Shown here: piece by piece, positions 1-61,799 of the stretch | How the letters are laid out: every line of letters starts with the position of its first letter | Numbering within the stretch: position 1 is the stretch's first letter | DNA from: Candidatus Eremiobacteraceae bacterium | GTDB lineage: Bacteria > Vulcanimicrobiota > Vulcanimicrobiia > Eremiobacterales > Eremiobacteraceae | Reading direction: 5' to 3' | DNA: 61,799 bases | Assembly: GCA_035314825.1 (NCBI GenBank) | Contig: DATFYX010000089.1 | Location: forward strand, 1 to 61,799 | Notes under the pieces: generated by a model | What the model was told of the DNA's origin: nothing | Database searches by the model: none | Seen by the model: only the letters and a program-made list of their open reading frames with translations | Made by a program: the position numbers and the translations under genes

Positions 1-504
1 GGTCGCGAAATACTTGCGCACGATGTCCTCGTGCTCGCGCAGGCCGGCGTCCATGTCCGAGAACAGCACGCCCTTGGCTTCGAGGTCCTTGCGGATGCTG
101 TGGTAGACGACTTCGGAATCGTACTGCGCGGTGACGCCGCCTAAGAACTTGCGCTCCGCCTCGGGGATGCCGAGACGGTCGAACGTGCGCTTGATATCCT
201 CGGGCACGTCTTCCCAGGTCTTGCCCTCGCGGTCGGAGGCACGCATATAATAGTAGATGTCGTCGAAGTCGATGGCCTCGAGCACTTCGTTCTTGGCCCA
301 TGCCGGCATCGGCTTGGACAGGAAGATGTCGAGCGAGCGATGGCGGAATTCGCGCATCCACTGCGGCTCGTTCTTCATCTGCGAGATCTGCTCGACGATA
401 TCGTGATCGATGCCCTTGCGCGACTTGAACGAATAGCTATCCGTCTGATCGCGGAAGCCGTACTTATAATCTTTGTCGACGAGCTGTTTCTCTTCGAGCG
501 CCAT
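1..504 (-). CDS. sufB: SufB, Fe-S cluster assembly scaffold (N-terminal part, cut by window edge)
   Basis: First 168 codons of SufB, which with SufC and SufD forms the SufBCD complex that builds Fe-S clusters in the cytoplasm. The visible part carries typical SufB N-terminal motifs: YKYGF near residue 13, KNEPQWM, FDDIYYY, DRLGIPEAERKFLGGV and AQYDSEVVYH. The gene runs off the window at base 1, so the C-terminal beta-helix is not seen. The ATG lies one base after the sufC stop, so the two are translationally coupled. The order sufC-sufB suggests that sufD or sufS follows outside the window. Confidence 0.95.
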   Translation of the reverse strand, partial: MALEEKQLVDKDYKYGFRDQTDSYSFKSRKGIDHDIVEQISQMKNEPQWMREFRHRSLDIFLSKPMPAWAKNEVLEAIDFDDIYYYMRASDREGKTWEDVPEDIKRTFDRLGIPEAERKFLGGVTAQYDSEVVYHSIRKDLEAKGVLFSDMDAGLREHEDIVRKYFAT

Positions 505-505
505 A

Positions 506-1267
506 TTACACCGCTGCCAATTCTTTGATGATCGGGTCGTAACCGGTGCGCTCGAGCTCCTGCGCGAGCTCCGGCCCGCCCTCTTTGACGATGCGTCCTT
601 TGACGAGCACGTGCACTTTGTCGGGCTTCACGTAGTTGAGGATGCGCTGGTAGTGCGTGATGAGCAGGATCGAATGCTCGGGCGACCGTTGGGCTTCGAT
701 GCCTTGCGCGATGATGCGCAGCGCGTCGATGTCAAGTCCCGAATCCGTCTCATCGAGGATCGCGAGGGTGGGCTGCAGCACGAGCATCTGCAGCATCTCG
801 AGCCGTTTCTTCTCGCCGCCCGAGAAGCCGTCGTTGACGTAGCGGCCCAGCACCTTGGTCTCGATCTTGAGCTTGGCGGCCGCGTTGTCGAGCAGCGCTT
901 TGAACTTGGCGGGCGTCAGCGGGGCATCGCCCTTGTGGCGCGCCATCAGCGTGTTGCGCATGAAATTGGCGACGCTCACGCCGGGCACCGACGACGGGTA
1001 TTGGAAGGCCAAGAACATGCCGGCCAGCGAGCGCTCGTTGGGGGGCAGCTCCAGGATGCTGCGGCCCTGGAAGATGACGTCGCCTTGCGTGACCGCATAC
1101 TTGGGATGGCCCATGAGGACCAGCGAAAGCGTGCTCTTGCCTGAGCCGTTGGGGCCCATCAGGGCGTGGACCGTGCCGCGCTCGATCGTGAGGTCGATGC
1201 CGCGTATGATCTCGTTGTCGCCGACCTTGACGTGGAGGTCCCTGACCTCGAGGATGACGTCAGCCAT
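506..1267 (-). CDS. sufC: SufC, ABC-type ATPase of the SUF Fe-S assembly system
   Basis: SufC, 253 aa, the ATPase that drives the SufBCD scaffold. Walker A (GPNGSGKST) is at residues 38-46, the signature FSGGEKKR at 148-155, and the family-typical Walker B region LAILDETDSGLD at 168-179. Length is normal for SufC. An AAAGGAC ribosome site precedes the ATG. The gene is first in the minus-strand suf operon, with its own promoter (1331-1359) and a leader of about 57 nt that contains a 20-bp palindrome. It is divergent from a SufR-like regulator, which probably controls it. Confidence 0.97.
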   Translation of the reverse strand: MADVILEVRDLHVKVGDNEIIRGIDLTIERGTVHALMGPNGSGKSTLSLVLMGHPKYAVTQGDVIFQGRSILELPPNERSLAGMFLAFQYPSSVPGVSVANFMRNTLMARHKGDAPLTPAKFKALLDNAAAKLKIETKVLGRYVNDGFSGGEKKRLEMLQMLVLQPTLAILDETDSGLDIDALRIIAQGIEAQRSPEHSILLITHYQRILNYVKPDKVHVLVKGRIVKEGGPELAQELERTGYDPIIKELAAV

Positions 1268-1288
1268 GGGGTCCTTTCGGGGATGTAG

Positions 1289-1308
1289 CGGTCGAATTTA
1301 TTCGACCG
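1289..1308. repeat. Dispersed palindrome copy 1 (sufC leader)
   Basis: Perfect 20-bp inverted repeat CGGTCGAATTTATTCGACCG with 8-bp arms and loop TTTA. It lies in the predicted 5' leader of sufC mRNA, between transcription start and ribosome site. The same element recurs at 7303, 9072, 13082, 13109, 18472 and 23444. Confidence 0.9.
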
Positions 1309-1330
1309 TGCAAGAGATAGAGGTATAGAT

Positions 1331-1359
1331 AGTATAGATAAATGTTGAAATTCTTGCAA
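1331..1359 (-). promoter_or_regulatory. sufC-sufB promoter
   Basis: Reading the minus strand: -35 TTGCAA (1359-1354), a 17-nt spacer, then -10 TATACT (1336-1331), close to the sigma-70 consensus. The predicted start is near 1324. It overlaps the opposing promoter of the regulator gene, so RNA polymerase or a regulator bound here would affect both directions. Confidence 0.75.
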
Positions 1360-1373
1360 TAGTGCCTTATACT
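1345..1373 (+). promoter_or_regulatory. Promoter of the SufR-like regulator gene
   Basis: -35 TTGAAA (1345-1350), 17-nt spacer, -10 TATACT (1368-1373). The predicted start is near 1380, about 20 nt before the ATG at 1401. This rules out the upstream in-frame GTG at 1362, which would lie before the transcription start. Confidence 0.75.
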
Positions 1374-1400
1374 AAGGTTGCCGGGAACCCTGGCACGACT

Positions 1401-2039
1401 ATGCGAGAAGCAAGCTTTTTCCAATCGACGCGCGGACGGATCGTCGAGTCGCTGCAGCGCCGCGGTCCCCAGACCGTCGCGGAGCTGGCGGCCGGCCACG
1501 AGCTCACGAACAACGCCATCCGCCAGCATCTGGCGCGGCTTGAGCGCGACGGGCTGGTCGTCGAAGCTACCGAGCGCCGTGGACCCACCAAACCCAGCCT
1601 CGTGTTCTCTTTGACCGCCGAGGGCCGCCGTCTGTTCCCGCAACGGTACAGCACGCTGCTCAACGCGGTGCTCGAGGAGATCGGCGCGACGCAGGGCCGC
1701 GAGAAGGTCAAAGAGATCTTCCATAGCATCGGTCAGCGCTCGGCCCGCAAGTACGCGCGGCGCTTCGAGGGCAAGGGCCTACAGGAGCGGGTCGCCGAGC
1801 TGACGGCCATCCTGCGCGAGCAGGGCGTGGTGGCTGACTACGAGTCCGCGCCAGACGGCTTTGTGCTGCGCGAGCACACCTGCCCCTTCCGCGACACGGT
1901 TGCGACCAACCCCGAAGTGTGCTCGGTCGTCCACGCGCTCATGGAAGAGGTCCTACCCGCCAAAGCCGAACAGCGCCTGTCGATCGCCCGCGGCGACGAC
2001 ACCTGCGAATTCGCCATCCCCGCAACCGGAGGCAAATGA
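1401..2039 (+). CDS. sufR: SufR-like winged-helix regulator of Fe-S assembly
   Basis: 212-aa DNA-binding protein. The N-terminus holds a winged helix-turn-helix (residues about 5-70, with TNNAIRQHLARLERDGLV as the recognition region). The C-terminal half has Cys residues in HTCPF, EVCSV and DTCEF, matching the [4Fe-4S]-binding cysteines of the SufR family, which represses suf genes when clusters are sufficient. It is divergent from sufC-sufB across overlapping promoters, the usual SufR arrangement, so it probably represses both itself and suf. The start at 1401 was chosen because the longer GTG start lies upstream of the -10 box. It overlaps the downstream scaffold gene. Confidence 0.85.
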   Translation: MREASFFQSTRGRIVESLQRRGPQTVAELAAGHELTNNAIRQHLARLERDGLVVEATERRGPTKPSLVFSLTAEGRRLFPQRYSTLLNAVLEEIGATQGREKVKEIFHSIGQRSARKYARRFEGKGLQERVAELTAILREQGVVADYESAPDGFVLREHTCPFRDTVATNPEVCSVVHALMEEVLPAKAEQRLSIARGDDTCEFAIPATGGK

Positions 2040-2446
2040 TGGATTTCCCCAAGTTCCAGGAACTCGTGACCAATCGCACTGGGTTCGCCCAGATGGCCGA
2101 GCCATCGGCGACGGGGGAGTACTTCTCCGACTCGTGCGGCGACATGTACACGATCTACCTCAAAGTCGGCGAAGGCGATCGCATCGAGGACATCTCCTAT
2201 TTCACGACCGGCTGCGGCTTTGGCATCGCGACCTGCGCGATCCTGACCGAGCTGGCGAAGGGCAAGACAGTCGATGAGGCCGCCTCCATCGCGCCGGCCG
2301 ATATCGAAGCCTACCTGGGCGGCTATCCCGAGCGCAAGAAAGACTATCCCGAGCGCGTGCTTGAGGCCTTGCGGATCACGATCGACAACTACCGCAAGGG
2401 CTCGAAAGCGGGCACGGCGGCCGACGCGTTTGCGAAGCTGAATTAG
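2039..2446 (+). CDS. NifU/IscU-like Fe-S scaffold protein lacking the third ligand Cys
   Basis: 135-aa protein of the NifU_N/IscU fold, which holds nascent Fe-S clusters. Two of the classical ligand regions are present: SCGDMY (the CGD motif) and TTGCGFG. The third Cys (HCS in IscU) has no counterpart: the C-terminal region, with motifs YPERKKDYPERV, is Cys-free. An extra Cys seven residues after the second (GIATCAIL) is unusual. A GGAGG site six bases upstream favours the second of two adjacent ATGs. It is coupled to the SufR-like gene and probably works with SufBC, but could be a degenerate scaffold or a carrier. Confidence 0.8.
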   Translation: MDFPKFQELVTNRTGFAQMAEPSATGEYFSDSCGDMYTIYLKVGEGDRIEDISYFTTGCGFGIATCAILTELAKGKTVDEAASIAPADIEAYLGGYPERKKDYPERVLEALRITIDNYRKGSKAGTAADAFAKLN

Positions 2447-2596
2447 GGGCCCGGCAAGCAGCTCCCAGCGTCATCTCAGGCGGACCGAAAGACCTGCGAC
2501 TTTGGTCGCAGCGAGTTCTCCTCGCCGTTTAACCTCGCTTTCACCTTATTCTCGTAACATCTACAGCGTAGTCCGGTAGACTGATCACAAAGCGTT

Positions 2597-2974
2597 ATGA
2601 ACAATACAGCATCACTACTCGCCTCGCGCCGCGCCATCAAGGCCACGGACACTATCGTCGTGGGCCGCGAGCTCAATTCGTCCGTGTCGCGACGCTTCTC
2701 GCGAGCCATCGCCAAGCTGATCGAGGCCGGCACCCGCGCTTGCACGATCGACATGTCGGCGGTCGAAGACGCCGATTCGAGCGGCTTCGGCGCGCTGGTC
2801 ACCGCCCTGCGCAAACTCGAAGAGGTCGGTGCTCGCGCCGTCGTGATCTGCGCCAACCCGGCCATCCGCAAACTGTTCGAAGTGACCTCGGTCAGCAGGT
2901 TGGCTGCCGTGGTGACCCGGCCTGAAGACGCGCGCCGCGTGCACGCGTCGTTCGCCAGCGGCCTCGCCTCGTAG
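2597..2974 (+). CDS. STAS-domain protein (anti-sigma factor antagonist-like)
   Basis: 125-aa protein consisting of one STAS domain, the fold of SpoIIAA/RsbV. The motif DADSSGFGALVTAL contains the DSSG segment where the conserved Ser is phosphorylated by an anti-sigma kinase in the family; the first or second Ser would be the target. The N-terminal 20 residues are not part of the domain. No partner kinase or sigma factor is nearby, so the pathway is unknown. It appears to be a single gene: the next gene is on the other strand. Confidence 0.85.
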   Translation: MNNTASLLASRRAIKATDTIVVGRELNSSVSRRFSRAIAKLIEAGTRACTIDMSAVEDADSSGFGALVTALRKLEEVGARAVVICANPAIRKLFEVTSVSRLAAVVTRPEDARRVHASFASGLAS

Positions 2975-2999
2975 CCCGCTCCGGCTTTCGTTCTTCCGC

Positions 3000-3455
3000 T
3001 TACTTATTGAACGGGAAATCGCTGCCGCAGGTGGCGATCTCCGACTGCGTCAGATTGCTAGCCAGACAGCTCACCGCGCTCGCGAATGCTATGTGCGATG
3101 AGCTGCTCTTGTAATACGCCGTGAGCTCCTGGACGTAGACGGCGATCGGACGCGCGAATACCGGCTCATCCTTGGGCAGCAGCGCCTGCGCGTCGCGCTG
3201 CGAGCGAGACAAGTACCCGTGGACCCAGCCGATCTTGTAGAGCGCGATCATGGCGCTCAGCGACGATTCCTTTTGCTGTTCGTCGCCGCGGGTCCACTGC
3301 TGCGGGTTGAGCATCAAGGACTCGCTGCTGGGCGTCGGCGCAGGCGATGGGCCGGTCGTCGAGGCACCCGCGCTCGTGGCGAGTGCGACGACGGCGAGGC
3401 CGAGCGCGCTCGCAGCGGTGACAGCGAGCGTTGTCCGCATCTTACGAAACCACAT
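3000..3455 (-). CDS. Exported protein of unknown function
   Basis: 151 aa. The N-terminus is a typical Sec signal peptide (basic MWFRKMR, hydrophobic AVTAASALGLAVVALA, cleavage near SAGA-S), followed by a Pro/Ser/Thr-rich linker. The mature part has two Cys residues (AVSCL and IATCG) that could form a disulfide. I recognise no family. It stands alone on the minus strand, 24 bp upstream of the split-barrel gene in reading order, and may be cotranscribed with it. Confidence 0.7.
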   Translation of the reverse strand: MWFRKMRTTLAVTAASALGLAVVALATSAGASTTGPSPAPTPSSESLMLNPQQWTRGDEQQKESSLSAMIALYKIGWVHGYLSRSQRDAQALLPKDEPVFARPIAVYVQELTAYYKSSSSHIAFASAVSCLASNLTQSEIATCGSDFPFNK

Positions 3456-3479
3456 AACCGAACACTCCCGATCACCCTT

Positions 3480-3887
3480 CTAATGCGAGCGCCGGAACGT
3501 CGGCCCGGCGATCATGGGCGCGTCTGGATAGAAATCGCGCAGCACTTCAGCGACGCTCAACTCGAACGTCGCGAGACCGTCATGCTCTCCTATCGGCTGG
3601 ACGCCGCCGCGCAGCGAGTAGGCGGCTCCGTCGAGCACGCACCATAGCGTGGCGCGCAAACGGCGACGCAGATTCATCTGCGTCGTGCTTTGCGCGTGCA
3701 CGACGAACGTGATGCGCCGCTCGTCCAGCGCTTTGACCTCGCCCGGCGCGAGCACCGCGACGCGCGACTGGTCGTCGCCGTCCACGGTCACCAGGAGGAA
3801 CGCGCGCACGGGCTCGCCGGCTTGTTCCGGCGCGCCCATCTCAAAGCGCAGCGGCGGCGGAATGGTGTCGCCTATCTTCTCCGACAT
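3480..3887 (-). CDS. Pyridoxamine 5'-phosphate oxidase-like split-barrel protein
   Basis: 135 aa resembling the small PNPOx-like flavin-binding split-barrel family: a strand region VLAPGEVKALDERRITFVVH, followed by TTQMNLRRRLRATLWCVL and AYSLRGGVQPIG, in the family order. Members bind FMN, F420 or heme, but substrate cannot be predicted. The ATG follows the stop of the preceding hydrolase by one base, and the preceding coding sequence supplies the GGAG ribosome site, so the two are translationally coupled. Confidence 0.6.
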   Translation of the reverse strand: MSEKIGDTIPPPLRFEMGAPEQAGEPVRAFLLVTVDGDDQSRVAVLAPGEVKALDERRITFVVHAQSTTQMNLRRRLRATLWCVLDGAAYSLRGGVQPIGEHDGLATFELSVAEVLRDFYPDAPMIAGPTFRRSH

Positions 3888-3888
3888 A

Positions 3889-4524
3889 TCACTTCTCCAC
3901 CAGGAACGGATTCGACGCTCGTTCGGTGCCGATCGTCGTGCGCGGTCCGTGGCCCGGCAAGACGATCGAGTCGTCGGGCATGGGCAGCAGGCGCGTGCGG
4001 ATGGAGCGCAAGATCTGCTCCATCGAGCCGCCCCACAGATCGGTGCGCCCGATGCTGCCGGCGAACAGCGTGTCGCCCGCGAAGACCAGCGGCACGTCCT
4101 GCGGCACGACGAATGAAACGCTGCCGGGCGAGTGGCCTGGGGTGTGCGTCACCTCGAGTTTGCTGCCGCCGAACTCGAGCGCCTGCGCGTCGCGCAGATA
4201 GCCGTCGAGCTTGGTGACCGGCGGCGCGGGCACGCCCAGCCATTGCGCCTGCAGCGCGACGTTCTCGTACATCGGCACATCCGCTTCGTGCATCATCGCG
4301 GGCGCGCCGGTCAGCTCCTTGAGCCGGGCGATGCCGCCGACGTGATCGATGTGCCCGTGCGTCGCGACGATGGCGCGTACGCGCAAGCCGTGGCGGTCGA
4401 GCAACGCGCTGATGCGCTCGACCTCGTCGCCTGGGTCGATCACGATCGCCTCTTTGGTGGCTTCGTCGCCGATGATGATGCAGTTGCACATCAGCATGCC
4501 GACGGGGATGGTCTCGATGATCAC
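3889..4524 (-). CDS. Metallo-beta-lactamase-fold hydrolase (glyoxalase II-like)
   Basis: 211-aa hydrolase of the glyoxalase II/YcbL group. The metal site is complete: THGHIDH (HxHxDH), a His in TPGHSPGS, Asp in FAGDTLF, and His in LPGHGP. The GTG start gives MIIETIPVG, the normal family N-terminus, and overlaps the thioesterase stop (GTGA). Such enzymes hydrolyse thioesters or related small molecules. Coupling to an acyl-CoA thioesterase suggests a thioester detoxification or proofreading role. This is inference; no substrate is visible. Confidence 0.88.
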   Translation of the reverse strand: MIIETIPVGMLMCNCIIIGDEATKEAIVIDPGDEVERISALLDRHGLRVRAIVATHGHIDHVGGIARLKELTGAPAMMHEADVPMYENVALQAQWLGVPAPPVTKLDGYLRDAQALEFGGSKLEVTHTPGHSPGSVSFVVPQDVPLVFAGDTLFAGSIGRTDLWGGSMEQILRSIRTRLLPMPDDSIVLPGHGPRTTIGTERASNPFLVEK

Positions 4525-4919
4525 GCGCGCTTGCCCTTTTCCATCGCCTTCGCCAAGAACGGCTTCGACTCGATGATGAAGCGCTCGTGGCTGCCCGCAA
4601 AACACAGATCGACTGCGTCGTGCGCCTCGACGTCGAAGACCAGCCTGCGCCGGTCGATCTCTTTGAGCGTCGCGCGCATGGTGAAGGGCATGCCGGCCGG
4701 CGTCGCCGCGAGATGGCGCACGTCGAGGCGGATGCCAACGGTCGCCTCGCCGGGCGCCAGAAAGGGCAGCACGCAGCGCACGCATTCGGCCTCGGCCAAG
4801 TGCACCAGGTGCGGCGTGGCGAGCACCGGGATGCCGGGATTGCCATAGCGATCCGCCAGCCGCTCTTCGGTAGCGGTGTAGCTGGTGCTCGACGTCAAGC
4901 CGGTCTTGAGCTGATGCAT
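4521..4919 (-). CDS. FlK-like hotdog-fold acyl-CoA thioesterase
   Basis: 132 aa, closely patterned on the fluoroacetyl-CoA thioesterase (FlK) family: VLATPHLVHLAEAECV carries the Thr and Glu of the active site, and VRHLAATPAGMP the His. Most relatives are not fluoroacetate-specific and act on small acyl-CoAs. It is the first gene of a three-gene minus-strand operon and is divergent, by 83 bp, from the LuxE/LuxC/aminotransferase operon. It could therefore act on acyl groups of that pathway, like LuxD in luminous bacteria; this is inference. Confidence 0.85.
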   Translation of the reverse strand: MHQLKTGLTSSTSYTATEERLADRYGNPGIPVLATPHLVHLAEAECVRCVLPFLAPGEATVGIRLDVRHLAATPAGMPFTMRATLKEIDRRRLVFDVEAHDAVDLCFAGSHERFIIESKPFLAKAMEKGKRA

Positions 4920-5002
4920 GCGTGTGCTGTCGTTTCTTTCGGCGCGGCCGGCGTTTCGGCTTCGGATGAGAACGCCGTTGTCCTGTCAAAAACGCTGGCA
5001 TC

Positions 5003-6139
5003 GTGCAACTCGACGGACCTGTCGCGGCTTCACAGCTTCGCGCGCACGAGCTCGATCGGCGCATCTTGCGCTTCATCGAGTGCGTTGACGCGGATGATGC
5101 GGCGTTCGAGCGCATCGCGCTCGAGGTGTTCACCTATCAGTACGAAACGAACGGACCGTACCGGCGTTTTTGCGATCGACTTGGGCGCACCCCGGACGTT
5201 GTGCGAGGTTGGATCGACGTGCCCGCCATCCCGACGTCGGTGTTCGCGCAGCTCCGGCTGGCGTGTTTCCCGCCCGAGCGCACGCGGCAGACGTTCGTGT
5301 CGAGCGGCACGACGCGCGACGCGCGCTCGCGTTTGGAACTCGAAGACACGGCGCTCTACGACGCATCGCTGCTTGCGCATTTCCGCCAGCGCGTGCTCCC
5401 CGACACGCACGCGATGCAGCTCGTCGCGCTGGCTCCGTCTTTCGACGACGCTCCCAGCTCCTCGCTGTCGTACATGCTGTCGAAGATCGCCCAGGTCTAC
5501 GGCACGCCTGACGATGGCTTCTACCTGCGCGGCGACGAGCTCGATTTCGAAGCGGTGGCCGCCGCGTTACGCGGCGCCGCGCAGCCTCTTCTCGTGGTAG
5601 GTACCGCTTTCGGCTTCGTGCACTTCTTCGACCGCTGCGCCGGCGCGGGTCTGCGCTTTGCACTGCCTCGTGGCAGCCGCGTCGTCGAAACCGGGGGCTT
5701 CAAGGGCCAGTCGCGCGAGGTCGGGCGCGACGAGTTGTACGGCTGGTTCGAACGCGTGCTGGGCGTGCCGCGCGAGCTGTGCGTCTCGGAATACGGCATG
5801 TGCGAGCTCGGCAGTCAATGGTACGACGCCAATCTCGAGGACGCCATGCAGGGCCGCACGCCGCGGTTGCATCTCAAAGTCGGCCCGCACTGGGCGCGCG
5901 CGCTCATCGTCGATCGCGTCACCGGCGCGCCGCGGTTCGACGACGAGCCCGGCTTGCTGCAGGTCCTCGATCTGAGCAATCGCGGCTCGGTGGCGTCGGT
6001 GCTGACCGGCGATCTCGCCCGCCGCATGGATGGCGGATTCGAACTCTTGGGCCGCGCACCGGGCGAACCGCCCAAGGGCTGCAGCATCGCGGTCGACGCG
6101 GCGCTCGAGCGGGCAGCGCCGGTCGAGCGCCGATCGTGA
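5003..6139 (+). CDS. LuxE-like acyl-protein synthetase
   Basis: 378 aa of the LuxE family, which activates a fatty acid with ATP and passes it as a thioester to the partner reductase LuxC. Family features visible: FVSSGTT phosphate-binding loop near residue 100, the central ETGGFKG motif, and SEYGMCELGSQWY containing the conserved Cys near the acyl-transfer site. The GTG start was chosen as the first in-frame start after the divergent gene. Its TGA overlaps the GTG of luxC, so subunits are made together. No luciferase luxAB is in the window, so bioluminescence is not implied. Confidence 0.88.
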   Translation: MQLDGPVAASQLRAHELDRRILRFIECVDADDAAFERIALEVFTYQYETNGPYRRFCDRLGRTPDVVRGWIDVPAIPTSVFAQLRLACFPPERTRQTFVSSGTTRDARSRLELEDTALYDASLLAHFRQRVLPDTHAMQLVALAPSFDDAPSSSLSYMLSKIAQVYGTPDDGFYLRGDELDFEAVAAALRGAAQPLLVVGTAFGFVHFFDRCAGAGLRFALPRGSRVVETGGFKGQSREVGRDELYGWFERVLGVPRELCVSEYGMCELGSQWYDANLEDAMQGRTPRLHLKVGPHWARALIVDRVTGAPRFDDEPGLLQVLDLSNRGSVASVLTGDLARRMDGGFELLGRAPGEPPKGCSIAVDAALERAAPVERRS

Positions 6140-7338
6140 CGACGCACATCGTCTCCGTCCGAGAACGCGCGGGCGCGATCGCGGCTGAGGCCGCGCAGTG
6201 GCGGAATCTCGATTCAGCCCCGCGGATCCAGGCGCGCGTGGCGCTCGCCGGCGGCACGTGGGCGCCGGCGGTGGTCGAGGAGGCGCTCGACAACGCGCTC
6301 TGGGACCTCGACGAACCCCGCGCGCTCGAACTCTGTAGTAGGGCGTTCTCTGAACGCGCCGGCGCGTTTGAAAAACGCGCTACTACATTAGTCATCTTGC
6401 CGGGCAACGTCATCGGACCAGTCATCCAGACGGCGTTTTGCACTGCGGTGGCAGGCGCACGCGCCATCTTGAAGGCGTCGAGCGCGGAGCGGCATCTCGC
6501 GGAGATATTGGTCCGCCAATTCGAGGCGGCTGGACCGCCGCTGTCCGGCATCCTTGAAGCGAGCCATTGGCGCGGCGGTGATATCGAGGCCGAAGCCGCA
6601 GAGCTCGCGCGTGTGGACAAGGTTATCGCGTTCGGTGAAGACGCCACGATCGCCCAGATCCGCGCGCGGGCGGGCGAGCGCGACCTCGTCGGCTACGGCG
6701 AGTCGTACAGCCTGGGCTTCGTTCATGCCGGCGCGGACATCGGAGACGCTGCGAGCGCGGCGGCATACGATGTGTGCATGTTCGATCAGCGCGGCTGCAT
6801 GTCGCCGCAGACCATCTACGTGGCCGGCGACCCAGGCAGAGCGCTGCGTTTCGCCCACGCCTTGCGGCTAGCCCTGGCCTCGCTCGGAGCCACCCTTGCG
6901 CGCGCGCCTTTCGGACCAGACGAAGCTGCTCTGGTCTCAGATTTCGTGCGGCGTCTGGCGGCTACCGCCATCGCGCCGCTCCCGCACGGGCTGGACACGC
7001 TGTTGCGCGGGCCGCTGCGCGACGGCGTGCCGGAATTCGTCGTCGCGGTCGAGCCGTTCGGCCAGCCGACGTGCGCCGGATTCGGGCGCATCGTCGTCGT
7101 CAAACACGCGCCCAGTGCGCGCGACGTCACCACGCAATTGAAGTACTATGGGCGCGCCGTCGAGACCGTCGGGATCGCGCCGCGGACGACGCAAGCCGAA
7201 TTCGATGCGCTGCGGCGCTCGGGTGCGCTGCGCATCTGCGCGCTCGGGCAGATGCAGCGTCCGCCGTTCGGCCACCGGCCGCGGCTGTCAGATTTTATGG
7301 AGCGGTCGAATTCATTCGACCGTTACGACGCGCCGTGA
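6136..7338 (+). CDS. LuxC-like acyl-CoA/acyl-protein reductase
   Basis: 400 aa of the LuxC/acyl-CoA reductase family (aldehyde dehydrogenase fold), reducing an activated acyl group to the aldehyde with NAD(P)H. Matching features: VILPGNVIGPVIQ, LKASSAERHLAE, and the catalytic Cys in MFDQRGCMSPQ. GTG start overlaps the luxE stop (GTGA). Two palindromic elements are read as coding sequence: 6334-6387 inserts about 18 residues (GAFEKRATT region), and 7303-7322 gives the C-terminal ERSNSFDRY just before the stop. The stop overlaps the aminotransferase GTG. Product aldehyde is probably the aminotransferase substrate. Confidence 0.87.
   Translation: MTTHIVSVRERAGAIAAEAAQWRNLDSAPRIQARVALAGGTWAPAVVEEALDNALWDLDEPRALELCSRAFSERAGAFEKRATTLVILPGNVIGPVIQTAFCTAVAGARAILKASSAERHLAEILVRQFEAAGPPLSGILEASHWRGGDIEAEAAELARVDKVIAFGEDATIAQIRARAGERDLVGYGESYSLGFVHAGADIGDAASAAAYDVCMFDQRGCMSPQTIYVAGDPGRALRFAHALRLALASLGATLARAPFGPDEAALVSDFVRRLAATAIAPLPHGLDTLLRGPLRDGVPEFVVAVEPFGQPTCAGFGRIVVVKHAPSARDVTTQLKYYGRAVETVGIAPRTTQAEFDALRRSGALRICALGQMQRPPFGHRPRLSDFMERSNSFDRYDAP
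6334..6387. repeat. Imperfect palindromic element inside the luxC-like gene
   Basis: 54-bp element beginning TGTAGTAG and ending CTACTACA. The outer arms pair, and each half also contains a small hairpin (GCGTT-ctctg-AACGC and GCGTTT-gaa-AAACGC). It is translated in frame, adding residues that LuxC proteins do not need. It is distinct from the CGGTCGA palindrome family. Confidence 0.65.
7303..7322. repeat. Dispersed palindrome copy 2 (end of the luxC-like gene)
   Basis: CGGTCGAATTCATTCGACCG, preceded by ATGGAG as in other copies. Arms are perfect; the loop is TTCA instead of TTTA. It is translated as part of the luxC-like C-terminus and ends 12 bp before the downstream GTG start. Confidence 0.88.
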
Positions 7339-8681
7339 ACGGCGAGGAGCTCGGCCGTATCGTCGTCGAGCCGCCAGGCCCGCGCAGCCTTGAGCTGATG
7401 GGCCGGCTGCGCGAGGTCGAAACCCCGAACATCACCTTCTCGAGCGAACGCTTTCCGGTCTTCTTCGAGCGCGGCGCGGGCGCCAATCTCATCGACGTGG
7501 ATGGCAACACGTATGTGGACCTCACCGCCGCCTTCGGCGTCGCCGCCACCGGGCATAGCAATCCGCAGGTGGTCGAGGCCGTCGCCGATCAGGCCCGGCT
7601 GCTGCTTCACGGCATCGGCGACGTGCATCCCAATGAGGTCAAAGTGGCGTTGGCCGAAAAGCTGTGCGCGCTCGCGCCGGGCGACGGTCCCAAGCGCGTG
7701 ATCCTCTCCTCGACCGGCGCCGAGGCGGTGGAGTCCGCGCTCAAGACTGCGACGCTCGCGTCGGGCAAGCCGGGCGTGCTGTGTTTCACCGGCGCCTATC
7801 ACGGGCTGACCTACGGCGCGCTCGAAGTCACGGATCGCGACTTCTTCCGCAAGCCGTTCGCGCGCCAGCTCGGCGGCTTTGCGACCCGCGTCCCCTACGC
7901 GTACTGCTATCGCTGCCCGCTCGCGCTCACCTACCCGTCGTGCGAGACCGCGTGCTTGAGCTTCGTCGAGGAAGTGATGGACAGCCAGGCCGGCGAGACG
8001 ATCGGCGCGGTCATCGTCGAGGCCATCCAAGGCCGGGGCGGCGACGTCAACGCGCCGTTCGACTGGCTGCTCGATCTGCGCGAGCTGTGCGACCGCCGCA
8101 AGCTGCTGCTGATCGTCGACGAGGTCTATACCGGGTTTGGGCGCACGGGGCGCTGGTTCGCCTGCGAGCATGCCGGCGTCGTGCCGGATCTGCTGTGCGT
8201 GGGCAAGGGCATGGCGTCGGGCTTCCCGATCTCCGCTTGCATCGGCAGCGAACGGGTGATGGACGCGTGGCCGCCCTCGCACGGAGAGGCCATCCACACC
8301 AGCACCTTCCTCGGACATCCGACGGGCTGCGCCGCGGCCTTGGCTTCGATCGCCGAGATCGAGCGGCTCGGGCTGGTGGCGCGCGCGGCGTCCAACGGAG
8401 AGTACCTCGGGGGCCTTTTGAAAGCGGCGGCGCAGAAGGTGGGTCCTGGTATCGGCGACGTGCGCGGGTGCGGTCTGATGTGGGGAATCGAGCTCGTCAA
8501 GGATCAGCGCGAGCCCGATGCATCTCGAGCGAGCAGCGCCGTCACCCAAGCCCTGCGGCGCGGCGTCGTCGTGCTGGCCGGCGGACCGGAGAACAACGTG
8601 CTTTCGCTGTCTCCGCCGCTCGTCATCACGCGCGAACAGCTCGCATTCGGAGTCGAAACGATCGGCGAAGCGCTTGCATGA
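7335..8681 (+). CDS. Class III PLP-dependent aminotransferase
   Basis: 448 aa of aminotransferase class III (ornithine/GABA/omega-amino acid group). Visible: STGAEAVESALK phosphate-binding segment, AYHGLTYGAL, LLLIVDEVYTGFGRTG with the PLP-pyridine Asp, and the PLP Lys in CVGKGMASGFP. A four-Cys stretch (CYRC, PSCETAC) is shared with many family members. GTG start overlaps the luxC stop. In this operon the likely amino acceptor is the aldehyde made by the LuxE/LuxC pair, giving a primary amine. The acceptor specificity is not deducible, and an omega-amino acid substrate is possible. Confidence 0.88.
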   Translation: MNGEELGRIVVEPPGPRSLELMGRLREVETPNITFSSERFPVFFERGAGANLIDVDGNTYVDLTAAFGVAATGHSNPQVVEAVADQARLLLHGIGDVHPNEVKVALAEKLCALAPGDGPKRVILSSTGAEAVESALKTATLASGKPGVLCFTGAYHGLTYGALEVTDRDFFRKPFARQLGGFATRVPYAYCYRCPLALTYPSCETACLSFVEEVMDSQAGETIGAVIVEAIQGRGGDVNAPFDWLLDLRELCDRRKLLLIVDEVYTGFGRTGRWFACEHAGVVPDLLCVGKGMASGFPISACIGSERVMDAWPPSHGEAIHTSTFLGHPTGCAAALASIAEIERLGLVARAASNGEYLGGLLKAAAQKVGPGIGDVRGCGLMWGIELVKDQREPDASRASSAVTQALRRGVVVLAGGPENNVLSLSPPLVITREQLAFGVETIGEALA

Positions 8682-8686
8682 ACCGC

Positions 8687-8737
8687 CTATCCACAACACG
8701 TCCACAAGAACTTCTGTCGAATCGCGGCTTATCCACA
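8687..8737. promoter_or_regulatory. DnaA-box-like cluster
   Basis: A perfect DnaA box TTATCCACA (8729-8737), an 8/9 match CTATCCACA (8687-8695) and a weaker ACGTCCACA (8698-8706), all in the same orientation within 51 bp. An AT-rich stretch follows. They sit just upstream of the promoter at 8768. They may be a DnaA-controlled promoter or titration site. No replication genes are nearby, so an origin is unlikely. Confidence 0.4.
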
Positions 8738-8767
8738 ATTTATTTGCAAAAGGAACAGTCGTTCGGC

Positions 8768-8796
8768 TTGCCTTCATTAACGATGGATTGTATACT
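8768..8796 (+). promoter_or_regulatory. Strong promoter of the structured RNA
   Basis: -35 TTGCCT (8768-8773), spacer exactly 17 nt, -10 TATACT (8791-8796), giving a predicted start near 8803. Same -10 as the suf and rpoZ promoters in this window. No ribosome site or long reading frame follows. Confidence 0.75.
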
Positions 8797-8802
8797 GCCA
8801 CT

Positions 8803-9050
8803 ACACCGACCGCGGTGCCGGGGAAGCGAAGCAACAACGGATGGTGCGAGTGCAATCGCACAGAGCTGAGCGCCTCGGGAATGGTACCCCTGCCGTTGGG
8901 GACTAGGCTCACGCCTAGTGATGGACCTGGGGATCGCGTCCCAGTAAAGCCAAAGTAAGCGGACCGGCAACGGCCGTTGACCGGACCGAAAATGAGGCTT
9001 CAGCGCCATCGACCAGACCAGTTACGACCGGGCTCACGCCCGGTCGTTAC
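8803..9050 (+). ncRNA. Putative structured RNA of unknown family, about 250 nt
   Basis: The region between the aminotransferase and the MFS gene has a strong promoter, no plausible coding frame, and several good hairpins: GTGCGA/TCGCAC near 8849-8866, ACTAGGC-TCAC-GCCTAGT at 8908-8925, a self-complementary CAACGGCCGTTG near 8970-8981, and a final 10-bp stem at 9024-9047. It lacks the hallmark motifs of RNase P RNA, tmRNA, SRP RNA and the common riboswitches I know. It may be a free small RNA (6S-like in size) or a leader controlling the MFS gene at 9143. Ends are predicted only. Confidence 0.55.
9024..9047 (+). terminator. Terminal hairpin of the structured RNA
   Basis: Stem ACGACCGGGC / GCCCGGTCGT with loop TCAC, extended by two more pairs across a mismatch, followed by the moderately T-rich TACTGTTTATG. 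It shares the core GGCTCACGCC with the hairpin at 8908-8925. The weak T tract leaves open that some transcription continues into the MFS gene. Confidence 0.5.
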
Positions 9051-9071
9051 TGTTTATGCCGCTCCGTGGAG

Positions 9072-9108
9072 CGGTCGAGTTTACTCGACCGTCGAATTTA
9101 CTCGACCG
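9072..9108. repeat. Dispersed palindrome copies 3 and 4 (overlapping tandem)
   Basis: CGGTCGAGTTTACTCGACCG (9072-9091), the G/C-arm version, overlapped by a second unit CCGTCGAATTTACTCGACCG (9089-9108) with one unpaired arm position. It is preceded by GTGGAG as in other copies. It lies between the structured RNA and the MFS gene. Confidence 0.85.
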
Positions 9109-9142
9109 GAAATGTGCCGGCCGCGCGCGAAATGCGTGAGAC

Positions 9143-10423
9143 GTGTCCTCCTCGATCCCGCACGACGCCATTTCGCCCGAACTCACCGACCACCCGAGCC
9201 AACAAGCCCTCGAGCGCTTCGGCGCCTTCGCCTATCGCGAGTTCCGGCTGCTCTGGTTCGGCCTGCTGGTCTCGAATATCGGCGGCTGGATGGCCATCCT
9301 CGCGCAGGGCTGGCTGGTCGTCGAACTCGCGCCCAATGCCGCTCTCGCGTCGCTTTACCTGGGCCTGGTGGGCTTCGTCCGGGCCATCCCTGTCTTCGCG
9401 CTCTCGGGCTTCGCCGGCGCGCTGGCTGACCGGCGCGACCGCCGCCGCATCCTCGCGGTCTGCGAGCTGGCGCTGGGCCTGCTCACGCTATCGCTTGGCG
9501 TCCTCGCGCAACTGGGGATCGTGCGCGTCTGGCATGTGCTTCTCATCGCGGCATTGACCGCGGCTGTCAGCTCGTTCGAGGCGCCCACCCGCCAGTCGCT
9601 GGTCTCGGTGCTCGTGGGCAAGCGCGAGCTGATGAACGCGATCGGCCTCAACTCCGCCGCCTTCAACGGCCCGGCGATCATCGGCCCGGCCCTGGGCGGC
9701 ATCATCGTCAGCGCGTATGGGGTCGCCGACTGCTTCTACGTCAACGCGGTGTCGTACATGGCGGTCTTCGCGGCGGTGCTGCTGATGAAGCCCAAGCCGC
9801 CTGTCGCCGACCGGCCGCAGACCGACATCTGGCACGACGTCATCGAAGGCTTCCTGTACGTCCGGGCCAACGCGCTGATCTTCGCGGTCGTCGTGCTCTC
9901 GGCTCTGCAGGCGCTGGTCGCGCGCCCCTATATCCAGTTGCTGCCGGCGTTCGCCAAGGCGCAGCTGAGCGCCAATGCGCGCCAGCTGGGCATCCTAATG
10001 GCCGTGGCCGGCGCCGGTGCGCTTGCTGGATCGATCGCAACCGCCTTCGTCGGCAGCCGGGCCCCACGCGGCAAGCTGCTGATGGCCACCGCGGCCGCCT
10101 CGGGCGCGCTGCTCGCCTTGTTGGGCGCGACCCACGCGCTGTGGGCAGCGGCGCTCGTGCTGGCGGGCTTGAGCGTCGCGGCGATGCTCTATCTGGGCAC
10201 GGCGAACACGATCTTGCAGACGCATACGCCGATGGCGATGCGCGGCCGCGTCATGTCCATCTACACGATGATCTTCTTGGGCTTCATGCCGTTGGGATCG
10301 TGGCTGCTCGGCTCGATCGCCAGCGTCACGTCGTTGCCCGTCGCGTTCGCGCTCGGCGGTGCCGTCTTGATTCTTGCGGTCGCTGTGATCGCCCGGCGTC
10401 CGGACATCCGCGAGCTGCGCTAA
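9143..10423 (+). CDS. MFS exporter (EntS-like, MFS_3 family)
   Basis: 426-aa major facilitator with about 12 membrane segments. The motif between helices 2 and 3, ALADRRDRRRIL, is the MFS motif A signature, and ALGLNSAAFNGPAIIGPALGG is typical of the EntS/MFS_3 subgroup of exporters for siderophores and drugs. The first 40 residues are cytoplasmic. The GTG start was chosen because the frame opens there; no strong ribosome site is visible. It follows the structured RNA and a tandem palindrome, either of which could influence its expression. Substrate unknown. Confidence 0.88.
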   Translation: MSSSIPHDAISPELTDHPSQQALERFGAFAYREFRLLWFGLLVSNIGGWMAILAQGWLVVELAPNAALASLYLGLVGFVRAIPVFALSGFAGALADRRDRRRILAVCELALGLLTLSLGVLAQLGIVRVWHVLLIAALTAAVSSFEAPTRQSLVSVLVGKRELMNAIGLNSAAFNGPAIIGPALGGIIVSAYGVADCFYVNAVSYMAVFAAVLLMKPKPPVADRPQTDIWHDVIEGFLYVRANALIFAVVVLSALQALVARPYIQLLPAFAKAQLSANARQLGILMAVAGAGALAGSIATAFVGSRAPRGKLLMATAAASGALLALLGATHALWAAALVLAGLSVAAMLYLGTANTILQTHTPMAMRGRVMSIYTMIFLGFMPLGSWLLGSIASVTSLPVAFALGGAVLILAVAVIARRPDIRELR

Positions 10424-10433
10424 GGGAAAAGAA

Positions 10434-10458
10434 AACGGCGCCCGGTCTGGGCGCCGTT
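10434..10458 (-). terminator. Terminator of the DUF4397 gene
   Basis: 10-bp perfect stem AACGGCGCCC / GGGCGCCGTT with a 5-nt loop. On the minus strand it is followed by TTTTCTTTTCCC, so it terminates the minus-strand gene at 10480. It also lies just after the plus-strand MFS stop, but without a T tract in that direction. Confidence 0.8.
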
Positions 10459-10479
10459 CGTCGCGTGTCGCGGCTGCGT

Positions 10480-11445
10480 CTAGCCGTTTTGATCGGGGAC
10501 TTGTAGCATGGCGCTGGGCCCATTCGCTGGCACCAGCGGCGCTACGCTCGGCGCATCGATGACGAAGAAATCGGTATCCGTTCCCGGACCGATCGCAACG
10601 GATTGGCCGGCTAAACACGCAGCGTTCTGCGGATCATTCGCTGCGGGTCCGACCTGTGGGATGTTCGCGTATGGCGGTCCCGCCGCCACGTTAAGAGCCG
10701 TCAGCGGAGGCCCGGCGCCGCCCGCGGGATAGGTGGCGAGGCAATAGCTGCCTGTCGTCGAGGACTTGAGCACAACGTTGTTCGCCCAGCTCGCCGCAGG
10801 CGCAGCGGCGGTGCCGAGCACGAGGGCAGATGCAAGCTTCGTTCCGGAGTGGGTGCCATCACCGCACAGCGCCGGGGCGTTGCAATTGTACCAGACGTCG
10901 ACGTTAGCTCTCGCGTTCGGCGACGCGTTGAACACGCTCGTCGCGCGGATGCCGGCGGGAGTCGCGTATACGGGCAGCAGCCACTCCGCCCACTGCGTCG
11001 TGTGATAGGCGGCATCGCCTTCAGCGACGAGGGCGATCTTCTGGCCGGCCTTCAACGTGATCGTCGCATCGAGAAACGCCGGGGAGAGCGTGCCGTGCTG
11101 CACGAGTTTGAAGTCGTGCGCGCCGATCGGCAGCGCGATGAACGGCGTCACCGGTCCGACGATCACGGGTCCGCTATTCGCCGGATTCGGCAGGGCGTAC
11201 GGGTAAGAGAAATTCGGAAACGCGAGCTTGTTGTCTATATACAGATCGGTGTTGGTCACCGTAAGGTTCAGGTTGGGCGAACCTTGGATAAACTCGATGC
11301 GCGCCGCGCCGCCGGGGAAGGTGAAGGTCTGCGGGTTCGGACCGGTCGCCGGCAACGGAGCACTGCTGCTGGCACAGGACGCCAAAGTTACCCCGGCCAA
11401 AAGCGCAAGCCCGAGCGCGGCTAAACGTGAGAAGCTCATCCGCAT
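10480..11445 (-). CDS. DUF4397-type lipoprotein
   Basis: 321-aa predicted lipoprotein: signal peptide followed by the lipobox LASC at about residue 23. The mature part has two DUF4397-like units (FIQGSPNLNLTV and VFNASPNARANVDVWYN), a domain of secreted beta-sandwich proteins with no assigned activity. The ATG at 11445 was chosen over a longer frame because GAGGAAAGGA lies just upstream and the signal peptide begins there. It is monocistronic, with its own terminator at 10434-10458. Confidence 0.8.
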   Translation of the reverse strand: MRMSFSRLAALGLALLAGVTLASCASSSAPLPATGPNPQTFTFPGGAARIEFIQGSPNLNLTVTNTDLYIDNKLAFPNFSYPYALPNPANSGPVIVGPVTPFIALPIGAHDFKLVQHGTLSPAFLDATITLKAGQKIALVAEGDAAYHTTQWAEWLLPVYATPAGIRATSVFNASPNARANVDVWYNCNAPALCGDGTHSGTKLASALVLGTAAAPAASWANNVVLKSSTTGSYCLATYPAGGAGPPLTALNVAAGPPYANIPQVGPAANDPQNAACLAGQSVAIGPGTDTDFFVIDAPSVAPLVPANGPSAMLQVPDQNG

Positions 11446-11563
11446 AGAGGTCCTTTCCTCAAGGATGCGAGACTCGCAAAGGCAACTTTGCGATTGACTA
11501 CCCGCGCCTGTTTCGCGCACGGTCCGAGCGTCCCTTCCCCTTGAAACGGCCCTGCCCACGGGC

Positions 11564-13072
11564 CTAGCCGGAGTAGGTTTCCAGCCGCTTTTTGACGGCT
11601 TGCAGGAAATGGGACGCGACCGCGCCGTCCAGGACCCGGTGGTCCAGCGCGAGGCAAAGATTCATGATGTGGCGGATGGCGATCGCGTCGTCGACCACCC
11701 ACGGCCGGCGCACGATGGCCTCGGTCGTGATGATGGCGGCTTGCGGGGGGTTGATGATCGGCACCGACGCGATGCTGCCGAGGCTGCCGGTATTATCTAC
11801 TGTGATGGTGCCGTCGGTGAGGTCGTCCATCGTGAGCTTGCGCGCGCGCGCCCGCCCGACCAGCTCGTTGATGGTCGTCGCCAAGCCCGCGAGGCTGTAG
11901 CGATCCGCGTCTCTGACGACCGGCACGACCAGCCCCTCGTCGACGTCGACTGCGACGCCGATGTTGATGTGTCGGCGCTGGATGATCGAATCGCCCGCCC
12001 AGGTCGCGTTGACCATCGGGTATTCGCGGATCGCGCCGCACACCGCCTGGATGACGATGGGCAGATAAGTGAGGTTCACGCCCTCGCGCGCCTTGAATGC
12101 GTCCTTCTCTTGATTGCGCCACTTGACCAGCGCGGTGACGTCGGCTTCTACCATTGACCATGCGTGCGGAATCGTCGTCTTCGAGAGCACCATGCGCTCG
12201 GCGATCGTCTTGCGCATCTGCGAAAGCCGTATGACGGTGTCTTCGGGTCCGGGCGGCGCGATCGGCAGCGGCTGCACGGTTGATGCCGCGACCTTGATCG
12301 GCGCCGCGGATGGGGTTGCTGCCGGTGCGGTCACCTGCGCGGGCAGTGGTGCGGCTGGAGGCGGGGCGCCCGGATGCGCCGGCGCGCTCGGTTTGACGGC
12401 GGCAGCCGGCACGACCGCGGAAGGCGGCGGTACTGGCGCAGTTCTTGGCACCGATGGCGCGGTGCTCGCACTGGCCTGCGCGGTATTCTCGACGTGCGAC
12501 ATGACGTCGCGCGCCGTCAGGCGCCCTCCGCGTCCGGAACCCGCGATGCCGGAAAGATCGATGTGGTGCATCCGTGCCAACCTGCGCACTGCGGGTGAAT
12601 GACGAGCGCCATTGTTCTGTCCGGCATCACCGGCTGCTACCGCCGCGGCTGCGGCCGGTGCAGTGGCTGCCGGAGCGTTCACTGCGGGAGCGGGTACCGA
12701 CGGAGCGGATGCGGGCGGCGCAACGGTCGGTTGAGGTGCTGCTTCAGGTGGCGCTACTGCGAGCGGCGCGGCTGCAGCGGGGGCGGGTGCGGCTGCGACC
12801 GGTGCCGGTGCGGGCACCGGCGCACCCGGCGCTTCGCCCGCTGCGAGAATCTCGCACACGGGCGCACCGACGGGCACCGTCGCGCCTTCGTCGGCGAGAA
12901 TCGCGGATAGCGTGCCTGCGAACGGCGAGGGGATCTCCGAGGCGACTTTGTCGGTCTCGACCTCGAGCAACGGCTCGTACTTGGCGACCTGATCGCCGGC
13001 CTTTTTGAGCCAACGGCCGACGGTGCCTTCTGTCACCGTCTCGCCGAGCTGCGGCATCAGCACTCGTGGCAC
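11564..13072 (-). CDS. Dihydrolipoamide acyltransferase (E2) of a 2-oxoacid dehydrogenase
   Basis: 502-aa E2 core enzyme, transferring acyl groups from lipoyl arm to CoA. Domains in order: one lipoyl domain (residues 1-77, lipoyl Lys42 in ETDKVAS), a long Ala/Pro linker, an E3/E1-binding domain near 155-190 (RRLARMHHIDLSGIAGSG), a second Ala/Pro linker, and the catalytic domain ending in DHRVLDGAVASHFL with the active-site His and Asp. GTG start gives the usual MPQLGE N-terminus after five residues. It follows E1 alpha and E1 beta in the operon; no E3 is in the window. The substrate could be branched-chain oxoacids or pyruvate. Confidence 0.92.
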   Translation of the reverse strand: MPRVLMPQLGETVTEGTVGRWLKKAGDQVAKYEPLLEVETDKVASEIPSPFAGTLSAILADEGATVPVGAPVCEILAAGEAPGAPVPAPAPVAAAPAPAAAAPLAVAPPEAAPQPTVAPPASAPSVPAPAVNAPAATAPAAAAAVAAGDAGQNNGARHSPAVRRLARMHHIDLSGIAGSGRGGRLTARDVMSHVENTAQASASTAPSVPRTAPVPPPSAVVPAAAVKPSAPAHPGAPPPAAPLPAQVTAPAATPSAAPIKVAASTVQPLPIAPPGPEDTVIRLSQMRKTIAERMVLSKTTIPHAWSMVEADVTALVKWRNQEKDAFKAREGVNLTYLPIVIQAVCGAIREYPMVNATWAGDSIIQRRHINIGVAVDVDEGLVVPVVRDADRYSLAGLATTINELVGRARARKLTMDDLTDGTITVDNTGSLGSIASVPIINPPQAAIITTEAIVRRPWVVDDAIAIRHIMNLCLALDHRVLDGAVASHFLQAVKKRLETYSG

Positions 13073-13081
13073 TATTGTATT

Positions 13082-13128
13082 CGGTCGAATAAATTCGACC
13101 GCTCCATACGGTCGAGTAAACTCGACCG
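13082..13128. repeat. Dispersed palindrome copies 5 and 6 (27-bp tandem)
   Basis: CGGTCGAATAAATTCGACCG (13082-13101) and CGGTCGAGTAAACTCGACCG (13109-13128), each followed by CTCCATA: two repeats of a 27-bp unit in reverse orientation. The two units differ only by a paired A-T to G-C exchange in the arms. They sit in the E1 beta to E2 gap of the dehydrogenase operon, directly upstream of the E2 GTG. Confidence 0.92.
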
Positions 13129-13135
13129 CTCCATA

Positions 13136-14119
13136 TCAGTAGGCGGCGAGGTCGCGCATCGCGGCTGCGATCCGCTCCGCGCTCGGCATGAACGCCTCTT
13201 CGTATTCCTTCGCATATCCCATCGCCGGCACGTCCGGCCCGCACAGCCGGCGCACCGGTGCGTCGAGCTCGAACAGCGCTTCCTCGGCGATGATGGCCGC
13301 GACTTCCGCGCCGACTCCGCCGAACTTGTTGTCCTCGTGCACGATCAGCGCGCGCCGCGTCTTGGTGACGCTGGCGAGCACCGTCTCTCTATCCATCGGC
13401 CGGATCGAGCGAAGATCCACGACCTCAGCGTCGATCCCCTCGGCGGCCAGCTTTTCGGCCGCCTCGACCGCGAAGTGGCGCATCAGGCCGTAGGTGATGA
13501 CCGAGAGGTCCTTGCCTTCGCGCGCGATGGCGGCCTTGCCGATCGGCACGGTGTAGTCGCCGTCGGGCACCTCGCCCTTGATGAGGCGATACGTCTTCTT
13601 GTGTTCGAGCACCATCACCGGATCTTCATCGCGGATGGCGCTGGTGAGCAGCCCTTGGGCATCCGCAGGGGTCGACGGAACGCAGATCTTCAGGCCCGGC
13701 ACGTGGTAGAACAGCGCCTCGACGCTGACCGAATGCGAGAGCGCGCCGCGCACGCCGCCGCCGTAAGGCGTTCGGATCACCATCGGACACGAGTTGCCGC
13801 CGGCGCTGCGATAGCGGACCTTGGCCGCCTCGCCCACGATCTGGTTGTATGCGGGATAGATGAAATCCGCGAACTGGATCTCGGCGATCGGGCGCATGCC
13901 CGCCATGGCGGCGCCGATCGCGACGCCGACGATCGACGCTTCGGCCAGCGGCGTGTCGATGACGCGCTGCCTGCCGAACTTGTCCATGAAGCCTTGCGTG
14001 ATGAGGAAGACGTTGCCGCGCGCGCCGACGTCCTCGCCCATGATGAAAACGCGTTCGTCGCGCACCATCTCGTTGTACATGGCGTCGCGCACGCCTTCGA
14101 GCACGGTCTTGGTCGCCAT
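13136..14119 (-). CDS. 2-oxoacid dehydrogenase E1 beta subunit
   Basis: 327 aa, the transketolase-like beta chain of E1 that with the alpha chain binds thiamine diphosphate and decarboxylates a 2-oxoacid. Typical motifs: FIMGEDVGARGNVF, DTPLAEASIVGVAIGAAMAGMRP, FADFIYPAYNQIV, and HSVSVEALFYHVPGLK. The ATG abuts the stop of the alpha gene with no gap, so the chains are cotranslated in equal amounts. The sequence style fits the branched-chain/acetoin group more than PdhB of pyruvate dehydrogenase, but the acyl substrate is not certain. Confidence 0.92.
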   Translation of the reverse strand: MATKTVLEGVRDAMYNEMVRDERVFIMGEDVGARGNVFLITQGFMDKFGRQRVIDTPLAEASIVGVAIGAAMAGMRPIAEIQFADFIYPAYNQIVGEAAKVRYRSAGGNSCPMVIRTPYGGGVRGALSHSVSVEALFYHVPGLKICVPSTPADAQGLLTSAIRDEDPVMVLEHKKTYRLIKGEVPDGDYTVPIGKAAIAREGKDLSVITYGLMRHFAVEAAEKLAAEGIDAEVVDLRSIRPMDRETVLASVTKTRRALIVHEDNKFGGVGAEVAAIIAEEALFELDAPVRRLCGPDVPAMGYAKEYEEAFMPSAERIAAAMRDLAAY

Positions 14120-15136
14120 CTACGACAACGGCCCCGACGCGTAGACGTGGGTGTACAGATCCGCTTCTGTGGGCGGCGGCTGCGCTTCGGCCCAGTCGGT
14201 CGCTTCGTCGACTTCCTTCTGCGCCGCGGCCAGCGTCTCCGCGAAGAACGCATCATCGGCAAGCCCGCGGTCTTTGAGCCACGCCTCGAACTTCGGGATC
14301 GGGTCGCGCGCCTTGACGGCCTCGATCTCGTCGGGCGTGCGATAGGTGAGCTGATTGTCGTCGGACGTGTGCGACATCGCGCGGTAGCACTTGGCTTCGA
14401 CCAGCGTCGGCCCGTCGCCGCGGCGCGCCCGCTCGATGGCTTCGTGCACGCACGAGAAGGTGACCACCGGATCGGTCCCGTCGCAGATCACGCCCGGCAT
14501 GCCGTAGCCGGCCGCCCGATCGGCGACGTTTTGGATCGCCATCTGCATCTTCTGGGGCACTGAGATCGCGTATTCGTTGTTCTCGCACAAGAACACGCAC
14601 GGCGTCTTGTGCACGCTCGCGAAGTTGAGCGCTTCGTGCCATTCGCCTTCGCTCGTCGAGCCTTCGCCGAACGTGATCAGGACGACGGCCGGCTCCTTGC
14701 GCATCTTGAACGCCAGCGCCATGCCGACGCCGTGCGTCACGTGTGCCGCGATGATACTCGAGATGCTCGCGATGTTGCGGTCGGGCACGCTATAGTGATT
14801 GGGGAACTGGCGGCCGCTCGAGAAGATGTCGCCTTTGCGCGCGAACAGGCACATGAGCTGCTCTTTGGCGGTCACGCCGGCGGACAGCGCCAGGCACGTA
14901 TCGCGGTAATACGGCACGATCCAGTCCGTGCCGCGGCGAACCGCAAAGGCCGCGCCGGCCTGCACTGCTTCGTGGCCTTGGCAGGTCGCCGCGAACGGGA
15001 TCTTGCCTTGACGGTTGAGCGCGAACGCGCGGTCGTCGCACTGGCGCGTCAGCACCATCTTCGCGTACATCTCGCGCAAAATCGCAGGCGTCAGCCCTTC
15101 GGGCAACGCCGCGCGGATGCGGGGCTCGCTCTTCAT
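14120..15136 (-). CDS. 2-oxoacid dehydrogenase E1 alpha subunit
   Basis: 338 aa, alpha chain of E1. The thiamine diphosphate motif runs from GEG at 157-159 to NN at 186-187, with the classical GEGSTSEGEWHEALNFAS start. Also visible are RGTDWIVPYYRD and a phosphorylation-loop-like YRAMSHTSDD region typical of BCKDH and acetoin-type E1. The first gene of the alpha-beta-E2 operon; an NAD malic enzyme on the same strand ends 38 bp upstream, so the four may be one transcript joining pyruvate supply with oxoacid oxidation. Confidence 0.92.
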   Translation of the reverse strand: MKSEPRIRAALPEGLTPAILREMYAKMVLTRQCDDRAFALNRQGKIPFAATCQGHEAVQAGAAFAVRRGTDWIVPYYRDTCLALSAGVTAKEQLMCLFARKGDIFSSGRQFPNHYSVPDRNIASISSIIAAHVTHGVGMALAFKMRKEPAVVLITFGEGSTSEGEWHEALNFASVHKTPCVFLCENNEYAISVPQKMQMAIQNVADRAAGYGMPGVICDGTDPVVTFSCVHEAIERARRGDGPTLVEAKCYRAMSHTSDDNQLTYRTPDEIEAVKARDPIPKFEAWLKDRGLADDAFFAETLAAAQKEVDEATDWAEAQPPPTEADLYTHVYASGPLS

Positions 15137-15174
15137 GACCCTATCGGTTACCCCCCGGCGGCGCCGTTCCTCTC

Positions 15175-16653
15175 TTAGAGCTGGACCTGCGGGCGCTCGT
15201 CCGCTTCGAGGTCCTCACCCGCCGGCGCCTTGCGCGCGACGCCGGACTCGTACGCCGCGTTGACGACCGCTTTGCTGACCGCTTCGACGACGCGATTGTC
15301 GAACACGCTGGGGATGATGTATTCGGATGAAAGCTCTTCGGGCGCGATGACCGATGCGATCGCATGCGCCGCGGCGAGCTTCATCGGCTCGTTGATGCAG
15401 CGCGCGCGCGCATCGAGCGCACCGCGGAAGACGCCGGGGAACGCGAGCAGATTGTTGATCTGGTTCGGATAATCCGAACGACCCGTGCCCATCACGGCGA
15501 CGTACGGCTCGGCGACGTCGGGCGCGATCTCCGGCAACGGGTTGGCCATCGCGAAGACGATCGGATCTTTGGCCATGCGTTTGAGGTCGTCGACGTTCAT
15601 GATGTTCGGCGCGGACAAGCCGATGAACACGTCGGCGCCCTCAAGCACGGTCGCGAGCGGACCCGAGCGGCGCCCCTTGTTGCTGTGCTCGGCGACCCAC
15701 TGCATCATCTCGTTGCCCGAGTAGTCGCGACCCGCGACCAGCGCGCCGTTGCGATCGACGCCGATGACGTCGCCGGCGCCGGCGGAGATCAGGATCTTCG
15801 CGCACGCCGAGCCGGCCGCGCCGATGCCGTTGATCACGATGCGCACGTCACCGATGTTCTTATGCACGACTTTGAGCGCGTTGAGCAACGCGGCGAGGAT
15901 GACGATCGCAGTGCCGTGCTGGTCGTCGTGCATCACCGGCATCTCGAGCGCCTCGCTCAAGCGCCGTTCGATCTCGAAGCAGCGCGGCGATGAGATGTCT
16001 TCGAGGTTGATGCCGCCGAACACCGGCGCGATGTTGAGCACGGTCTGCACGATCTCGTCGGGATCCTTGGTCGCCAGACAGATCGGGAACGCGTCGACGC
16101 CCGCGAACTGCTTGAACAGCATCGCCTTGCCTTCCATCACCGGCAGCGCGGCGTACGGCCCGACGTCGCCCAGGCCGAGCACCGCGGTGCCGTCGGACAC
16201 GATGGCCACCATATTGCGCTTCACCGTCAAGCTGTAGGCCTTCGATGGATCTTCTGCGAGCGCAAGGCTCACGCGCGCCACGCCGGGCGTATAGACGCGC
16301 GACAGGATCTCGCGATTGGTCACCGGGATCTTGGGGTTGATCTCGATCTTGCCGCCGAGATGCGCCAAGAACGTGCGGTCGGTGACGTGGATGACGCGCA
16401 CGCCTTCGACTTTGGCGATCGCGGCCACGACGGCGTTCAGATGTCCCTCATCGCTGACGTCGATGCTGATGTCGCGGATCGCGCGTTTGGTCCCGACGCG
16501 GCTGACGTCGACCGCGCCGATGTGGCCGCCTGTATCGGCGATGGCCGACGCGATGTGGGCGAACGTGCCTAGCGTCGTCGGCGCCTCGATGCGCACGATG
16601 GACGAAAAGCCTATCTTGAGCTGGCCTGCCACGGGCTTCCCCTTCCCTGGCAT
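15175..16653 (-). CDS. NAD-type malic enzyme with N-terminal ACT domain
   Basis: 492 aa converting malate to pyruvate and CO2. Residues about 10-90 form an ACT domain (VRIEAPTTLGTFAHIAS), a ligand-sensing module found in some bacterial malic enzymes. The catalytic part has SRVYTPGVARVS, the metal/substrate segment EDISSPRCFEIE, MHDDQHGTA, and the dinucleotide site INGIGAAGSACAK. The ATG at 16653 was chosen because it begins the ACT fold; longer frames run into the divergent HTH gene. No good ribosome site is seen. Pyruvate produced could feed the adjacent dehydrogenase. Confidence 0.9.
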   Translation of the reverse strand: MPGKGKPVAGQLKIGFSSIVRIEAPTTLGTFAHIASAIADTGGHIGAVDVSRVGTKRAIRDISIDVSDEGHLNAVVAAIAKVEGVRVIHVTDRTFLAHLGGKIEINPKIPVTNREILSRVYTPGVARVSLALAEDPSKAYSLTVKRNMVAIVSDGTAVLGLGDVGPYAALPVMEGKAMLFKQFAGVDAFPICLATKDPDEIVQTVLNIAPVFGGINLEDISSPRCFEIERRLSEALEMPVMHDDQHGTAIVILAALLNALKVVHKNIGDVRIVINGIGAAGSACAKILISAGAGDVIGVDRNGALVAGRDYSGNEMMQWVAEHSNKGRRSGPLATVLEGADVFIGLSAPNIMNVDDLKRMAKDPIVFAMANPLPEIAPDVAEPYVAVMGTGRSDYPNQINNLLAFPGVFRGALDARARCINEPMKLAAAHAIASVIAPEELSSEYIIPSVFDNRVVEAVSKAVVNAAYESGVARKAPAGEDLEADERPQVQL

Positions 16654-16691
16654 GTAGGGGCGCGCCCTTCGCACGGGCAACCTTTCGTCGC

Positions 16692-17060
16692 ATGGACGCT
16701 CCGAGACGCCTGCGCCCGGCGCAAGACGTGCTGGCACGTGCGGCCGCGGCTGCAGCGCGCGATCCCGCCGCGCTGGATGCGTGCCGGCGGCTGCTGGCGC
16801 CGCTCCGGCGCGCCGACGAACAGCGCGGCAGCGATCTCGAAAAGACGCTGCGCGCGTATTACGCGTGCGGCGCGAGCGTGTCGGGCTGCGCCGAGGCGCT
16901 TTTTCTCCATCGCAACAGCGTGCGCTATCGCCTCGATCGCGTGCGCGCGCTGTTCGGGGCCGACATCGACCATCCCGATATTTCCACGCGTCTGTGCGCC
17001 GCGTTCGCGATCGACGATGCGGCCCGAGGCGTCTCGCATGAAGCTCAGCGCGCGCAATAA
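16692..17060 (+). CDS. PucR-type C-terminal helix-turn-helix protein
   Basis: 122 aa carrying an HTH_30 domain as at the C-terminus of PucR/CdaR regulators: EKTLRAYYACGASVSGCAEALFLHRNSVRYRLDRV. The sensor domains normally preceding it are missing; only an Ala/Arg-rich 40-residue N-terminus is left. The ATG is at 16692. It overlaps the next gene by 23 bp, and is divergent by 38 bp from malic enzyme, which it may regulate. It could be a small stand-alone regulator or a decayed PucR protein. Confidence 0.75.
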   Translation: MDAPRRLRPAQDVLARAAAAAARDPAALDACRRLLAPLRRADEQRGSDLEKTLRAYYACGASVSGCAEALFLHRNSVRYRLDRVRALFGADIDHPDISTRLCAAFAIDDAARGVSHEAQRAQ

Positions 17061-17241
17061 GCTGCCCGGCGTGGTGGAGTCCATCACGATCGACGGTCTG
17101 CAGGCCAAAGTTGACGTGCGCGTCGGCGACAACCACATCGTCGCCGTCGTGACCGCGGAGGCGGTCGAGGAGCTCGAGCTCAAAGTGGGCGACGCCGTGA
17201 CCGCGGTGATCAAGTCCAGCTCGGTCATGCTCGCAAAGTGA
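17038..17241 (+). CDS. Molbindin-like Mop/TOBE protein
   Basis: 67-aa single Mop domain (TOBE fold): SARNKLPGVVESI...VDVRVGDNHIVAVVTAEAVEELELKVGDAV...KSSSVML, the standard pattern of molbindins, which bind molybdate or tungstate as oligomers. It starts inside the preceding HTH gene (ATG at 17038), so the two are coupled. In ModE regulators an HTH and Mop domains are fused; here the same two modules are separate overlapping genes. It could therefore give molybdate response to that regulator; this is inference. Confidence 0.88.
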   Translation: MKLSARNKLPGVVESITIDGLQAKVDVRVGDNHIVAVVTAEAVEELELKVGDAVTAVIKSSSVMLAK

Positions 17242-17248
17242 TCGCGCT

Positions 17249-18778
17249 TTAGTCCAGCGCGCAGTACCTGACCTCGCCCGCGACCACCGTCATCATCACG
17301 TCGATATCCTTGATCGTCGCGGGAGCGACCGCGTCGAGGCGTTTTTCGAGCACGGCGAAGTCCGCGTCGCAGCCGGCGGCGAGCCGGCCACGCCGGTGTT
17401 CGTCGAACGAGAGCTTCGCGGCGTCTTCCGTGTATGCGCGCACGGCCTCGTCGACGCTTAGGCGCTGCGCGACGACATGGTGGTTCACGAGGCTGTGGAT
17501 GCCCAACAGCGCCGAGAAGGGCGTGACCGGCGAGTCCGAACCCCCGCATACGACGCAGCCGGCGCGTTTGGCGCTTGCGAACAGGTTCATGCCGCGTGCG
17601 ACGTCTGATCCCAGTCGCTGCTCGTACATCCGCCCGTGCCCGCCCCACAGGTGATCGAAGGCCGGCTGCATCGAGAGCAGCATGCCGAGGCGTCCGGCGC
17701 GCGCGATCTGGTCAGGCTGCGCGATCTCGAAGTGATCGATCGACGGCCGCACGCCGGGTAGCGCGCCGCGCGCGGCGATCACGGTCTCCCATGCGGCGAT
17801 CGCTTCCTCGACCGCGCGATCGCCGATCGCGTGCACGCCGAGGGACAATCCGTGCTCGGCGGCTTCGTCGAACAACTCGCGCAGCTGCGCGCCCGCGAGA
17901 TAGAGCCGCCCCGAACCCGCGCCGTCGCGATATTCACCGCTCACCGCCGCCGTGCGCGAGCCGATCGAGCCGTCGACGAAGATATCCCCGCCGAACACAC
18001 GTCTGCCGAGGCGCTTGACCTTGCGCACGTCGAGCGAGCAGACTTTGGAGATGACGCGGACCGGCAGCTCGGCGTCGTGCCGATAATGCTCGGCCAACCG
18101 CTCGAACGGCTCGTCGGCGACGATGACGTTGTGCGCCGTCGTGATGCCGGCCCGCAATGCCATCTGCGCCGCGCGCTCGTCGGCCGCACGCTTCGCGTCC
18201 GTAGAGAGCGCGGCGATGACGCCGTTCTGGGCCGCGTAGTTGGCTGCTCCGATGAGGCGCCCGGTAGATTCGCCTGCACCGTCGCGCTCGACGCCGTCGA
18301 GCGCCGCGACCTCGAAGCGCGCGAGCGCCGCGCTGTTGACGACGCATGAGTGGCCGTCCACGCGCGACAGCACGGCCGGCACCTCGCCTGTGACGGCGTC
18401 GAGCTCGGCGCGCGTCGGCGGACGGCCTTGCGCGATCGCCTGCTCCTCGTAGTTGCCGGCGTAGAGAGGGTCGGTCGAGTAAACTCGACCGCTACAGAGG
18501 TCGTGGACGCGGCGAAGCATCGAGGAGATGTCGGGGCAGTCGTGCAGGTCGTGGCCACCCGAAAGCAGACCCGTGTCGGTGAGATGGACGTGGCAATCGT
18601 GAAAACCCGGCAGCAGCGCTCCGCCGGCGCAATCGACGATGCGCACGTCGGCCGGCAGGCCCGCCGGGAGGTCGTCGAAGAGCGCTTCGATCGCGCCGTC
18701 GCGCACGAGCACGCCCCGCGCGCGCGGCGACGCGGAATGAAGACTCGCCACATCGGCGTTGACGAATGCGGCTCGCAA
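17249..18778 (-). CDS. YtcJ-like metal-dependent amidohydrolase
   Basis: 509 aa of the amidohydrolase_3/YtcJ group (zinc TIM barrel). Features: LLPGFHDCHVHLTDTG with the first metal His pair, FVDGSIGSRTAAVSGEY, GVHAIGDRAVEEA, SIDHFEIAQPDQI, and GGSDSPVTP with the catalytic Asp. Substrate is not predictable. A CGGTCGA palindrome at 18472-18491 is read in frame as SGRVYSTD near residue 96-103, in the loop after HDLHDCPDIS, where the family usually has a helix-loop. No frame disruption results. It is a monocistronic gene, convergent with the molbindin gene. Confidence 0.85.
   Translation of the reverse strand: MRAAFVNADVASLHSASPRARGVLVRDGAIEALFDDLPAGLPADVRIVDCAGGALLPGFHDCHVHLTDTGLLSGGHDLHDCPDISSMLRRVHDLCSGRVYSTDPLYAGNYEEQAIAQGRPPTRAELDAVTGEVPAVLSRVDGHSCVVNSAALARFEVAALDGVERDGAGESTGRLIGAANYAAQNGVIAALSTDAKRAADERAAQMALRAGITTAHNVIVADEPFERLAEHYRHDAELPVRVISKVCSLDVRKVKRLGRRVFGGDIFVDGSIGSRTAAVSGEYRDGAGSGRLYLAGAQLRELFDEAAEHGLSLGVHAIGDRAVEEAIAAWETVIAARGALPGVRPSIDHFEIAQPDQIARAGRLGMLLSMQPAFDHLWGGHGRMYEQRLGSDVARGMNLFASAKRAGCVVCGGSDSPVTPFSALLGIHSLVNHHVVAQRLSVDEAVRAYTEDAAKLSFDEHRRGRLAAGCDADFAVLEKRLDAVAPATIKDIDVMMTVVAGEVRYCALD
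18472..18491. repeat. Dispersed palindrome copy 7, inside the amidohydrolase gene
   Basis: CGGTCGAGTAAACTCGACCG followed by CTACAGAGG, in reverse orientation. Perfect arms with the G-C variant. It is translated without breaking the frame. Confidence 0.9.
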
Positions 18779-18799
18779 GCGAGGTGCTGTCCGCTCTGC

Positions 18800-21361
18800 T
18801 TAGCGGCGCGCCCTGGCCCGAGCGGCCGCCGGCCGCGCGGGCGCTTCGAGCTCCGAAAGCCTGGCTTGCAGCTTGGCGTTCGATGCGCGCAGCTGGTCCA
18901 TGTCTTCGCGCAGGCGTTTGAGCTCGTCGGATCCCGCGCTGCCCGAGCGGATCTTCAGCGCCGACTCCAGCGCCTTGCTGCGCAGTCGCCCGTCGACCTC
19001 AAGTCCTGAGAGCCGGTCCAGCTCGGGCAACGCGCGCACGGCGTTCATGGCGCCCAGCGCATCAGCGGCTGCGAGCCGCACGCGCAGCTGCTTGTCGTCG
19101 AGCAAGCCGATGATGGCGTCCACCACATCCTGACGGCGCTCGCCCAGACGCGCAAGCGCGCTCACGGCAGCCCGGCGCGCGAACGTCGAGCGGCCGTACT
19201 TCGTCCAATCAAGCGCGATCGGCACCGCGCGCTCGTCTCCGAGCGCGGCGAAGCCGGCCAGCGCGGCCGCGCGCACGACGTCGTTGAACGAATCTTTGGC
19301 GAGCGACTTGCGCAAGAGCTCGAACGCCTTGGGAGACTTGGTCTTGCCGATCGACGTCGCTGCGGCCGCCTCGACGAAATACGAGCGATCGGAGCGCGCC
19401 AATGGCTCGAGCGCGCGTAGCGCCTCCTCGCCGCGGAACTCGCCGAGCGCCTCTGCCACTGCACGGCGCGCCTTCGGGTGCGCGACCTTGACGTTGCGGA
19501 TCAGCGCCGCCAACGCTTCGTCGGTGCGCGCGGCGCCCAGCGCCTTTGCAGCCTCGCCGCGCACGCCCCAGAAGCGGTCGCTCTTGAGCGCTTCGGCCAG
19601 CCCATCCACCACATCGGGCGCATTATTGCCGGCCAGCGCCCGGGCCGCTGCCACGCGCGCGCCGGCATCGGGGTGATGGGCGAGCTGGCGCAGCAGCATC
19701 TCGGCCGGCACGTCGAGCTTGATGGTCTTGAGCACGTCGGCACGCGGATCGAAGGCGAACGTCTCGGGGCGCGCCGGCAGCGGGATGCGAAACGACTGCT
19801 CGCGCGCGTCGCATACCACGGTCAAGCGCTCGCGCTTGCCGCGCGCCAGCCCGAAGTCGAGCTCGACCGGCACGCTGAACAGCGCGGTTTGGTCGGCCTG
19901 CGCCTGCGTCTGTTTGACGTCGACCACAGCGGCCTTGGTGTCCCCGTCCCAGCGGTACGAGACGATGAACTCCGGATGGCCGGCGCCGTACACCCACTGG
20001 TCGAAGAAACGCGCGAAGTTGCGCCCGCTCGCGCGTTCGACCGCGCGCGCCAAATCGACCGTCTCGACGCTGCCCTCGGCGTTGGTCGTCACGTAGTCTT
20101 TGATCGCGCGCCACCACAGCTCGTCGCCCAGCTGGCGGCGCAGCATGTGCAGCACGCAGCTGCCCTTCTCGTACAGGTGGCGGTCGAACAGATCCACCGG
20201 TTCGTTGTAGACGTTGGTGACGATGGGACGCCTGTAATGCTCGGCATCTTCCTTTAGATAGAGGTCGGCGTTTTCGATGTTCTGGTAGGTGAACTCGTCT
20301 GCCCCGAGATCGTGCTCTTTGAACAGCGCGTCGAAGTAGGTCGCGAAGCTCTCGTTGAGCCAGGCGTGCGACCAGTCCTTGCAGGTGAGGAAGTCGCCGA
20401 ACCACTGGTGCGCGAGCTCGTGCGCCACAAGGTCGTCGCTGCTGAAGTCGAGCGCGGCGCGCGCGTCGTGCAGCGTCGCGTCGGTCTGCGTCGTGCACGT
20501 GGTGTTCTCCATGCCCCCGAACACGAAATCGCGCACCGCGATCTGCGCGTACTTCGAGTACGGATACTTGACGCCGATGCGCTCGCTGAAGAAGTCGACC
20601 ATCTTGGGCGTCTTGCCGAACGAGCGGCGCCCGTCGGCCTCGCGGCCGGGCTCGACGTACCAGGAGACCGGCACGCCGTCGCTCTTGTCGGTGCGTCCGA
20701 CGAACTTGCCCGCGACCAGGCTCACCAGGTAGGTGACGTGGGGCACGTCCATCTTCCAATGATATGTCTTGGTCTTCTTGGCCTTGTCCTCGACGGTCGA
20801 GACCAGCGTGCCGTTGCTGAGCACGAAGAAATCCGACGGCACGGTCGCGCTGACTTCGGTGGTCGCCTTGGCGTTGGGATGATCGACGCATGGGAACCAA
20901 TAGTGGGCGTCCGCGTCTTGCCCTTGCGTCCACACTTGGTGCGGTTTGTCCGGATATGCCTTGTCCGGACCAATGAAGTAGATGCCTTGCTGCGGATCGC
21001 GGACCTCGTAGTCCACCGCGACGGTCGCCGACTTGCCGCTGGTCAAGCGCGGGATCTCGATACGCAGCGTCTCCCCGACCAGCTCGTGCTCCAGCGCTTT
21101 GCCGAAGCCGCGCACGCCCTTGATGCGCATCCGGCCCGCTTGCAGCTCGAGCGAATCGAGCGGGCCACCCACGGCGGTGAACGTCGTCGCGCACCGGCCG
21201 CGCAGGATGCGGCGCGCGAAGTCGAACCCGAGCGTGAGCGCGATGTGATCGACGCGCGCACGCCGGTCCGGAGCGTAATGCGCCCGGCTCGCCGGCAACG
21301 GGAATGGACGCCGCGTGATGTGGCGCGGCTCGTCGGCGCGCCGGCAATAGCTGTGTGTCAT
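18800..21361 (-). CDS. M1-family aminopeptidase with C-terminal HEAT repeats
   Basis: 853-aa zinc aminopeptidase. The exopeptidase motif GGMEN is at 282-286, the zinc site HELAHQWFG at 314-322 and the third ligand Glu337 in NESFA. Residues about 560-800 form HEAT/PBS-lyase-type repeats (for example AHHPDAGARVAAARALAG and AALIRNVKVAHPKARRAVAEALGEF). The last 50 residues are a coiled coil (LKRLREDMDQLRASNAKLQARL) and a basic Ala tail. The ATG overlaps the stop of the EF-G-like gene (ATGA), so the two are coupled. No signal peptide is seen, so a cytoplasmic role in peptide turnover is likely. Confidence 0.9.
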   Translation of the reverse strand: MTHSYCRRADEPRHITRRPFPLPASRAHYAPDRRARVDHIALTLGFDFARRILRGRCATTFTAVGGPLDSLELQAGRMRIKGVRGFGKALEHELVGETLRIEIPRLTSGKSATVAVDYEVRDPQQGIYFIGPDKAYPDKPHQVWTQGQDADAHYWFPCVDHPNAKATTEVSATVPSDFFVLSNGTLVSTVEDKAKKTKTYHWKMDVPHVTYLVSLVAGKFVGRTDKSDGVPVSWYVEPGREADGRRSFGKTPKMVDFFSERIGVKYPYSKYAQIAVRDFVFGGMENTTCTTQTDATLHDARAALDFSSDDLVAHELAHQWFGDFLTCKDWSHAWLNESFATYFDALFKEHDLGADEFTYQNIENADLYLKEDAEHYRRPIVTNVYNEPVDLFDRHLYEKGSCVLHMLRRQLGDELWWRAIKDYVTTNAEGSVETVDLARAVERASGRNFARFFDQWVYGAGHPEFIVSYRWDGDTKAAVVDVKQTQAQADQTALFSVPVELDFGLARGKRERLTVVCDAREQSFRIPLPARPETFAFDPRADVLKTIKLDVPAEMLLRQLAHHPDAGARVAAARALAGNNAPDVVDGLAEALKSDRFWGVRGEAAKALGAARTDEALAALIRNVKVAHPKARRAVAEALGEFRGEEALRALEPLARSDRSYFVEAAAATSIGKTKSPKAFELLRKSLAKDSFNDVVRAAALAGFAALGDERAVPIALDWTKYGRSTFARRAAVSALARLGERRQDVVDAIIGLLDDKQLRVRLAAADALGAMNAVRALPELDRLSGLEVDGRLRSKALESALKIRSGSAGSDELKRLREDMDQLRASNAKLQARLSELEAPARPAAARARARR

Positions 21362-23424
21362 CGAGCCGCCGCGGCCTCCTTGCGCTCCGCGGTCACGTTT
21401 TGCGTGACCTTCGGCGGCGCGAACTCGAAGTGATCGTGCTCGGCGACGTAGTAGCCCAGGCCCTGCGTCGCCGTTCTCAGCTCGGTGAGATAGCGCGGCA
21501 GTTCGGCTTGCGGCACCAGCGCCTTGACGGAGTCCCATCCGCTGCGCGACTCGCTCGCGCCGTAGCTGAGGATCTGGCCACGATGGCCGGAGACCTGCTG
21601 CAGCACGACGCTGGTGAAGTGCGTCGGCACCGTCACCTCGACGCGCATGATCGGCTCGAGCAACGCGGGCTGGCACTTCGGCAGACCCTCGCGCATCGCG
21701 AGCGATGCGGCCATCCGGAACGACGCTTCGTTAGAGTCGACCGTGTGGTAGGAACCGTCGAAGAGCGTGACGTGGACGTCGACGACCGGGAATCCGGCGA
21801 TCGGCCCCTTCTCAAGGGCTTCGCGCACGCCTTTCTCAACGCCGGGGTGGAACTGCTTGGGCACGACCCCGCCGACGATGCGCTCGTCGAACTTGAACCC
21901 GCTGCCGCGAGGCTGCGGATTGATCTCGAGGTGCACGTCGCCGAACATGCCGTGGCCGCCCGTCTGGTGTTTGTAACGCCCCTGCTGCTGCGTCTTGGTG
22001 GCGATGGTCTCGCGGTAGGGCACGTTCGGCAGCTGCGTGTCGAGCTTGACGTTGTACTTGCGCTGCAGGCGCTCGACGGTGACCGCCAGATGCATCTCGC
22101 CATGGCCGCGCAGCACGAGCTCGTCGGTGAACAGCGCGCGCTCAGGCAGCACGGTCGGGTCTTCTTCTTTCATGCGCACGAGCAGCTGCGAGAGCTTGGC
22201 CTCGTCGGCGCGATCGTGCGGCCTGATCGCCAGCGCGAACGCCGGTTTGGCGAGCGCAGGTACCTGCATCGCGGTCTTGGCGTTGCCCGTCGTGAGGGTG
22301 TCGCCCGTGTGCATGGCTTCCAGGCGCGAGATCGCGACCAGACTCCCCGGGCCCGCGCTGGTCAGCGCGGTCTGGTTCTTTCCTTGCAGCACGAATAGTC
22401 CGCCAGGCCGCTCCTTGGCATCGGGATGTGCCGGACTGGTGAGCTGCGTGTCGCCGGTGAGCGTGCCGGCGAAGACGCGCGCCACCGAGATCTTGCCGCT
22501 TTGCGGGTGCACGAATGTCTTGCACACCTGAGCGACGAGCGTGCCGGCGGGGTTCGGCTCGACCGGCTTGCCGTCCGCATCGGTTCGTGGCGTGATCAGC
22601 GCGTCTGGGAATTGGCGCACGATGACTTCGAGCAGTTGCGGCGCGCCCCAGCCCCGGACGCCCGCGGCGACCAGGACGGGGATGATCTTGTCCGTGCTGA
22701 CGTCAGCGACCAGGTCGCGCTCGACCTCCTCGGCCGGCGGCTCTTGGCCTTCGAGGATCTCTTCCATAAGATGATCGTCGTAATCGGCCAGCGCCTCGAG
22801 CAGCTCTTCATGCGTCTTGTCGGCGAAATGTTCGGGCAGCGTGCTCGGGGTAGCGGCACCGCCCTCGCCGTACGAATACGCCTTCAGGCTTACGACGTCG
22901 ACGAACCCGGCGAAACTCTCACCCTGACCGATCGGCAGCTGCTCGGCCACGACGTGGTTGCCGAAGCGCTGGCGCAGCGCCGCGTACGTGGCGGGGAAAT
23001 CCGCGCCCGGACGATCGAGCCGGTTGACCACGAAGCAGTGCGGCATCTTGCGCGCTTCGAGATGGTCGAGCAGGATCTCGACCTGCGGGATACGCGTAGG
23101 GTCGGCTTCGACGACCACGACCGCGGCGTCAGCGCCCAATAGCGCGAACTTCGTCTCCTCGAAAAAATCAACGGCGCCCGGACAATCGATGATGTTGATC
23201 CGGACGCCGTCGGTCTGCAGGTGCGCGAAGCTCGGAGTGACCGACATCTGATGCGCGTGCGATTCGGGATCGTGATCGGTGGTCGACGTGCCGTCGGTCA
23301 CCGAACCTTTCCTCGGAGTCGCGCCGGCGTGAGCGAGCAAGGCTTCGACCAGCGTGGTCTTCCCGCTGTGATGCGGTCCTACAAACGCCACGTTTCGTAT
23401 GCCTGCGGCGGCAGGTGCAGCCAT
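21358..23424 (-). CDS. EF-G-like translational GTPase (paralogue)
   Basis: 688-aa GTPase of the EF-G family. The G1 loop is GPHHSGKTT (canonical EF-G has AHIDAGKTT), G3 is DCPGAVDF rather than DTPGHVDF, and G4 is NRLD instead of NKMD. These are typical of the EF-G-like subfamily (EF-G2), not the housekeeping factor. Domains II-V follow, with VPYRETI, the GGVVPKQFHPGVEKG domain IV region and YYVAEHDHFEF at the end. It heads an operon with the M1 peptidase. The palindrome at 23444 lies just upstream. The housekeeping fusA is expected elsewhere. Confidence 0.88.
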   Translation of the reverse strand: MAAPAAAGIRNVAFVGPHHSGKTTLVEALLAHAGATPRKGSVTDGTSTTDHDPESHAHQMSVTPSFAHLQTDGVRINIIDCPGAVDFFEETKFALLGADAAVVVVEADPTRIPQVEILLDHLEARKMPHCFVVNRLDRPGADFPATYAALRQRFGNHVVAEQLPIGQGESFAGFVDVVSLKAYSYGEGGAATPSTLPEHFADKTHEELLEALADYDDHLMEEILEGQEPPAEEVERDLVADVSTDKIIPVLVAAGVRGWGAPQLLEVIVRQFPDALITPRTDADGKPVEPNPAGTLVAQVCKTFVHPQSGKISVARVFAGTLTGDTQLTSPAHPDAKERPGGLFVLQGKNQTALTSAGPGSLVAISRLEAMHTGDTLTTGNAKTAMQVPALAKPAFALAIRPHDRADEAKLSQLLVRMKEEDPTVLPERALFTDELVLRGHGEMHLAVTVERLQRKYNVKLDTQLPNVPYRETIATKTQQQGRYKHQTGGHGMFGDVHLEINPQPRGSGFKFDERIVGGVVPKQFHPGVEKGVREALEKGPIAGFPVVDVHVTLFDGSYHTVDSNEASFRMAASLAMREGLPKCQPALLEPIMRVEVTVPTHFTSVVLQQVSGHRGQILSYGASESRSGWDSVKALVPQAELPRYLTELRTATQGLGYYVAEHDHFEFAPPKVTQNVTAERKEAAAAR

Positions 23425-23443
23425 TTGATATCACCCCCTGGAG

Positions 23444-23463
23444 CGGTCGAATTTATTCGACCG
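23444..23463. repeat. Dispersed palindrome copy 8 (EF-G-like/queE divergent gap)
   Basis: CGGTCGAATTTATTCGACCG, preceded by CTGGAG, identical to copy 1. It lies 20 bp upstream of the EF-G-like start and about 105 bp before queE, on the divergent side of both. Confidence 0.92.
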
Positions 23464-23569
23464 TCGAGACGATCGGGCGAAACGAGAGGATGTGCGCAGT
23501 TCGACGCCGCCCGCGCGCGCCCTTGTCAACGCGCAAGGTCGGGCGCGCGCAAACGCGAAAAAAGCGCGC

Positions 23570-24256
23570 ATGCTTGCCACCGCGACGCTGCGCGTGAACG
23601 AGACCTTCCTCTCGGTGCAGGGCGAAGGTTCGATGATCGGCACGCCTTCGTTGTTCATCCGCCTGGACGGCTGCCCGCTGCGTTGTGCGTGGTGCGATAC
23701 CCCATACGCGCTCGAGGGAAACGCCGGGGTCGAAACGGCCGTCGACGCGCTGGCCGCTCGATGCGCTGACGTGCGAGCTGTCGTCATCACCGGCGGCGAG
23801 CCGCTCGCGCAAGATGTCGGAGCGCTCGTCGCCACATTGCGCGACAAGCACGTCACGATCGAGACCAGCGGCACGATCTTCGCGGATCTGCCGCAGGTGG
23901 CGCTGTTCTCGATCAGCCCGAAAGTGGGAAGCTCGGGCTACACGCCCAAGCCTGCGACCTTGCGGAAATTCTGCGCGGCCGCGCCCGGCCGCATGCAGCT
24001 CAAGTTCGTGATCGCGGACGACCGCGATTATGAAGAAGCGCTGGCGTGCGTGCGTGGATTGGGCGACGCGCTGCCGCCGGCGACGCCGGTCATCTTGCAG
24101 CCGGAGAGTTCACGCGCCGGCCGCGGCGAGCGCTATGCGGAGACGCTGCGGACCTTGACGGAGAAGGCGCTTGCGGACGGACGTTGGAGCGCGTTCGACA
24201 TCCGCGTGCTGCCGCAGCTGCACTACATCCTGTGGGGCGGGGAGCCGGGGCGTTGA
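23570..24256 (+). CDS. queE: QueE, 7-carboxy-7-deazaguanine synthase
   Basis: 228-aa radical SAM enzyme forming CDG from carboxy-tetrahydropterin in the queuosine/7-deazaguanine pathway. The cluster motif is DGCPLRCAWCDT (Cys35, 39, 42, a CxxxCxxC), with FLSVQGEG and GTPSLFIRL before it and TGGEPL after it, as in the family. The ATG at 23570 was chosen over an upstream in-frame start because it gives the normal QueE N-terminus. Its TGA overlaps the queD start, so the pair is coupled. QueC and QueF are not in the window. Confidence 0.92.
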   Translation: MLATATLRVNETFLSVQGEGSMIGTPSLFIRLDGCPLRCAWCDTPYALEGNAGVETAVDALAARCADVRAVVITGGEPLAQDVGALVATLRDKHVTIETSGTIFADLPQVALFSISPKVGSSGYTPKPATLRKFCAAAPGRMQLKFVIADDRDYEEALACVRGLGDALPPATPVILQPESSRAGRGERYAETLRTLTEKALADGRWSAFDIRVLPQLHYILWGGEPGR

Positions 24257-24612
24257 TCAGCATATCGCTCGAGTGCCACTTCGATGCGGCGCACAAGCTC
24301 GATCTGCCCTACGAATCACCGTGCAACCGCACGCATGGCCATCGCTACGTGGTGAGGATCGTCGCCAGCGCGCAGCAGCTCGAACACGGCATGGTCGTCG
24401 ACTACAACGTGCTCAAGAGCGTGGTCGAGCGCTTCGATCATCGCGACCTCAATGCGCTCGCTGAGTTCGCCGAGATGCCATCCACCGCCGAGAATATCGC
24501 GCTCGTGCTGTCGCGCGAGCTGCAATCAGCCGCCGGTGCACGCGTGAGCATCGACGAAGTGACGGTGCACGAGTCGCCGCAGACGGCCGCGCGGTGGACA
24601 AGACCGGCCTAG
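24253..24612 (+). CDS. queD: QueD, 6-carboxytetrahydropterin synthase
   Basis: 119-aa PTPS-family enzyme that makes the substrate of QueE from dihydroneopterin triphosphate. The zinc ligands are visible in CHFDAAHKL and THGHRY, and the catalytic Cys in SPCNRTHGH; C-terminal HES is in VTVHESPQ. Start is TTG at 24253, overlapping the queE stop (TTGA); no other start fits the family N-terminus. It is followed directly by a small membrane protein gene that overlaps its 3' end. Confidence 0.9.
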   Translation: MISISLECHFDAAHKLDLPYESPCNRTHGHRYVVRIVASAQQLEHGMVVDYNVLKSVVERFDHRDLNALAEFAEMPSTAENIALVLSRELQSAAGARVSIDEVTVHESPQTAARWTRPA

Positions 24613-24857
24613 GCGCGACACACCGGCACGGTGCAGTCGCATCTGCCGTGATCTCGATCATCATACTGCTCGTGGCCGCGATGGCTGGCTATCAACTGTC
24701 GCCTTCGGTGATGGACGATACTCCCGGCTTCTTGAAGTCGTACATGTTGCTTGTCATTTTCACAGTCGGCGCGCTCATCAATCTCTTTCTCTACGTCCTC
24801 GGAGCGTTCGGAGGAGCGCAGCGGGAACGTCGGCCGTGGCGGCGGTTCTGGCCCTGA
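24594..24857 (+). CDS. Small two-helix membrane protein
   Basis: 87 aa with two hydrophobic segments: SAVISIIILLVAAMAGY (about 18-34) and MLLVIFTVGALINLFLYVLGAF (about 51-72), short polar ends and a basic C-terminus (QRERRPWRRF). The GTG start overlaps the end of queD, which places it in the same transcript. I recognise no family. It could be unrelated to queuosine; there is no sequence evidence for a link. Confidence 0.65.
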   Translation: MDKTGLGATHRHGAVASAVISIIILLVAAMAGYQLSPSVMDDTPGFLKSYMLLVIFTVGALINLFLYVLGAFGGAQRERRPWRRFWP

Positions 24858-24875
24858 CCGAGGCAACAAAAAAAA

Positions 24876-24900
24876 AGGATCACGCGCTATGCGTGATCCT
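24876..24900 (-). terminator. rpoZ terminator
   Basis: Stem AGGATCACGC / GCGTGATCCT, perfect 10 bp with a 5-nt loop. Read on the minus strand, it is followed by a run of eight or more T. It terminates the rpoZ transcript, and may also catch the plus-strand queE-queD-membrane gene from the other side. Confidence 0.85.
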
Positions 24901-24926
24901 CGGAGAGCGGCCGAGCGCGGCCCCGT

Positions 24927-25169
24927 TTATTCTTGTGGGCGCGGTTCGGGTTCGGTCGAGTGCTCGAGCCTGCCGGCGGAGATCTCCGCAAACGCGGTGC
25001 TCACGGCTTTTTCGGGATTCGCACCTTCGACCATCGGCTCCGCGCCGTTGACGACTTGTTGCGCGCGCACCCGTGCGGTGTTGACGAGCAAGTACTTGTT
25101 CGGGATCTCTTCGACCAGCCGGTCGATGTTGCCGAATGACGCCATTTTCTTCTCGTGGGTTCCGTCCAT
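24927..25169 (-). CDS. rpoZ: RNA polymerase omega subunit
   Basis: 80 aa. The core matches RpoZ: IDRLVEEIPNKYLLVNTARVRAQQV and PEKAVSTAFAEISAGRL, the conserved helix that wraps the beta' C-terminal tail. The ATG at 25169 (MDGTHEKKMAS) was chosen as the first start after the leader; a second ATG eight codons in gives the shorter usual N-terminus MASFGN. It has its own promoter at 25244-25272 and its terminator at 24876-24900, so it is a single-gene transcript. The gmk gene that often precedes rpoZ is not here. Confidence 0.9.
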   Translation of the reverse strand: MDGTHEKKMASFGNIDRLVEEIPNKYLLVNTARVRAQQVVNGAEPMVEGANPEKAVSTAFAEISAGRLEHSTEPEPRPQE

Positions 25170-25243
25170 CGATCACAATCCGATACTATCCACGCCCGCA
25201 AACGCGGGACGTGCCGCAGTCACATAAGAAATGCTGAGTTTTA

Positions 25244-25272
25244 AGTATACCAAGACTAACCCCACACGGCAA
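25244..25272 (-). promoter_or_regulatory. rpoZ promoter
   Basis: Reading the minus strand: -35 TTGCCG (25272-25267), spacer 17 nt, -10 TATACT (25249-25244). Predicted start near 25237, giving a leader of about 68 nt with a CCCGC-GTTT-GCGGG hairpin. Confidence 0.7.
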
Positions 25273-25311
25273 GGAGGCTAGCCGCTTTCACGCCGCCGAA
25301 AGCCCGTATCC

Positions 25312-25827
25312 ATGAGACATCTGGCGACTGCCGCGCTCTGCGCGGCGCTTTTCGTTCTCGGCACCTCACAGGCCCGCCCCGGGCTGACGATCAAGCCGCC
25401 TCCCATCACCGTGAGCGTCGATGCGCCGGGCCAGCGCGTGGCCATCGCCGACATCGACCGCACGCCGGTGGGCGCGGACATCACCGTCATCGGCTATTAC
25501 TCGCACAAATCAGATGAGACGGACGGCGATCTGCAGGTCTTCCTCATCGACCACAAGGGCGACTTCGTGGTCGCCGAAGCGCCGCACCGCTTCCGCGAGA
25601 TGCGATACTTCATCCGTGGCCAGCACTTCCACCGCAACGATCTCGTCATCGTGCGCGGCACGCTGACGCGACAGTTCGACAAGCCCACCTTCAACTATCC
25701 GGCCGGGTGGATGGAGATCAACCCGGTGACCTCGATCGCGCACTACGACGGCGATGAGCCGGCCGATCTGCACTACACGCAAGTGATCCACAACCCGTTC
25801 GGCCGGACGCGCGTGGTGGAGAGGTAG
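25312..25827 (+). CDS. Exported protein of unknown function
   Basis: 171 aa. A short signal peptide (MRHLATAALCAALFVLGTSQA) is followed by a mostly beta-strand domain: VAIADIDRTPVGADITVIGYYSH, LIDHKGDFVVAEA and DLVIVRGTLTRQFD look like an OB-fold or similar barrel. No catalytic motif or family was recognised. A GGAGG sequence is present about 40 nt upstream but not at the normal spacing. It precedes a small Cys-containing gene by one base, so the two may be cotranslated. Confidence 0.65.
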   Translation: MRHLATAALCAALFVLGTSQARPGLTIKPPPITVSVDAPGQRVAIADIDRTPVGADITVIGYYSHKSDETDGDLQVFLIDHKGDFVVAEAPHRFREMRYFIRGQHFHRNDLVIVRGTLTRQFDKPTFNYPAGWMEINPVTSIAHYDGDEPADLHYTQVIHNPFGRTRVVER

Positions 25828-25828
25828 A

Positions 25829-26017
25829 TTGGACGTCGTCGCCATCCTCGGCGAGCGCCTCTACCACGCCGCGGGGACCGAATGCCATCGCAAGCTGACC
25901 GAAGAGGCGGGCGAGCGCGTGCTGACCATCACCGCCGCGCTGGCGCACGAAGTCGGCATGGAGCCGTGCGGCGTTTGCATGAGCGGAGCCGAGGAGCGGC
26001 GCGCGGTCAATCCATGA
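25829..26017 (+). CDS. Small His/Cys-containing protein, unknown
   Basis: 62 aa, TTG start one base after the preceding stop. It contains HAAGTECH and CGVCMSG, so a His/Cys metal site is possible (H-x5-CH and C-x2-C). No family was recognised. Its stop overlaps the convergent thioesterase gene by 11 bp. The gene call rests only on the open frame, operon position and Cys pairing, so it is uncertain. Confidence 0.45.
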   Translation: MDVVAILGERLYHAAGTECHRKLTEEAGERVLTITAALAHEVGMEPCGVCMSGAEERRAVNP

Positions 26018-26414
26018 ACGGCGCGAGCGCTGACCGCAGCCCTTGCGGAACCGGCTTGCCCTTCCAGGTCTGACGGTCCACGCAGACCAGCACGATCTCG
26101 CAGTCGGCGACTCGCTGCCCGTCCTGGCGGTCGATCGTGAACCCTAAGGTGATGGACTTGTCGCCGAGCCGGCTCACGCCCGCGGTCACATGCATCATCT
26201 CGCCAAGACGCGCGGGCGCGCGGAATTCGCAGGTGTACTTGACCCGCGGCAGCCAGCAATCGAAGCGGTCGAAGACGACGCCGTAGGCCACACCGGCGGC
26301 GCGGAACAGCTCCTCCTCGGCGACCTCGAAGAAACGCACGAACGCGCCGAAATAGACGACGCCGGCGGCATCGACGTCGCTCCAGCGCACGGGCTCGTCG
26401 ATATGGAAGCGCAT
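26007..26414 (-). CDS. YbgC/4HBT-type acyl-CoA thioesterase
   Basis: 135-aa hotdog-fold thioesterase. The family signature VRWSDVDAAGVVYFGAFVRFFE holds the catalytic Asp in the DxDxxGxVY context, and PRVKYTCEFRAPARLGE follows as in 4-hydroxybenzoyl-CoA thioesterase relatives. The ATG overlaps the stop of the preceding PaaI-type gene (ATGA). It is the third gene of an operon containing a tryptophanase-family lyase and two thioesterases. Substrate unknown; aromatic acyl-CoA esters would fit the neighbours, but this is inference. Confidence 0.85.
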   Translation of the reverse strand: MRFHIDEPVRWSDVDAAGVVYFGAFVRFFEVAEEELFRAAGVAYGVVFDRFDCWLPRVKYTCEFRAPARLGEMMHVTAGVSRLGDKSITLGFTIDRQDGQRVADCEIVLVCVDRQTWKGKPVPQGLRSALAPFMD

Positions 26415-26854
26415 CAGGAGACGCCGCGCGGACTGACGATCATGTAGGTCGCCGTGCAGCGCGCGCAGATCGTGCCGGCTTCGTTTTCGGCGGTGGCGTT
26501 CGCGAGCAGCAGCGTGTTGCCGCGATGCACCACGTGCGCGCGCGCGATGACCGGACCGGAGATCACGGGGCGCAAGTACTGGACGTGGAGGTCGGTCGTG
26601 ACCATGTCTTTGCCCTCTGGGATGAGCGGCAGCACTGCCACCGCGATGGCCGCATCGCAATACGCGGCGATGATGCCGCCCTGGACGGCACCCTGGTATT
26701 GCGTGAAGAGCTTCTTATAAGGAAAGCGCAGCGCGGCCTCGCCCTGTCCGTAGCTGACCACTTCGAGCTCGAAGTGGTCCGCGAACGGGTTTTCGCTGAA
26801 GAGTCGCCGGTAGCGTTCGGGAACGTCGTTGGGGTCGATGCCTCGTGCGGGCAT
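26414..26854 (-). CDS. PaaI-type hotdog thioesterase
   Basis: 146 aa, PaaI/hotdog family: QGAVQGGIIAAYCDAAIAVAV is the family motif (HGG-like GG segment in which the catalytic His position is Gln/Val-flanked), followed by TTDLHVQYLRPVISG. The ATG at 26854 was chosen because it begins after the tryptophanase stop. The longer frame overlaps that gene for 90 bp. Its TGA overlaps the next thioesterase. Two unlike thioesterases in one operon suggest two acyl-CoA species or a housekeeping duplication. Confidence 0.8.
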   Translation of the reverse strand: MPARGIDPNDVPERYRRLFSENPFADHFELEVVSYGQGEAALRFPYKKLFTQYQGAVQGGIIAAYCDAAIAVAVLPLIPEGKDMVTTDLHVQYLRPVISGPVIARAHVVHRGNTLLLANATAENEAGTICARCTATYMIVSPRGVS

Positions 26855-26859
26855 GCGGC

Positions 26860-28272
26860 CTATCGCCGGGCTGCCGGCGCAGGCGCCGGATCGCGCGCGG
26901 GCTCGAAGCGGGCGCTGAAGTGGCGCAGCGGGGGCGCCTGCCATACCATGTCCAAGCCTTCAATGGTCGCGCGCCGCGCGTACACGTCGGCCATCACCTC
27001 GACGACGTAGTCGATGTGGCTCTGCGTGTACACGCGTCGCGGGATGGCAAGGCGCACGAGCTCCATCGGAGCGAGCTGTTCTTCACCGGTGTCGGGATCG
27101 GTCTTGCCGAACATGACGCTGCCGATCTCCACCACACGGATGCCGCCGGCGACGTACAGCTCGGCGACGAGCGCCTGACCTGGGAATTGGCGCTTCGGTA
27201 TGTGCGGCAGCAGCCCGGCGGCGTCGACGTAGATCGCATGACCGCCTGGCGGCTGCACGATCGGCACGCCCATCTCGGTGAGATGCGCCCCAAGATACCC
27301 GGTCGAAGCGATGCGGTAGTGCAGATAGTCGTGATCGAGCACCTCATGCAGGCCGACTGCGATGGCCTCGAGATCGCGCCCGGCAAGGCCGCCGTAGGTC
27401 GGAAAGCCCTCGGTCAAGATCAGCAGTGTCGCTTCTTGCTTGTTGAGCGCGGCGTCGTTGGTCGCCAAGAAACCGCCGATGTTGACCAAGCCATCCTTCT
27501 TGGCCGACATCGTGGCGCCGTCGGCGTACGAGAAGAGCTCGCGCGCGATGTCGGCGACGTTGTGCTGCGCGTAGCCGGGCTCGCGCTCGCGGATGAACCA
27601 GCAGTTCTCGGCGAAACGGCAGGCATCGATGTAGAGCGGCAGACCGTGGGCGCGGCACACCGCGCTGACCGCTTTCACGTTGGCCATGGAGACGGGCTGC
27701 CCGCCGCCGGAGTTATTGGTGATGGTCAGCATCACCAGCGGGATGCGCTTGGCGCCGACGCGCGCGATAAGCGCCTCGAGCGCCCCGACATCCATGTTCC
27801 CTTTGAAGGGGTGGATCGTGCCCGGTTCCAGTCCCTGCGGGATCGGCAGGTCGACGGCCTCGGCGCCGGTCGCTTCGACGTTCGCGCGCGTGGTGTCGAA
27901 GTGCGTGTTGTTCGGCACGACGTCGCCGGGTTCGCAGACGGTCGAGAACAAGATGCGTTCGGCCGCACGGCCCTGATGCGTCGGCAAGACGTGGGTGAAT
28001 CCGAAGACCTCGCGCACCGCATCCGCAAACCGGTAGTAGGATTGCGCGCCGGCGTAGGACTCGTCGCCGCGCATCATCGCCGACCACTGCTCCGCGCTCA
28101 TGGCGCCGGTGCCGCTGTCGGTGAGCAGGTCGATGATGACGTCGCGCGCCGGCAGCAAGAACGGGTTGTAGCCCGCGCCTTCGAGCAAGCGCTCGCGCTG
28201 GGCGCGGGTGGTCATCTTGATGGGCTCGACGGTCTTGATGCGGAAGGGCTCGATGATGGTCTTGAAGTTCAT
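26860..28272 (-). CDS. tnaA: Tryptophanase-family beta-eliminating lyase
   Basis: 470-aa PLP lyase. Motifs: EPFRIKTVEP, NPFLLPARDVIIDLLTDSGTGAMS, PTHQGRAAERI, SNNSGGGQPVS-type region, DACRFAENCWFI, and the PLP Lys in MSAKKDGLVNIGG. Tyrosine phenol-lyase carries an Arg in a MER motif near residue 380, whereas this protein has VEIGS, as in tryptophanase; hence tryptophanase is the better guess, cleaving tryptophan to indole, pyruvate and ammonia. A His/Asp check is not possible by eye. It is coupled to a DUF5069 gene upstream and two thioesterases downstream. Confidence 0.82.
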   Translation of the reverse strand: MNFKTIIEPFRIKTVEPIKMTTRAQRERLLEGAGYNPFLLPARDVIIDLLTDSGTGAMSAEQWSAMMRGDESYAGAQSYYRFADAVREVFGFTHVLPTHQGRAAERILFSTVCEPGDVVPNNTHFDTTRANVEATGAEAVDLPIPQGLEPGTIHPFKGNMDVGALEALIARVGAKRIPLVMLTITNNSGGGQPVSMANVKAVSAVCRAHGLPLYIDACRFAENCWFIREREPGYAQHNVADIARELFSYADGATMSAKKDGLVNIGGFLATNDAALNKQEATLLILTEGFPTYGGLAGRDLEAIAVGLHEVLDHDYLHYRIASTGYLGAHLTEMGVPIVQPPGGHAIYVDAAGLLPHIPKRQFPGQALVAELYVAGGIRVVEIGSVMFGKTDPDTGEEQLAPMELVRLAIPRRVYTQSHIDYVVEVMADVYARRATIEGLDMVWQAPPLRHFSARFEPARDPAPAPAARR

Positions 28273-28276
28273 CGGC

Positions 28277-28699
28277 TCACTTCGCGCCCGGAAAACGCCC
28301 TTCTTCGAAGTCGATCAGATCGGTGCGCGACTTGACCTTTGGGTTGCCGCCGGCGATCTTCTGGAGATCTTCTTTGAACCGGTCCCAGCCTTCGGGCGTC
28401 GTCGGGTGCCACTGGTCGATGTGCTGGTTGTGGACCTTGAGCTTGTCCTCTGGTATGCGCGTCTGCACGAGCAGGTCGAGGACTTCGGCGTCGGTCAGCG
28501 AGACGCCCACGGCTTGGAGGAACTGCTCGGCATTGCAGCCTAGCGTCTCGAAGAGCGCTTTGTCCATCGAGCAGTCATAGATGTACTCGCCGAGCGTGCC
28601 GGCCAGATGGGCGCGCGCTTTGTCGATCGTGCGCGGCAGCATGGCGATGCCACCGGCCTTTTCCCGCGGACTCCGCGGAAATTGTTTGGTCAAGTCCAT
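28277..28699 (-). CDS. DUF5069 protein
   Basis: 140 aa matching the DUF5069 pattern: MDLTKQFPRSPREK at the N-terminus, MLPRTIDKARAHLAGTLGEYIYDC, then ALFETLGCNAEQFLQAV. Function unknown in this family. It heads the minus-strand operon with the tryptophanase-family gene (4 bp after its stop). No signal peptide or membrane segment. Confidence 0.85.
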   Translation of the reverse strand: MDLTKQFPRSPREKAGGIAMLPRTIDKARAHLAGTLGEYIYDCSMDKALFETLGCNAEQFLQAVGVSLTDAEVLDLLVQTRIPEDKLKVHNQHIDQWHPTTPEGWDRFKEDLQKIAGGNPKVKSRTDLIDFEEGRFPGAK

Positions 28700-28797
28700 A
28701 CGCGTCAGTTCACCGTGACGCCCCGCGCCTCATTCCACAGGAATCGAGCCCGCGGCGCTGGTAGTGTGCGGCCGTGATCGCCGACTTCGCCATCGCA

Positions 28798-28980
28798 ATG
28801 CGCAACTGCCCGAAGTGCCGCGCGCCCGGCATGGAGCGGCGCGAGTACGCGTATCCGATCCTGGGATACAGCGAGTGCGAATTTGCGTGCTTCATGTGCG
28901 GCCTCACGCTATGGCCGCATACCGGCGAGTCGCCCCGCCAAACCTATTTCCGGCGTCTCATGGACCGCTTCAGCGCCTGA
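28798..28980 (+). CDS. Small zinc-ribbon-like protein
   Basis: About 60 aa with CPKC near the start and CFMC further in (residues 4-7 and 31-34 from the ATG), the spacing of a zinc ribbon. The rest has no recognised family. A GTG at 28774 is an alternative start adding eight residues; neither has a good ribosome site. It is monocistronic, divergent from the DUF5069 operon. Confidence 0.6.
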   Translation: MRNCPKCRAPGMERREYAYPILGYSECEFACFMCGLTLWPHTGESPRQTYFRRLMDRFSA

Positions 28981-29286
28981 ACCCCGGCTCGCCGAGCGGC
29001 CGCCTGCGCCTCACCGCGCCGCGCCATCGCCGAGGACGCTCGGGTCTTCGGGATATTCTGACTCCTTCGCTCGCTGGCTCCGGCTCTCGCCGTCGCCAAC
29101 GCCTCGGCTCGTGGCGCGGCGCGGTAGTGCGCGGTCGACGGCACGATCGAGCGGCGCCGAGAGCCGAACCCTCTGAGCCGGCGAAAGCCGGCGAAGGAGC
29201 GGCGAAGTCAAAATCTCCAGGTGATTCGCCGCGCGGTGAGGCGCAGGCGTCCGCTCGAGCGTGCCGGCGATTCGGTTGAGCGCGAC
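28981..29286. other. 306-bp gap without a recognisable gene
   Basis: Between the zinc-ribbon gene and the convergent ABC permease. It is GC-rich with short inverted repeats such as GCCGGC-gaaa-GCCGGC (29177-29192). None has a T tract, so I do not call a terminator. Frames covering it are low-complexity Arg/Ser-rich shadows. Confidence 0.6.
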
Positions 29287-30102
29287 CTACGAGCCGGTGC
29301 TTTGGTGGTGGTCAAGGCCGCGGCGCCAGAACAGATACGCGGCCCCGAACCACAGCGCGCCGATGACCGGCGTGAGCCACCCGAACAACGGGTTGACCGA
29401 GTACTGGCCTTCGGACGTCTTGTGCAGCAGCGTCGCGGCCGGGAAATAGTTGATGAACGCGAACGGGAACACGAACGATAGCGTGAAGCGCACGATGCGG
29501 TTGTAGATCGACAACGGATAGCGTGTGAAGTCCGTCTCGAGCGACATCACCACCCAGCGCAGCGTGTCCAGCCGAATGACCCAGAAGGCGAGCGTCGCGA
29601 CCGTCAGCTGGATCGCGAAGTCGATGAACGCTCCGCCGACCATCGCGCCGAGCAGCAATCCGGCGGTGGCCCCGGTCCACTGCAAGTGAGCGACGCCTTG
29701 CACGATCGCGAAGAAGATGATGGCCACGATCAGCTCGTCGGGCCAGATCTGCCCGGGCTGTGAGATCACCTGGAAGAGCGGATCGAGCGGGCGCACCAAG
29801 AAGCGATCGAACCGGCCTTCGCGGATGTGGTACGGCACGTCCCCGATAGAGAAGAACAGCGTGCCGTTGAGCGACGACGCGAGCCAGAAAAGCGAGTACA
29901 AGAACACGACCTGCTGCCACGTCCAGCCGTTCATGATCGGGAAGCGGTTCATCGTGAGCCAGATGGTCGCGATCGCCGAACCGTGCAGCACGAGCGTGAA
30001 GACCAGCCAGACGAAGAAGTTCGCCCGGTATTCCGCCAACGTGAGGAAATTGAGCCGCCAGAATTCGGCATAGGTGCGCCAGTACGGCGCGAGGCTAGCC
30101 AC
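29287..30102 (-). CDS. ABC-2 family permease (second of two)
   Basis: 271 aa with about six membrane helices, of the ABC-2/DUF990 permease type that pairs with one ATPase and another permease. The signature DVPYHIREGRFDRFLVRPLDPLFQVI is shared with its partner gene. GTG start at 30102 overlaps the end of the upstream permease by 8 bp. Exported substrate unknown. It is the last gene of the ATPase-Kelch-permease-permease operon. Confidence 0.85.
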   Translation of the reverse strand: MASLAPYWRTYAEFWRLNFLTLAEYRANFFVWLVFTLVLHGSAIATIWLTMNRFPIMNGWTWQQVVFLYSLFWLASSLNGTLFFSIGDVPYHIREGRFDRFLVRPLDPLFQVISQPGQIWPDELIVAIIFFAIVQGVAHLQWTGATAGLLLGAMVGGAFIDFAIQLTVATLAFWVIRLDTLRWVVMSLETDFTRYPLSIYNRIVRFTLSFVFPFAFINYFPAATLLHKTSEGQYSVNPLFGWLTPVIGALWFGAAYLFWRRGLDHHQSTGS

Positions 30103-30904
30103 CCTGCACCACCACGCGCCGTTCGCCGACCCGCCACAGCGCGAGCGCGCCGACGGCGAACACAGCCACCCAGAACAGCTGCAGCTCGAGCGTCGCGGCA
30201 AGCTCCGGCCCTTGGTACTTGCCGAGATAGATCGTCAGCGGCGCGCTATAGATGGCCGCGAACGGCGACAAGGTCGCGATTTTGGTCACCGCGGACGGGA
30301 AGAACTGCAGCGGCACGACCGCGCCGGCCAGCAGCGAGGTGATGAACTGCACCATGAGCTGGAAGCCGAATATCTCCATCGTCCAAAACGTGATCGTCGC
30401 CATCAGCAAGTCCAGGAAGAAATTCACCAGGAAGCCGAGCATGACCGAGATCACAAAGGCGAGCGCGATCAACGGCGAAGCCGGCAGGCTCAGGTGCGTG
30501 CCCGTCAGCGCCAGCAGGCCGATCGCGATCGGAAGTGAGATGGCGATCTGCAGGAGCGCGAAGCCGGCCTGACCGAGCGTGTCGGCGAACACGTAGAGCG
30601 GCACGCTGATCGGCCGCATGAGATCGATCGCGATGCTGCCCTCGCGGATCTTCTCACGCACCACATAGGGGCCTTGCGCGTTGTAGATCAGACCGATCAG
30701 AAGCGCGAGCGTCGCATACGTGATGATGTCGCGGAACGAGAAATCTTGCTTCGGGCCGTTGTTCGCGTACAGCGCGCTCCACAGCGCGTAGTAGAGGTAG
30801 ACGCGCAGCGCCACCGAGCCGATATGCGTGAACACCTCTTCGCGATAGGTAGCCTCTCGCGAGAAAGCGCGCTTCGCGAACTCGACATACGCGCCCCAGG
30901 CCAT
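30095..30904 (-). CDS. ABC-2 family permease (first of two)
   Basis: 269 aa, six or so membrane helices, ABC-2/DUF990 type. The conserved loop VVREKIREGSIAIDLMRPISVPLYVF matches the same region of the next gene, showing a duplicated pair forming the heterodimeric channel. The ATG overlaps the stop of the Kelch gene by one base (TAATG), so translation is coupled. It is preceded by the ATPase and Kelch genes. Confidence 0.85.
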   Translation of the reverse strand: MAWGAYVEFAKRAFSREATYREEVFTHIGSVALRVYLYYALWSALYANNGPKQDFSFRDIITYATLALLIGLIYNAQGPYVVREKIREGSIAIDLMRPISVPLYVFADTLGQAGFALLQIAISLPIAIGLLALTGTHLSLPASPLIALAFVISVMLGFLVNFFLDLLMATITFWTMEIFGFQLMVQFITSLLAGAVVPLQFFPSAVTKIATLSPFAAIYSAPLTIYLGKYQGPELAATLELQLFWVAVFAVGALALWRVGERRVVVQGG

Positions 30905-32085
30905 TAGTGCGGCGCGTGCCCCTTGAATTGGACCTGCGTGACCGGGCTGACGAAGCGCAGCACCGACGTCAGCGGCGACGTGCCCGAATATGGCGAGCCG
31001 CCGATGACCCAGATCTGATTGCCGAGCGCCGCGACCGCCATGCCGTGCCGCGGGAACGGAAGCCACGGACCGCTGATCCAGCCGCGCGCGTCGGTGCTCG
31101 AGATCTCCGTCGTCTGCGTGATCGTGCGATTGATGTCGAACGTGAGCGTGGACGGGTCGAGCGTCGCAACGGCGTTATTATTCTCGCGGCCGATTGCCAT
31201 CGTGGTCACGGATAGCTCGGACGACGAGGCAGCGTAATTCTCGCCGCCGATCGCCATGAGCCGGTTGTTGACCGACGCGAGGCCGAAATCGGCCCGCCCG
31301 AGACGCATGTTCGTGCACGACCGCCAGCGATCGCGCGCCGGGTCGTAGACATCGCACGATTGCAAGCTGACCTGGTCGCGGTTGCGGCCGCCGACGAGGT
31401 AGATCAGGCCATCGAGGACGACCGATCCGGCCATGTAGCGCTCTTCGCCAAGCGCGTACTCCTCAGTGCGCCAGGAATTCTTGGCGACGTCGAAGATCAT
31501 CATGCTCGTGTCGTCGTTGCCGTGCGACGATTGGCCGCCGAAGAGATAGAGCTTGCCGTTGACCGCCTGCAGCATCGGCGCGTAGCGCGGAAACGGCATG
31601 GACGGCAGCTCGGTCCATGCGTCGCCGATCGGATCGTAGCGCCAGAACTTGTTCGTGACGAGATCTTCGATCCGGCCGCCGGCGACGTAGAGATAGCCGC
31701 CCATGCCCGCCGCGGCCGCATTATCGACCGGCTCCGGCATCGTGGCCGCCTCGCGCCATTCGCCCGGACGCGATACGATCGGCCCGGCGACGTTGGGATT
31801 GGCCACGGGCGAGGGGAACGTCGGCTCGAACACGAGCAGCGTCGCCATCTGCTTGTCGTGCGGCCCGAAGCCGCCCGCGAGGTAGATGCGTCCGTCCATG
31901 ACCGCGACCGCGGCGTCCTGGCGCGCCGACGGCAGGTCGGGCCCGCGCACCCACACGCCTTTGTTAAGATCGACGACCACGCCGGTGTCGGAACCGACTT
32001 CAGCCGCGCCCGACGCGGGCAACGCCGCCGCGACGGCGAGCGCGGCGCTCAGCACGAGCGCGCGCGCGAACTGCGACGACATCAT
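30904..32085 (-). CDS. Exported Kelch-repeat beta-propeller protein
   Basis: 393 aa. A signal peptide (ALVLSAALAVAAALPASGAAE) is followed by five to six Kelch repeats with the usual GG pairs: IYLAGGFGP, YLYVAGGRIE, LYLFGGQSS, IYLVGGRNR, RLMAIGGEN, IWVIGGSPYS. Kelch propellers bind proteins or sugars. Its start overlaps the ATPase stop (ATGA) and its stop overlaps the permease start, so it is embedded in the exporter operon and is likely its periplasmic partner or cargo. No family member with a known role was recognised. Confidence 0.85.
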   Translation of the reverse strand: MMSSQFARALVLSAALAVAAALPASGAAEVGSDTGVVVDLNKGVWVRGPDLPSARQDAAVAVMDGRIYLAGGFGPHDKQMATLLVFEPTFPSPVANPNVAGPIVSRPGEWREAATMPEPVDNAAAAGMGGYLYVAGGRIEDLVTNKFWRYDPIGDAWTELPSMPFPRYAPMLQAVNGKLYLFGGQSSHGNDDTSMMIFDVAKNSWRTEEYALGEERYMAGSVVLDGLIYLVGGRNRDQVSLQSCDVYDPARDRWRSCTNMRLGRADFGLASVNNRLMAIGGENYAASSSELSVTTMAIGRENNNAVATLDPSTLTFDINRTITQTTEISSTDARGWISGPWLPFPRHGMAVAALGNQIWVIGGSPYSGTSPLTSVLRFVSPVTQVQFKGHAPH

Positions 32086-33134
32086 GGCACGACCTCCAGG
32101 CCTGCCACCGCGTGCGCACCGTCGACCGATGCGGCGCCGTCGAGCGATCCGATGCCATGTTGGTAGATGTCGCGGATGATCGATTCCAGCGGCGGTTCGG
32201 CAATGGTCACATCTTTGATCTCGTAATGCTTGGCCAGCAGCACCACGAGCTCGTCGGCGCGCACGGCATCGCGGTTGAATTCGATGACGATGCGCGGCCC
32301 CTCGCGCGAAACGATCTTCGCGCCCGGCATCGCAAGATCGATGTCATCGCAGTTCTCGCAGGCGAGGTCCGCGGTGAGCGTCCGCTCGCGCCCGTAGCGC
32401 TGCTTGATGTGCTCGATGCTGCCGTCGTAGAGCTTGCGGCCGTGGTCGATGAGGATGATGCGCGCGCACAGCTTTTCGATGTCGGCCAGATCGTGCGTGG
32501 TCAAGATGACCGTGGTGCCGCGGTCGCGATTGATGCGCGCGATGAATTGGCGGATGTTCTCTTTGGCGACGACGTCGAGCCCGATCGTCGGCTCGTCCAA
32601 GAACACGACTTTGGGCTCGTGCAGCATCGCCGCCGCGAAATCGCCGCGCATCCGCTGACCGAGGCTGAGCTGGCGCACCGGCGTGCGGATGAACTCGTCG
32701 AGGCCGAGCAGGTCGGTGAACTCTTTGAGGTTGCGTTGGTACATCGCCGCGGGGACGTTATAGATCGCTCGCAGTAGTTGGAACGATTCGATCAACGGCA
32801 GATCCCAATACAGCTGCGTGCGCTGGCCGAAGACCACGCCGATCTGGCGGCCGTTGGCTTGGCGGTCAGCCCAGGGCACGATGCCGTTGACGGTGCACGA
32901 GCCGCTCGACGGCACGAGGATGCCGGTCAGCATCTTGATAGTGGTGGATTTGCCCGCGCCGTTGGGTCCGATGTAGCCGACCAATTCGCCGGCCTCGAGC
33001 TCGAAGCTGACGTCGCGTACGGCGTCTTTGACGTCGTAATCACGCGAGAACAGCGTGGCGAGCGCGCCGAGCGCGCCCTCTTTGCGCCTCAGGGTTCGGA
33101 ACTGTTTGGTGAGTCGATCGGCGCGGATCATCAT
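32082..33134 (-). CDS. ABC-2 transporter ATP-binding protein
   Basis: 350 aa. Walker A YIGPNGAGKSTT, Q-loop IGVVFGQRTQLYW, signature LSLGQRMRGDF (the family variant), Walker B VVFLDEPTIGLD, and H-loop ILTTHDLADIE. The C-terminal third is an extra domain with ADLACENCDDID. The start is the first of two ATGs (MMIRAD) at 33134, and longer frames would overlap the divergent gene's control region. First gene of the exporter operon with the Kelch protein and two permeases. Direction is export, as is usual for ABC-2; the cargo may be a glycan or lipid. Confidence 0.88.
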   Translation of the reverse strand: MMIRADRLTKQFRTLRRKEGALGALATLFSRDYDVKDAVRDVSFELEAGELVGYIGPNGAGKSTTIKMLTGILVPSSGSCTVNGIVPWADRQANGRQIGVVFGQRTQLYWDLPLIESFQLLRAIYNVPAAMYQRNLKEFTDLLGLDEFIRTPVRQLSLGQRMRGDFAAAMLHEPKVVFLDEPTIGLDVVAKENIRQFIARINRDRGTTVILTTHDLADIEKLCARIILIDHGRKLYDGSIEHIKQRYGRERTLTADLACENCDDIDLAMPGAKIVSREGPRIVIEFNRDAVRADELVVLLAKHYEIKDVTIAEPPLESIIRDIYQHGIGSLDGAASVDGAHAVAGLEVVP

Positions 33135-33199
33135 GGCAGGCGAGTTGAAGAACTCCGTAGCAGGGTGTGGGTGAGCTTCGTGCACGGGAGGGTGCTTCC

Positions 33200-33610
33200 T
33201 TGGCTCAGGCACCGGATGTCGCGACCGATCGCGTCTTCGTCTACGGCTTGCTGAAACGCGGTTTCGGTTTGCATCACCACATGGCGCAGGGGACGTTCGT
33301 CGGCGATGCGACGGCCGCGGGGGCGCTCTACTCGCTCGGCGAGTATCCAGCCATGGTCGACGGTGAAGGCGCCGTACGCGGCGAGCTCTATCGCTTCGAC
33401 GTCATAGCCGTCGCATTGGAGCTGCTCGACGAAGTCGAGGAGTACGATCCGCTCGATCCCGAGGGCAGCCCGTACCTTCGTGCAGTCAGGCCCATCACGC
33501 TGCGCTCGGACGGCGCGGTCGTGCCGGCGTGGTGCTATCTCTATAATCGAAGCGTCAAGGGCATGACGCGCATCGCGTCGGGCGAGTGGCGCGGCTCTAA
33601 GCCGTCGTGA
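33200..33610 (+). CDS. Gamma-glutamylcyclotransferase-like protein (AIG2 fold)
   Basis: 136 aa. YGLLKRG (YGxLxxG substrate loop) is at about residues 14-20, and the catalytic Glu sits in LDEVEEYDP. Such proteins cyclise gamma-glutamyl amines or peptides to 5-oxoproline. TTG start at 33200 is preceded by GGAGGG at normal spacing; an upstream GTG at 33167 is possible but has no site. It is a single gene. Confidence 0.8.
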   Translation: MAQAPDVATDRVFVYGLLKRGFGLHHHMAQGTFVGDATAAGALYSLGEYPAMVDGEGAVRGELYRFDVIAVALELLDEVEEYDPLDPEGSPYLRAVRPITLRSDGAVVPAWCYLYNRSVKGMTRIASGEWRGSKPS

Positions 33611-33632
33611 CGAGTTGCGCGAATGCGCCGGC

Positions 33633-34463
33633 TTAGGACGCGCGCTCTTGCGCCAGCAAGCGCTGCTTGCGCTTGGCGCCCCAACGATAGCCGCCGGCCG
33701 CGCCGTCGCCGCGCACCGCGCGATGACATGGGATGACCAGCGCGACCGGATTGGCCCCGCACGCCTGCCCGACCGCCCGCGCCGCCTTGGGCTCGCCGAT
33801 CGCGGCCGCGATCTGACCGTACGTCCGCGTCTGGCCGTACGGGATGGCGCGCAGCGCTTCCCAGACGCGCCGCCGGAACGCCGTCGTTTGGATGTCGACC
33901 GGCAAGTCGAGATGCGGCCGCGCGCCTTTGAGGTATTGCACCACGGCCTCGACGTAACGTTTCAAATGGCCGCCGCCGCGCTGGATCTCGGCCGCCGGAT
34001 ACTCGTCGCGCAGCGCCCGCTCGAGACTGCGGTCGGATTCGCCCAAGCACACCGAGCTCACGCCGGCGTCGGTCGCGCCGACGAGCAGCCGCCCGAGCGG
34101 CGACTCGACGATGGTGTATCCGATGCGCATGCCACGGCCGCCGCGCCGGTACAGCGCCGGCGTCATGCCGAAATCGGCGCGCGCGCGCTCGTACACGCTG
34201 CGGCTCGAGCCGAAGCCGGCTTCGTAGATGGCGCGGCTCACGGCCTCGCCGTCGCGCAGACGGGACTTCAGCTTGGCCAGCCGCTGCTCTTGGCCGTACT
34301 GGCGAGGCGACACGCCCGCGATCCGTTTGAACGCGCGGTGCAAGCGCGCGGGCGGCACTCCTAATTCGCCGGCCAGCTGGCGCAGCGTCGGCATCGCTTC
34401 GAGGTCTGATTCGAGCACGCGGCACGCGCGCTGGACGACGGTCACATCGGTATCGTTGTTCAT
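33633..34463 (-). CDS. Ada-like AraC HTH plus O6-methylguanine-DNA methyltransferase
   Basis: 276-aa fusion. Residues 1-100 form an AraC-type double HTH (VPPARLHRAFKRIAGVSPRQYG, YEAGFGSSRSVYERARADFGMTP). The C-terminal half is the methyltransferase: SPLGRLLVGAT, then IPYGQTRTYGQIAAAIG and the active site IPCHRAV with the acceptor Cys. The N-terminal Ada zinc domain that repairs methylphosphotriesters is absent, so the classical methyl-activated switch is missing. It probably repairs O6-methylguanine directly and may regulate in another way. Confidence 0.88.
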   Translation of the reverse strand: MNNDTDVTVVQRACRVLESDLEAMPTLRQLAGELGVPPARLHRAFKRIAGVSPRQYGQEQRLAKLKSRLRDGEAVSRAIYEAGFGSSRSVYERARADFGMTPALYRRGGRGMRIGYTIVESPLGRLLVGATDAGVSSVCLGESDRSLERALRDEYPAAEIQRGGGHLKRYVEAVVQYLKGARPHLDLPVDIQTTAFRRRVWEALRAIPYGQTRTYGQIAAAIGEPKAARAVGQACGANPVALVIPCHRAVRGDGAAGGYRWGAKRKQRLLAQERAS

Positions 34464-34498
34464 AGCGCCTTTATCATAGCCGCGCCGGCGATCCATTT

Positions 34499-35785
34499 CT
34501 ATCCGCTTTTCCGCTCGGGCAGCTTGACCTGCACCGTGTCACGTGAGAACAGCAGATCGAGCGTCCAGTCGATAGCCACGCGGATCTTGCGCTCGAGCGT
34601 CGGGATGCGGAACAGGTAGTAGGTCCGCCACAGCCACCACGCCGGGAATCCGGAGATCTTCAGCCCGCCGAGCATCACCACGGCTTGGCGCTCTCCCAAA
34701 TGCGCCATCTGGCCGACCGTCGTGTAGGCGAAGGGGCGCAACGGTTTGCCGTCGATCGCGGCCATCACGTTGCGGGCGACGTGCAAACCCTCGCGCAACG
34801 CGTGTTGGGCGGTCGGCGGATATGGCGCGCCGCCGCCGGGCGGCGTCACCACCGCGCTGTCGCCGACGCACCACACGCCCGGATAGCCAGGCACGGCGAG
34901 ATCGGCGTCTACCGGCACGCGGCCGCGCTCGTTCGCGCATGGCAACCCCGCGACCAACGGGTTGGCCGACACGCCGCCTGCCCAGACGAAGACCTGGGTG
35001 TCCAGACGCGTGCCGTCGGCCAGCGTCACGCCGGCCGCATCTGCCGATTTCACGCCGACGCCCAGCCGGAACCGAACGCCGCGTTTCTCGAGCGCGCGCT
35101 GCGTCCACCGGCCCAGCTCATCGGACAGCTCGGGCAAGATGCTCGTTCGCACGTCGACGACGACGGTGGTGATCTCCGACGGCTTGACGTTCCGGTACAT
35201 CTTCGCCGCGGTGCGCATGAACAGATCCAGCTCTGCAGCGGTCTCGATGCCGGCGAAACCGCCGCCCGCCACGACGAAGGTCAACAGCCGCTTGCGGACG
35301 TCCGGATCATCTTCGAGCTCGGCTTGCTCGAGCATGTCGATCGCCCGGTTGCGCAGCACCACCGCATCGGCCAGCGTTCGTATGGTGAGCGCATGCTCGG
35401 CGACGCCGGGCAGACCGAAGTAATTCGTCTCCCCGCCGACCGCGATGATGAGCTGGTCCCAGTCCACATCGTGCGGGTGTCCGTCGCCGTGCGTGATCGT
35501 CACGCGGTGCGCCGCCAGGTCGATCGAATCGATCTCGGCTTCGAGCACGCGCACGCGCGGCAGGATGCGGCGCAAGTTGACGACGATGTGATGCGTGTCG
35601 ATGCTGCTGGTCGCCGCCTGCGGCAGCATGGGCGTGAACAAGAAGAAGTTCTCACGCGCGACGAGCGTGATGTCGACGTCGCTGCGATGGCGCACCGCCT
35701 TTTGCAACGCCATCGCGGCATAGACGCCGCCGAATCCTCCGCCGAGGATGACGATGCGCTGGACGGTGCGCGGCGTGTCGGGCAT
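34499..35785 (-). CDS. ndh: Type II NADH dehydrogenase (NDH-2)
   Basis: About 428 aa flavoprotein passing electrons from NADH to quinone without pumping protons. FAD site ILGGGFGGVYAAM, NADH site VVAGGGFAGIETAAEL, and the later FAD motif VWCVGDSAV are present. ATG at 35785 was chosen because GAGG lies upstream; starts up to 42 bases earlier exist. The C-terminal region (WWLWRTYYLFRIPTLERKIRVAIDW) is the amphipathic membrane-binding part. A single gene, divergent from the phosphoesterase gene. Confidence 0.92.
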   Translation of the reverse strand: MPDTPRTVQRIVILGGGFGGVYAAMALQKAVRHRSDVDITLVARENFFLFTPMLPQAATSSIDTHHIVVNLRRILPRVRVLEAEIDSIDLAAHRVTITHGDGHPHDVDWDQLIIAVGGETNYFGLPGVAEHALTIRTLADAVVLRNRAIDMLEQAELEDDPDVRKRLLTFVVAGGGFAGIETAAELDLFMRTAAKMYRNVKPSEITTVVVDVRTSILPELSDELGRWTQRALEKRGVRFRLGVGVKSADAAGVTLADGTRLDTQVFVWAGGVSANPLVAGLPCANERGRVPVDADLAVPGYPGVWCVGDSAVVTPPGGGAPYPPTAQHALREGLHVARNVMAAIDGKPLRPFAYTTVGQMAHLGERQAVVMLGGLKISGFPAWWLWRTYYLFRIPTLERKIRVAIDWTLDLLFSRDTVQVKLPERKSG

Positions 35786-35884
35786 CGCAGTCCTCGTTCG
35801 CACGGCAGGCATCGTCCCCTGCGCCACAAAAAGCTAGCGCTCGAACGCTTGTTACTTTCGCACGGCGCTAACACGAGGTTTCCG

Positions 35885-38209
35885 ATGGTTGTCCGCACGC
35901 AGCGCATCGGGCTCGCGGTTCTCGCGGTCGCCCTGCTCTGTTTCGCCTCACCGCCCCATGCGCCGCGCGCGGCCGATGTCACCGCGCTGCCCAATGGCTG
36001 GCGCGTGACGCCCTCGGGTTCATCGATCCTGCCTCTCGGCACGTTGCCGCTGCGCATCGTCCAGGACACGTCCGGGCGCTGGCTGGCCGTCTCCAACGCC
36101 GGCTTCGGCGACCTTTCGATCGCTATCGTCAGTCAGGACACCGGCAAGATCGTCGACCAGCGGCCCATCAACGGCACGTTTTACGGTCTTGCCTTCTCGC
36201 CGAACGGCGACGCGTTGTACGCCTCCACGGCGGCCGGCGGCGGCGTCGACCGGTTCAGCTTCGACGCCTCGACCGGAAAACTCGGCGACTCGACCTTCTA
36301 CCGTCTAGGCGCCGGCAAGATCTGGATCAACGGACTCGCCCTCTCGCTGGACGGCTCGACCGTCTATGCCGCGGTTTCGGGCGCGAACAGCCTCGTCGCC
36401 GTCAATGCGCTGAGCGGCGCGACGATCTTCGCGACCGACGTGGGTAGCACGCCCTATGACGTGACGCTGTCGCCGAGCGGCGCGCGCATCTACGTGTCGG
36501 ACTGGGGCGGCGCGTCGGTCAGCGTCGTCGACTCCGCGAACGGCGCGAAAGTCAGGACCATCGCCACCGATAGTCATCCGGGTGCGCTGCTGTTCGGCGC
36601 GGACGGGCGGACGCTGTACGTCGCCTGCGCCAACGATGACGTCGTCGACGTGATCGACACCGCGACGGACAAGCTGCGCGGCAAGATCGACGTCGCGCTG
36701 TATCCCGGTTCGCCGGAAGGCGCGACGCCCAGCTCGCTCGCGCTGTCGGCTGACGGACGCACGCTGTTCGTCGCCGACGCCGACTCGAACGCCGTCGTCG
36801 CGGTCGACATCACCGGCACGGCGCCGCTCGTCTACGGGGCGGTGCCGGTCGGCTGGTATCCGACCGGCATCGCCATGAGCAAAGACGGCAAGCGCCTGTA
36901 CGCGCTTGACGGAAAAGGACTTTCGGGCCACGCCAACCCCGACGATCAGCACAGCTCGATCACGCCGGCCGCACAGCGCACGTCCACGAACTACGCGCCG
37001 AACACCGCGACCGGTGACATGGAGACGATCACGTCGCTGTCGCGCAGCGCGCTGGTCGGCGGCCTCGCGATCGCGCGCGCGAATTCGCCGTTCAAACCGT
37101 CGCCCGCTGCGCCGGGGGCGCTGCCGCCCTTCAAGCACGTCATCTACGTCATCAAAGAGAACCGCACGTATGACGAAGTGCTCGGCGACGACACGCGCGG
37201 CAACGGCCAGGCGTCGCTCGCCGTGTTCGGTCAGCGCGTCACGCCCAACATCCACCGCTTGGCGGACGAGTTCGTGCTGCTCGACGCCTTTGAGGGCGAG
37301 GGCACCGTCAGCGCCGACGGCCATGAGTGGGCCGACGGTGCATACGCCGATGACTTCGTCCAGCGCATGTGGCCCGCCGATTACGCCGGCCGCGCCGACG
37401 GCTTCTACGATTTCTCCGATCCGATCTTGCGGCCGAGCGCAGGCTACATCTGGGATGTCGCCGTCAAACACGGCGTCAGCGTCAGGCTCTACGGCGAAGG
37501 CGCGGTCGAGGCCAGCTCGCCGGCGCGCGGGGTGAACCCGTCTATCGATCCGCTGCTCGATACCGCCTACCGGCCCTTCGACCTGACGTACTCGGACCAG
37601 GATCGGATCGTCGAGTGGCTGCGCGAGTTCCGCCAGTTCGAGGCCGCGGGCGATCTGCCGCAGCTCGAATTGGTGTGGCTACCGAGCGATCACACGGCGG
37701 GCATGAAGGCGGGCTCGCGCACGCCGTATGCGATGATCGCCGACAACGACTACGCACTGGGCCGCATGGTGGAGGCGCTCAGCCACAGCCGTTACTGGAA
37801 GGACACGCTGCTCGTGAGCATCGAGGACGATGCCCAGGCGGGTCCCGATCACGTCAGCAACCAACGCGTCGAAGCGCTCGCCGTCAGCGCGTACGTCAAT
37901 CGCGGGCAAGTGGACCACACCCACTACACGACATCAAGCGTGCTGCGCACGATCGAGCTCGTCTTCGGCTTGCCGCCGATGAGCCAGTTCGACGCCGGTG
38001 CCACACCGCTGAACGCGGTGTTCACCTCGACGCCGGATCTGCGCGTCTGGCGTGCGACGCAGCCGAACATCAGCATCACCGCGGTCAATCCGGCGGGCGG
38101 TCCGGGCGCGCAGGCATCTGCGAAGTTGGACCTGCGCTCGGCCGACGCGGCTGACCCGGCTGAGTTCAACCGGATCCTCGCGACCTACCTCAAAACCGTC
38201 CACATGTAG
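35885..38209 (+). CDS. Exported beta-propeller plus phosphoesterase fusion
   Basis: 774 aa. After a signal peptide (AVLAVALLCFASPP) comes a YncE-like seven-bladed propeller (repeats such as AVSNAGFGDLS, LALSLDGSTVYAA, LFGADGRTLYVAC), and from about residue 410 a phosphoesterase/phospholipase C-like domain: HVIYVIKENRTYDEVLGDD, a metal site typical of the acid phosphatase/PLC superfamily, SADGHEWADG, and LVWLPSDHT with further ligands. The ATG at 35885 starts the signal peptide; the frame stays open upstream only because it shadows ndh. It ends in a decayed CGGTCGA palindrome. Probably acts on phosphoesters outside the membrane. Confidence 0.85.
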   Translation: MVVRTQRIGLAVLAVALLCFASPPHAPRAADVTALPNGWRVTPSGSSILPLGTLPLRIVQDTSGRWLAVSNAGFGDLSIAIVSQDTGKIVDQRPINGTFYGLAFSPNGDALYASTAAGGGVDRFSFDASTGKLGDSTFYRLGAGKIWINGLALSLDGSTVYAAVSGANSLVAVNALSGATIFATDVGSTPYDVTLSPSGARIYVSDWGGASVSVVDSANGAKVRTIATDSHPGALLFGADGRTLYVACANDDVVDVIDTATDKLRGKIDVALYPGSPEGATPSSLALSADGRTLFVADADSNAVVAVDITGTAPLVYGAVPVGWYPTGIAMSKDGKRLYALDGKGLSGHANPDDQHSSITPAAQRTSTNYAPNTATGDMETITSLSRSALVGGLAIARANSPFKPSPAAPGALPPFKHVIYVIKENRTYDEVLGDDTRGNGQASLAVFGQRVTPNIHRLADEFVLLDAFEGEGTVSADGHEWADGAYADDFVQRMWPADYAGRADGFYDFSDPILRPSAGYIWDVAVKHGVSVRLYGEGAVEASSPARGVNPSIDPLLDTAYRPFDLTYSDQDRIVEWLREFRQFEAAGDLPQLELVWLPSDHTAGMKAGSRTPYAMIADNDYALGRMVEALSHSRYWKDTLLVSIEDDAQAGPDHVSNQRVEALAVSAYVNRGQVDHTHYTTSSVLRTIELVFGLPPMSQFDAGATPLNAVFTSTPDLRVWRATQPNISITAVNPAGGPGAQASAKLDLRSADAADPAEFNRILATYLKTVHM

Positions 38210-38228
38210 CGCTCGAATTTATTCGGCG
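38210..38228. repeat. Decayed palindrome copy providing two convergent stop codons
   Basis: CGCTCGAATTTATTCGGCG, close to CGGTCGAATTTATTCGACCG but with changes in both arms, preceded by ATGTAG as in copy 1. The preceding TAG ends the plus-strand phosphoesterase and its TTA (read as TAA) ends the minus-strand MBL-cupin gene. Confidence 0.65.
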
Positions 38229-39292
38229 TCGAGGTAATCCAGAGCGGGGTTGTCGCGCACGATCAGTCCGCCGAGTGAGTCGATCATCACTTTGTGGGAA
38301 TCCGGATACTGGCAGACCTCTTGCGGATCGAAATTCCCGAGCAGGAGCAGCGTGCACGGCGCTGTCGACGTGTTCGCCAGCTGGTGTGTGCCGCTCGGTC
38401 CGGTCGGGAAGCAGATGAAATCGCCGCGCCGGCACTCGATGTCGCCGCGCGGCGTCCGGATGGTCGCCGCGCCGTCCCAGACCAAGAACATCTCCTCTTC
38501 GCGCGTGTGCAGATGCATCGGGCAGTAGCGCCCTCCCGGCTGCAGCGTCGCCATCCGGTAGCCGAGCTTGCGTGCGCCGATGTACAGGCCGATCTCGCGC
38601 TCGGCGGCTCCGAACCGCACGCCCTTCGGGCCGACCTCGTCGAACGTCTCTTCCGGCGCATCGTCGATGTTGATGCGGTTCACGTAGACGTCGGTGCGCG
38701 ACTCGAGGTACGCGCCGATCACCGCGTCGGCGCCATGCAAGATGCAGGCTCCGTCGCCGACGAGCAGCGCGTCGAGCTGGAGCGCCCAGAGCTTGCGCAG
38801 CGACAGCACGGCCTTCTTGGCGTCGAGCAGTTTGTCGTCGGGCAGCAACCGCACGCTGCCGGCTGGATCGCCCCACAGACAGTCGCCGACGATCGCGGCG
38901 TTGGCGCGGCGCATGTACAGCGCGATCTCGCCCGGCGACTTCATCCCCTCGAGCTCGATGATGCGGATGCCGGGAAACGTCTTGTCGCCTTCCTGGAGCA
39001 CGGCGTCGACCGGACCCGCGAGCAGCGGCGCATCCCGTTTGCTGGCGACGATCTTCGCGCCGAACAACCCGGCGAGGTCTCGCGCGCGGCGCTCGTGATC
39101 GCGATTGGTGATGATGATCCATGCGACGCCGCCGCGCTCGTGCATCTGTGCCTCGTCGTGCGGCGTCCACGCCAGCGGATCGACGACGACGTTCCCAGCG
39201 TCACGCTGCAAGAAGTAGGAATTGAAGAAGACGTTTCGATCCGGCTGCCAGACGGACCACATCGAAACGCCTTCTATCGCCAGTGGTTGCAC
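38219..39292 (-). CDS. MBL-fold (metal ligands lost) plus cupin fusion protein
   Basis: 357 aa. The first about 200 residues look like a metallo-beta-lactamase fold (FFNSYFLQRDAGNVVVDPLAW, IITNRDHERRARDLAGLF, LVGDGACILHG), but the HxHxDH metal motif is replaced by NRDHER. The C-terminal 120 residues are a cupin: GGRYCPMHLHTREEEMFLVWDG (metal-binding HxH...E), then GDFICFPTGPSGTHQLANTS. The start is ATG at 39292 or, less likely, Met11. The combined protein could bind a small ligand instead of catalysing hydrolysis. Its stop lies in a decayed palindrome. Confidence 0.8.
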   Translation of the reverse strand: MQPLAIEGVSMWSVWQPDRNVFFNSYFLQRDAGNVVVDPLAWTPHDEAQMHERGGVAWIIITNRDHERRARDLAGLFGAKIVASKRDAPLLAGPVDAVLQEGDKTFPGIRIIELEGMKSPGEIALYMRRANAAIVGDCLWGDPAGSVRLLPDDKLLDAKKAVLSLRKLWALQLDALLVGDGACILHGADAVIGAYLESRTDVYVNRINIDDAPEETFDEVGPKGVRFGAAEREIGLYIGARKLGYRMATLQPGGRYCPMHLHTREEEMFLVWDGAATIRTPRGDIECRRGDFICFPTGPSGTHQLANTSTAPCTLLLLGNFDPQEVCQYPDSHKVMIDSLGGLIVRDNPALDYLDAE

Positions 39293-39335
39293 GTGCGCAG
39301 CTTGCGCTGCGCCCGTCGCGCAATCCTCTGCTGAC

Positions 39336-40223
39336 CTAGCCGCCCATCTGCGGCGGTTGGACTTGCGTGTAACCCGAGGGAACGTCGAAGAACGACGGGC
39401 TGTAGGGCTGCGTCTCGTATTTCGTCACTTCGTCGTGCGTCGTGATCTTGACACCGATGTCCAGCGTCGTGTCTTGTTTGAGCGCGAACCGGTCTTCCGT
39501 CCGCGCCTTCCCGCTGGCTTGCGCTTGGAAACTCCCCAGGCACGGATTCGCAGCCCCTTGGCCACCGTGAGACGACGGCGGCGGCTGCATGACCGGTATG
39601 ACGGGACGCGCCACTGGGCACGAGAACGTGACCGGATTGGGGATATACCACTCGTCGTTGATCATGGTCAGCGTGACGTTGGGGCACTGGCCGTTCCCGT
39701 TCGCCGTGCCGGTGATCGTCTCCGTGATGTGGTGCGCCGTCATGCCGAGGATCTGCTGCGTGTTCGGATCGTTGACCGTATTGACGCTGATCGTCAGCCC
39801 GCCGGAACCCTCGATGGTGCTGGTGGGTGCGGGGTGCGGATTGGGGGTCGTCGAGTTCATCTGATGCTGGTACTGCTGCGCAGCCGCATTCATCTGCGCC
39901 TGGATCTGCGCGAACGTCATCGCGTAGTACGTCTTCGCATTATTGTCGAGATGGATGATGCGCTTGAGGTCGCATTGGATGATCTGGCTGGTATTGTCGG
40001 AGCTGTCCGTGCGCTCGCGCGACGGTCCGATGGTCGTCGTCTCGCTCGACGGCTTTGCGTGACCGAACATGCCGAGCATGCCCGGCAGTTTGGAGCTCGT
40101 CACCTTCGTGTATTGAAGCTGCGTCGGCGCGGGCGTCGCGGCGATCAGCGGTATCGCCGCCGCTGCGACGGCGATGACACCGGCGCACAACGCGAAGGAC
40201 AGAAAACGCAATCGGCGCTGCAT
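39336..40223 (-). CDS. Exported protein of unknown function
   Basis: 295 aa with signal peptide (FALCAGVIAVAAAAIPLIAA). Two Cys (QIIQCDLKR, NGQCPNVTL) plus a Pro/Ser/Asn-rich middle (NSTTPNPHPAPTST). Sequence TKYETQPYSPSFFDVPSGYTQVQPP at the end is typical of DUF4412-like exported proteins, but I cannot confirm this. GGAG lies about 13 nt before the ATG. It appears monocistronic, convergent neighbour upstream. Confidence 0.65.
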   Translation of the reverse strand: MQRRLRFLSFALCAGVIAVAAAAIPLIAATPAPTQLQYTKVTSSKLPGMLGMFGHAKPSSETTTIGPSRERTDSSDNTSQIIQCDLKRIIHLDNNAKTYYAMTFAQIQAQMNAAAQQYQHQMNSTTPNPHPAPTSTIEGSGGLTISVNTVNDPNTQQILGMTAHHITETITGTANGNGQCPNVTLTMINDEWYIPNPVTFSCPVARPVIPVMQPPPSSHGGQGAANPCLGSFQAQASGKARTEDRFALKQDTTLDIGVKITTHDEVTKYETQPYSPSFFDVPSGYTQVQPPQMGG

Positions 40224-40326
40224 AGTGCAAATCCTCCATCAAATGCAAGTGTCGAAGTAGCACCCGAACTCGACGTCGCATGCGGCTTCGGTCAAATCGG
40301 GTTGCCGTCCTAGGCGGGAGGCTACG

Positions 40327-40371
40327 ATGGCGCGGCGAATAGCAAACAAGTATGGCTGTCCGCGCTGCTAG
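40327..40371 (+). CDS. Possible 14-residue leader peptide before the SNF2 helicase
   Basis: ATG preceded by GGGAGG at a good distance (40314-40321 region), encoding a 14-aa peptide ending CPRC and stopping inside the helicase gene. The helicase ATG at 40352 itself has no clear ribosome site. Terminating ribosomes could re-initiate at the helicase start, or this is chance. Confidence 0.3.
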   Translation: MARRIANKYGCPRC

Positions 40372-43300
40372 CAAGTCTGCACAACCTGTCATGCTCCGTT
40401 TCGAGGAAGGCGTCGCTCCCGACCGAGGGGGTCCACCGCTTGGAGCCTGGCAAGCGAACATACCCACGCAAGCCTCCATCGAAGGCACGTTTCCGAAGAC
40501 GATCATCGCCCAAGGATTAGCCGCATTTCAACGCGGCAAGGTGCGCAGCCTGAACTTGCGGCGCAACGACGTCGTAGGCACCGTCGCCGATACCGAGACG
40601 CACACCACCACGCTCACGCGCGACCCGTCGCGCCTGCCGCTCGGCATGCGCTGCAACTGCACGTGTCGCTACGGCTACGACTGCAAGCACGCGGTCGCCG
40701 CGCTGTACACGCTCATCGAGCTCTCCACGCGCGATACCGAGCCGCCGCCCCCCGCGCCGGCCACGCCGGTGACCGGCAACGGCCATGCGACGGCCGGCAA
40801 CGGCAAGAGCACTGCGAACGGCGAGCAGCGCACGAACGGCTCCGCAAGCGTCGTCACGCCGGCCGCGCCCGAACTGCTCGATCTGCTCACCCCGCACCAC
40901 GAGAGCGTGGTGCCGCGCAGGCGCCTGTGGATCGTCGCCGGCTTCGACGACCGGCTGGGCGTTTTTTACGCCCGGCTCTGTTTAGACGCGCCCAAGCTGC
41001 ACGGCGTGCCGCGCACGCACGGCGATCTGCAGCAGCTGTATCGCACGACCCGCCAAGCGAATCTCACCGGCGAGGAGTGGGATCGCCACGATGCCGCGCT
41101 GCTTGCCGACGCGACGTTAGGCTCGATGTTCGGCACGCCAGCCGACTACGCGCTCGCCCGCGCGACGAGCGAGCAGACCAAAGCGCTGACCAACAATTTC
41201 GCGCAGCTGCTGCTGCGCTTGATCTCTCACCCGCGCGTCCGCTACGACGACCACTTGGGCGCCCACCCTGAAGCGATGCCGCCGGTCAAGATCGTGCTGG
41301 CTCCGTTGCACCTGCGGCTGTCCGGCACACGCGGCGAGCAGGGCGATCTCGATCTCTCGGGCGTCTTCGTGCGGCCCGACGGCACGACCGTCGACGTAGC
41401 CGCGGTGCGTCCGATCGACGGCACGCCCGCGTGGCTTTTCGATGGCGGCACGTTCTATCTGCACGACGGCAGCTTCAGCCTGCGCATCGTCGAGCGCCTA
41501 TCGGCCTCGGGCAGCGTGCACATCGCGTCGGACGAGATCCCGTTGTTCTTAGAGCGCGCGCACGGATTCCTCGATCGCGGCACGGCTGGCGCGCTCATGG
41601 TCCTGCCCGACGATATGGCGCTTCAGACGCTGATGCGGCTGCGCTGGCAAGGCGACGGCATCACGGTCGAGCCATCGATAGAAGACGCGCGCAGCGGTGC
41701 GAACTGGCGCGTGACGCCGCAAGATTTCAATCCGCTGCAGCGCGTGGACAGCGGCAAGAAAGGCGCCGAGGCGCGCTATGCCTACTGCAATCCGGCGTTG
41801 GCGCAGCGCTTGCGCGCGCGCATCGAAGGCGCCGGCTGCGCACCTGCGCACGACGTGTACGAGAAGCTCGCGGCGCAGCGGCCTGACGAAACCGTGCCGC
41901 AGTACGACGAGACGAGCTGGCGCATCGAACCGGTCGACGCCGCGTATCAGTTCGGCACCGAGACGCTGCCCGCGTGGCGCGCGGACTACCAGCTCGACAT
42001 GGACGACACGGTCAAGTCGCTGGTCGAAGGACCAAAGGTCCTACAAGTATCGGTCACGGTCGACGGCGACGAGAAACCGGCGCAAAAGGCCAAAGGGGCG
42101 AAGGGCGCCGCGAGCCTCTTCGGTCCGATCGATTGGCTCGAGATATCGGTCGAGCTGCTGCTCGACGGACAAAAGCTCACGGCAGACGACATCAAAGCGC
42201 TGTGGCAGAGCACGGGGCGCTACCACCGTCTCTCGGATGGCCAATTCATCGACTTATCCTCGTTCGCGCTGCTGCGCGAAGCGACCGGCGGATTCGGCGG
42301 CGGCCTCGAGCGCGGCGGCAAGACGCGGCTCACCGCGGCGCAGATGCTTTCGGTCTACGACGATCTCGCCAAAGCGTGCGGCGACTCCGAGCTTCCCGAG
42401 CAGCTGCGCGCGTTGCGCGAAGCGGTGCGCGGCTTCTCCGGCATCGAGGAGTGCGAGCCGCCCAAACATCTCGCCAAGATCTTGCGCCCCTATCAGCGCC
42501 GCGGCCTCGATTTCCTGGCCTATCTCGGGCACTACGCGTTCGGCGGCATCTTGGCCGACGACATGGGACTCGGCAAGACGCTGCAAGTGCTGGCGTACCT
42601 CGAGCGCGAGCGGCAGCGGCGCGGCAGCGCGCCCAGCCTCATCGTCTGCCCGACGTCGGTGACGCACACCTGGGTCGGCGAAGTCGCTCGTTTCACCCCG
42701 CAGCTCAAGGTGCAGCTGCTGTCCGCCGGGGCCGGACGCGAAGACGTCTACGCCGCCGCCGCCGACTACGATCTGCTGGTCACGTCGTACGCGCTGGCGC
42801 GGCGCGATGCGGAGAGCCTCGCGAAGATCACGTTCCGCACCGTCGTGCTCGACGAAGCGCAGCAGATCAAGAACCCCCAGGCGAAGATCTCGCAGGTCAT
42901 CAAGTCGCTCAACGCCGAGCAGCGGCTCGCGCTCACCGGCACCCCGATCGAGAACTCGGTGCTCGACCTATGGTCGATCATGGATTTCGTCATGCCTGGG
43001 CTGCTCGGCAACGAAAGCCACTTCCGCGCCACGTTCGAAACGCCGATCATGCGCGACGGCGACGTGGAGAAGCAGCAGCGTCTGGCCAAGCGCGTCCAGC
43101 CGTTCATGATCAGGCGGCTCAAGACGCAGGTCGCGGCGGATCTGCCGTCGCGCACCGAGCAGACGATCGAGTGCGAGATGACGCCGTCGCAGCGCAAGGC
43201 GTACAAAGAAGTCGTGCTGCGCGCGCGGCGCGAGATCATGCGCGAAGTCGACGAGCACGGCATCGGCCGCGCCCAGCTTTCCATTCTCGCCGCTCTCACG

Positions 43301-43885
43301 AAGCTGCGCCAGATCTGCAATCATCCGGGCCTCGTCGGCGAGCACTGGCGCGAGGACGAGGATGCGTCGGGCAAGTTCACCGCCTTCACCGAGCTGGTCG
43401 ATTCGATCGTCGATTCCGGCCACCGCGTGCTCGTGTTCTCTTCGTTCACCGAGATGCTCGGCATCATGCGCGAGGCGTTCGACGCACGCAACCGCGCGTA
43501 CGCGTACCTGGACGGCTCGACCAAGAATCGCGCCAAGGTGCTTGAGGACTTCAAACGCGAGGACGGTCCGCCGGTCTTCTTGATGAGCCTCAAGGCGGGC
43601 GGCGTCGGGCTCACCGTGACCGAAGCGGATTATGTCGTGCTCTACGATCCGTGGTGGAACCCGGCGATCGAGCGCCAGGCCATCGATCGCACGCATCGCA
43701 TCGGTCAGACCAAGCCTGTGACGGCATACCGGCTGGTGACGATCGGCTCGGTCGAGCAGAAGATCCAAGCACTCCAACAACGCAAGCAGGCGCTTGCCGA
43801 TTCGGTCATCTCAAGCGACGCGGCCTTCGCCAAGAGCTTGACGCGCGAAGACCTAGACGAGCTCTTCTCCGCCGTCACCGACTAG
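40352..43885 (+). CDS. SWIM-domain SNF2-family helicase/ATPase (HepA-like)
   Basis: 1177 aa. A SWIM zinc finger (CNCTC...CKH, residues 101-113) is followed by a long poorly conserved region with Ala/Thr/Gly linker (about 125-170), then the two RecA-like lobes of the SNF2/HepA family: GILADDMGLGKTLQVLAYL (motif I), VVLDEAQQIKNPQAK (motif II, DEAQ in place of DEAH), ALTGTPIENSVLDLW, and MSLKAGGVGLTVTEADYVVLYDPWWNPAIERQAIDRTHRIGQ (motifs V-VI, quoted in parts). Probably a DNA translocase that remodels nucleoprotein. It ends directly next to the decarboxylase TTG. Confidence 0.9.
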   Translation: MAVRAASKSAQPVMLRFEEGVAPDRGGPPLGAWQANIPTQASIEGTFPKTIIAQGLAAFQRGKVRSLNLRRNDVVGTVADTETHTTTLTRDPSRLPLGMRCNCTCRYGYDCKHAVAALYTLIELSTRDTEPPPPAPATPVTGNGHATAGNGKSTANGEQRTNGSASVVTPAAPELLDLLTPHHESVVPRRRLWIVAGFDDRLGVFYARLCLDAPKLHGVPRTHGDLQQLYRTTRQANLTGEEWDRHDAALLADATLGSMFGTPADYALARATSEQTKALTNNFAQLLLRLISHPRVRYDDHLGAHPEAMPPVKIVLAPLHLRLSGTRGEQGDLDLSGVFVRPDGTTVDVAAVRPIDGTPAWLFDGGTFYLHDGSFSLRIVERLSASGSVHIASDEIPLFLERAHGFLDRGTAGALMVLPDDMALQTLMRLRWQGDGITVEPSIEDARSGANWRVTPQDFNPLQRVDSGKKGAEARYAYCNPALAQRLRARIEGAGCAPAHDVYEKLAAQRPDETVPQYDETSWRIEPVDAAYQFGTETLPAWRADYQLDMDDTVKSLVEGPKVLQVSVTVDGDEKPAQKAKGAKGAASLFGPIDWLEISVELLLDGQKLTADDIKALWQSTGRYHRLSDGQFIDLSSFALLREATGGFGGGLERGGKTRLTAAQMLSVYDDLAKACGDSELPEQLRALREAVRGFSGIEECEPPKHLAKILRPYQRRGLDFLAYLGHYAFGGILADDMGLGKTLQVLAYLERERQRRGSAPSLIVCPTSVTHTWVGEVARFTPQLKVQLLSAGAGREDVYAAAADYDLLVTSYALARRDAESLAKITFRTVVLDEAQQIKNPQAKISQVIKSLNAEQRLALTGTPIENSVLDLWSIMDFVMPGLLGNESHFRATFETPIMRDGDVEKQQRLAKRVQPFMIRRLKTQVAADLPSRTEQTIECEMTPSQRKAYKEVVLRARREIMREVDEHGIGRAQLSILAALTKLRQICNHPGLVGEHWREDEDASGKFTAFTELVDSIVDSGHRVLVFSSFTEMLGIMREAFDARNRAYAYLDGSTKNRAKVLEDFKREDGPPVFLMSLKAGGVGLTVTEADYVVLYDPWWNPAIERQAIDRTHRIGQTKPVTAYRLVTIGSVEQKIQALQQRKQALADSVISSDAAFAKSLTREDLDELFSAVTD

Positions 43886-45265
43886 TTGGACGACTCGGAC
43901 CTTCGCCGGCTGCTCGCGCGCGGACTCGATGGGATCGCGGCGTGGGAGCGGCGCTGGCGAGCGATCGAACCGGACGCCACGCTTGCGGTCGAGCCGGGGG
44001 CAGCCGACGCGGCGATCGACGAGCTGCTCGAGCGGCTTCACGACAACTATCCCTTCTTCCATCCCGACTACGCCGGCCAGATGCTCAAGCCGCCGCATCC
44101 CGTCGCGCTGGCGGCCTATCTCACCGCGGCGCGCATCAACCCGAACAACCACGCGCTTGACGGCGGACCCGCCACTGCGGCGCTCGAGCGTGAAGCGGTC
44201 GCGAACCTCGCGCAGATGTTCGGCTACGACCGGCATCTGGGGCACCTCACCAGCTCGGGCACGATCGCGAATCTCGAGGCGCTGTGGGCGGCGTCGCGGT
44301 TGCACCCAGGCAAACGCATCGCGTTTTCGAGCGAGGCTCACTACACGCATGCCAGGATGTGCGAGCTTCTCGGCGTTCAGACCTCGGTGCTTCCGGTCGA
44401 CGCCCGCGGCAAGCTCGACGTGCGCGCCTTGGAGGACGCAGACGCCATGCGCGACGTCGGCACGATCGTCGTCAGCGCAGGCACTACGTCGAGCGGGGCG
44501 ATCGATCCGATCGACACCGTGACGCGCCGCGCCCGCGAGCGCGGTTGGCGCGTCCATGCCGACGCCGCGTATGGAGGCTTCTTCACGCTCATCGCCGGGG
44601 AGGCGGCGGCGAAGATGGATCCTGCGCCCTGGGCGGCGTTGGCGCACTGCGATTCGATCGTCGTCGACCCGCACAAGCACGGGCTGCAGCCGTATGGCTG
44701 CGGCTGCGTGCTCTTCGCAGACCCGGCGGTCGGCGCGCTCTACAAGCACGATTCACCTTATACGTACTTCACATCGGACGAGCTGCAACTGGGCGAGATC
44801 AGCTTGGAATGCTCGCGCGCAGGTGCGAGCGCTGCCGCCCTGTGGACGACGCTGCGCGTGCTGCCGCTGCACGCGCGCGATGGGCTGGGCCCCGAACTGT
44901 TGCGCTGTCGCAGCGCCGCATCGGCCGCGGTCGAGCGCGCGCAACGCGGCGGCCTGCTCGCCCCGGTGATCGCGCCTGAACTCGACATCGTGACGCTCGC
45001 GCCGCTGCGTCGCGGCGAACGCGCGGCCGCAAGCGCGATCTCCGAGCGGACCGAAAAGCTCTTCGCCGCCACGCTGCGCGATCGGCGGCGGCCTTTCTAC
45101 ATCGCCAAGTGGCGCGTGAGCGCGATGCTGGGACGAAAGGCGTTACCGGCGGTCCAGTGGGATGCCGACGAGTGCGCGGTCATCCGCTGCGTGCTCATGA
45201 AGCCGGAGCACGCGACCGTCGTAGACGATCTCGTCAGCGCGCTCGAGCGCTGGCCGGACCTCTAG
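43886..45265 (+). CDS. PLP-dependent group II decarboxylase
   Basis: 459 aa. The TTG start follows the helicase stop with no gap. Motifs: LTSSGTIANLEALWAA, HYTHARMCELLGV, HADAAYGGFF with the PLP Asp, and DPHKHGLQPYGCG with the PLP Lys, the pattern of glutamate/DOPA/diaminobutyrate-type decarboxylases. Substrate unassigned. It lies directly after the SNF2 helicase without any biochemical reason I can see. It is convergent with the next minus-strand gene, overlapping it by 4 bp. Confidence 0.87.
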   Translation: MDDSDLRRLLARGLDGIAAWERRWRAIEPDATLAVEPGAADAAIDELLERLHDNYPFFHPDYAGQMLKPPHPVALAAYLTAARINPNNHALDGGPATAALEREAVANLAQMFGYDRHLGHLTSSGTIANLEALWAASRLHPGKRIAFSSEAHYTHARMCELLGVQTSVLPVDARGKLDVRALEDADAMRDVGTIVVSAGTTSSGAIDPIDTVTRRARERGWRVHADAAYGGFFTLIAGEAAAKMDPAPWAALAHCDSIVVDPHKHGLQPYGCGCVLFADPAVGALYKHDSPYTYFTSDELQLGEISLECSRAGASAAALWTTLRVLPLHARDGLGPELLRCRSAASAAVERAQRGGLLAPVIAPELDIVTLAPLRRGERAAASAISERTEKLFAATLRDRRRPFYIAKWRVSAMLGRKALPAVQWDADECAVIRCVLMKPEHATVVDDLVSALERWPDL

Positions 45266-45741
45266 CGCACGGCAAGCTTCTCGCAGGGCCTGACGACGAC
45301 GGTTCCGGTCGTGCCCGCGCTCGCCGTCGCGAGCGCGTCGACCGCCGACACCTGATAGCGGAGCACCCCGCTGCCGCCGCGCAAGTACGCGAACGCCTCG
45401 GCGCCGACGTCGATGCTGCCCATATACGTGAGGCTCGCGACCTGCGCCATGCTTGCCCTCAAGATGGTGGATTCCGGCAGTTGCGGATCTGAGCTGACGT
45501 AATCGTAGCGCGCGGTCACGCGCAGGCTATACGCCGACACGAATTGGCTGCGGATCGTGAGGACCGTCGGCAGCGCGGCGCCGCAGTCGCCGTAATACAC
45601 GACCTGCGGGAGCGCCACGCCCGCCACGTATGTGGGCGCTGACGACGCCGGCATTCCATCGGAGGCGAGGCACGGCGCAGCGGCAGCCGTCATCAAGCAC
45701 GCTGCCGTCACCACTCGAATAAGGCGACTCGGCATAATCAT
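45262..45741 (-). CDS. Exported protein of unknown function
   Basis: 159 aa with signal peptide (MIMPSRLIRVVTAACLMTAAAAPCLAS). The mature domain is mostly beta: YVAGVALPQVVYYGDCGAALPTVLTIRSQFVSAYSLRVTARYDYVS (segments only), suggesting an immunoglobulin-like fold, with Cys in YGDCG and RPCEK that could pair. No family recognised. It is a single gene. Confidence 0.6.
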   Translation of the reverse strand: MIMPSRLIRVVTAACLMTAAAAPCLASDGMPASSAPTYVAGVALPQVVYYGDCGAALPTVLTIRSQFVSAYSLRVTARYDYVSSDPQLPESTILRASMAQVASLTYMGSIDVGAEAFAYLRGGSGVLRYQVSAVDALATASAGTTGTVVVRPCEKLAVR

Positions 45742-45841
45742 GCCACAATCTCCTTAACCCTGCCTTAAACTTGTTGGCGCTCGGCAAACGGGTCCCTCTC
45801 GGCCCTAGGCGCCACGCCAACAACGGCACCCCAACGAGAAA

Positions 45842-45866
45842 AGGCCCCGAGCATAGCTCGAGGCCT
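45842..45866 (-). terminator. Terminator of the lipoprotein gene at 45907
   Basis: Hairpin AGGCC.CGAGC/GCTCG.GGCCT with one mismatch, followed on the minus strand by TTTTCTC. Located 41 bp downstream of the minus-strand gene. Confidence 0.7.
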
Positions 45867-45906
45867 CGACGGGATCGGAGCCCTGGCGCCCGCCCAGGAG
45901 CGGCTG

Positions 45907-46581
45907 CTACTGCTTCTCAGCGTTGATGAGGATGATCGCACGCTTGTCGGAGTTGCGGAACTCGTTGACCGCGGCGATCGCCGCGCCGAGCGGTGCGCCC
46001 TTGTCCATCATCTCGCTGATGGACTGTCCGGTGCGCTGTTTGACCTGGGTGTCCATGCCGGCGCGCAGCGGCGGCGGCATCGAGTTGTATTTGTCGAGCA
46101 CGGCTAAGACCGGTCCGAGCTTCGTGGTGATCATCTTCGGATCCATCACCACGATGGTCGCGCCTTTGGAGTTGCCAGAGACGAACGCGACGTAGCTGAT
46201 GCCATAGCGATGGACCGTCGACTGGATGCTCTGCGATGTGTTTGCCTTTGTGTAGCCAGCGGGGGGCGCAACAGTCGCCAGCCATTTGTCGAGGTCATCG
46301 GTCGACTGCAAGCTCGAGGCGACCACTTCGTGCCCCGTGTAGTTGCCCTTGGCGAGCGACGCCATGGCGGTGCCTTGCTCTTGCGACGGATCGATCGTCT
46401 GATGGAATTCGCGCGCGTCGATCACCAACGCGTTGTCCGGCAGCGGCAAGCCGGTATCGTTGGTCAGCGCGGTCGCCGCGGTCGCAGTAGCTTCCGGCGC
46501 GCTCGACTGCTGTTGGCCTTTCGAGCAGCCGGCGGCGAGGAGCGCCATGCACGCCGCGGCAATGAGTAGACGGGTTCTCAT
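45907..46581 (-). CDS. Predicted lipoprotein, unknown function
   Basis: 224 aa. Lipobox LAAGC after a short signal sequence (ATG at 46581 preferred). The rest has no recognised domain: KMITTKLGPVLAVLDKYNSMPPPLRAG, DKGAPLGAAIAAVNEFRNSDKRAIILIN. The last part may form an alpha-beta fold. Single gene with its own terminator at 45842. Neighbour of citrate synthase on the same strand, 41 bp apart. Confidence 0.7.
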   Translation of the reverse strand: MRTRLLIAAACMALLAAGCSKGQQQSSAPEATATAATALTNDTGLPLPDNALVIDAREFHQTIDPSQEQGTAMASLAKGNYTGHEVVASSLQSTDDLDKWLATVAPPAGYTKANTSQSIQSTVHRYGISYVAFVSGNSKGATIVVMDPKMITTKLGPVLAVLDKYNSMPPPLRAGMDTQVKQRTGQSISEMMDKGAPLGAAIAAVNEFRNSDKRAIILINAEKQ

Positions 46582-46622
46582 CGGAACTGTGCCCCCTTCG
46601 GAACGATATTGAAAATGCGGGT

Positions 46623-47777
46623 CTAGCGGCGCTCGATGGAGACCCACGGCAAGCCGACCAACCCGGTGTATTCGACTTGCGGCCGAATCAGCCGGTTATC
46701 CTTCATCTGCTCCATGATGTGCGCGGTCCAACCGGCCATGCGCGCGCACGCGAACATGCAGGTGAACGTGTCGGGCTCGATCCCCAGCGCGTACAACGTC
46801 GGCGCGCTATAGAACTCGACGTTCGCGTACAAGCGGCGGCCCGGTTTCTTCTCGTGAAGGACCGTGACGGCGACATCTTCGAGGCGGCGCGCCACCGCAT
46901 ACCACTGCGGCGTGCCATTGCTTTGCCCGAGATCGCGCGCCATCTTCTCCAGCGGCTCTGCGCGCGGGTCGCGCACCTTGTACTCGCGGTGTCCGATCCC
47001 CATGACCCGGTCGCCTTTGTCGAGGAGCGTACGCACGTACGCCTCGGCCTTCCCCGGTTCGCCGATGTCGAGGATCATCTTCATGACCTTGCCCGGCGCA
47101 CCGCCATGCAGATCACCCTGCAGGGTCGCGACCGCCGACGTCACCGCGGCGTACATGTCAGCCCACGTGCTCGCCGTAACCCGCGCCGCGAACGTCGACG
47201 CGTTGAAACCGTGATCGGCGAGCAACACGAAGTAGACGTCGAGGGTTCGCGCCGCCATCTCGCTGGGCGCCTCGCCGTTCTTCATATAAAGGAAGTTGGC
47301 GGCGAGGCCGAGGTCGGCGCGCGGCGCCACCGGTTCGAGGCCGCGGCGCAGGCGGTCAAAGGCGGCCACCGCGGTCGCGGCGGCCGCGGTCAAACGCATC
47401 GCGGTCGAGACGTCGGATACGTGCGTGCCGTCGGGACGCGGCGGCACGTGCAGCGAGAGCGACGACACGGCGGTGCGCAGCACATCCATCGGCCACGCGT
47501 CATGCGGCACGCCGCGCAACATGTCCAGCACCGCTGCCGGAAGGGCGCGCTGCGCCGCCATCTCGCGCCGGGTCGTGTCGAGCTCGGCGCGATTGGGCAG
47601 CCGCCCGTGCCACAGCAAGAACGCGACTTCCTCGAACGACGCGTGCGCCGCGAGGTCGGCGATATCGTAACCGCGGTAGGTGAGACGGCCTTCCTCGCCG
47701 GCGACCAAACTGATGCCCGTGCTGCCGACGACCACGCCCTCGAGTCCCGGATTGACGGTGACGCTGCTGTTCTTGAC
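46623..47777 (-). CDS. gltA: Citrate synthase
   Basis: 384 aa. Typical motifs: NPGLEGVVVGSTGISLVAGEEG, LTYRGYDIADLA, HGFNAST with the active His, GIGHREYKVRDPRA, and the C-terminal MEQ, EYTGL. AAAGGAGG at 47785-47792 (plus coordinates) lies exactly 7 nt before codon GTC at 47777-47775, which is where the family N-terminus starts. There is no ATG, GTG or TTG in frame near it. Either GTC is used, a base is wrong (GTG to GTC), or the start is a distant TTG. Enzyme condenses acetyl-CoA with oxaloacetate. Confidence 0.9.
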   Translation of the reverse strand, partial: VKNSSVTVNPGLEGVVVGSTGISLVAGEEGRLTYRGYDIADLAAHASFEEVAFLLWHGRLPNRAELDTTRREMAAQRALPAAVLDMLRGVPHDAWPMDVLRTAVSSLSLHVPPRPDGTHVSDVSTAMRLTAAAATAVAAFDRLRRGLEPVAPRADLGLAANFLYMKNGEAPSEMAARTLDVYFVLLADHGFNASTFAARVTASTWADMYAAVTSAVATLQGDLHGGAPGKVMKMILDIGEPGKAEAYVRTLLDKGDRVMGIGHREYKVRDPRAEPLEKMARDLGQSNGTPQWYAVARRLEDVAVTVLHEKKPGRRLYANVEFYSAPTLYALGIEPDTFTCMFACARMAGWTAHIMEQMKDNRLIRPQVEYTGLVGLPWVSIERR

Positions 47778-47874
47778 GGTAGTGCCTCCTTTACGCCGTC
47801 CCTGAGGTTCTTGCGAGCGGTCGGGGCCACCTCGCCCCAGGGGCAAGGCGTGCCGCGGCGCGAAAACACGCGAC

Positions 47875-49065
47875 GTGCCTGGCGCGCTCGACCGGCCTGA
47901 TCCGCGACCGCCTTCCGTGCTGTTCTTGTTCTCGGACACGGGCGGCGGGCATCGCACTGCAGCGGAAGCGATCGACCGCGCGCTGCATCGGCTCGCGCAG
48001 GGACGCCCCGTGCGCAGCGACATGGTCGACGCGTTTGCCGCGTGCGGCATCTTCCCGCTGCGCGAAGGCATCAAGAGCTACGGCGCGCTGCTCAACGTCC
48101 AGCCAAGCCCGTATCCGGCGCTCTTCCACCTCTCGAACGGGCGGACGCGCGCGCGCATCATGACCGAGCTTGGCAAGCCGTTCATCCGGCACAACTTCCG
48201 CCAGCTCGTCGAGCGCTTGGATCCGTCGCTGGTCGTGTCGGTGCACCCCTTGCTCAACGAGCTCGCGCGCGAGACCATCGACGAGATGGGCAGCCGCGCT
48301 CCGCTGATCACGGTGATCACCGACCTCGTGACCATCCATCACGCGTGGACGTCGGATTCTGCTGCGGATCAGTACGTCGTGGCGTCGGCCGAAGCGGCGC
48401 GCGTATGCGTCAGCCGGGGCATCCCGGCCGACCGCGTGCATAACCTCGGCCTGCCGATCCGCGATGGTTTTTCGCCTTCGACCGATCCGACCGCGGACAA
48501 GCGCGCGCTGGGGCTCGACCCCGCGCGCCGCACGCTGCTCGTGATGTCCGGCGGCGAAGGCGGCGGACGTCTTCGCAGCATCGTGCGCCAAGTCGCCGGC
48601 ACCATGCGCGCGCTGAACCTGCAAGTGGTCGCGATCTGCGGACGCAACGAAGGACTGCGCGAGCGCATGCTCGCGCTTGCGCCGCGCTTCGGGCCAGATG
48701 CTAAAGTGCTCGGCTTCGTCGACAATATCGCGGATTACATGCGTGCCGCCGACGCGCTGCTGTCGAAGGCGGGGCCGGGGACCATCGCGGAGGCGGCCGC
48801 GTGCGGGCTGCCGATCATCATCTGCGACTACATCTCCGGACAAGAAGCGGGCAACTTGGGCTTTGTCGAGTCGCGCGCGGCCGGCGTCGTCGCGCTCGAA
48901 GCGCGCGACGTCAGCGCGACGCTGCGCCGTTTCTTCGGCAGCGATCCGGGCGTGCTGCAGTCGTATCGCCGCAGCGCGCTCGAGAGCGCGCGCCCGCACG
49001 CGGCGGACGACATCGCACGGTTCTTGCTCGCGCAGCTGCCGGAGCCGGCGAAGGTCGCGGTCTAA
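47875..49065 (+). CDS. MGDG synthase-like glycosyltransferase
   Basis: 396 aa of the GT28/monogalactosyldiacylglycerol synthase group: FLFSDTGGGHRTAAEAI (donor/acceptor N-domain signature), SVHPLLNELARE, and the C-domain sugar-binding part GEGGGRLRSI, ADALLSKAGPGTIAEAAACGLP. It likely adds a hexose to diacylglycerol, making membrane glycolipids or anchors. GTG start at 47875. It is divergent from citrate synthase with about 98 bp between, and convergent with the kinase. Confidence 0.85.
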   Translation: MPGALDRPDPRPPSVLFLFSDTGGGHRTAAEAIDRALHRLAQGRPVRSDMVDAFAACGIFPLREGIKSYGALLNVQPSPYPALFHLSNGRTRARIMTELGKPFIRHNFRQLVERLDPSLVVSVHPLLNELARETIDEMGSRAPLITVITDLVTIHHAWTSDSAADQYVVASAEAARVCVSRGIPADRVHNLGLPIRDGFSPSTDPTADKRALGLDPARRTLLVMSGGEGGGRLRSIVRQVAGTMRALNLQVVAICGRNEGLRERMLALAPRFGPDAKVLGFVDNIADYMRAADALLSKAGPGTIAEAAACGLPIIICDYISGQEAGNLGFVESRAAGVVALEARDVSATLRRFFGSDPGVLQSYRRSALESARPHAADDIARFLLAQLPEPAKVAV

Positions 49066-49081
49066 CCGCTTAGCGCTTCCG

Positions 49082-50035
49082 TCAGGGAATGCCGTGCAGC
49101 GCCAGGCACGCCGCACCGACGATGCCGGCGTTGTTGCCCAGCTTCGCGCGCACGATCGTCGTCTGGTGTTTGGGCGCCATCGTCGTCTGCTCGTCCACCA
49201 ATCTGGTCAGCGGCGTGACGAGCAGCGAGTCGTCGGTCCGTCCGACGCCGCCGCCGAGCGCGATCATCTCGGGATTGACGAACGCGATGATGTTGGCGAT
49301 GCCGGTCGCCAGGTCGCGCAGCCACGCGTGCCAGGTCGCCAGCGCGTGCTGATCCCCAGCGGCGGCCGCGCGCGAGATCATCTTCGAGCCCCAATCGACC
49401 TGCGGGGTACCGGTCAGCAGCGTGCTGCGCGGAAACGAGGGCGCGAGCGCCAGCGCGTGACGCAGCAGCGCCGTGCCCGACGCCTGGGCCTCGAAGCAGC
49501 CCGTCTTCCCGCAGGTGCAGACAAAACCCGAGCTCTCGCGCAGCACGTGATGTCCGATCTCGCCCGCGGCCATCGTGTGGCCCAAGACGAGCTTGCCGTT
49601 GGCGACGATGCCGCCGCCGATGCCTGTGCCGAGCGTGATCAGCACGAAATCGCGCGCGCCCTTGCCGACGCCATGCAAGTATTCCCCGATCGTGGCGCAG
49701 CGCGCGTCATTGAGCAGGTGGATCGGGCGGCCGAGCTTCTTCTCGAGTTTCTGTTTGAGCGCTACGTCGTGCCAGCCGAAGTTGGGCGAGAAGCGCACGG
49801 TCCCCGTGCGCTCGTCGATGTTGCCTGGCGAGCCGACGCCGATGCCTGAGAGTTTGGCGCGCTTGTCGAGCGAGGCGATCGCCTTGCCGACGACTTTGGC
49901 CGCCTCGGTGACGACGTACTTGACGTCGTGCGATTCGAGCTCGCGGCTATAGACGTTATGGACGCGGCCGCGCTCGTCGACCGGCGCTGCGGCCACGTGC
50001 GTGCCGCCGAGATCCACGCCGATCGCCCATTTCAC
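49082..50035 (-). CDS. ROK-family sugar kinase (glucokinase-like)
   Basis: 317 aa. ATP-binding DLGGTHVAAA at the N-terminus, GIGVGSPGNIDERTG, LNDARCATIGEYL with the catalytic Asp, TLGTGIGGGIV, GEIGHHVL and the ROK zinc signature CTCGKTGCFEAQASG. Substrate probably glucose or a hexosamine. A tRNA-Leu gene lies 26 bp upstream on the same strand and could be co-transcribed. Confidence 0.9.
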   Translation of the reverse strand: MKWAIGVDLGGTHVAAAPVDERGRVHNVYSRELESHDVKYVVTEAAKVVGKAIASLDKRAKLSGIGVGSPGNIDERTGTVRFSPNFGWHDVALKQKLEKKLGRPIHLLNDARCATIGEYLHGVGKGARDFVLITLGTGIGGGIVANGKLVLGHTMAAGEIGHHVLRESSGFVCTCGKTGCFEAQASGTALLRHALALAPSFPRSTLLTGTPQVDWGSKMISRAAAAGDQHALATWHAWLRDLATGIANIIAFVNPEMIALGGGVGRTDDSLLVTPLTRLVDEQTTMAPKHQTTIVRAKLGNNAGIVGAACLALHGIP

Positions 50036-50060
50036 GACTTCGCTCGCAGCCTTTCGTATG

Positions 50061-50147
50061 TGGTGCCCAGGACAGGACTCGAACCTGCACCGGTTTTACC
50101 CGACTAGCCCCTCAAACTAGCGCGTCTACCAATTCCGCCACCTGGGC
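50061..50147 (-). tRNA. tRNA-Leu (anticodon GAG)
   Basis: 87 nt including the encoded CCA (TGG at 50061-50063). Acceptor stem GCCCAGG/CCTGGGC, a D-arm GGCGGAATTGG, an anticodon stem CTAGT/GCTAG with loop TTGAGGG (anticodon GAG at 50111-50113), a long variable arm as in leucine tRNAs, and T-arm GGTTCGAGTCC. Decodes CUC and CUU. Confidence 0.95.
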
Positions 50148-50219
50148 GGGCACCTCAAGCGGCCGGTTGGTTTCGGCCGCTGCCAGTGGTTTTCCCCGCG
50201 AGGCGTTCGCGGGATTGCA

Positions 50220-51143
50220 TCATTCGACGTTCGGATCGAGCGCGTCGCGCAGACCGTCGCCCATGTAATTGATGGCGAGCACCGTCAAGAAGATGCACAG
50301 GCCCGGGAACACGCCGGCCCACCAGGCGATCTGCATGTTCTCTTGCGCGTTGGTCAGCATGTTGCCCCACGACGCCGTCGGCGGCTGGACGCCGAAGCCC
50401 AAGTACGACAGCGCGGACTCGAGGATGATGATGCCGGCCACGTCGAGGGTCGCTTGGACGATGATCGGCGCCGCCGCGTTGGGCAACAAGTGCTTGAACA
50501 TAATCGAGACGTTGCGGCTGCCGATGGCGCGCGCCGCCTCGGCGAACTCCTTCTCGCGCAGGCTCAAGAACGCGCCGCGCACGAGGCGCGCGACGGTCAT
50601 CCAGGAGAGCACGCCGATGATGAGCGCGACGTACGCCGGGCCGAGCGAGGATTTGACCGAGGTCGCCGCCACGATGCCGGTGAGCACGAGCAGCAGCGGC
50701 AGCAGCGGGATGGACAAGAAGACGTCGGTGACGCGCATGATGACGTAATCGACCCAGCCGCCGAAGAAGCCGGCGCACGCGCCCAGGATCGTGCCCAGCA
50801 CGACTTCGATGAGCATCGCGCTGCCGGCGAGCGAGAGCGAAATGCGTCCGCCGTACATCAAGCGCGTGAGCAGGTCGCGTCCAAGCTCGTCGGTGCCGAG
50901 GATGTGTCCGTTGACGCCCGGCGCGAGCGGCGTGCCCTGCCACACCGGGTCGATGGCGGCCGGATCGTAATGCGAGAGCAGCGGCGCGAAGATCGCGGCC
51001 AGCACGAAGACGAGCAGCACGACGGCGCCGATGAGCGCAGGCCGGTGGCGCGAGAACTTCTTCCAGGCGAGATTGCGCCGCCCGACAAGATCTTCGTCGT
51101 CTCGAATGACCAGGGGCGTAAGGGTTTGGGTTACGACTGCCAA
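50220..51143 (-). CDS. OppC/DppC-type peptide ABC permease
   Basis: 307 aa with about six helices. Family landmarks: an N-terminal cytoplasmic segment, RHRPALIGAVVLLVF, HILGTDELGRDLLTRLMYGGR, and EAARAIGSRNVSIMFKHLLPN (the EAA loop contacting the ATPase). TTG start at 51143, with GGAG upstream. It follows OppB (10 bp), completing a permease pair. No ATPase or binding-protein gene is in the window. Confidence 0.9.
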   Translation of the reverse strand: MAVVTQTLTPLVIRDDEDLVGRRNLAWKKFSRHRPALIGAVVLLVFVLAAIFAPLLSHYDPAAIDPVWQGTPLAPGVNGHILGTDELGRDLLTRLMYGGRISLSLAGSAMLIEVVLGTILGACAGFFGGWVDYVIMRVTDVFLSIPLLPLLLVLTGIVAATSVKSSLGPAYVALIIGVLSWMTVARLVRGAFLSLREKEFAEAARAIGSRNVSIMFKHLLPNAAAPIIVQATLDVAGIIILESALSYLGFGVQPPTASWGNMLTNAQENMQIAWWAGVFPGLCIFLTVLAINYMGDGLRDALDPNVE

Positions 51144-51153
51144 GGCCGGACTC

Positions 51154-52137
51154 CTAATCGTACTTGACGCGTGGATCGAGCCAGCCGTACGCCAGATCCG
51201 CGAGCAAGTTGAACAGCACGACGAGAATCGAGATGAGCACCAGATAACCCATGAGCAGGCCGAAATCTTGTTGGCCCAGCGCGGTGATGAACAGCCGTCC
51301 GGCGCCCGGCCACGCGAAGATCTGCTCGGTGATCAGCGCGCCGCCCACCAAGAACGGTATGGTGAGCGCGACGACGGTCACCACCGGCATAAGCCCGTTC
51401 TTGAGACCGTGCTTGAGCAGAATCGTCATGAAGGGCAGACCCTTGGCGGCCGCGGTGCGCATGTAGTCGGTGTGCAGCACCTCTTGCATCGAGGCGCGCG
51501 TGAAGCGCGACCACGTCGCGACCTGCAGCAGGGCGAGCACGGTGACCGGCAAGATCAGATGCCTGATGCGGTCGAGCAAGTCGCCGCCGTCCGTCGAGGT
51601 CATCCCGGCCGAGGGCAGCTGGAGGTCGAACGCGTAGCCGAACGCCTGCAGATGGATGCCTTTGACCGCGAACAGCAGTTGGAGCAGCAGCGCGAAGAAG
51701 AACGAGGGCATCGACTGTCCGAAGAACGCGAACGTCGTCACGAAATAATCGAGCGGCGAGTAGGGGCGCAGCGCGGCGAGGATGCCGAGCGTCAGGCCGA
51801 TCGCGAGCGAGATGATGAACGAGGTCACCATCAGCTCGAGCGTCGCGGGCAAGCGCTCCACGAACGCTTCGACGACGGTGGTCGAGTTCAGGGTCGACCA
51901 GCCCCAGTCGCCGTGCAGCACTTTCCCGAGCCAATTGAGGTACTGCACGTAGACCGGCCGGTCGAGGCCGAGATTGTGCTGCAGGCGCGCGATGTCGGCT
52001 GCGGTCAGGTGCGGATTGCCGGCGTAGGCGGCGAGGCCGCCGCCCGGCATAGCGTGCAGGATGGCGAACAGGATCATGCTGATCAGCAGCAGGAGCGGAA
52101 TCGCCTGAAGGGTGCGCCGGATCGCGTACGTCAGCAT
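51154..52137 (-). CDS. OppB/DppB-type peptide ABC permease
   Basis: 327 aa with about six helices. Motifs: LHAMPGGGLAAYAGNP, LGLDRPVYVQYLNWLGKVLHGDWGWS, EVLHTDYMRTAAAKGLPFMTILLKHGLKN (EAA loop) and TEQIFAWPGAGRL. ATG at 52137. First of the two permeases. The secreted protein gene on the same strand ends 13 bp upstream, so it may be part of the same transcript. Confidence 0.9.
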   Translation of the reverse strand: MLTYAIRRTLQAIPLLLLISMILFAILHAMPGGGLAAYAGNPHLTAADIARLQHNLGLDRPVYVQYLNWLGKVLHGDWGWSTLNSTTVVEAFVERLPATLELMVTSFIISLAIGLTLGILAALRPYSPLDYFVTTFAFFGQSMPSFFFALLLQLLFAVKGIHLQAFGYAFDLQLPSAGMTSTDGGDLLDRIRHLILPVTVLALLQVATWSRFTRASMQEVLHTDYMRTAAAKGLPFMTILLKHGLKNGLMPVVTVVALTIPFLVGGALITEQIFAWPGAGRLFITALGQQDFGLLMGYLVLISILVVLFNLLADLAYGWLDPRVKYD

Positions 52138-52150
52138 AGCATCATCACTA

Positions 52151-52570
52151 TTACGGCGTAGGCTGGGTGACCGGTTTGCCGTCGGCACGGCGGATGTCGT
52201 CTGCCACGACCCAGCCGTAGTGCCCGCGGTTCGGTCCGTCGGTCAGCTTCACGCCGACCAAATCGAGATTCGAACTGGTGTATTTCGGGCGAGCAGCGGC
52301 CTCCTTGCATCCGACCGCAACCGCTTTTGTCCCGGGTTGGGCCAATACCGTGTGGCGCAGCACCGTCTCCGTGTCGTAGTCTCCCTGGAGGTATGCCGCC
52401 AAACGCTGCGACGAATCCCAGACGAAGACGTCGGGATCGGGGCTTTGCGAAGCGAGCATCACATGATCGCCGAGCGCTACCACGCAGGCGGCAGACGCTT
52501 GGGCGGCCAGCACAGCGAAGGCGGAAACGAAGAACCCAAAGGCGAGCGTGCGCGGCCACCTGACGAACAT
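52151..52570 (-). CDS. Exported protein of unknown function
   Basis: 139 aa. The ATG at 52570 starts a signal peptide (FVRWPRTLAFGFFVSAFAVLAAQASA-A). Two Cys pairs could be formed (AACVVALG, AVGCKEA). The mature part (WDSSQRLAAYLQGDYDTETVLRH...GHYGWVVADDIRR) is SH3-like in pattern but not assigned. A longer frame to 52681 exists, without signal. Next to OppB by 13 bp. Confidence 0.6.
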   Translation of the reverse strand: MFVRWPRTLAFGFFVSAFAVLAAQASAACVVALGDHVMLASQSPDPDVFVWDSSQRLAAYLQGDYDTETVLRHTVLAQPGTKAVAVGCKEAAARPKYTSSNLDLVGVKLTDGPNRGHYGWVVADDIRRADGKPVTQPTP

Positions 52571-52755
52571 GCGGTTGCCGGGTTTCGCTGTCCCGGGCCG
52601 CCATCCCGCTAAGAATGAAGGGTGGACGGGCGCTTTGCATGCCGGTGCGCCCTTGCCCGCAGCCCGATCGAGTTCGCTCAAGTCGCGCCCGCGCCGGCTA
52701 TCCTTTGATCGTCCGGCGTCATGACGTCGTCGAGCATGCTGTTCATCGTCCCCCG

Positions 52756-55518
<2,763 letters not shown>

Positions 55519-55637
55519 AGCCCCAGCCATTTCGGCAGGCCGTTCGCACGGGCCTACGCAGAGCGCGCCGCGCAAGGATTCACGTGCGCACTCACCAAGG
55601 GTGAGCCCAGCGTTCCTTACCGTTCCGGAGGCGTCAG

Positions 55638-56387
55638 ATGCGGTTCTTGTTCGTCGTGGCGTTGCTGGCGATCGTTTCCCTCGCGCCGCCGGCGCGGGCG
55701 CTGGCCGCGAATGCGCTGACGCCGTCAGGATATCTACAGTACACGCCAACGTTCGGCGACACGTACAACGGCGTCACGACTGACGACGGCGACCACTTGT
55801 CCGGATCGTATTCGGCCAAGGCCCAAGCGTATTTCGGACGCTTCAGCGCCGCGTATCTGTACTACCGCGATCTCTCGACCAGCCAGGCGAACGGCACGAC
55901 GGCAAGCGGGGCGCCCGGCACGGTGATCTCATATCCCGCCGCACAAGTCGTCATGCCCGTCTTCACTGCGTCCGACGCGGAATCGGAGATCCGGCTCGAG
56001 TATCAACCGGTGAGAATACCGGTGTATTTCGGGCTGGCGTACAGCAACTCGTTCAACAACTACGGGTTCCCGCGGCTGACCGCGTTCGGCGTCGGCGTCG
56101 AACTGGCGCCCAATCCCAAACATCTGCTCAGCCCGTACGGCTCGTTCTACTATTTTCCGAATCAGACCGGGACCTATCCGCTTGCCGATCCGAACAACCC
56201 CGCAAGCGGTTCGGTCGGTTCCTCGTTTCGCGCCAACGAGCTCGACCTGGGAGGCTCGCTCGCGTTCCCCAAGACGGCGCTGAGCCTCGTGGTAGGCTAT
56301 TACCAGACGACCAACGTGCGGCGCACGGGCACGTTCAACTTCGTGCGCGACGGCCCGTATGTCGGTCTGGGCTATCGGGTGAAGTAG
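55638..56387 (+). CDS. Exported beta-barrel-like protein
   Basis: 249 aa. Signal peptide ([20 protein letters not shown]) followed by alternating Tyr/Phe-rich strands ([42 protein letters not shown]) ending [11 protein letters not shown]. Consistent with an outer-membrane barrel, though the last residue is Lys not Phe. Suggests a double-membrane envelope. A small CTCACC-GGTGAG hairpin lies in the leader at 55591-55605. Confidence 0.65.
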
Positions 56388-56390
56388 AAG

Positions 56391-57842
56391 CTACTCGCCC
56401 GGGATGCCCGAGAACGCGGGCTCGCCGTCGAACGTGCACAGCGATTCCGTCTGGATGAAATCGAAGCCGGCATCGGCCACGCGCTGCAGCAGCCGCGTGA
56501 TCTGCGCGTGCGACACGTCGCCGCCCGAGCGCGAGACGAAGCGGCAGCGCCACTGGTCGGTGCACAGGGTCTCAGGCAGTCCCTTAGGCCACACGCGCGT
56601 GCCGCGATTGAGGACCGCCTTCAATTCCAATTCGTCGCCTGCGGTTTTCGACAGCGCCGCGCCAAGCTCGTCCGGCGTGCCGCTCGACCAGTCGAGGTAG
56701 ACGTCGACGCCGACCGTCTTCTTCTTGCGCTTGTCGGTGGCGAGCGCCGCGAACACGGCGCCTTTCTCCGGCGCGACGTCCTTGTACGCGACCGCTTTGA
56801 GGTGCTGCGGCGATTGCCCGAGGCGCGCGATCACGGCCTGAGCGAATTCTTTGGTGCCGACTTTCTGCTTGCTGGTTCCGTCACGATAGATATCGTACGT
56901 GTGGATGCCATCCTCGATCGTGCGCAGCCACGCGTTGTGGAAGCGCGTCGCGACATCCGCCTGTCCGATGTGGACCAGCATCATCACCGCGCCGAGCATC
57001 AAGCCAGAAGGATTGGCGACGTTTTGACCCGCGCGCCGCGGCGCCGAACCGTGGATCGCCTCGAACATCGAGCAGACCTCGCCGATGTTAGCGGAGCCTG
57101 CAAGGCCGACCGACCCGGTGATCTGCGCGGCCACGTCGGACAGGATGTCGCCGTATAGATTCGGCAGGACGAGCACGTCGAACGCCTCGGGCGTATCGGC
57201 GAGTTTGGCGGCGCCTATGTCGACGATCCAATGCTCGTGCTCGATCTGCGGATATTCTTTGGCGACTTCGTCGAAGATCTTGTGGAACAGCCCGTCGGTG
57301 AGTTTGAGGATGTTGTCTTTGGTGAAGCAGGTGACTTTCTTGCGCTCGTTGCGGCGCGCGTATTCGAACGCGTAACGCACGATGCGCTCGCTGCCGGGCC
57401 GCGAGATGAGCTTGAGCGCCTGCGTCATCTGGTGCGTCTGCTGGTACTCGATGCCGCCGTAGACGTCTTCCTCGTTCTCGCGCACGATCACGACGTCCAT
57501 CACCGGATGCTTCGTCTTCACGTAGGGCGCGTACGAGACGCATGGGCGCACGTTGGCGTAGAGGCCGAGCGCGGTGCGCGTGGTCACGTTGAGGCTCTTA
57601 TAGCCGCCGCCTTGCGGCGTGGTGATCGGCGCTTTGAGGAAGACCTTGGTGCTGCGCAGCGACTCCCACGCGCTGGGCGCGATGCCGGCCGGGTTGCCCG
57701 CCAAGTAGACCTTCTCGCCGATCTCGATGACGTCGGTCTGCAGGCGCGCGCCGGCGGCCTTGAGCACCTCGAGCGTCGCGCTCATGATCTCGGGACCGAT
57801 GCCGTCGCCGTAAGCGACGGTGATGGGCGTCGTGCCTGGCAT
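56391..57842 (-). CDS. icd: NADP-type isocitrate dehydrogenase, long form
   Basis: 483 aa. PITVAYGDGIGPEIM, LYANVRPCVSYAPYVKTKHPVMDVVIVRENEEDVYGGIEY (substrate/NADP part, shown in pieces), NLYGDILSDVAAQITGSVGLAGSANIG, and FEAIHGSAPRRAG. About 140 extra C-terminal residues (ending TESLCTFDGEPAFSG) match the Thermus-type long form. GGGAGAAAAG precedes the ATG. Produces 2-oxoglutarate. Its leader has GC palindromes at 57853-57905. Confidence 0.93.
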   Translation of the reverse strand: MPGTTPITVAYGDGIGPEIMSATLEVLKAAGARLQTDVIEIGEKVYLAGNPAGIAPSAWESLRSTKVFLKAPITTPQGGGYKSLNVTTRTALGLYANVRPCVSYAPYVKTKHPVMDVVIVRENEEDVYGGIEYQQTHQMTQALKLISRPGSERIVRYAFEYARRNERKKVTCFTKDNILKLTDGLFHKIFDEVAKEYPQIEHEHWIVDIGAAKLADTPEAFDVLVLPNLYGDILSDVAAQITGSVGLAGSANIGEVCSMFEAIHGSAPRRAGQNVANPSGLMLGAVMMLVHIGQADVATRFHNAWLRTIEDGIHTYDIYRDGTSKQKVGTKEFAQAVIARLGQSPQHLKAVAYKDVAPEKGAVFAALATDKRKKKTVGVDVYLDWSSGTPDELGAALSKTAGDELELKAVLNRGTRVWPKGLPETLCTDQWRCRFVSRSGGDVSHAQITRLLQRVADAGFDFIQTESLCTFDGEPAFSGIPGE

Positions 57843-57928
57843 CTTTTCTCCCGCCCTCGAGAGGGCGCGACTACAGTTATCGGAGCGGAGGGCGGGGTCC
57901 CGCCCGTGCGAAATGGTTGGGCCGACAT

Positions 57929-58213
57929 ATGGCACAGTCACAGGTCATCGCCGCGCGATTTCCGCAGATGCGCTACGCGACGAGCGCGATCGATTGGTTC
58001 CGCAATCAGGGCATCGACGCGTCGGCCATCGGGGCGTTCGCCGTGCCGCCGGGCGGCCAGCCTCGCCCGCCGCGTCCCGGCGACAACCAGCGCGACGATC
58101 TGACGTGGATCGTCTCGCTCGACCTGTCGCGCGCGAACATCACGCGGCGCGTCGCGATGGATGCGATGAAACGCGAAGGCGGCAAGCTCATCGCCGCTGC
58201 TCCCGCGGCGTAA
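57929..58213 (+). CDS. Small conserved-looking protein, unknown
   Basis: 94 aa, soluble, beginning MAQSQVIAARFPQMRYATSAIDWFRNQGIDASAIGAF. A Pro/Arg-rich middle (GGQPRPPRPGDN) divides two short folded parts; the last (DLTWIVSLDLSRANITRRVAMDAMKREGG) may be a small alpha-beta module, reminiscent of general-stress-protein hydrophobic tails, but no family was recognised. Directly upstream (5 bp) of the cytidylate-kinase-like gene, and probably in the same transcript. Confidence 0.6.
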   Translation: MAQSQVIAARFPQMRYATSAIDWFRNQGIDASAIGAFAVPPGGQPRPPRPGDNQRDDLTWIVSLDLSRANITRRVAMDAMKREGGKLIAAAPAA

Positions 58214-58218
58214 CGCCG

Positions 58219-58845
58219 GTGATCGTCGCGATCGCGCGCGAGCTCGGCGCCGGCGGCCGCGGCGTCGGGGAAGCGGTCGCAGCGGCGCTCGAGATACCGC
58301 TGCTCGACAACGAGATCGTCAATCTGGTCGCCGAACGCATCGGTGCGCCCGAGGCCTACGTCGCGCAGCGCGACGAGCAGGTGGAGAGCTTCACCGAGCG
58401 CGTGCTGCGCGGCATCACCGCCGCGTATCCGGAATCGCTGTCCTCACAGGGGCTGCCCGACTGGTCCGAAGAGCATCTCGTACAGCTCACCGAGACGATC
58501 ATCAAAGAACGCGCGGCGAGCGAGTCGCTGGTGGTGATCGGACGCGGCGCGCCCTTGCTGCTCAAAGACCGGCTCGATGTCGTGCGCGTGTTCGTCTCGG
58601 CGCCTGGGGCCGAACGCGCAGCGCGCATCGCCGCCCGCTTGGGGCTTTCGTCCGACGACGCGCTCAAAGAGATGCGCAAGTCGGACCAACATCGCGCGTC
58701 TTATTACAAAGAGCACTACGGCGTGACGGATTGGCGCGACCCGCGCCATTACGATCTGGTGGTCAACACCGCGCGCCTCGGCATCGAGGGTGCTGCGCGC
58801 CTTATCGTCGAGGCGGCACGGGGTTCGCTGCGGCCTACTTCCTGA
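58219..58845 (+). CDS. Cytidylate kinase-like protein
   Basis: 208 aa with P-loop-like start IARELGAGGRGVGEAVAAAL, typical of the AAK-like cytidylate-kinase-like family (PF13189). VVIGRGAPLLLKDRLDVVRVFVSAP and LGLSSDDALKEMRKSDQHRASYYKEHYG are the family's later motifs. GTG start at 58219. Phosphate acceptor unknown. Convergent with the peptidase gene, overlapping by 11 bp. Confidence 0.85.
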   Translation: MIVAIARELGAGGRGVGEAVAAALEIPLLDNEIVNLVAERIGAPEAYVAQRDEQVESFTERVLRGITAAYPESLSSQGLPDWSEEHLVQLTETIIKERAASESLVVIGRGAPLLLKDRLDVVRVFVSAPGAERAARIAARLGLSSDDALKEMRKSDQHRASYYKEHYGVTDWRDPRHYDLVVNTARLGIEGAARLIVEAARGSLRPTS

Positions 58846-60136
58846 TCGCCTCGAGCGCCGGAGCGGCGCCGATGGCGCACAGCGCGCCGGATTCCCAGTG
58901 GATCGCCGATTTGACGAAATCGTTGAAGTCCGAAGCGCGCACGCCGGCGAGCATGTCGAGCTCCTGCGCTGGCGTGACCAGCGGCTGGTCGAAGAGCGCC
59001 AGCTCGGCATAACGGCGCGCCATCTCGGCGTTCCATTCGGCGTAGAGCGAGATCTGCGACGCGAACGCTTCGCGGCCGCGGTCGAATTCCTCGGCGGAAA
59101 AACCGTGGCGCGTGTCCTCGAGGATGCGCCGCATCTCGCGCACCGCTTGCTTGGCGCGGCCGCGTCCGACCGCGGCCATCGCGCTCATGACGCCGACGTT
59201 GCCGTAGAAGTCCTGCGTCGCGTAGACTTCGTACGCGAGCCCGAGCTTCTCGCGCAGCCCATCCCACAGCCGGCTGCCGTCACCTTCGCCGATCATGGTC
59301 TGCGCGAGTTGCGTGCGCAAGACCGCGTCGTAGCCGTCGGGGTAGGACGGCGTAGTCGTGGAGATCGAGAACCAGACCTGTTGCGTGTTCGCCCGGCGCA
59401 GCGTCTTGGCGCGGCGCGCAAGGTGCATGGACGGCTGGTACGTAGCGAAGAGCGGCGTTCGTGGCACGATCGCGTCCGGCGCTGCGCGCCACGAACCGAA
59501 GTGGCGTTGCGCCGCGTCGAACAGCTCCCGACGGCTCAAGGGGCCGGCCAGGCTCAGCACTGCGTTGCGCGGATGGAACAGCTTGCGGTGGAAATTGCGC
59601 ACCTGCGTACGCGAGATGTCGCGCACGGTGGCGGGCGTGCCCCCGATGTCGCGGCCCAGGGGATGCGAGCCCCACAGCGCTTCGTCGGTGAGCACCTCGA
59701 TGCGCTTGCTCGGATCGTCTTCCCAATCGCGCAGCTCCTCCAGCACGACTTTGCGCTCGGTCTCGATATCGGCAGGCGCGAAGAGCGGGCGGCGCACGAC
59801 GCTGCTGATGAGATCGAGCGCCTGGTCGGCCTTACCGACCGGCACGCTGCCCGAGATCGAGATCAATTCTTTGCTGGTGGAGGGATCGAAGCGATTGCCG
59901 CAGCGCTGCATCGCGGCCGCCAGCTGCGGGCGCGAGTAATCCAGCGTGGCTTTGAAGATGAGGTGCTCGAGGAAATGTGCGAGCCCGTTGGCGTTGCGCG
60001 GATCGTAGATCGAGCCCGCGCGCAGCGCGAGCGCGATGCTGAGCGTGCCGGAATGGGGCGTGTGCGTCGCGACGACGCGCAGGCCATTGCGCAGCCGCTG
60101 GCTTGTCGGCGCGGAGTTCTCTATGCGCGGGGGCAT
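58835..60136 (-). CDS. M16-family zinc peptidase
   Basis: 433 aa. Inverted zinc site HFLEHLIF (HxxEH) near residue 55, and Glu in ETERKVVLEELRDWEDD about 75 residues later, the third ligand. The rest has paired M16 domains (SLAGPLSRRELF, DGSRLWDGLREKLGLAYEV). ATG at 60136 gives the common N-terminus (RLRNGLRVV). Soluble; no signal peptide. Presumably degrades small peptides. Confidence 0.9.
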   Translation of the reverse strand: MPPRIENSAPTSQRLRNGLRVVATHTPHSGTLSIALALRAGSIYDPRNANGLAHFLEHLIFKATLDYSRPQLAAAMQRCGNRFDPSTSKELISISGSVPVGKADQALDLISSVVRRPLFAPADIETERKVVLEELRDWEDDPSKRIEVLTDEALWGSHPLGRDIGGTPATVRDISRTQVRNFHRKLFHPRNAVLSLAGPLSRRELFDAAQRHFGSWRAAPDAIVPRTPLFATYQPSMHLARRAKTLRRANTQQVWFSISTTTPSYPDGYDAVLRTQLAQTMIGEGDGSRLWDGLREKLGLAYEVYATQDFYGNVGVMSAMAAVGRGRAKQAVREMRRILEDTRHGFSAEEFDRGREAFASQISLYAEWNAEMARRYAELALFDQPLVTPAQELDMLAGVRASDFNDFVKSAIHWESGALCAIGAAPALEAIRK

Positions 60137-60310
60137 GGTGTGGCTTTCCTGGTGTGGCGTTGTGCGGCCGCCCGTATGGGCGATAGTACGTATTCGCCAC
60201 GCGGGGTCAGAACGTCTAGGCGGGGCAGGGACGAGGCTATGCGGGTTTGGCCGTTCCGACGTCCCACCTTGCGAAATTAATGGCCTTATTTGGGCGGCCA
60301 AGCAAACAAG

Positions 60311-60337
60311 GAAGCGGGCCGATCATCGGCCCGCTTC
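60311..60337 (-). terminator. Terminator of the DUF4331 pair
   Basis: Palindrome GAAGCGGGCCGAT/ATCGGCCCGCTTC, 13-bp arms with almost no loop, followed on the minus strand by CTTGTTTGCTT. Located 26 bp downstream of the minus-strand gene at 60363. Confidence 0.7.
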
Positions 60338-60362
60338 ACGGTGGTGCGATGCTCCCTTTGAG

Positions 60363-60941
60363 TCAGCGCGGCGAGCCCACGTAAGGGAAGGTCGCCGTGT
60401 CATGCTTGCCGCCGTACGGCACGTTGTCGGTCGCCAGACACGGCGACTCTTTCCCGTCGTCGGCGACCAAGCCGAGCGCCGAGAGCGTGTTGCCGAAGAT
60501 GACGCTCAACGAAAGGCCGATGACGTCATCGTGCAGGCCGCGTCCGCCGAAGGGACTGATGCCGCTGCCCGCCGGCGACGTCTCGACGCCGAGATAGCCC
60601 GCGCCCACGCCGGTCTTGGAAAGATCGGCCACCTGCACGTCGGGGATCAACACGTTCTGTGTCAGGTTCGCCGTCGCGGCCGAGCGTCCGGCGACCGACG
60701 TCATGAACGAGTTGATGTCGCCGGGCAGCACCGGATCCGAGAACGGCGAGCTGCGATTGGTCTGATCGTGGCGCGCATACGCCTCGAACGCCTCTTTGAC
60801 CGCGGGCCTCGCCAAGCGTTCGATCTGCACGTACGATTGCGGGCCCGGAGTGGTATTGGTGGTCGATGAGCTCGAGCACGCGCCGGCCGCCACGGAGGCG
60901 ATCGCGACGGCGCACAGCCCTAGTGTCGTGATGATGCGCAT
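60363..60941 (-). CDS. DUF4331-like lipoprotein, C-terminal half type
   Basis: 192 aa with lipobox-like AAGAC in MRIITTLGLCAVAIASVAAGAC. FSDPVLPGDINSFMTSVAGRS, VLIPDVQVADLSKTGVGAGYLG and GRGLHDDVIGLSLSVIFGNTLS resemble the second half of DUF4331 proteins. GGAGG precedes the ATG. It lies after the N-terminal-half-like gene in the operon, on the same strand, so the two may form one function split in two proteins. Confidence 0.75.
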   Translation of the reverse strand: MRIITTLGLCAVAIASVAAGACSSSSTTNTTPGPQSYVQIERLARPAVKEAFEAYARHDQTNRSSPFSDPVLPGDINSFMTSVAGRSAATANLTQNVLIPDVQVADLSKTGVGAGYLGVETSPAGSGISPFGGRGLHDDVIGLSLSVIFGNTLSALGLVADDGKESPCLATDNVPYGGKHDTATFPYVGSPR

Positions 60942-60955
60942 GGTCAGTGAACCTC

Positions 60956-61750
60956 CTACGAGCCTGTCGTGGTGCTGGTCGTCGCCCAGACTTTGATGAC
61001 TCCGGGCGTTCCGGACGAGGGAGCGAGCAGCGTGCGCGGCAGCTCGACGACCAGCGAGAGCACGTTGAAACCGTTGGTCGACAAGAAGTCCTGCGCAGCG
61101 GTGTGATCGCACGTCGTCGTGGTGCCCGAATTCGGGAATCCGCGGAACGAACTCGCGCTCGGGGGCGGCGGGTTGGGCTGGTTCTGGTAGTTGCGATCCG
61201 GGATGATCATGAAGAAGCGTGCGAGATCGAAGAAGAACGGGTCTTCGCGCGGGCCTGCGAACACCTGGATGCTCTTGCCATTGAGCGTCAGCGTCGCCGG
61301 CGTGTTGAACGCGAACGTGCCCGTCTGTCCGACGAATGTCGAGGTCGTGCCGACGGCGTTAGGCTTCGCCGGACCGTACATCGCCAGCGTCTGCCCCGTC
61401 CCCGAGCCGCTGGCTTTGAACTGGATGACGAGATCTTCAGCGGTGTCGGAGCCGAGCGCGATCTTGAACTGATACATGACGGCTGGATCGAACGCGAAAC
61501 TGCCCGACTGGCCCATCGGGATCAGCGGGTTCACATCCATGACGAGCACGACGTTGTTGTTCTGCTCGGCGCCGCCGGTCGGCGGCGGGAACACGAACAC
61601 GTCGGTGATGTCCGCGCCGGGCCGCGCGATCATGGTCGGAGAGTCTTGGTGGTCTGAACCGCGCACCGGGTGCGCGTTGTACAGTATGAGCGCTCCGGCG
61701 AGCGCCGCGATGGCCGCGCCGCCGGCTATGGGCAGCATCCTTGCGTTCAT
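60956..61750 (-). CDS. DUF4331-like exported protein, N-terminal half type
   Basis: 264 aa. Signal anchor PIAGGAAIAALAGALILYNA, then GSDHQDSPTMIARPGADITDVFVFPPP, the start of a typical DUF4331 domain, and the region GREDPFFFDLARFF and SLVVELPRTLL. The ATG at 61750 was chosen over a start seven codons upstream. The gene is close to the right edge of the window; upstream control is not seen. The next gene carries what looks like the rest of the domain. Confidence 0.78.
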   Translation of the reverse strand: MNARMLPIAGGAAIAALAGALILYNAHPVRGSDHQDSPTMIARPGADITDVFVFPPPTGGAEQNNNVVLVMDVNPLIPMGQSGSFAFDPAVMYQFKIALGSDTAEDLVIQFKASGSGTGQTLAMYGPAKPNAVGTTSTFVGQTGTFAFNTPATLTLNGKSIQVFAGPREDPFFFDLARFFMIIPDRNYQNQPNPPPPSASSFRGFPNSGTTTTCDHTAAQDFLSTNGFNVLSLVVELPRTLLAPSSGTPGVIKVWATTSTTTGS

Positions 61751-61799
61751 TGGTCGCCTCCCTGGTGGCAAGTGACACCCGCATAACGGGCCGCGATGA

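Follow-up and report, generated by a model that had tools for sequence, protein, structure and literature searches.

In known cases, structured RNAs of this size class (about 250 nt) whose unpaired bases are highly conserved tend to do important work, and to our knowledge few of them come from uncultivated phyla. The raiA motif RNA is also a separate gene, with a mechanism that is unclear. This RNA is structured and has a length of about 205 nt (PMC12286853). As for control by the replication initiator, DnaA of E. coli prefers pairs of boxes that lie 2-3 bp apart (PMC11317965). Here we report the analysis of a locus in a window of 61,799 nucleotides, the whole stretch of DNA that was analysed (contig C89 of genome G000), which belongs to Eremiobacterota, a phylum on whose RNAs our literature search found nothing. 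The locus carries a new RNA family, probably of a general kind that is known, namely the stand-alone structured bacterial RNA, for which the raiA motif RNA may be compared.

Promoter, boundaries and coding potential

The structured non-coding RNA is predicted as a transcript at 8803-9055 on the plus strand, based on fold stability, consensus structure and covariation. An earlier note on this DNA had ascribed to it a strong promoter of its own and a terminal hairpin. The promoter is found as described, being of sigma-70 type with TTGCCT-17-TATACT at 8768-8796; no other sigma-70-like site occurs in 8640-9200, where shuffled sequence has 0.2 on average, and the position of its -10 element is fixed in each of the 12 genomes whose upstream DNA can be read. 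Upstream of it on the same strand are an A+T-rich stretch (ATTTATTTGCAAAA, 8738-8751), which is conserved in the alignment and may function like an UP element, and a conserved imperfect palindrome, (C/G)GAAC-N4-(G/A)TTC, at 8752-8765, which adjoins the -35 element in 12 of 12 readable genomes, its right half being GTCC in one of them. At the other end, the hairpin ACGACCGGGC-TCAC-GCCCGGTCGT at 9024-9047 indeed has 10 pairs, eight of them G-C. Promoter and hairpin are both conserved, while the T-tract 3' of the hairpin (TACTGTTTAT) is weak and varies among the relatives. The feature also begins further 5' than had been proposed, its first parts being two DnaA boxes (8687-8695 and 8729-8737); these boxes, and the restriction of the RNA to one lineage, were overlooked in the earlier note. 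Its statement that the region holds no credible reading frame agrees with our alignment, where every frame has stops in most relatives and indels of 1, 2 and 4 nt disrupt all frames, and on these grounds a coding reading was dropped.

The palindrome resembles CGAAC-N4-GTTCG, and LexA/SOS control of the RNA was considered for this locus. It was rejected because the true SOS boxes of the lineage (TCGAACATATGTTCGA), located before imuA-imuB, are different and because the sites at the RNA score poorly, never exceeding 7 bits and in most cases staying under 3 with a LexA matrix made from sites such as that of imuA; the lineage operator TCGAAC-N4-GTTCGA does not occur at the RNA. In several genomes of the family (loci L087, L090 and L101), TCGAACATATGTTCGA or close variants precede imuA-imuB, and this box is a LexA operator of the Gram-positive/actinobacterial type. 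Two further observations concern the window. Palindromes between genes that resemble REP elements, with the pattern GGTCGAGTTTACTCGACC, recur at 9074-9111 (a pair just 3' of the RNA), 13111-13126 and 18474-18489, and the sole Rfam match within the window is a tRNA gene at 50064-50147 on the minus strand.

Conserved fold and covariation

The strong stems noticed earlier are borne out by folding 8800-9056 (257 nt), which gives -115.1 kcal/mol with z = -4.1, and none of 200 shuffled sequences is equally stable. A consensus fold was then derived by RNAalifold together with explicit pair counts on an alignment of 12 sequences. It consists of a 5' hairpin P1, a helix P2 around P3, helices P4-P9 as a multi-branch core and P10 as the last hairpin, all given here on the plus strand. 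P1 (8804-8817, CACCG/CGGTG) is nearly invariant, so that covariation gives no test of it. P2 (8818-8823 with 8873-8878) encloses P3 (8844-8849 with 8856-8861), and compensatory changes are seen in three pairs of P2 and in five of the six pairs of P3, whose loop TGCAA is invariant. The core extends over 8883-9014 and comprises P4 (8883-8885/9012-9014), P5 (8887-8890/8898-8901), P6 (8902-8908/8913-8919), P7 (8920-8924/9006-9010), P8 (8927-8932/8939-8944) and P9 (8949-8969/8978-8998), with compensatory changes in all of these helices except P5. P10 is the terminator-like hairpin at 9024-9047, where three of the ten pairs have changed on both sides. In addition, AACGG (8836-8840) and the P5 loop CCGTT (8893-8897) could form a pseudoknot; since both strands are invariant in 12 of 12 sequences, the backing for this putative contact is their complementarity itself. 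Some of the consensus helices, P7 and P8 among them, are poorly predicted in certain single sequences.

Overall, standard pairs make up 95.6% of the cells in the 12 sequences against 87.8% after shuffling. The covariation among orthologous regions which the earlier note had asked about is evident from 27 pairs in which both partners have changed, against 14.0±2.1 in shuffles that ignore the relatedness of the sequences. The covariation score is 0.290, against 0.144±0.009 for the same kind of shuffles and 0.04-0.09 when the partners are slid by 1-3 columns, the latter comparison favouring the real structure from the outset because this structure came out of that very alignment; the count of double-change pairs is the more robust measure. 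The bulk of the signal comes from P3, P6, P9 and P10. Long unpaired stretches are also nearly invariant, namely those around AACAACGGAUG, the P3 loop (UGCAA in the RNA) and the loop of P8 (AUCGCG), a pattern that points to tertiary contacts or to the binding of a partner. The GGCTCACGCC core that two stems were said to share can be seen by eye at 8906-8915 and 9032-9041 of the window but lacks conservation, and because the two stems differ in sequence in the relatives, the shared core is probably a coincidence of the window's genus.

Distribution among Eremiobacterota

When 61 genomes are searched at the DNA level, every near-complete genome in the family proves to have one copy, with 73-94% identity over the aligned part. 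Covariance model R1, for which 12 copies were used, shows the RNA to be single-copy in 13 of the 14 family genomes at 131-275 bits, the only one without a match being 72% complete, and in the family it stands after the same aminotransferase gene. A model of the core (R2) gives no convincing copy elsewhere in the class or phylum (149 genomes in total) under strict filters that very diverged homologues could escape. The R2 matches above noise were inspected and rejected as the lineage's common terminator hairpin or as weak chance matches, the best of them lying inside a trypsin-like gene. Candidate diverged homologues in two other families (f2 and f3) were likewise set aside, as the BLASTN and covariance-model matches there are terminator hairpins or fall within genes or other stretches that fail to convince. 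One kind of terminator hairpin (ACAG..AANGACCGGGC..GCCCGGTCNTT..CTGTTT) recurs elsewhere across the phylum (L066, L065).

The sister families possess an orthologue of the aminotransferase with about 46-51% identity, and 3' of it neither the RNA, nor a DnaA box, nor the gene of the MFS exporter is seen; other genes follow instead, mostly of an oxidoreductase of Gfo/Idh type (named by eye). Judged from these sequence comparisons, the RNA is an innovation of one Eremiobacterota family or has been lost from the sister families. A mobile origin was considered and dropped, as nothing similar is found in plasmids or phages; viral contigs contain no exact copy of the one conserved 19-mer searched for. 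The covariance model may also serve as a marker for this one family.

Concerning the genes nearby, those of a LuxE-like acyl-protein synthetase, a LuxC-like acyl-CoA reductase and the class-III aminotransferase are consecutive at 5003-8681 of the window, a row that suggests a fatty-aldehyde/alkylamine pathway. On the other side, the exporter gene (PF05977) is at 9143, and the closest MFS neighbour in a named record is from a Candidatus Eremiobacterota MAG.

DnaA boxes at a fixed position

Among the 12 genomes with readable upstream DNA, all have a DnaA box [TC]TATCCACA at a conserved position; counted from the RNA's ACACC, 11 of them have its start at -74 and one has it at -75. In the window this proximal box is TTATCCACA at 8729-8737 on the plus strand (start -74). 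A distal DnaA-type box, CTATCCACA, is located 42 bp further 5' at 8687-8695, plus strand (start -116), and has the same position in L003. Additional boxes start at -95 in two genomes, at -96 and -129 in one and at -116 in two, mostly 21 or 42 bp (two or four helical turns) 5' of the proximal box, and in about half of the genomes just one box is found. No box pairs 2-3 bp apart are seen upstream of the RNA in the 12 genomes. The boxes are rare elsewhere: the perfect TTATCCACA has 4-11 copies per genome in the four genomes tested, and a search for the looser TTATNCACA yields a single site in 397 kb of G006:C11 and two sites in 340 kb of G007:C6, every copy on these two contigs directly preceding the RNA. 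The same boxes occur upstream of dnaA, which was recognised from its sequence, and the box type is therefore the DnaA box of the lineage. This placement hints that the RNA may be made in step with DNA replication, and the boxes would then tie a non-coding RNA to the initiation of replication in a concrete, testable way, in a phylum for which genetics barely exists. A perfect DnaA box is also found before ftsA-like genes (or at the mechanical ORF start) in two or more genomes (L141, L153, L156), and the ftsA-like gene may be a second DnaA-linked gene, one of cell division.

Alternative explanations

The locus had been interpreted as a new small RNA or a leader of the MFS exporter. The former part stands, as a new structured RNA is indicated by covariation, single-copy conservation and the lack of an Rfam family, and the latter is weakened. 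As a cis-acting leader (riboswitch or attenuator), the RNA would bind a ligand or protein at its core and so set read-through past P10 into the gene at 9143. The conserved unpaired core bases and multi-branch fold do look aptamer-like, and in most genomes the exporter starts on the same strand only 18-90 nt 3' of P10 with no space for a promoter, which makes read-through plausible, fits a leader and counts against a stand-alone RNA, as do the weak T-tract and the same neighbours in almost all genomes. However, the exporter is not always next in cis. A convergent gene of about 1.5 kb (DUF4139-like by eye) sits between it and the RNA in two genera, represented by G003 and G009 (L045, 918-2369, reverse complement; L050, 195 to about 1700), and in G010 the spacer reaches about 290 nt. 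Structural selection persists there: P9 is CGGAUC/GAUUCG in one of the separated pair and CGGACC/GGUUCG in the other, compensatory changes which keep the fold and indicate, if the insertion predates their split, that the RNA is selected without the exporter in cis. The tree places G003, G009 and G010 together, so both one insertion with a loss in G010 and two insertions are possible. Moreover, P10 does not overlap the core, and its probability is about 1 beside the core helices and regardless of the core in 11 of 12 sequences, the twelfth (L013) being out of register in the alignment; no conserved pairing that competes with P10, and no terminator/antiterminator switch, is seen across the 12. 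There is also only one genomic context. A leader is accordingly unlikely, and the separation of RNA and exporter in G003 and G009 with the fold kept, together with the independence of P10 from the core, leads us to prefer a stand-alone, DnaA-linked, single-copy structured RNA of about 250 nt, specific to the family and acting in trans, with a probability of roughly 0.6. A conserved structure with compensatory changes, expected of a stand-alone non-coding RNA, is what the alignment contains.

Two further readings are given much less weight. The locus might be primarily a DnaA-binding DNA site, for titration or similar to an origin, with the RNA secondary, as the rarity of the boxes elsewhere and their mostly 21/42-bp phasing would allow. 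This appears quite improbable, since about half of the genomes have a single box, no clear GC-skew switch occurs at the RNA, an origin-like box cluster exists elsewhere, next to dnaA, and the covarying RNA would still need an explanation of its own. A chromosomal origin at the RNA was considered and rejected in view of that cluster, the GC skew being uninformative. More improbable still is that the RNA belongs to a known class from which it has diverged strongly (e.g. 6S-like, T-box, RNase P, SRP or tmRNA), even though the size and single-copy conservation resemble those of housekeeping RNAs. The scan against Rfam 15, as had been proposed, gives no match at 8600-9300 even at E<=10, and the loci around the 12 orthologues have just sub-threshold, unrelated matches. 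In the same genome, housekeeping RNAs are matched elsewhere, on C1 (6S RNA), C31 (RNase P RNA), C34 (tmRNA) and C75 (large SRP RNA), and none of these four families (6S, RF00013) has a match at the locus. As for TGGTACC, which resembles a T-box motif, it forms one side of a helix and covaries with the other side, GGU/GGC pairing with ACC/GCC in P4, and so is not a UGGN free for tRNA NCCA; the Rfam T-box family has no match at the locus either.

Proposed mechanism

For the stand-alone RNA, a model can be built on the conserved fold, the single-copy gene, the conserved promoter and the conserved box position. Transcription would begin near 8803 from the strong sigma-70 promoter and end at or near the P10 hairpin. 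DnaA on one to three upstream boxes probably modulates this promoter, the centre of the proximal box being near -70 and the others mostly helically phased; a box near -70 on a fixed helical face would be compatible with activation through the alpha subunit of RNA polymerase. The amount of RNA would then follow DnaA and the replication state. The RNA body would be a compact multi-helix structure, probably closed by the pseudoknot, with the highly conserved unpaired segments, and it most likely acts in trans, where protein binding is more probable than simple antisense pairing. In most genomes, the exporter gene just 3' may also receive read-through. That the whole is a lineage-specific RNA/protein machine, in which direct DnaA control of the RNA couples replication initiation to a trans-acting structured RNA, is a tentative and rather doubtful extension. 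We know of no described circuit with a DnaA-controlled, trans-acting structured RNA, nor have we met a description of a promoter layout like this one, with DnaA boxes at a fixed position.

Comparison with known systems

Like 6S RNA (RF00013), the RNA is single-copy, of about 180-250 nt and probably stand-alone, but it is multi-branched whereas 6S RNA is one long hairpin with a central bubble. It shares a conserved core, a hairpin and, in most genomes, an exporter gene 3' with the riboswitch leaders of exporters (ykkC/guanidine, yybP-ykoY), and differs from them in having no family match and no visible switch, and in being kept despite a convergent gene. The raiA motif RNA is similar in size range and as a compact structured RNA (PMC12286853), whereas the Rfam match is missing here and the phylum, helices and promoter context differ. 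Finally, as in the DnaA regulon of E. coli (PMC11317965), DnaA boxes lie upstream of the promoter, while the product here is a structured RNA and the boxes are 21 or 42 bp apart rather than 2-3 bp.

Follow-up and report, generated by a model that had tools for sequence, protein, structure and literature searches.

The analysed window, i.e. the whole stretch of 61,799 nucleotides, carries a putative small-molecule exporter operon of the DUF990/EVE type in which a gene for a predicted exported Kelch propeller lies between the ATPase gene and the first of two permease genes. We consider the chances to be evenly balanced that the Kelch protein is a periplasmic accessory of this exporter, co-expressed with it, not essential to it, likely lineage-specific and not part of the pump core. 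Descriptions of ABC-2 exporters usually include no more than ATPase and permease; a propeller that is conserved, co-translated and exported hints at an outside partner in the little-known DUF990 family.

Architecture of the operon

The four genes are located on the reverse strand of a genome of 2.55 Mb in 89 contigs, assigned to Eremiobacterota. The gene called as ABC ATPase (32082..33134) matched Pfam ABC_tran with 88 bits and NCBIfam drrA with 208 bits, below the 312-bit cut-off of the latter, and its product is EvrA-like by context and DrrA-type by sequence. Its start was placed at the ATG at 33134, upstream of which the open frame extends to a GTG at 33212. The Kelch gene (30904..32085) encodes 393 amino acids matching Pfam Kelch_1 with 162.6 bits. 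Permease 1 (30095..30904) and permease 2 (29287..30102) scored 89.3 and 131.2 bits, respectively, against a cut-off of 22 for PF06182 (ABC2_membrane_6), which we take to be the former DUF990. With two such permeases above cut-off and an ABC ATPase in the same operon, the pump core conforms to the DUF990/EVE family.

The stop of the ATPase gene and the start of the Kelch gene overlap by four bases (ATGA, 32082..32085), the Kelch stop and the permease 1 start share one base (TAATG with a common A, 30904..30904), and the two permease genes overlap by eight bases (30095..30102); gene starts assigned by the gene caller are guesses. The first-pass annotation had described an exported Kelch propeller embedded in the exporter operon, with overlaps of one to four bases on both sides of its gene. 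This description is borne out by the overlaps themselves, the Kelch_1 match, an export-like N-terminus judged by eye and the adjoining PF06182 permeases. The range given for it (30904-33134) spans the ATPase and Kelch genes, but both permeases (30904-30095 and 30102-29287) fall outside. The four genes may be carried on one mRNA with coupled translation. A scan for regulatory signals found no promoter-like site (shuffled mean 0.6) and four terminator-like sites (shuffled mean 3.0).

Conservation within the order

The order consists of one family of 14 genomes in this genome collection. PF06182 permeases were found in 13 of them and a Kelch orthologue in 12, i.e. in 12 of the 13 genomes with the permeases, at identities of 44-93%. 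In all 12 (the window and 11 relatives) the Kelch gene is located between the ATPase and permease 1 genes on the same strand, and an in-frame start giving the four-base overlap with the ATPase gene is available. As called, the starts of the 11 relatives gave this overlap in six, an overlap of one base in G011 and internal starts in four; Kelch starts were moved to the upstream in-frame start at the four-base overlap in G003, G004, G007 and G013, and that of G011 was taken one codon upstream. The distance between the Kelch and permease 1 genes, by called starts, was -4 to +2 bases in 10 of the 12, the others being G007 (24 bases) and G001 (68 bases). The eight-base overlap between the permease genes was present in nine of the ten Kelch-bearing operons in which both were measurable; in G003 the contig breaks off within permease 1. 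In G010, permease 2 is encoded about 17 kb downstream, while ATPase, Kelch and permease 1 remain together. Both the constant order with its possible coupling and the integrity of this trio favour an accessory of the exporter.

The same is suggested by the copy number of the orthologue, which is single in each of the 12 genomes (G011 has a second, distant match of 113 bits), although the Kelch match rows per genome of the order vary from 2 to 33, the one or two rows of the orthologue itself included. The highest numbers, 33, 16 and 13, were observed in G011, G004 and G013, which belong to one genus; other genomes of the family had eight at most.

Two observations weaken the case. Gene order is conserved for the neighbours as well in this family, so the shared location of Kelch and exporter genes is partly general synteny. 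Additionally, G008, from the same order, has the exporter without Kelch: its ATPase and permease 1 genes overlap directly by four bases, and no Kelch match was found in its genome at E 1e-5. In the remaining genome, G002 (72% complete), both permeases and Kelch are lacking.

Occupants of the position behind the ATPase gene

Across 149 genomes of the phylum, with up to 13 candidates scored per genome, the 12 orthologues obtained 418-691 bits, whereas no other Kelch protein exceeded 146 bits, the best score in the 135 genomes outside the order. This clean gap again speaks for an accessory of this exporter. PF06182 was present in 55 of 61 genomes (own genome included), of which 13 belong to the order and 42 to sister families. 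Weak Kelch matches occurred in nine sister genomes, and the few sharing a contig with a PF06182 gene are more than 400 kb away from it.

Sixty loci around PF06182 genes, the window not among them, were read, their genes called and the content upstream of permease 1 tabulated. Five loci had no permease 1, and the other 55 contained 56 permease 1 genes. These were preceded by ATPase and Kelch (11), ATPase and a hexapeptide-repeat protein (26), ATPase and hexapeptide protein plus two more genes (1), the hexapeptide protein without a full ATPase (3, in G047 owing to a contig end that cuts the ATPase) or the ATPase directly (10, i.e. G008 and nine in sister families); one was a second permease 1 copy behind another pair, and four had no uninterrupted same-strand ATPase. 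A protein unrelated to Kelch thus fills the same position at 30 sister-family loci (e.g. L085:7351-8121, reverse strand). BLAST clustering under a lenient joining rule defined its family, and Pfam Hexapep was assigned in the two members examined. By eye, it resembles gamma-carbonic anhydrases, presumably without their usual metal-binding histidines. Within the order, a hexapeptide query returned only matches of 30-37% identity, in 13 of the 14 genomes, with no clear orthologue; on these grounds, a relocation of the hexapeptide gene elsewhere in the order was rejected.

This distribution can also be explained by a permissive second operon position, the Kelch protein being exported and binding its ligand independently of the pump, with the operon serving only to set its expression level. 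Such a passenger, to which we assign a lower though still considerable likelihood, is consistent with the variation of occupants by lineage (Kelch at 11 loci and in the window, the hexapeptide protein at 30, none at ten including G008). It also agrees with the four-base overlap at the end of the ATPase gene, which arises irrespective of the next gene: it is present in 25 of 26 clean ATPase-hexapeptide-permease 1 loci and in nine of the ten direct ATPase-permease 1 loci. The hexapeptide protein may likewise use the operon for expression level only. No apparent signal peptide was seen in the eight of the 30 hexapeptide proteins that were viewed, so that occupying this position need not mean being part of the transporter. 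However, 12 of 13 operons have kept the Kelch gene, with the potential for coupling unchanged even where identity falls to 44%, and more frequent loss would be expected of a neutral passenger.

Another possibility, which appears doubtful, is that the gene following the ATPase marks an evolutionary exchange position, where a lineage-specific, beta-rich accessory translated with the pump adapts the same core to another compound or export route. The accessories would then be the periplasmic Kelch propeller here and the hexapeptide beta-helix in sister families. The pattern of presence and absence (12 operons with Kelch, G008 without it and sister families with another gene) offers a ready comparison for the function of the partner.

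The exporter core in other phyla

Outside the phylum, the survey covered plasmid records. Permease 2 as query matched 19 records, 13 of which were examined, two of these being unannotated. In all of the 11 annotated operons, from Deinococcus, Gloeothece, Sinorhizobium (two), Chlorohelix, Streptomyces (two), Tsukamurella, Bradyrhizobium, Streptobacillus and Rhizobium, the ATPase gene adjoins the two permease genes, with no inserted gene and no Kelch; in Tsukamurella the ATPase comes last. The core operon is therefore widespread and the Kelch gene looks like an addition of one order. In other words, a three-gene small-molecule exporter composed of an ATPase and two different permeases may have gained a fourth, co-translated gene there. 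Some plasmid operons are flanked by genes for roseoflavin synthesis (rosB), a phosphopantetheine-binding protein or a glycosyltransferase, which is consistent with small-molecule export. The survey of orthologous operons proposed in the first-pass annotation gave a divided outcome: within the order, 12 of 13 operons include the Kelch gene, and it is absent from G008 and from the operons examined outside, which argues against a core part of the pump.

Predicted structure of the Kelch protein

Residues 1 to about 27 of the window protein are hydrophobic and resemble a signal peptide by eye. The N-termini of the relatives are also signal-peptide-like by eye, though variable, that of G011 being without early positive charge. 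In several relatives the N-terminus is followed by a Pro/Ala/Ser/Thr-rich linker of varying length, which makes a tethered form possible.

The AlphaFold2 model built from four input sequences reached a mean pLDDT of 72.5 and a pTM of 0.73, and the other four models scored 47.5-57.2. Our reading of its strand list gave six four-strand sheets. Compared with Kelch domains of the PDB, the model yielded Z-scores up to 35.1 (rmsd 2.2 over 275 residues, NS1-BP). The protein is accordingly modelled as a six-bladed propeller, its repeats closing the ring. An insert of about 35 residues (286-322), of low model confidence, has its full length in the window protein only, about half of it in G001, and is short or absent in other relatives.

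With the signature GG and R residues left out, the DA and BC loops, on one face, were better conserved than the AB and CD loops on the other (mean 0.75 vs 0.61), the loop classes having been assigned by our own reading of the model's strands. The contrast gave a Mann-Whitney p of 1.9e-5, or 0.025 without the insert at 87-107. In Keap1-type Kelch domains, ligand sites sit in loops of the corresponding face. The higher conservation of one loop face, which may be general to Kelch domains, adds to the case for an accessory. The protein would be exported via Sec to the periplasm, where the better-conserved face could bind either the compound leaving the permeases or an envelope partner receiving it. 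It would thus serve as an optional receiver or retention factor and lend export more directionality, and pump turnover would proceed without it. A periplasm is likely, since Eremiobacterota, including a cultured member, are reported to possess an outer membrane in the available parts of two sources (PMC9758169, PMC6664022); this location also favours the accessory function.

Neither the Kelch protein nor either permease matched PADLOC profiles at E 0.001, and an anti-phage role was rejected. The ATPase matched ATPase parts of PADLOC systems (best mad3, 85 bits), as expected of ABC ATPases.

Test for correlated evolution of Kelch and exporter

Pairwise distances of the Kelch protein correlated with those of the two permeases at r 0.79 and 0.82. 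Two neighbours used as controls gave 0.85 (thioesterase) and 0.30 (an NADH-dehydrogenase-like protein, one copy of which is truncated). The excess over the lower control favours an accessory, while the thioesterase value weakens it and suits an independent passenger, as the Kelch protein tracks this neighbour as well as it tracks the permeases. Since the thioesterase matches the permeases and the low control holds a truncated copy, these correlations do not establish co-evolution.

Private changes in the permeases of G008 numbered two and two, against 0-4 and 0-6 in other genomes (G003, truncated, left out for permease 1); its ATPase had five, the highest count, tied with the Kelch-bearing G010. 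Coupled evolution of Kelch and permeases was rejected on both grounds, i.e. values lying between the controls and G008 permeases free of excess changes, the latter also counting against an accessory. The Kelch protein evolves faster as well (mean identity 53% vs 68-73% for ATPase and permeases), which points the same way. The role of periplasmic substrate handler put forward in the first-pass annotation is therefore one that we infer, given correlations intermediate between the two controls.

Comparison with known systems

The ethyl viologen exporter (EVE, DUF990) family, TCDB 3.A.1.141, includes EvrA/EvrC of Synechocystis, and likewise combines an ATPase and two permeases of the family in one operon; the characterised members named in the available part of the source export ethyl viologen (PMC5417439). 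The window operon differs in its Kelch gene from the 11 annotated plasmid operons. For the link to envelope glycans raised in the first-pass annotation, nothing pointing in this direction was found, ethyl viologen being the compound named for the family in that same part of the source (PMC5417439). A glycan handler was rejected on the basis of the four neighbours scanned against Pfam (a gamma-glutamyl-cyclotransferase-like protein, DUF5069, a beta-eliminating lyase and an HTH-methyltransferase), which include no carbohydrate gene.

A beta-propeller gene inside an ABC-transporter operon has a precedent in PedA1A2BC of Pseudomonas putida, where PedA2 is a YVTN propeller whose function is not known; according to the available part of the source, this system differs by its YVTN repeats, its single permease gene with a substrate-binding protein and its link to PQQ-dependent dehydrogenases and lanthanides (PMC6839425). 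The window ATPase scored 144.3 bits for TIGR03864 against a cut-off of 302, and the Kelch protein had no TIGR03866 match at E 0.001. Another precedent, NosD, docks on NosFY as a beta-helix and is not a propeller. In denitrifiers this accessory protein is encoded with the ABC transporter NosFY, as here, but it serves NosZ copper-site assembly, as far as the available part of the source describes (PMC7558416). The Pfam matches of our Kelch protein at E 0.001 were to Kelch-type and propeller families only. Both precedents support an accessory function.

NanM/YjhT is an exported periplasmic six-bladed Kelch propeller with mutarotase activity and, to our knowledge, is not encoded with an exporter. 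By analogy, the Kelch protein could be an enzyme acting on the exported compound, e.g. a mutarotase or epimerase, which we regard as improbable. It did resemble mutarotase families weakly (TIGR03548, 54 bits; TIGR03547, 46.3 bits; PRK14131, 51 bits), and Pfam NANM reached 53.5 bits, above the cut-off of 45, though its best stretch covered 125 of 350 positions. However, all three NCBIfam cut-offs (243-416 bits; 256 for TIGR03547) were missed by far, and scores of this size would be expected between Kelch repeats in general. NanM was not among the 50 matches listed in the fold comparison, which says nothing either way on likeness to NanM.

Returning to an accessory of the exporter, such a protein beside an ABC exporter is a known kind of arrangement, and the combination of a Kelch protein with a DUF990 exporter is new as far as our searches show. 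No publication on a Kelch gene in an ABC-2/DUF990 exporter operon was found in the open-licence literature searched. The unfamiliarity claimed in the first-pass annotation accordingly stands for Kelch with DUF990 exporters; for propellers in ABC operons in general, PedA2 came before, as the available part of its source indicates (PMC6839425).

Neighbouring genes in the window

A gamma-glutamyl-cyclotransferase-like gene (33200-33610, forward strand) is divergent from the operon, and six other genomes of the order carry a relative of this gene close to theirs. A forward-strand frame at 34700-38209, a few kb away from the exporter genes, combines a YVTN/lactonase-type beta-propeller with a phosphoesterase domain in one fusion protein. 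Translation probably begins near 35.9 kb, because the earlier portion of this frame is antisense to an NADH-dehydrogenase-like gene (34499-35827, labelled by eye). An SNF2 helicase with a SWIM finger is encoded at 40391-43885 (forward strand). In a defence-profile scan of this helicase and the next gene, its C-terminal half matched DpdE and ZorD profiles, and the gene that follows gave weak SspA/DndA matches.
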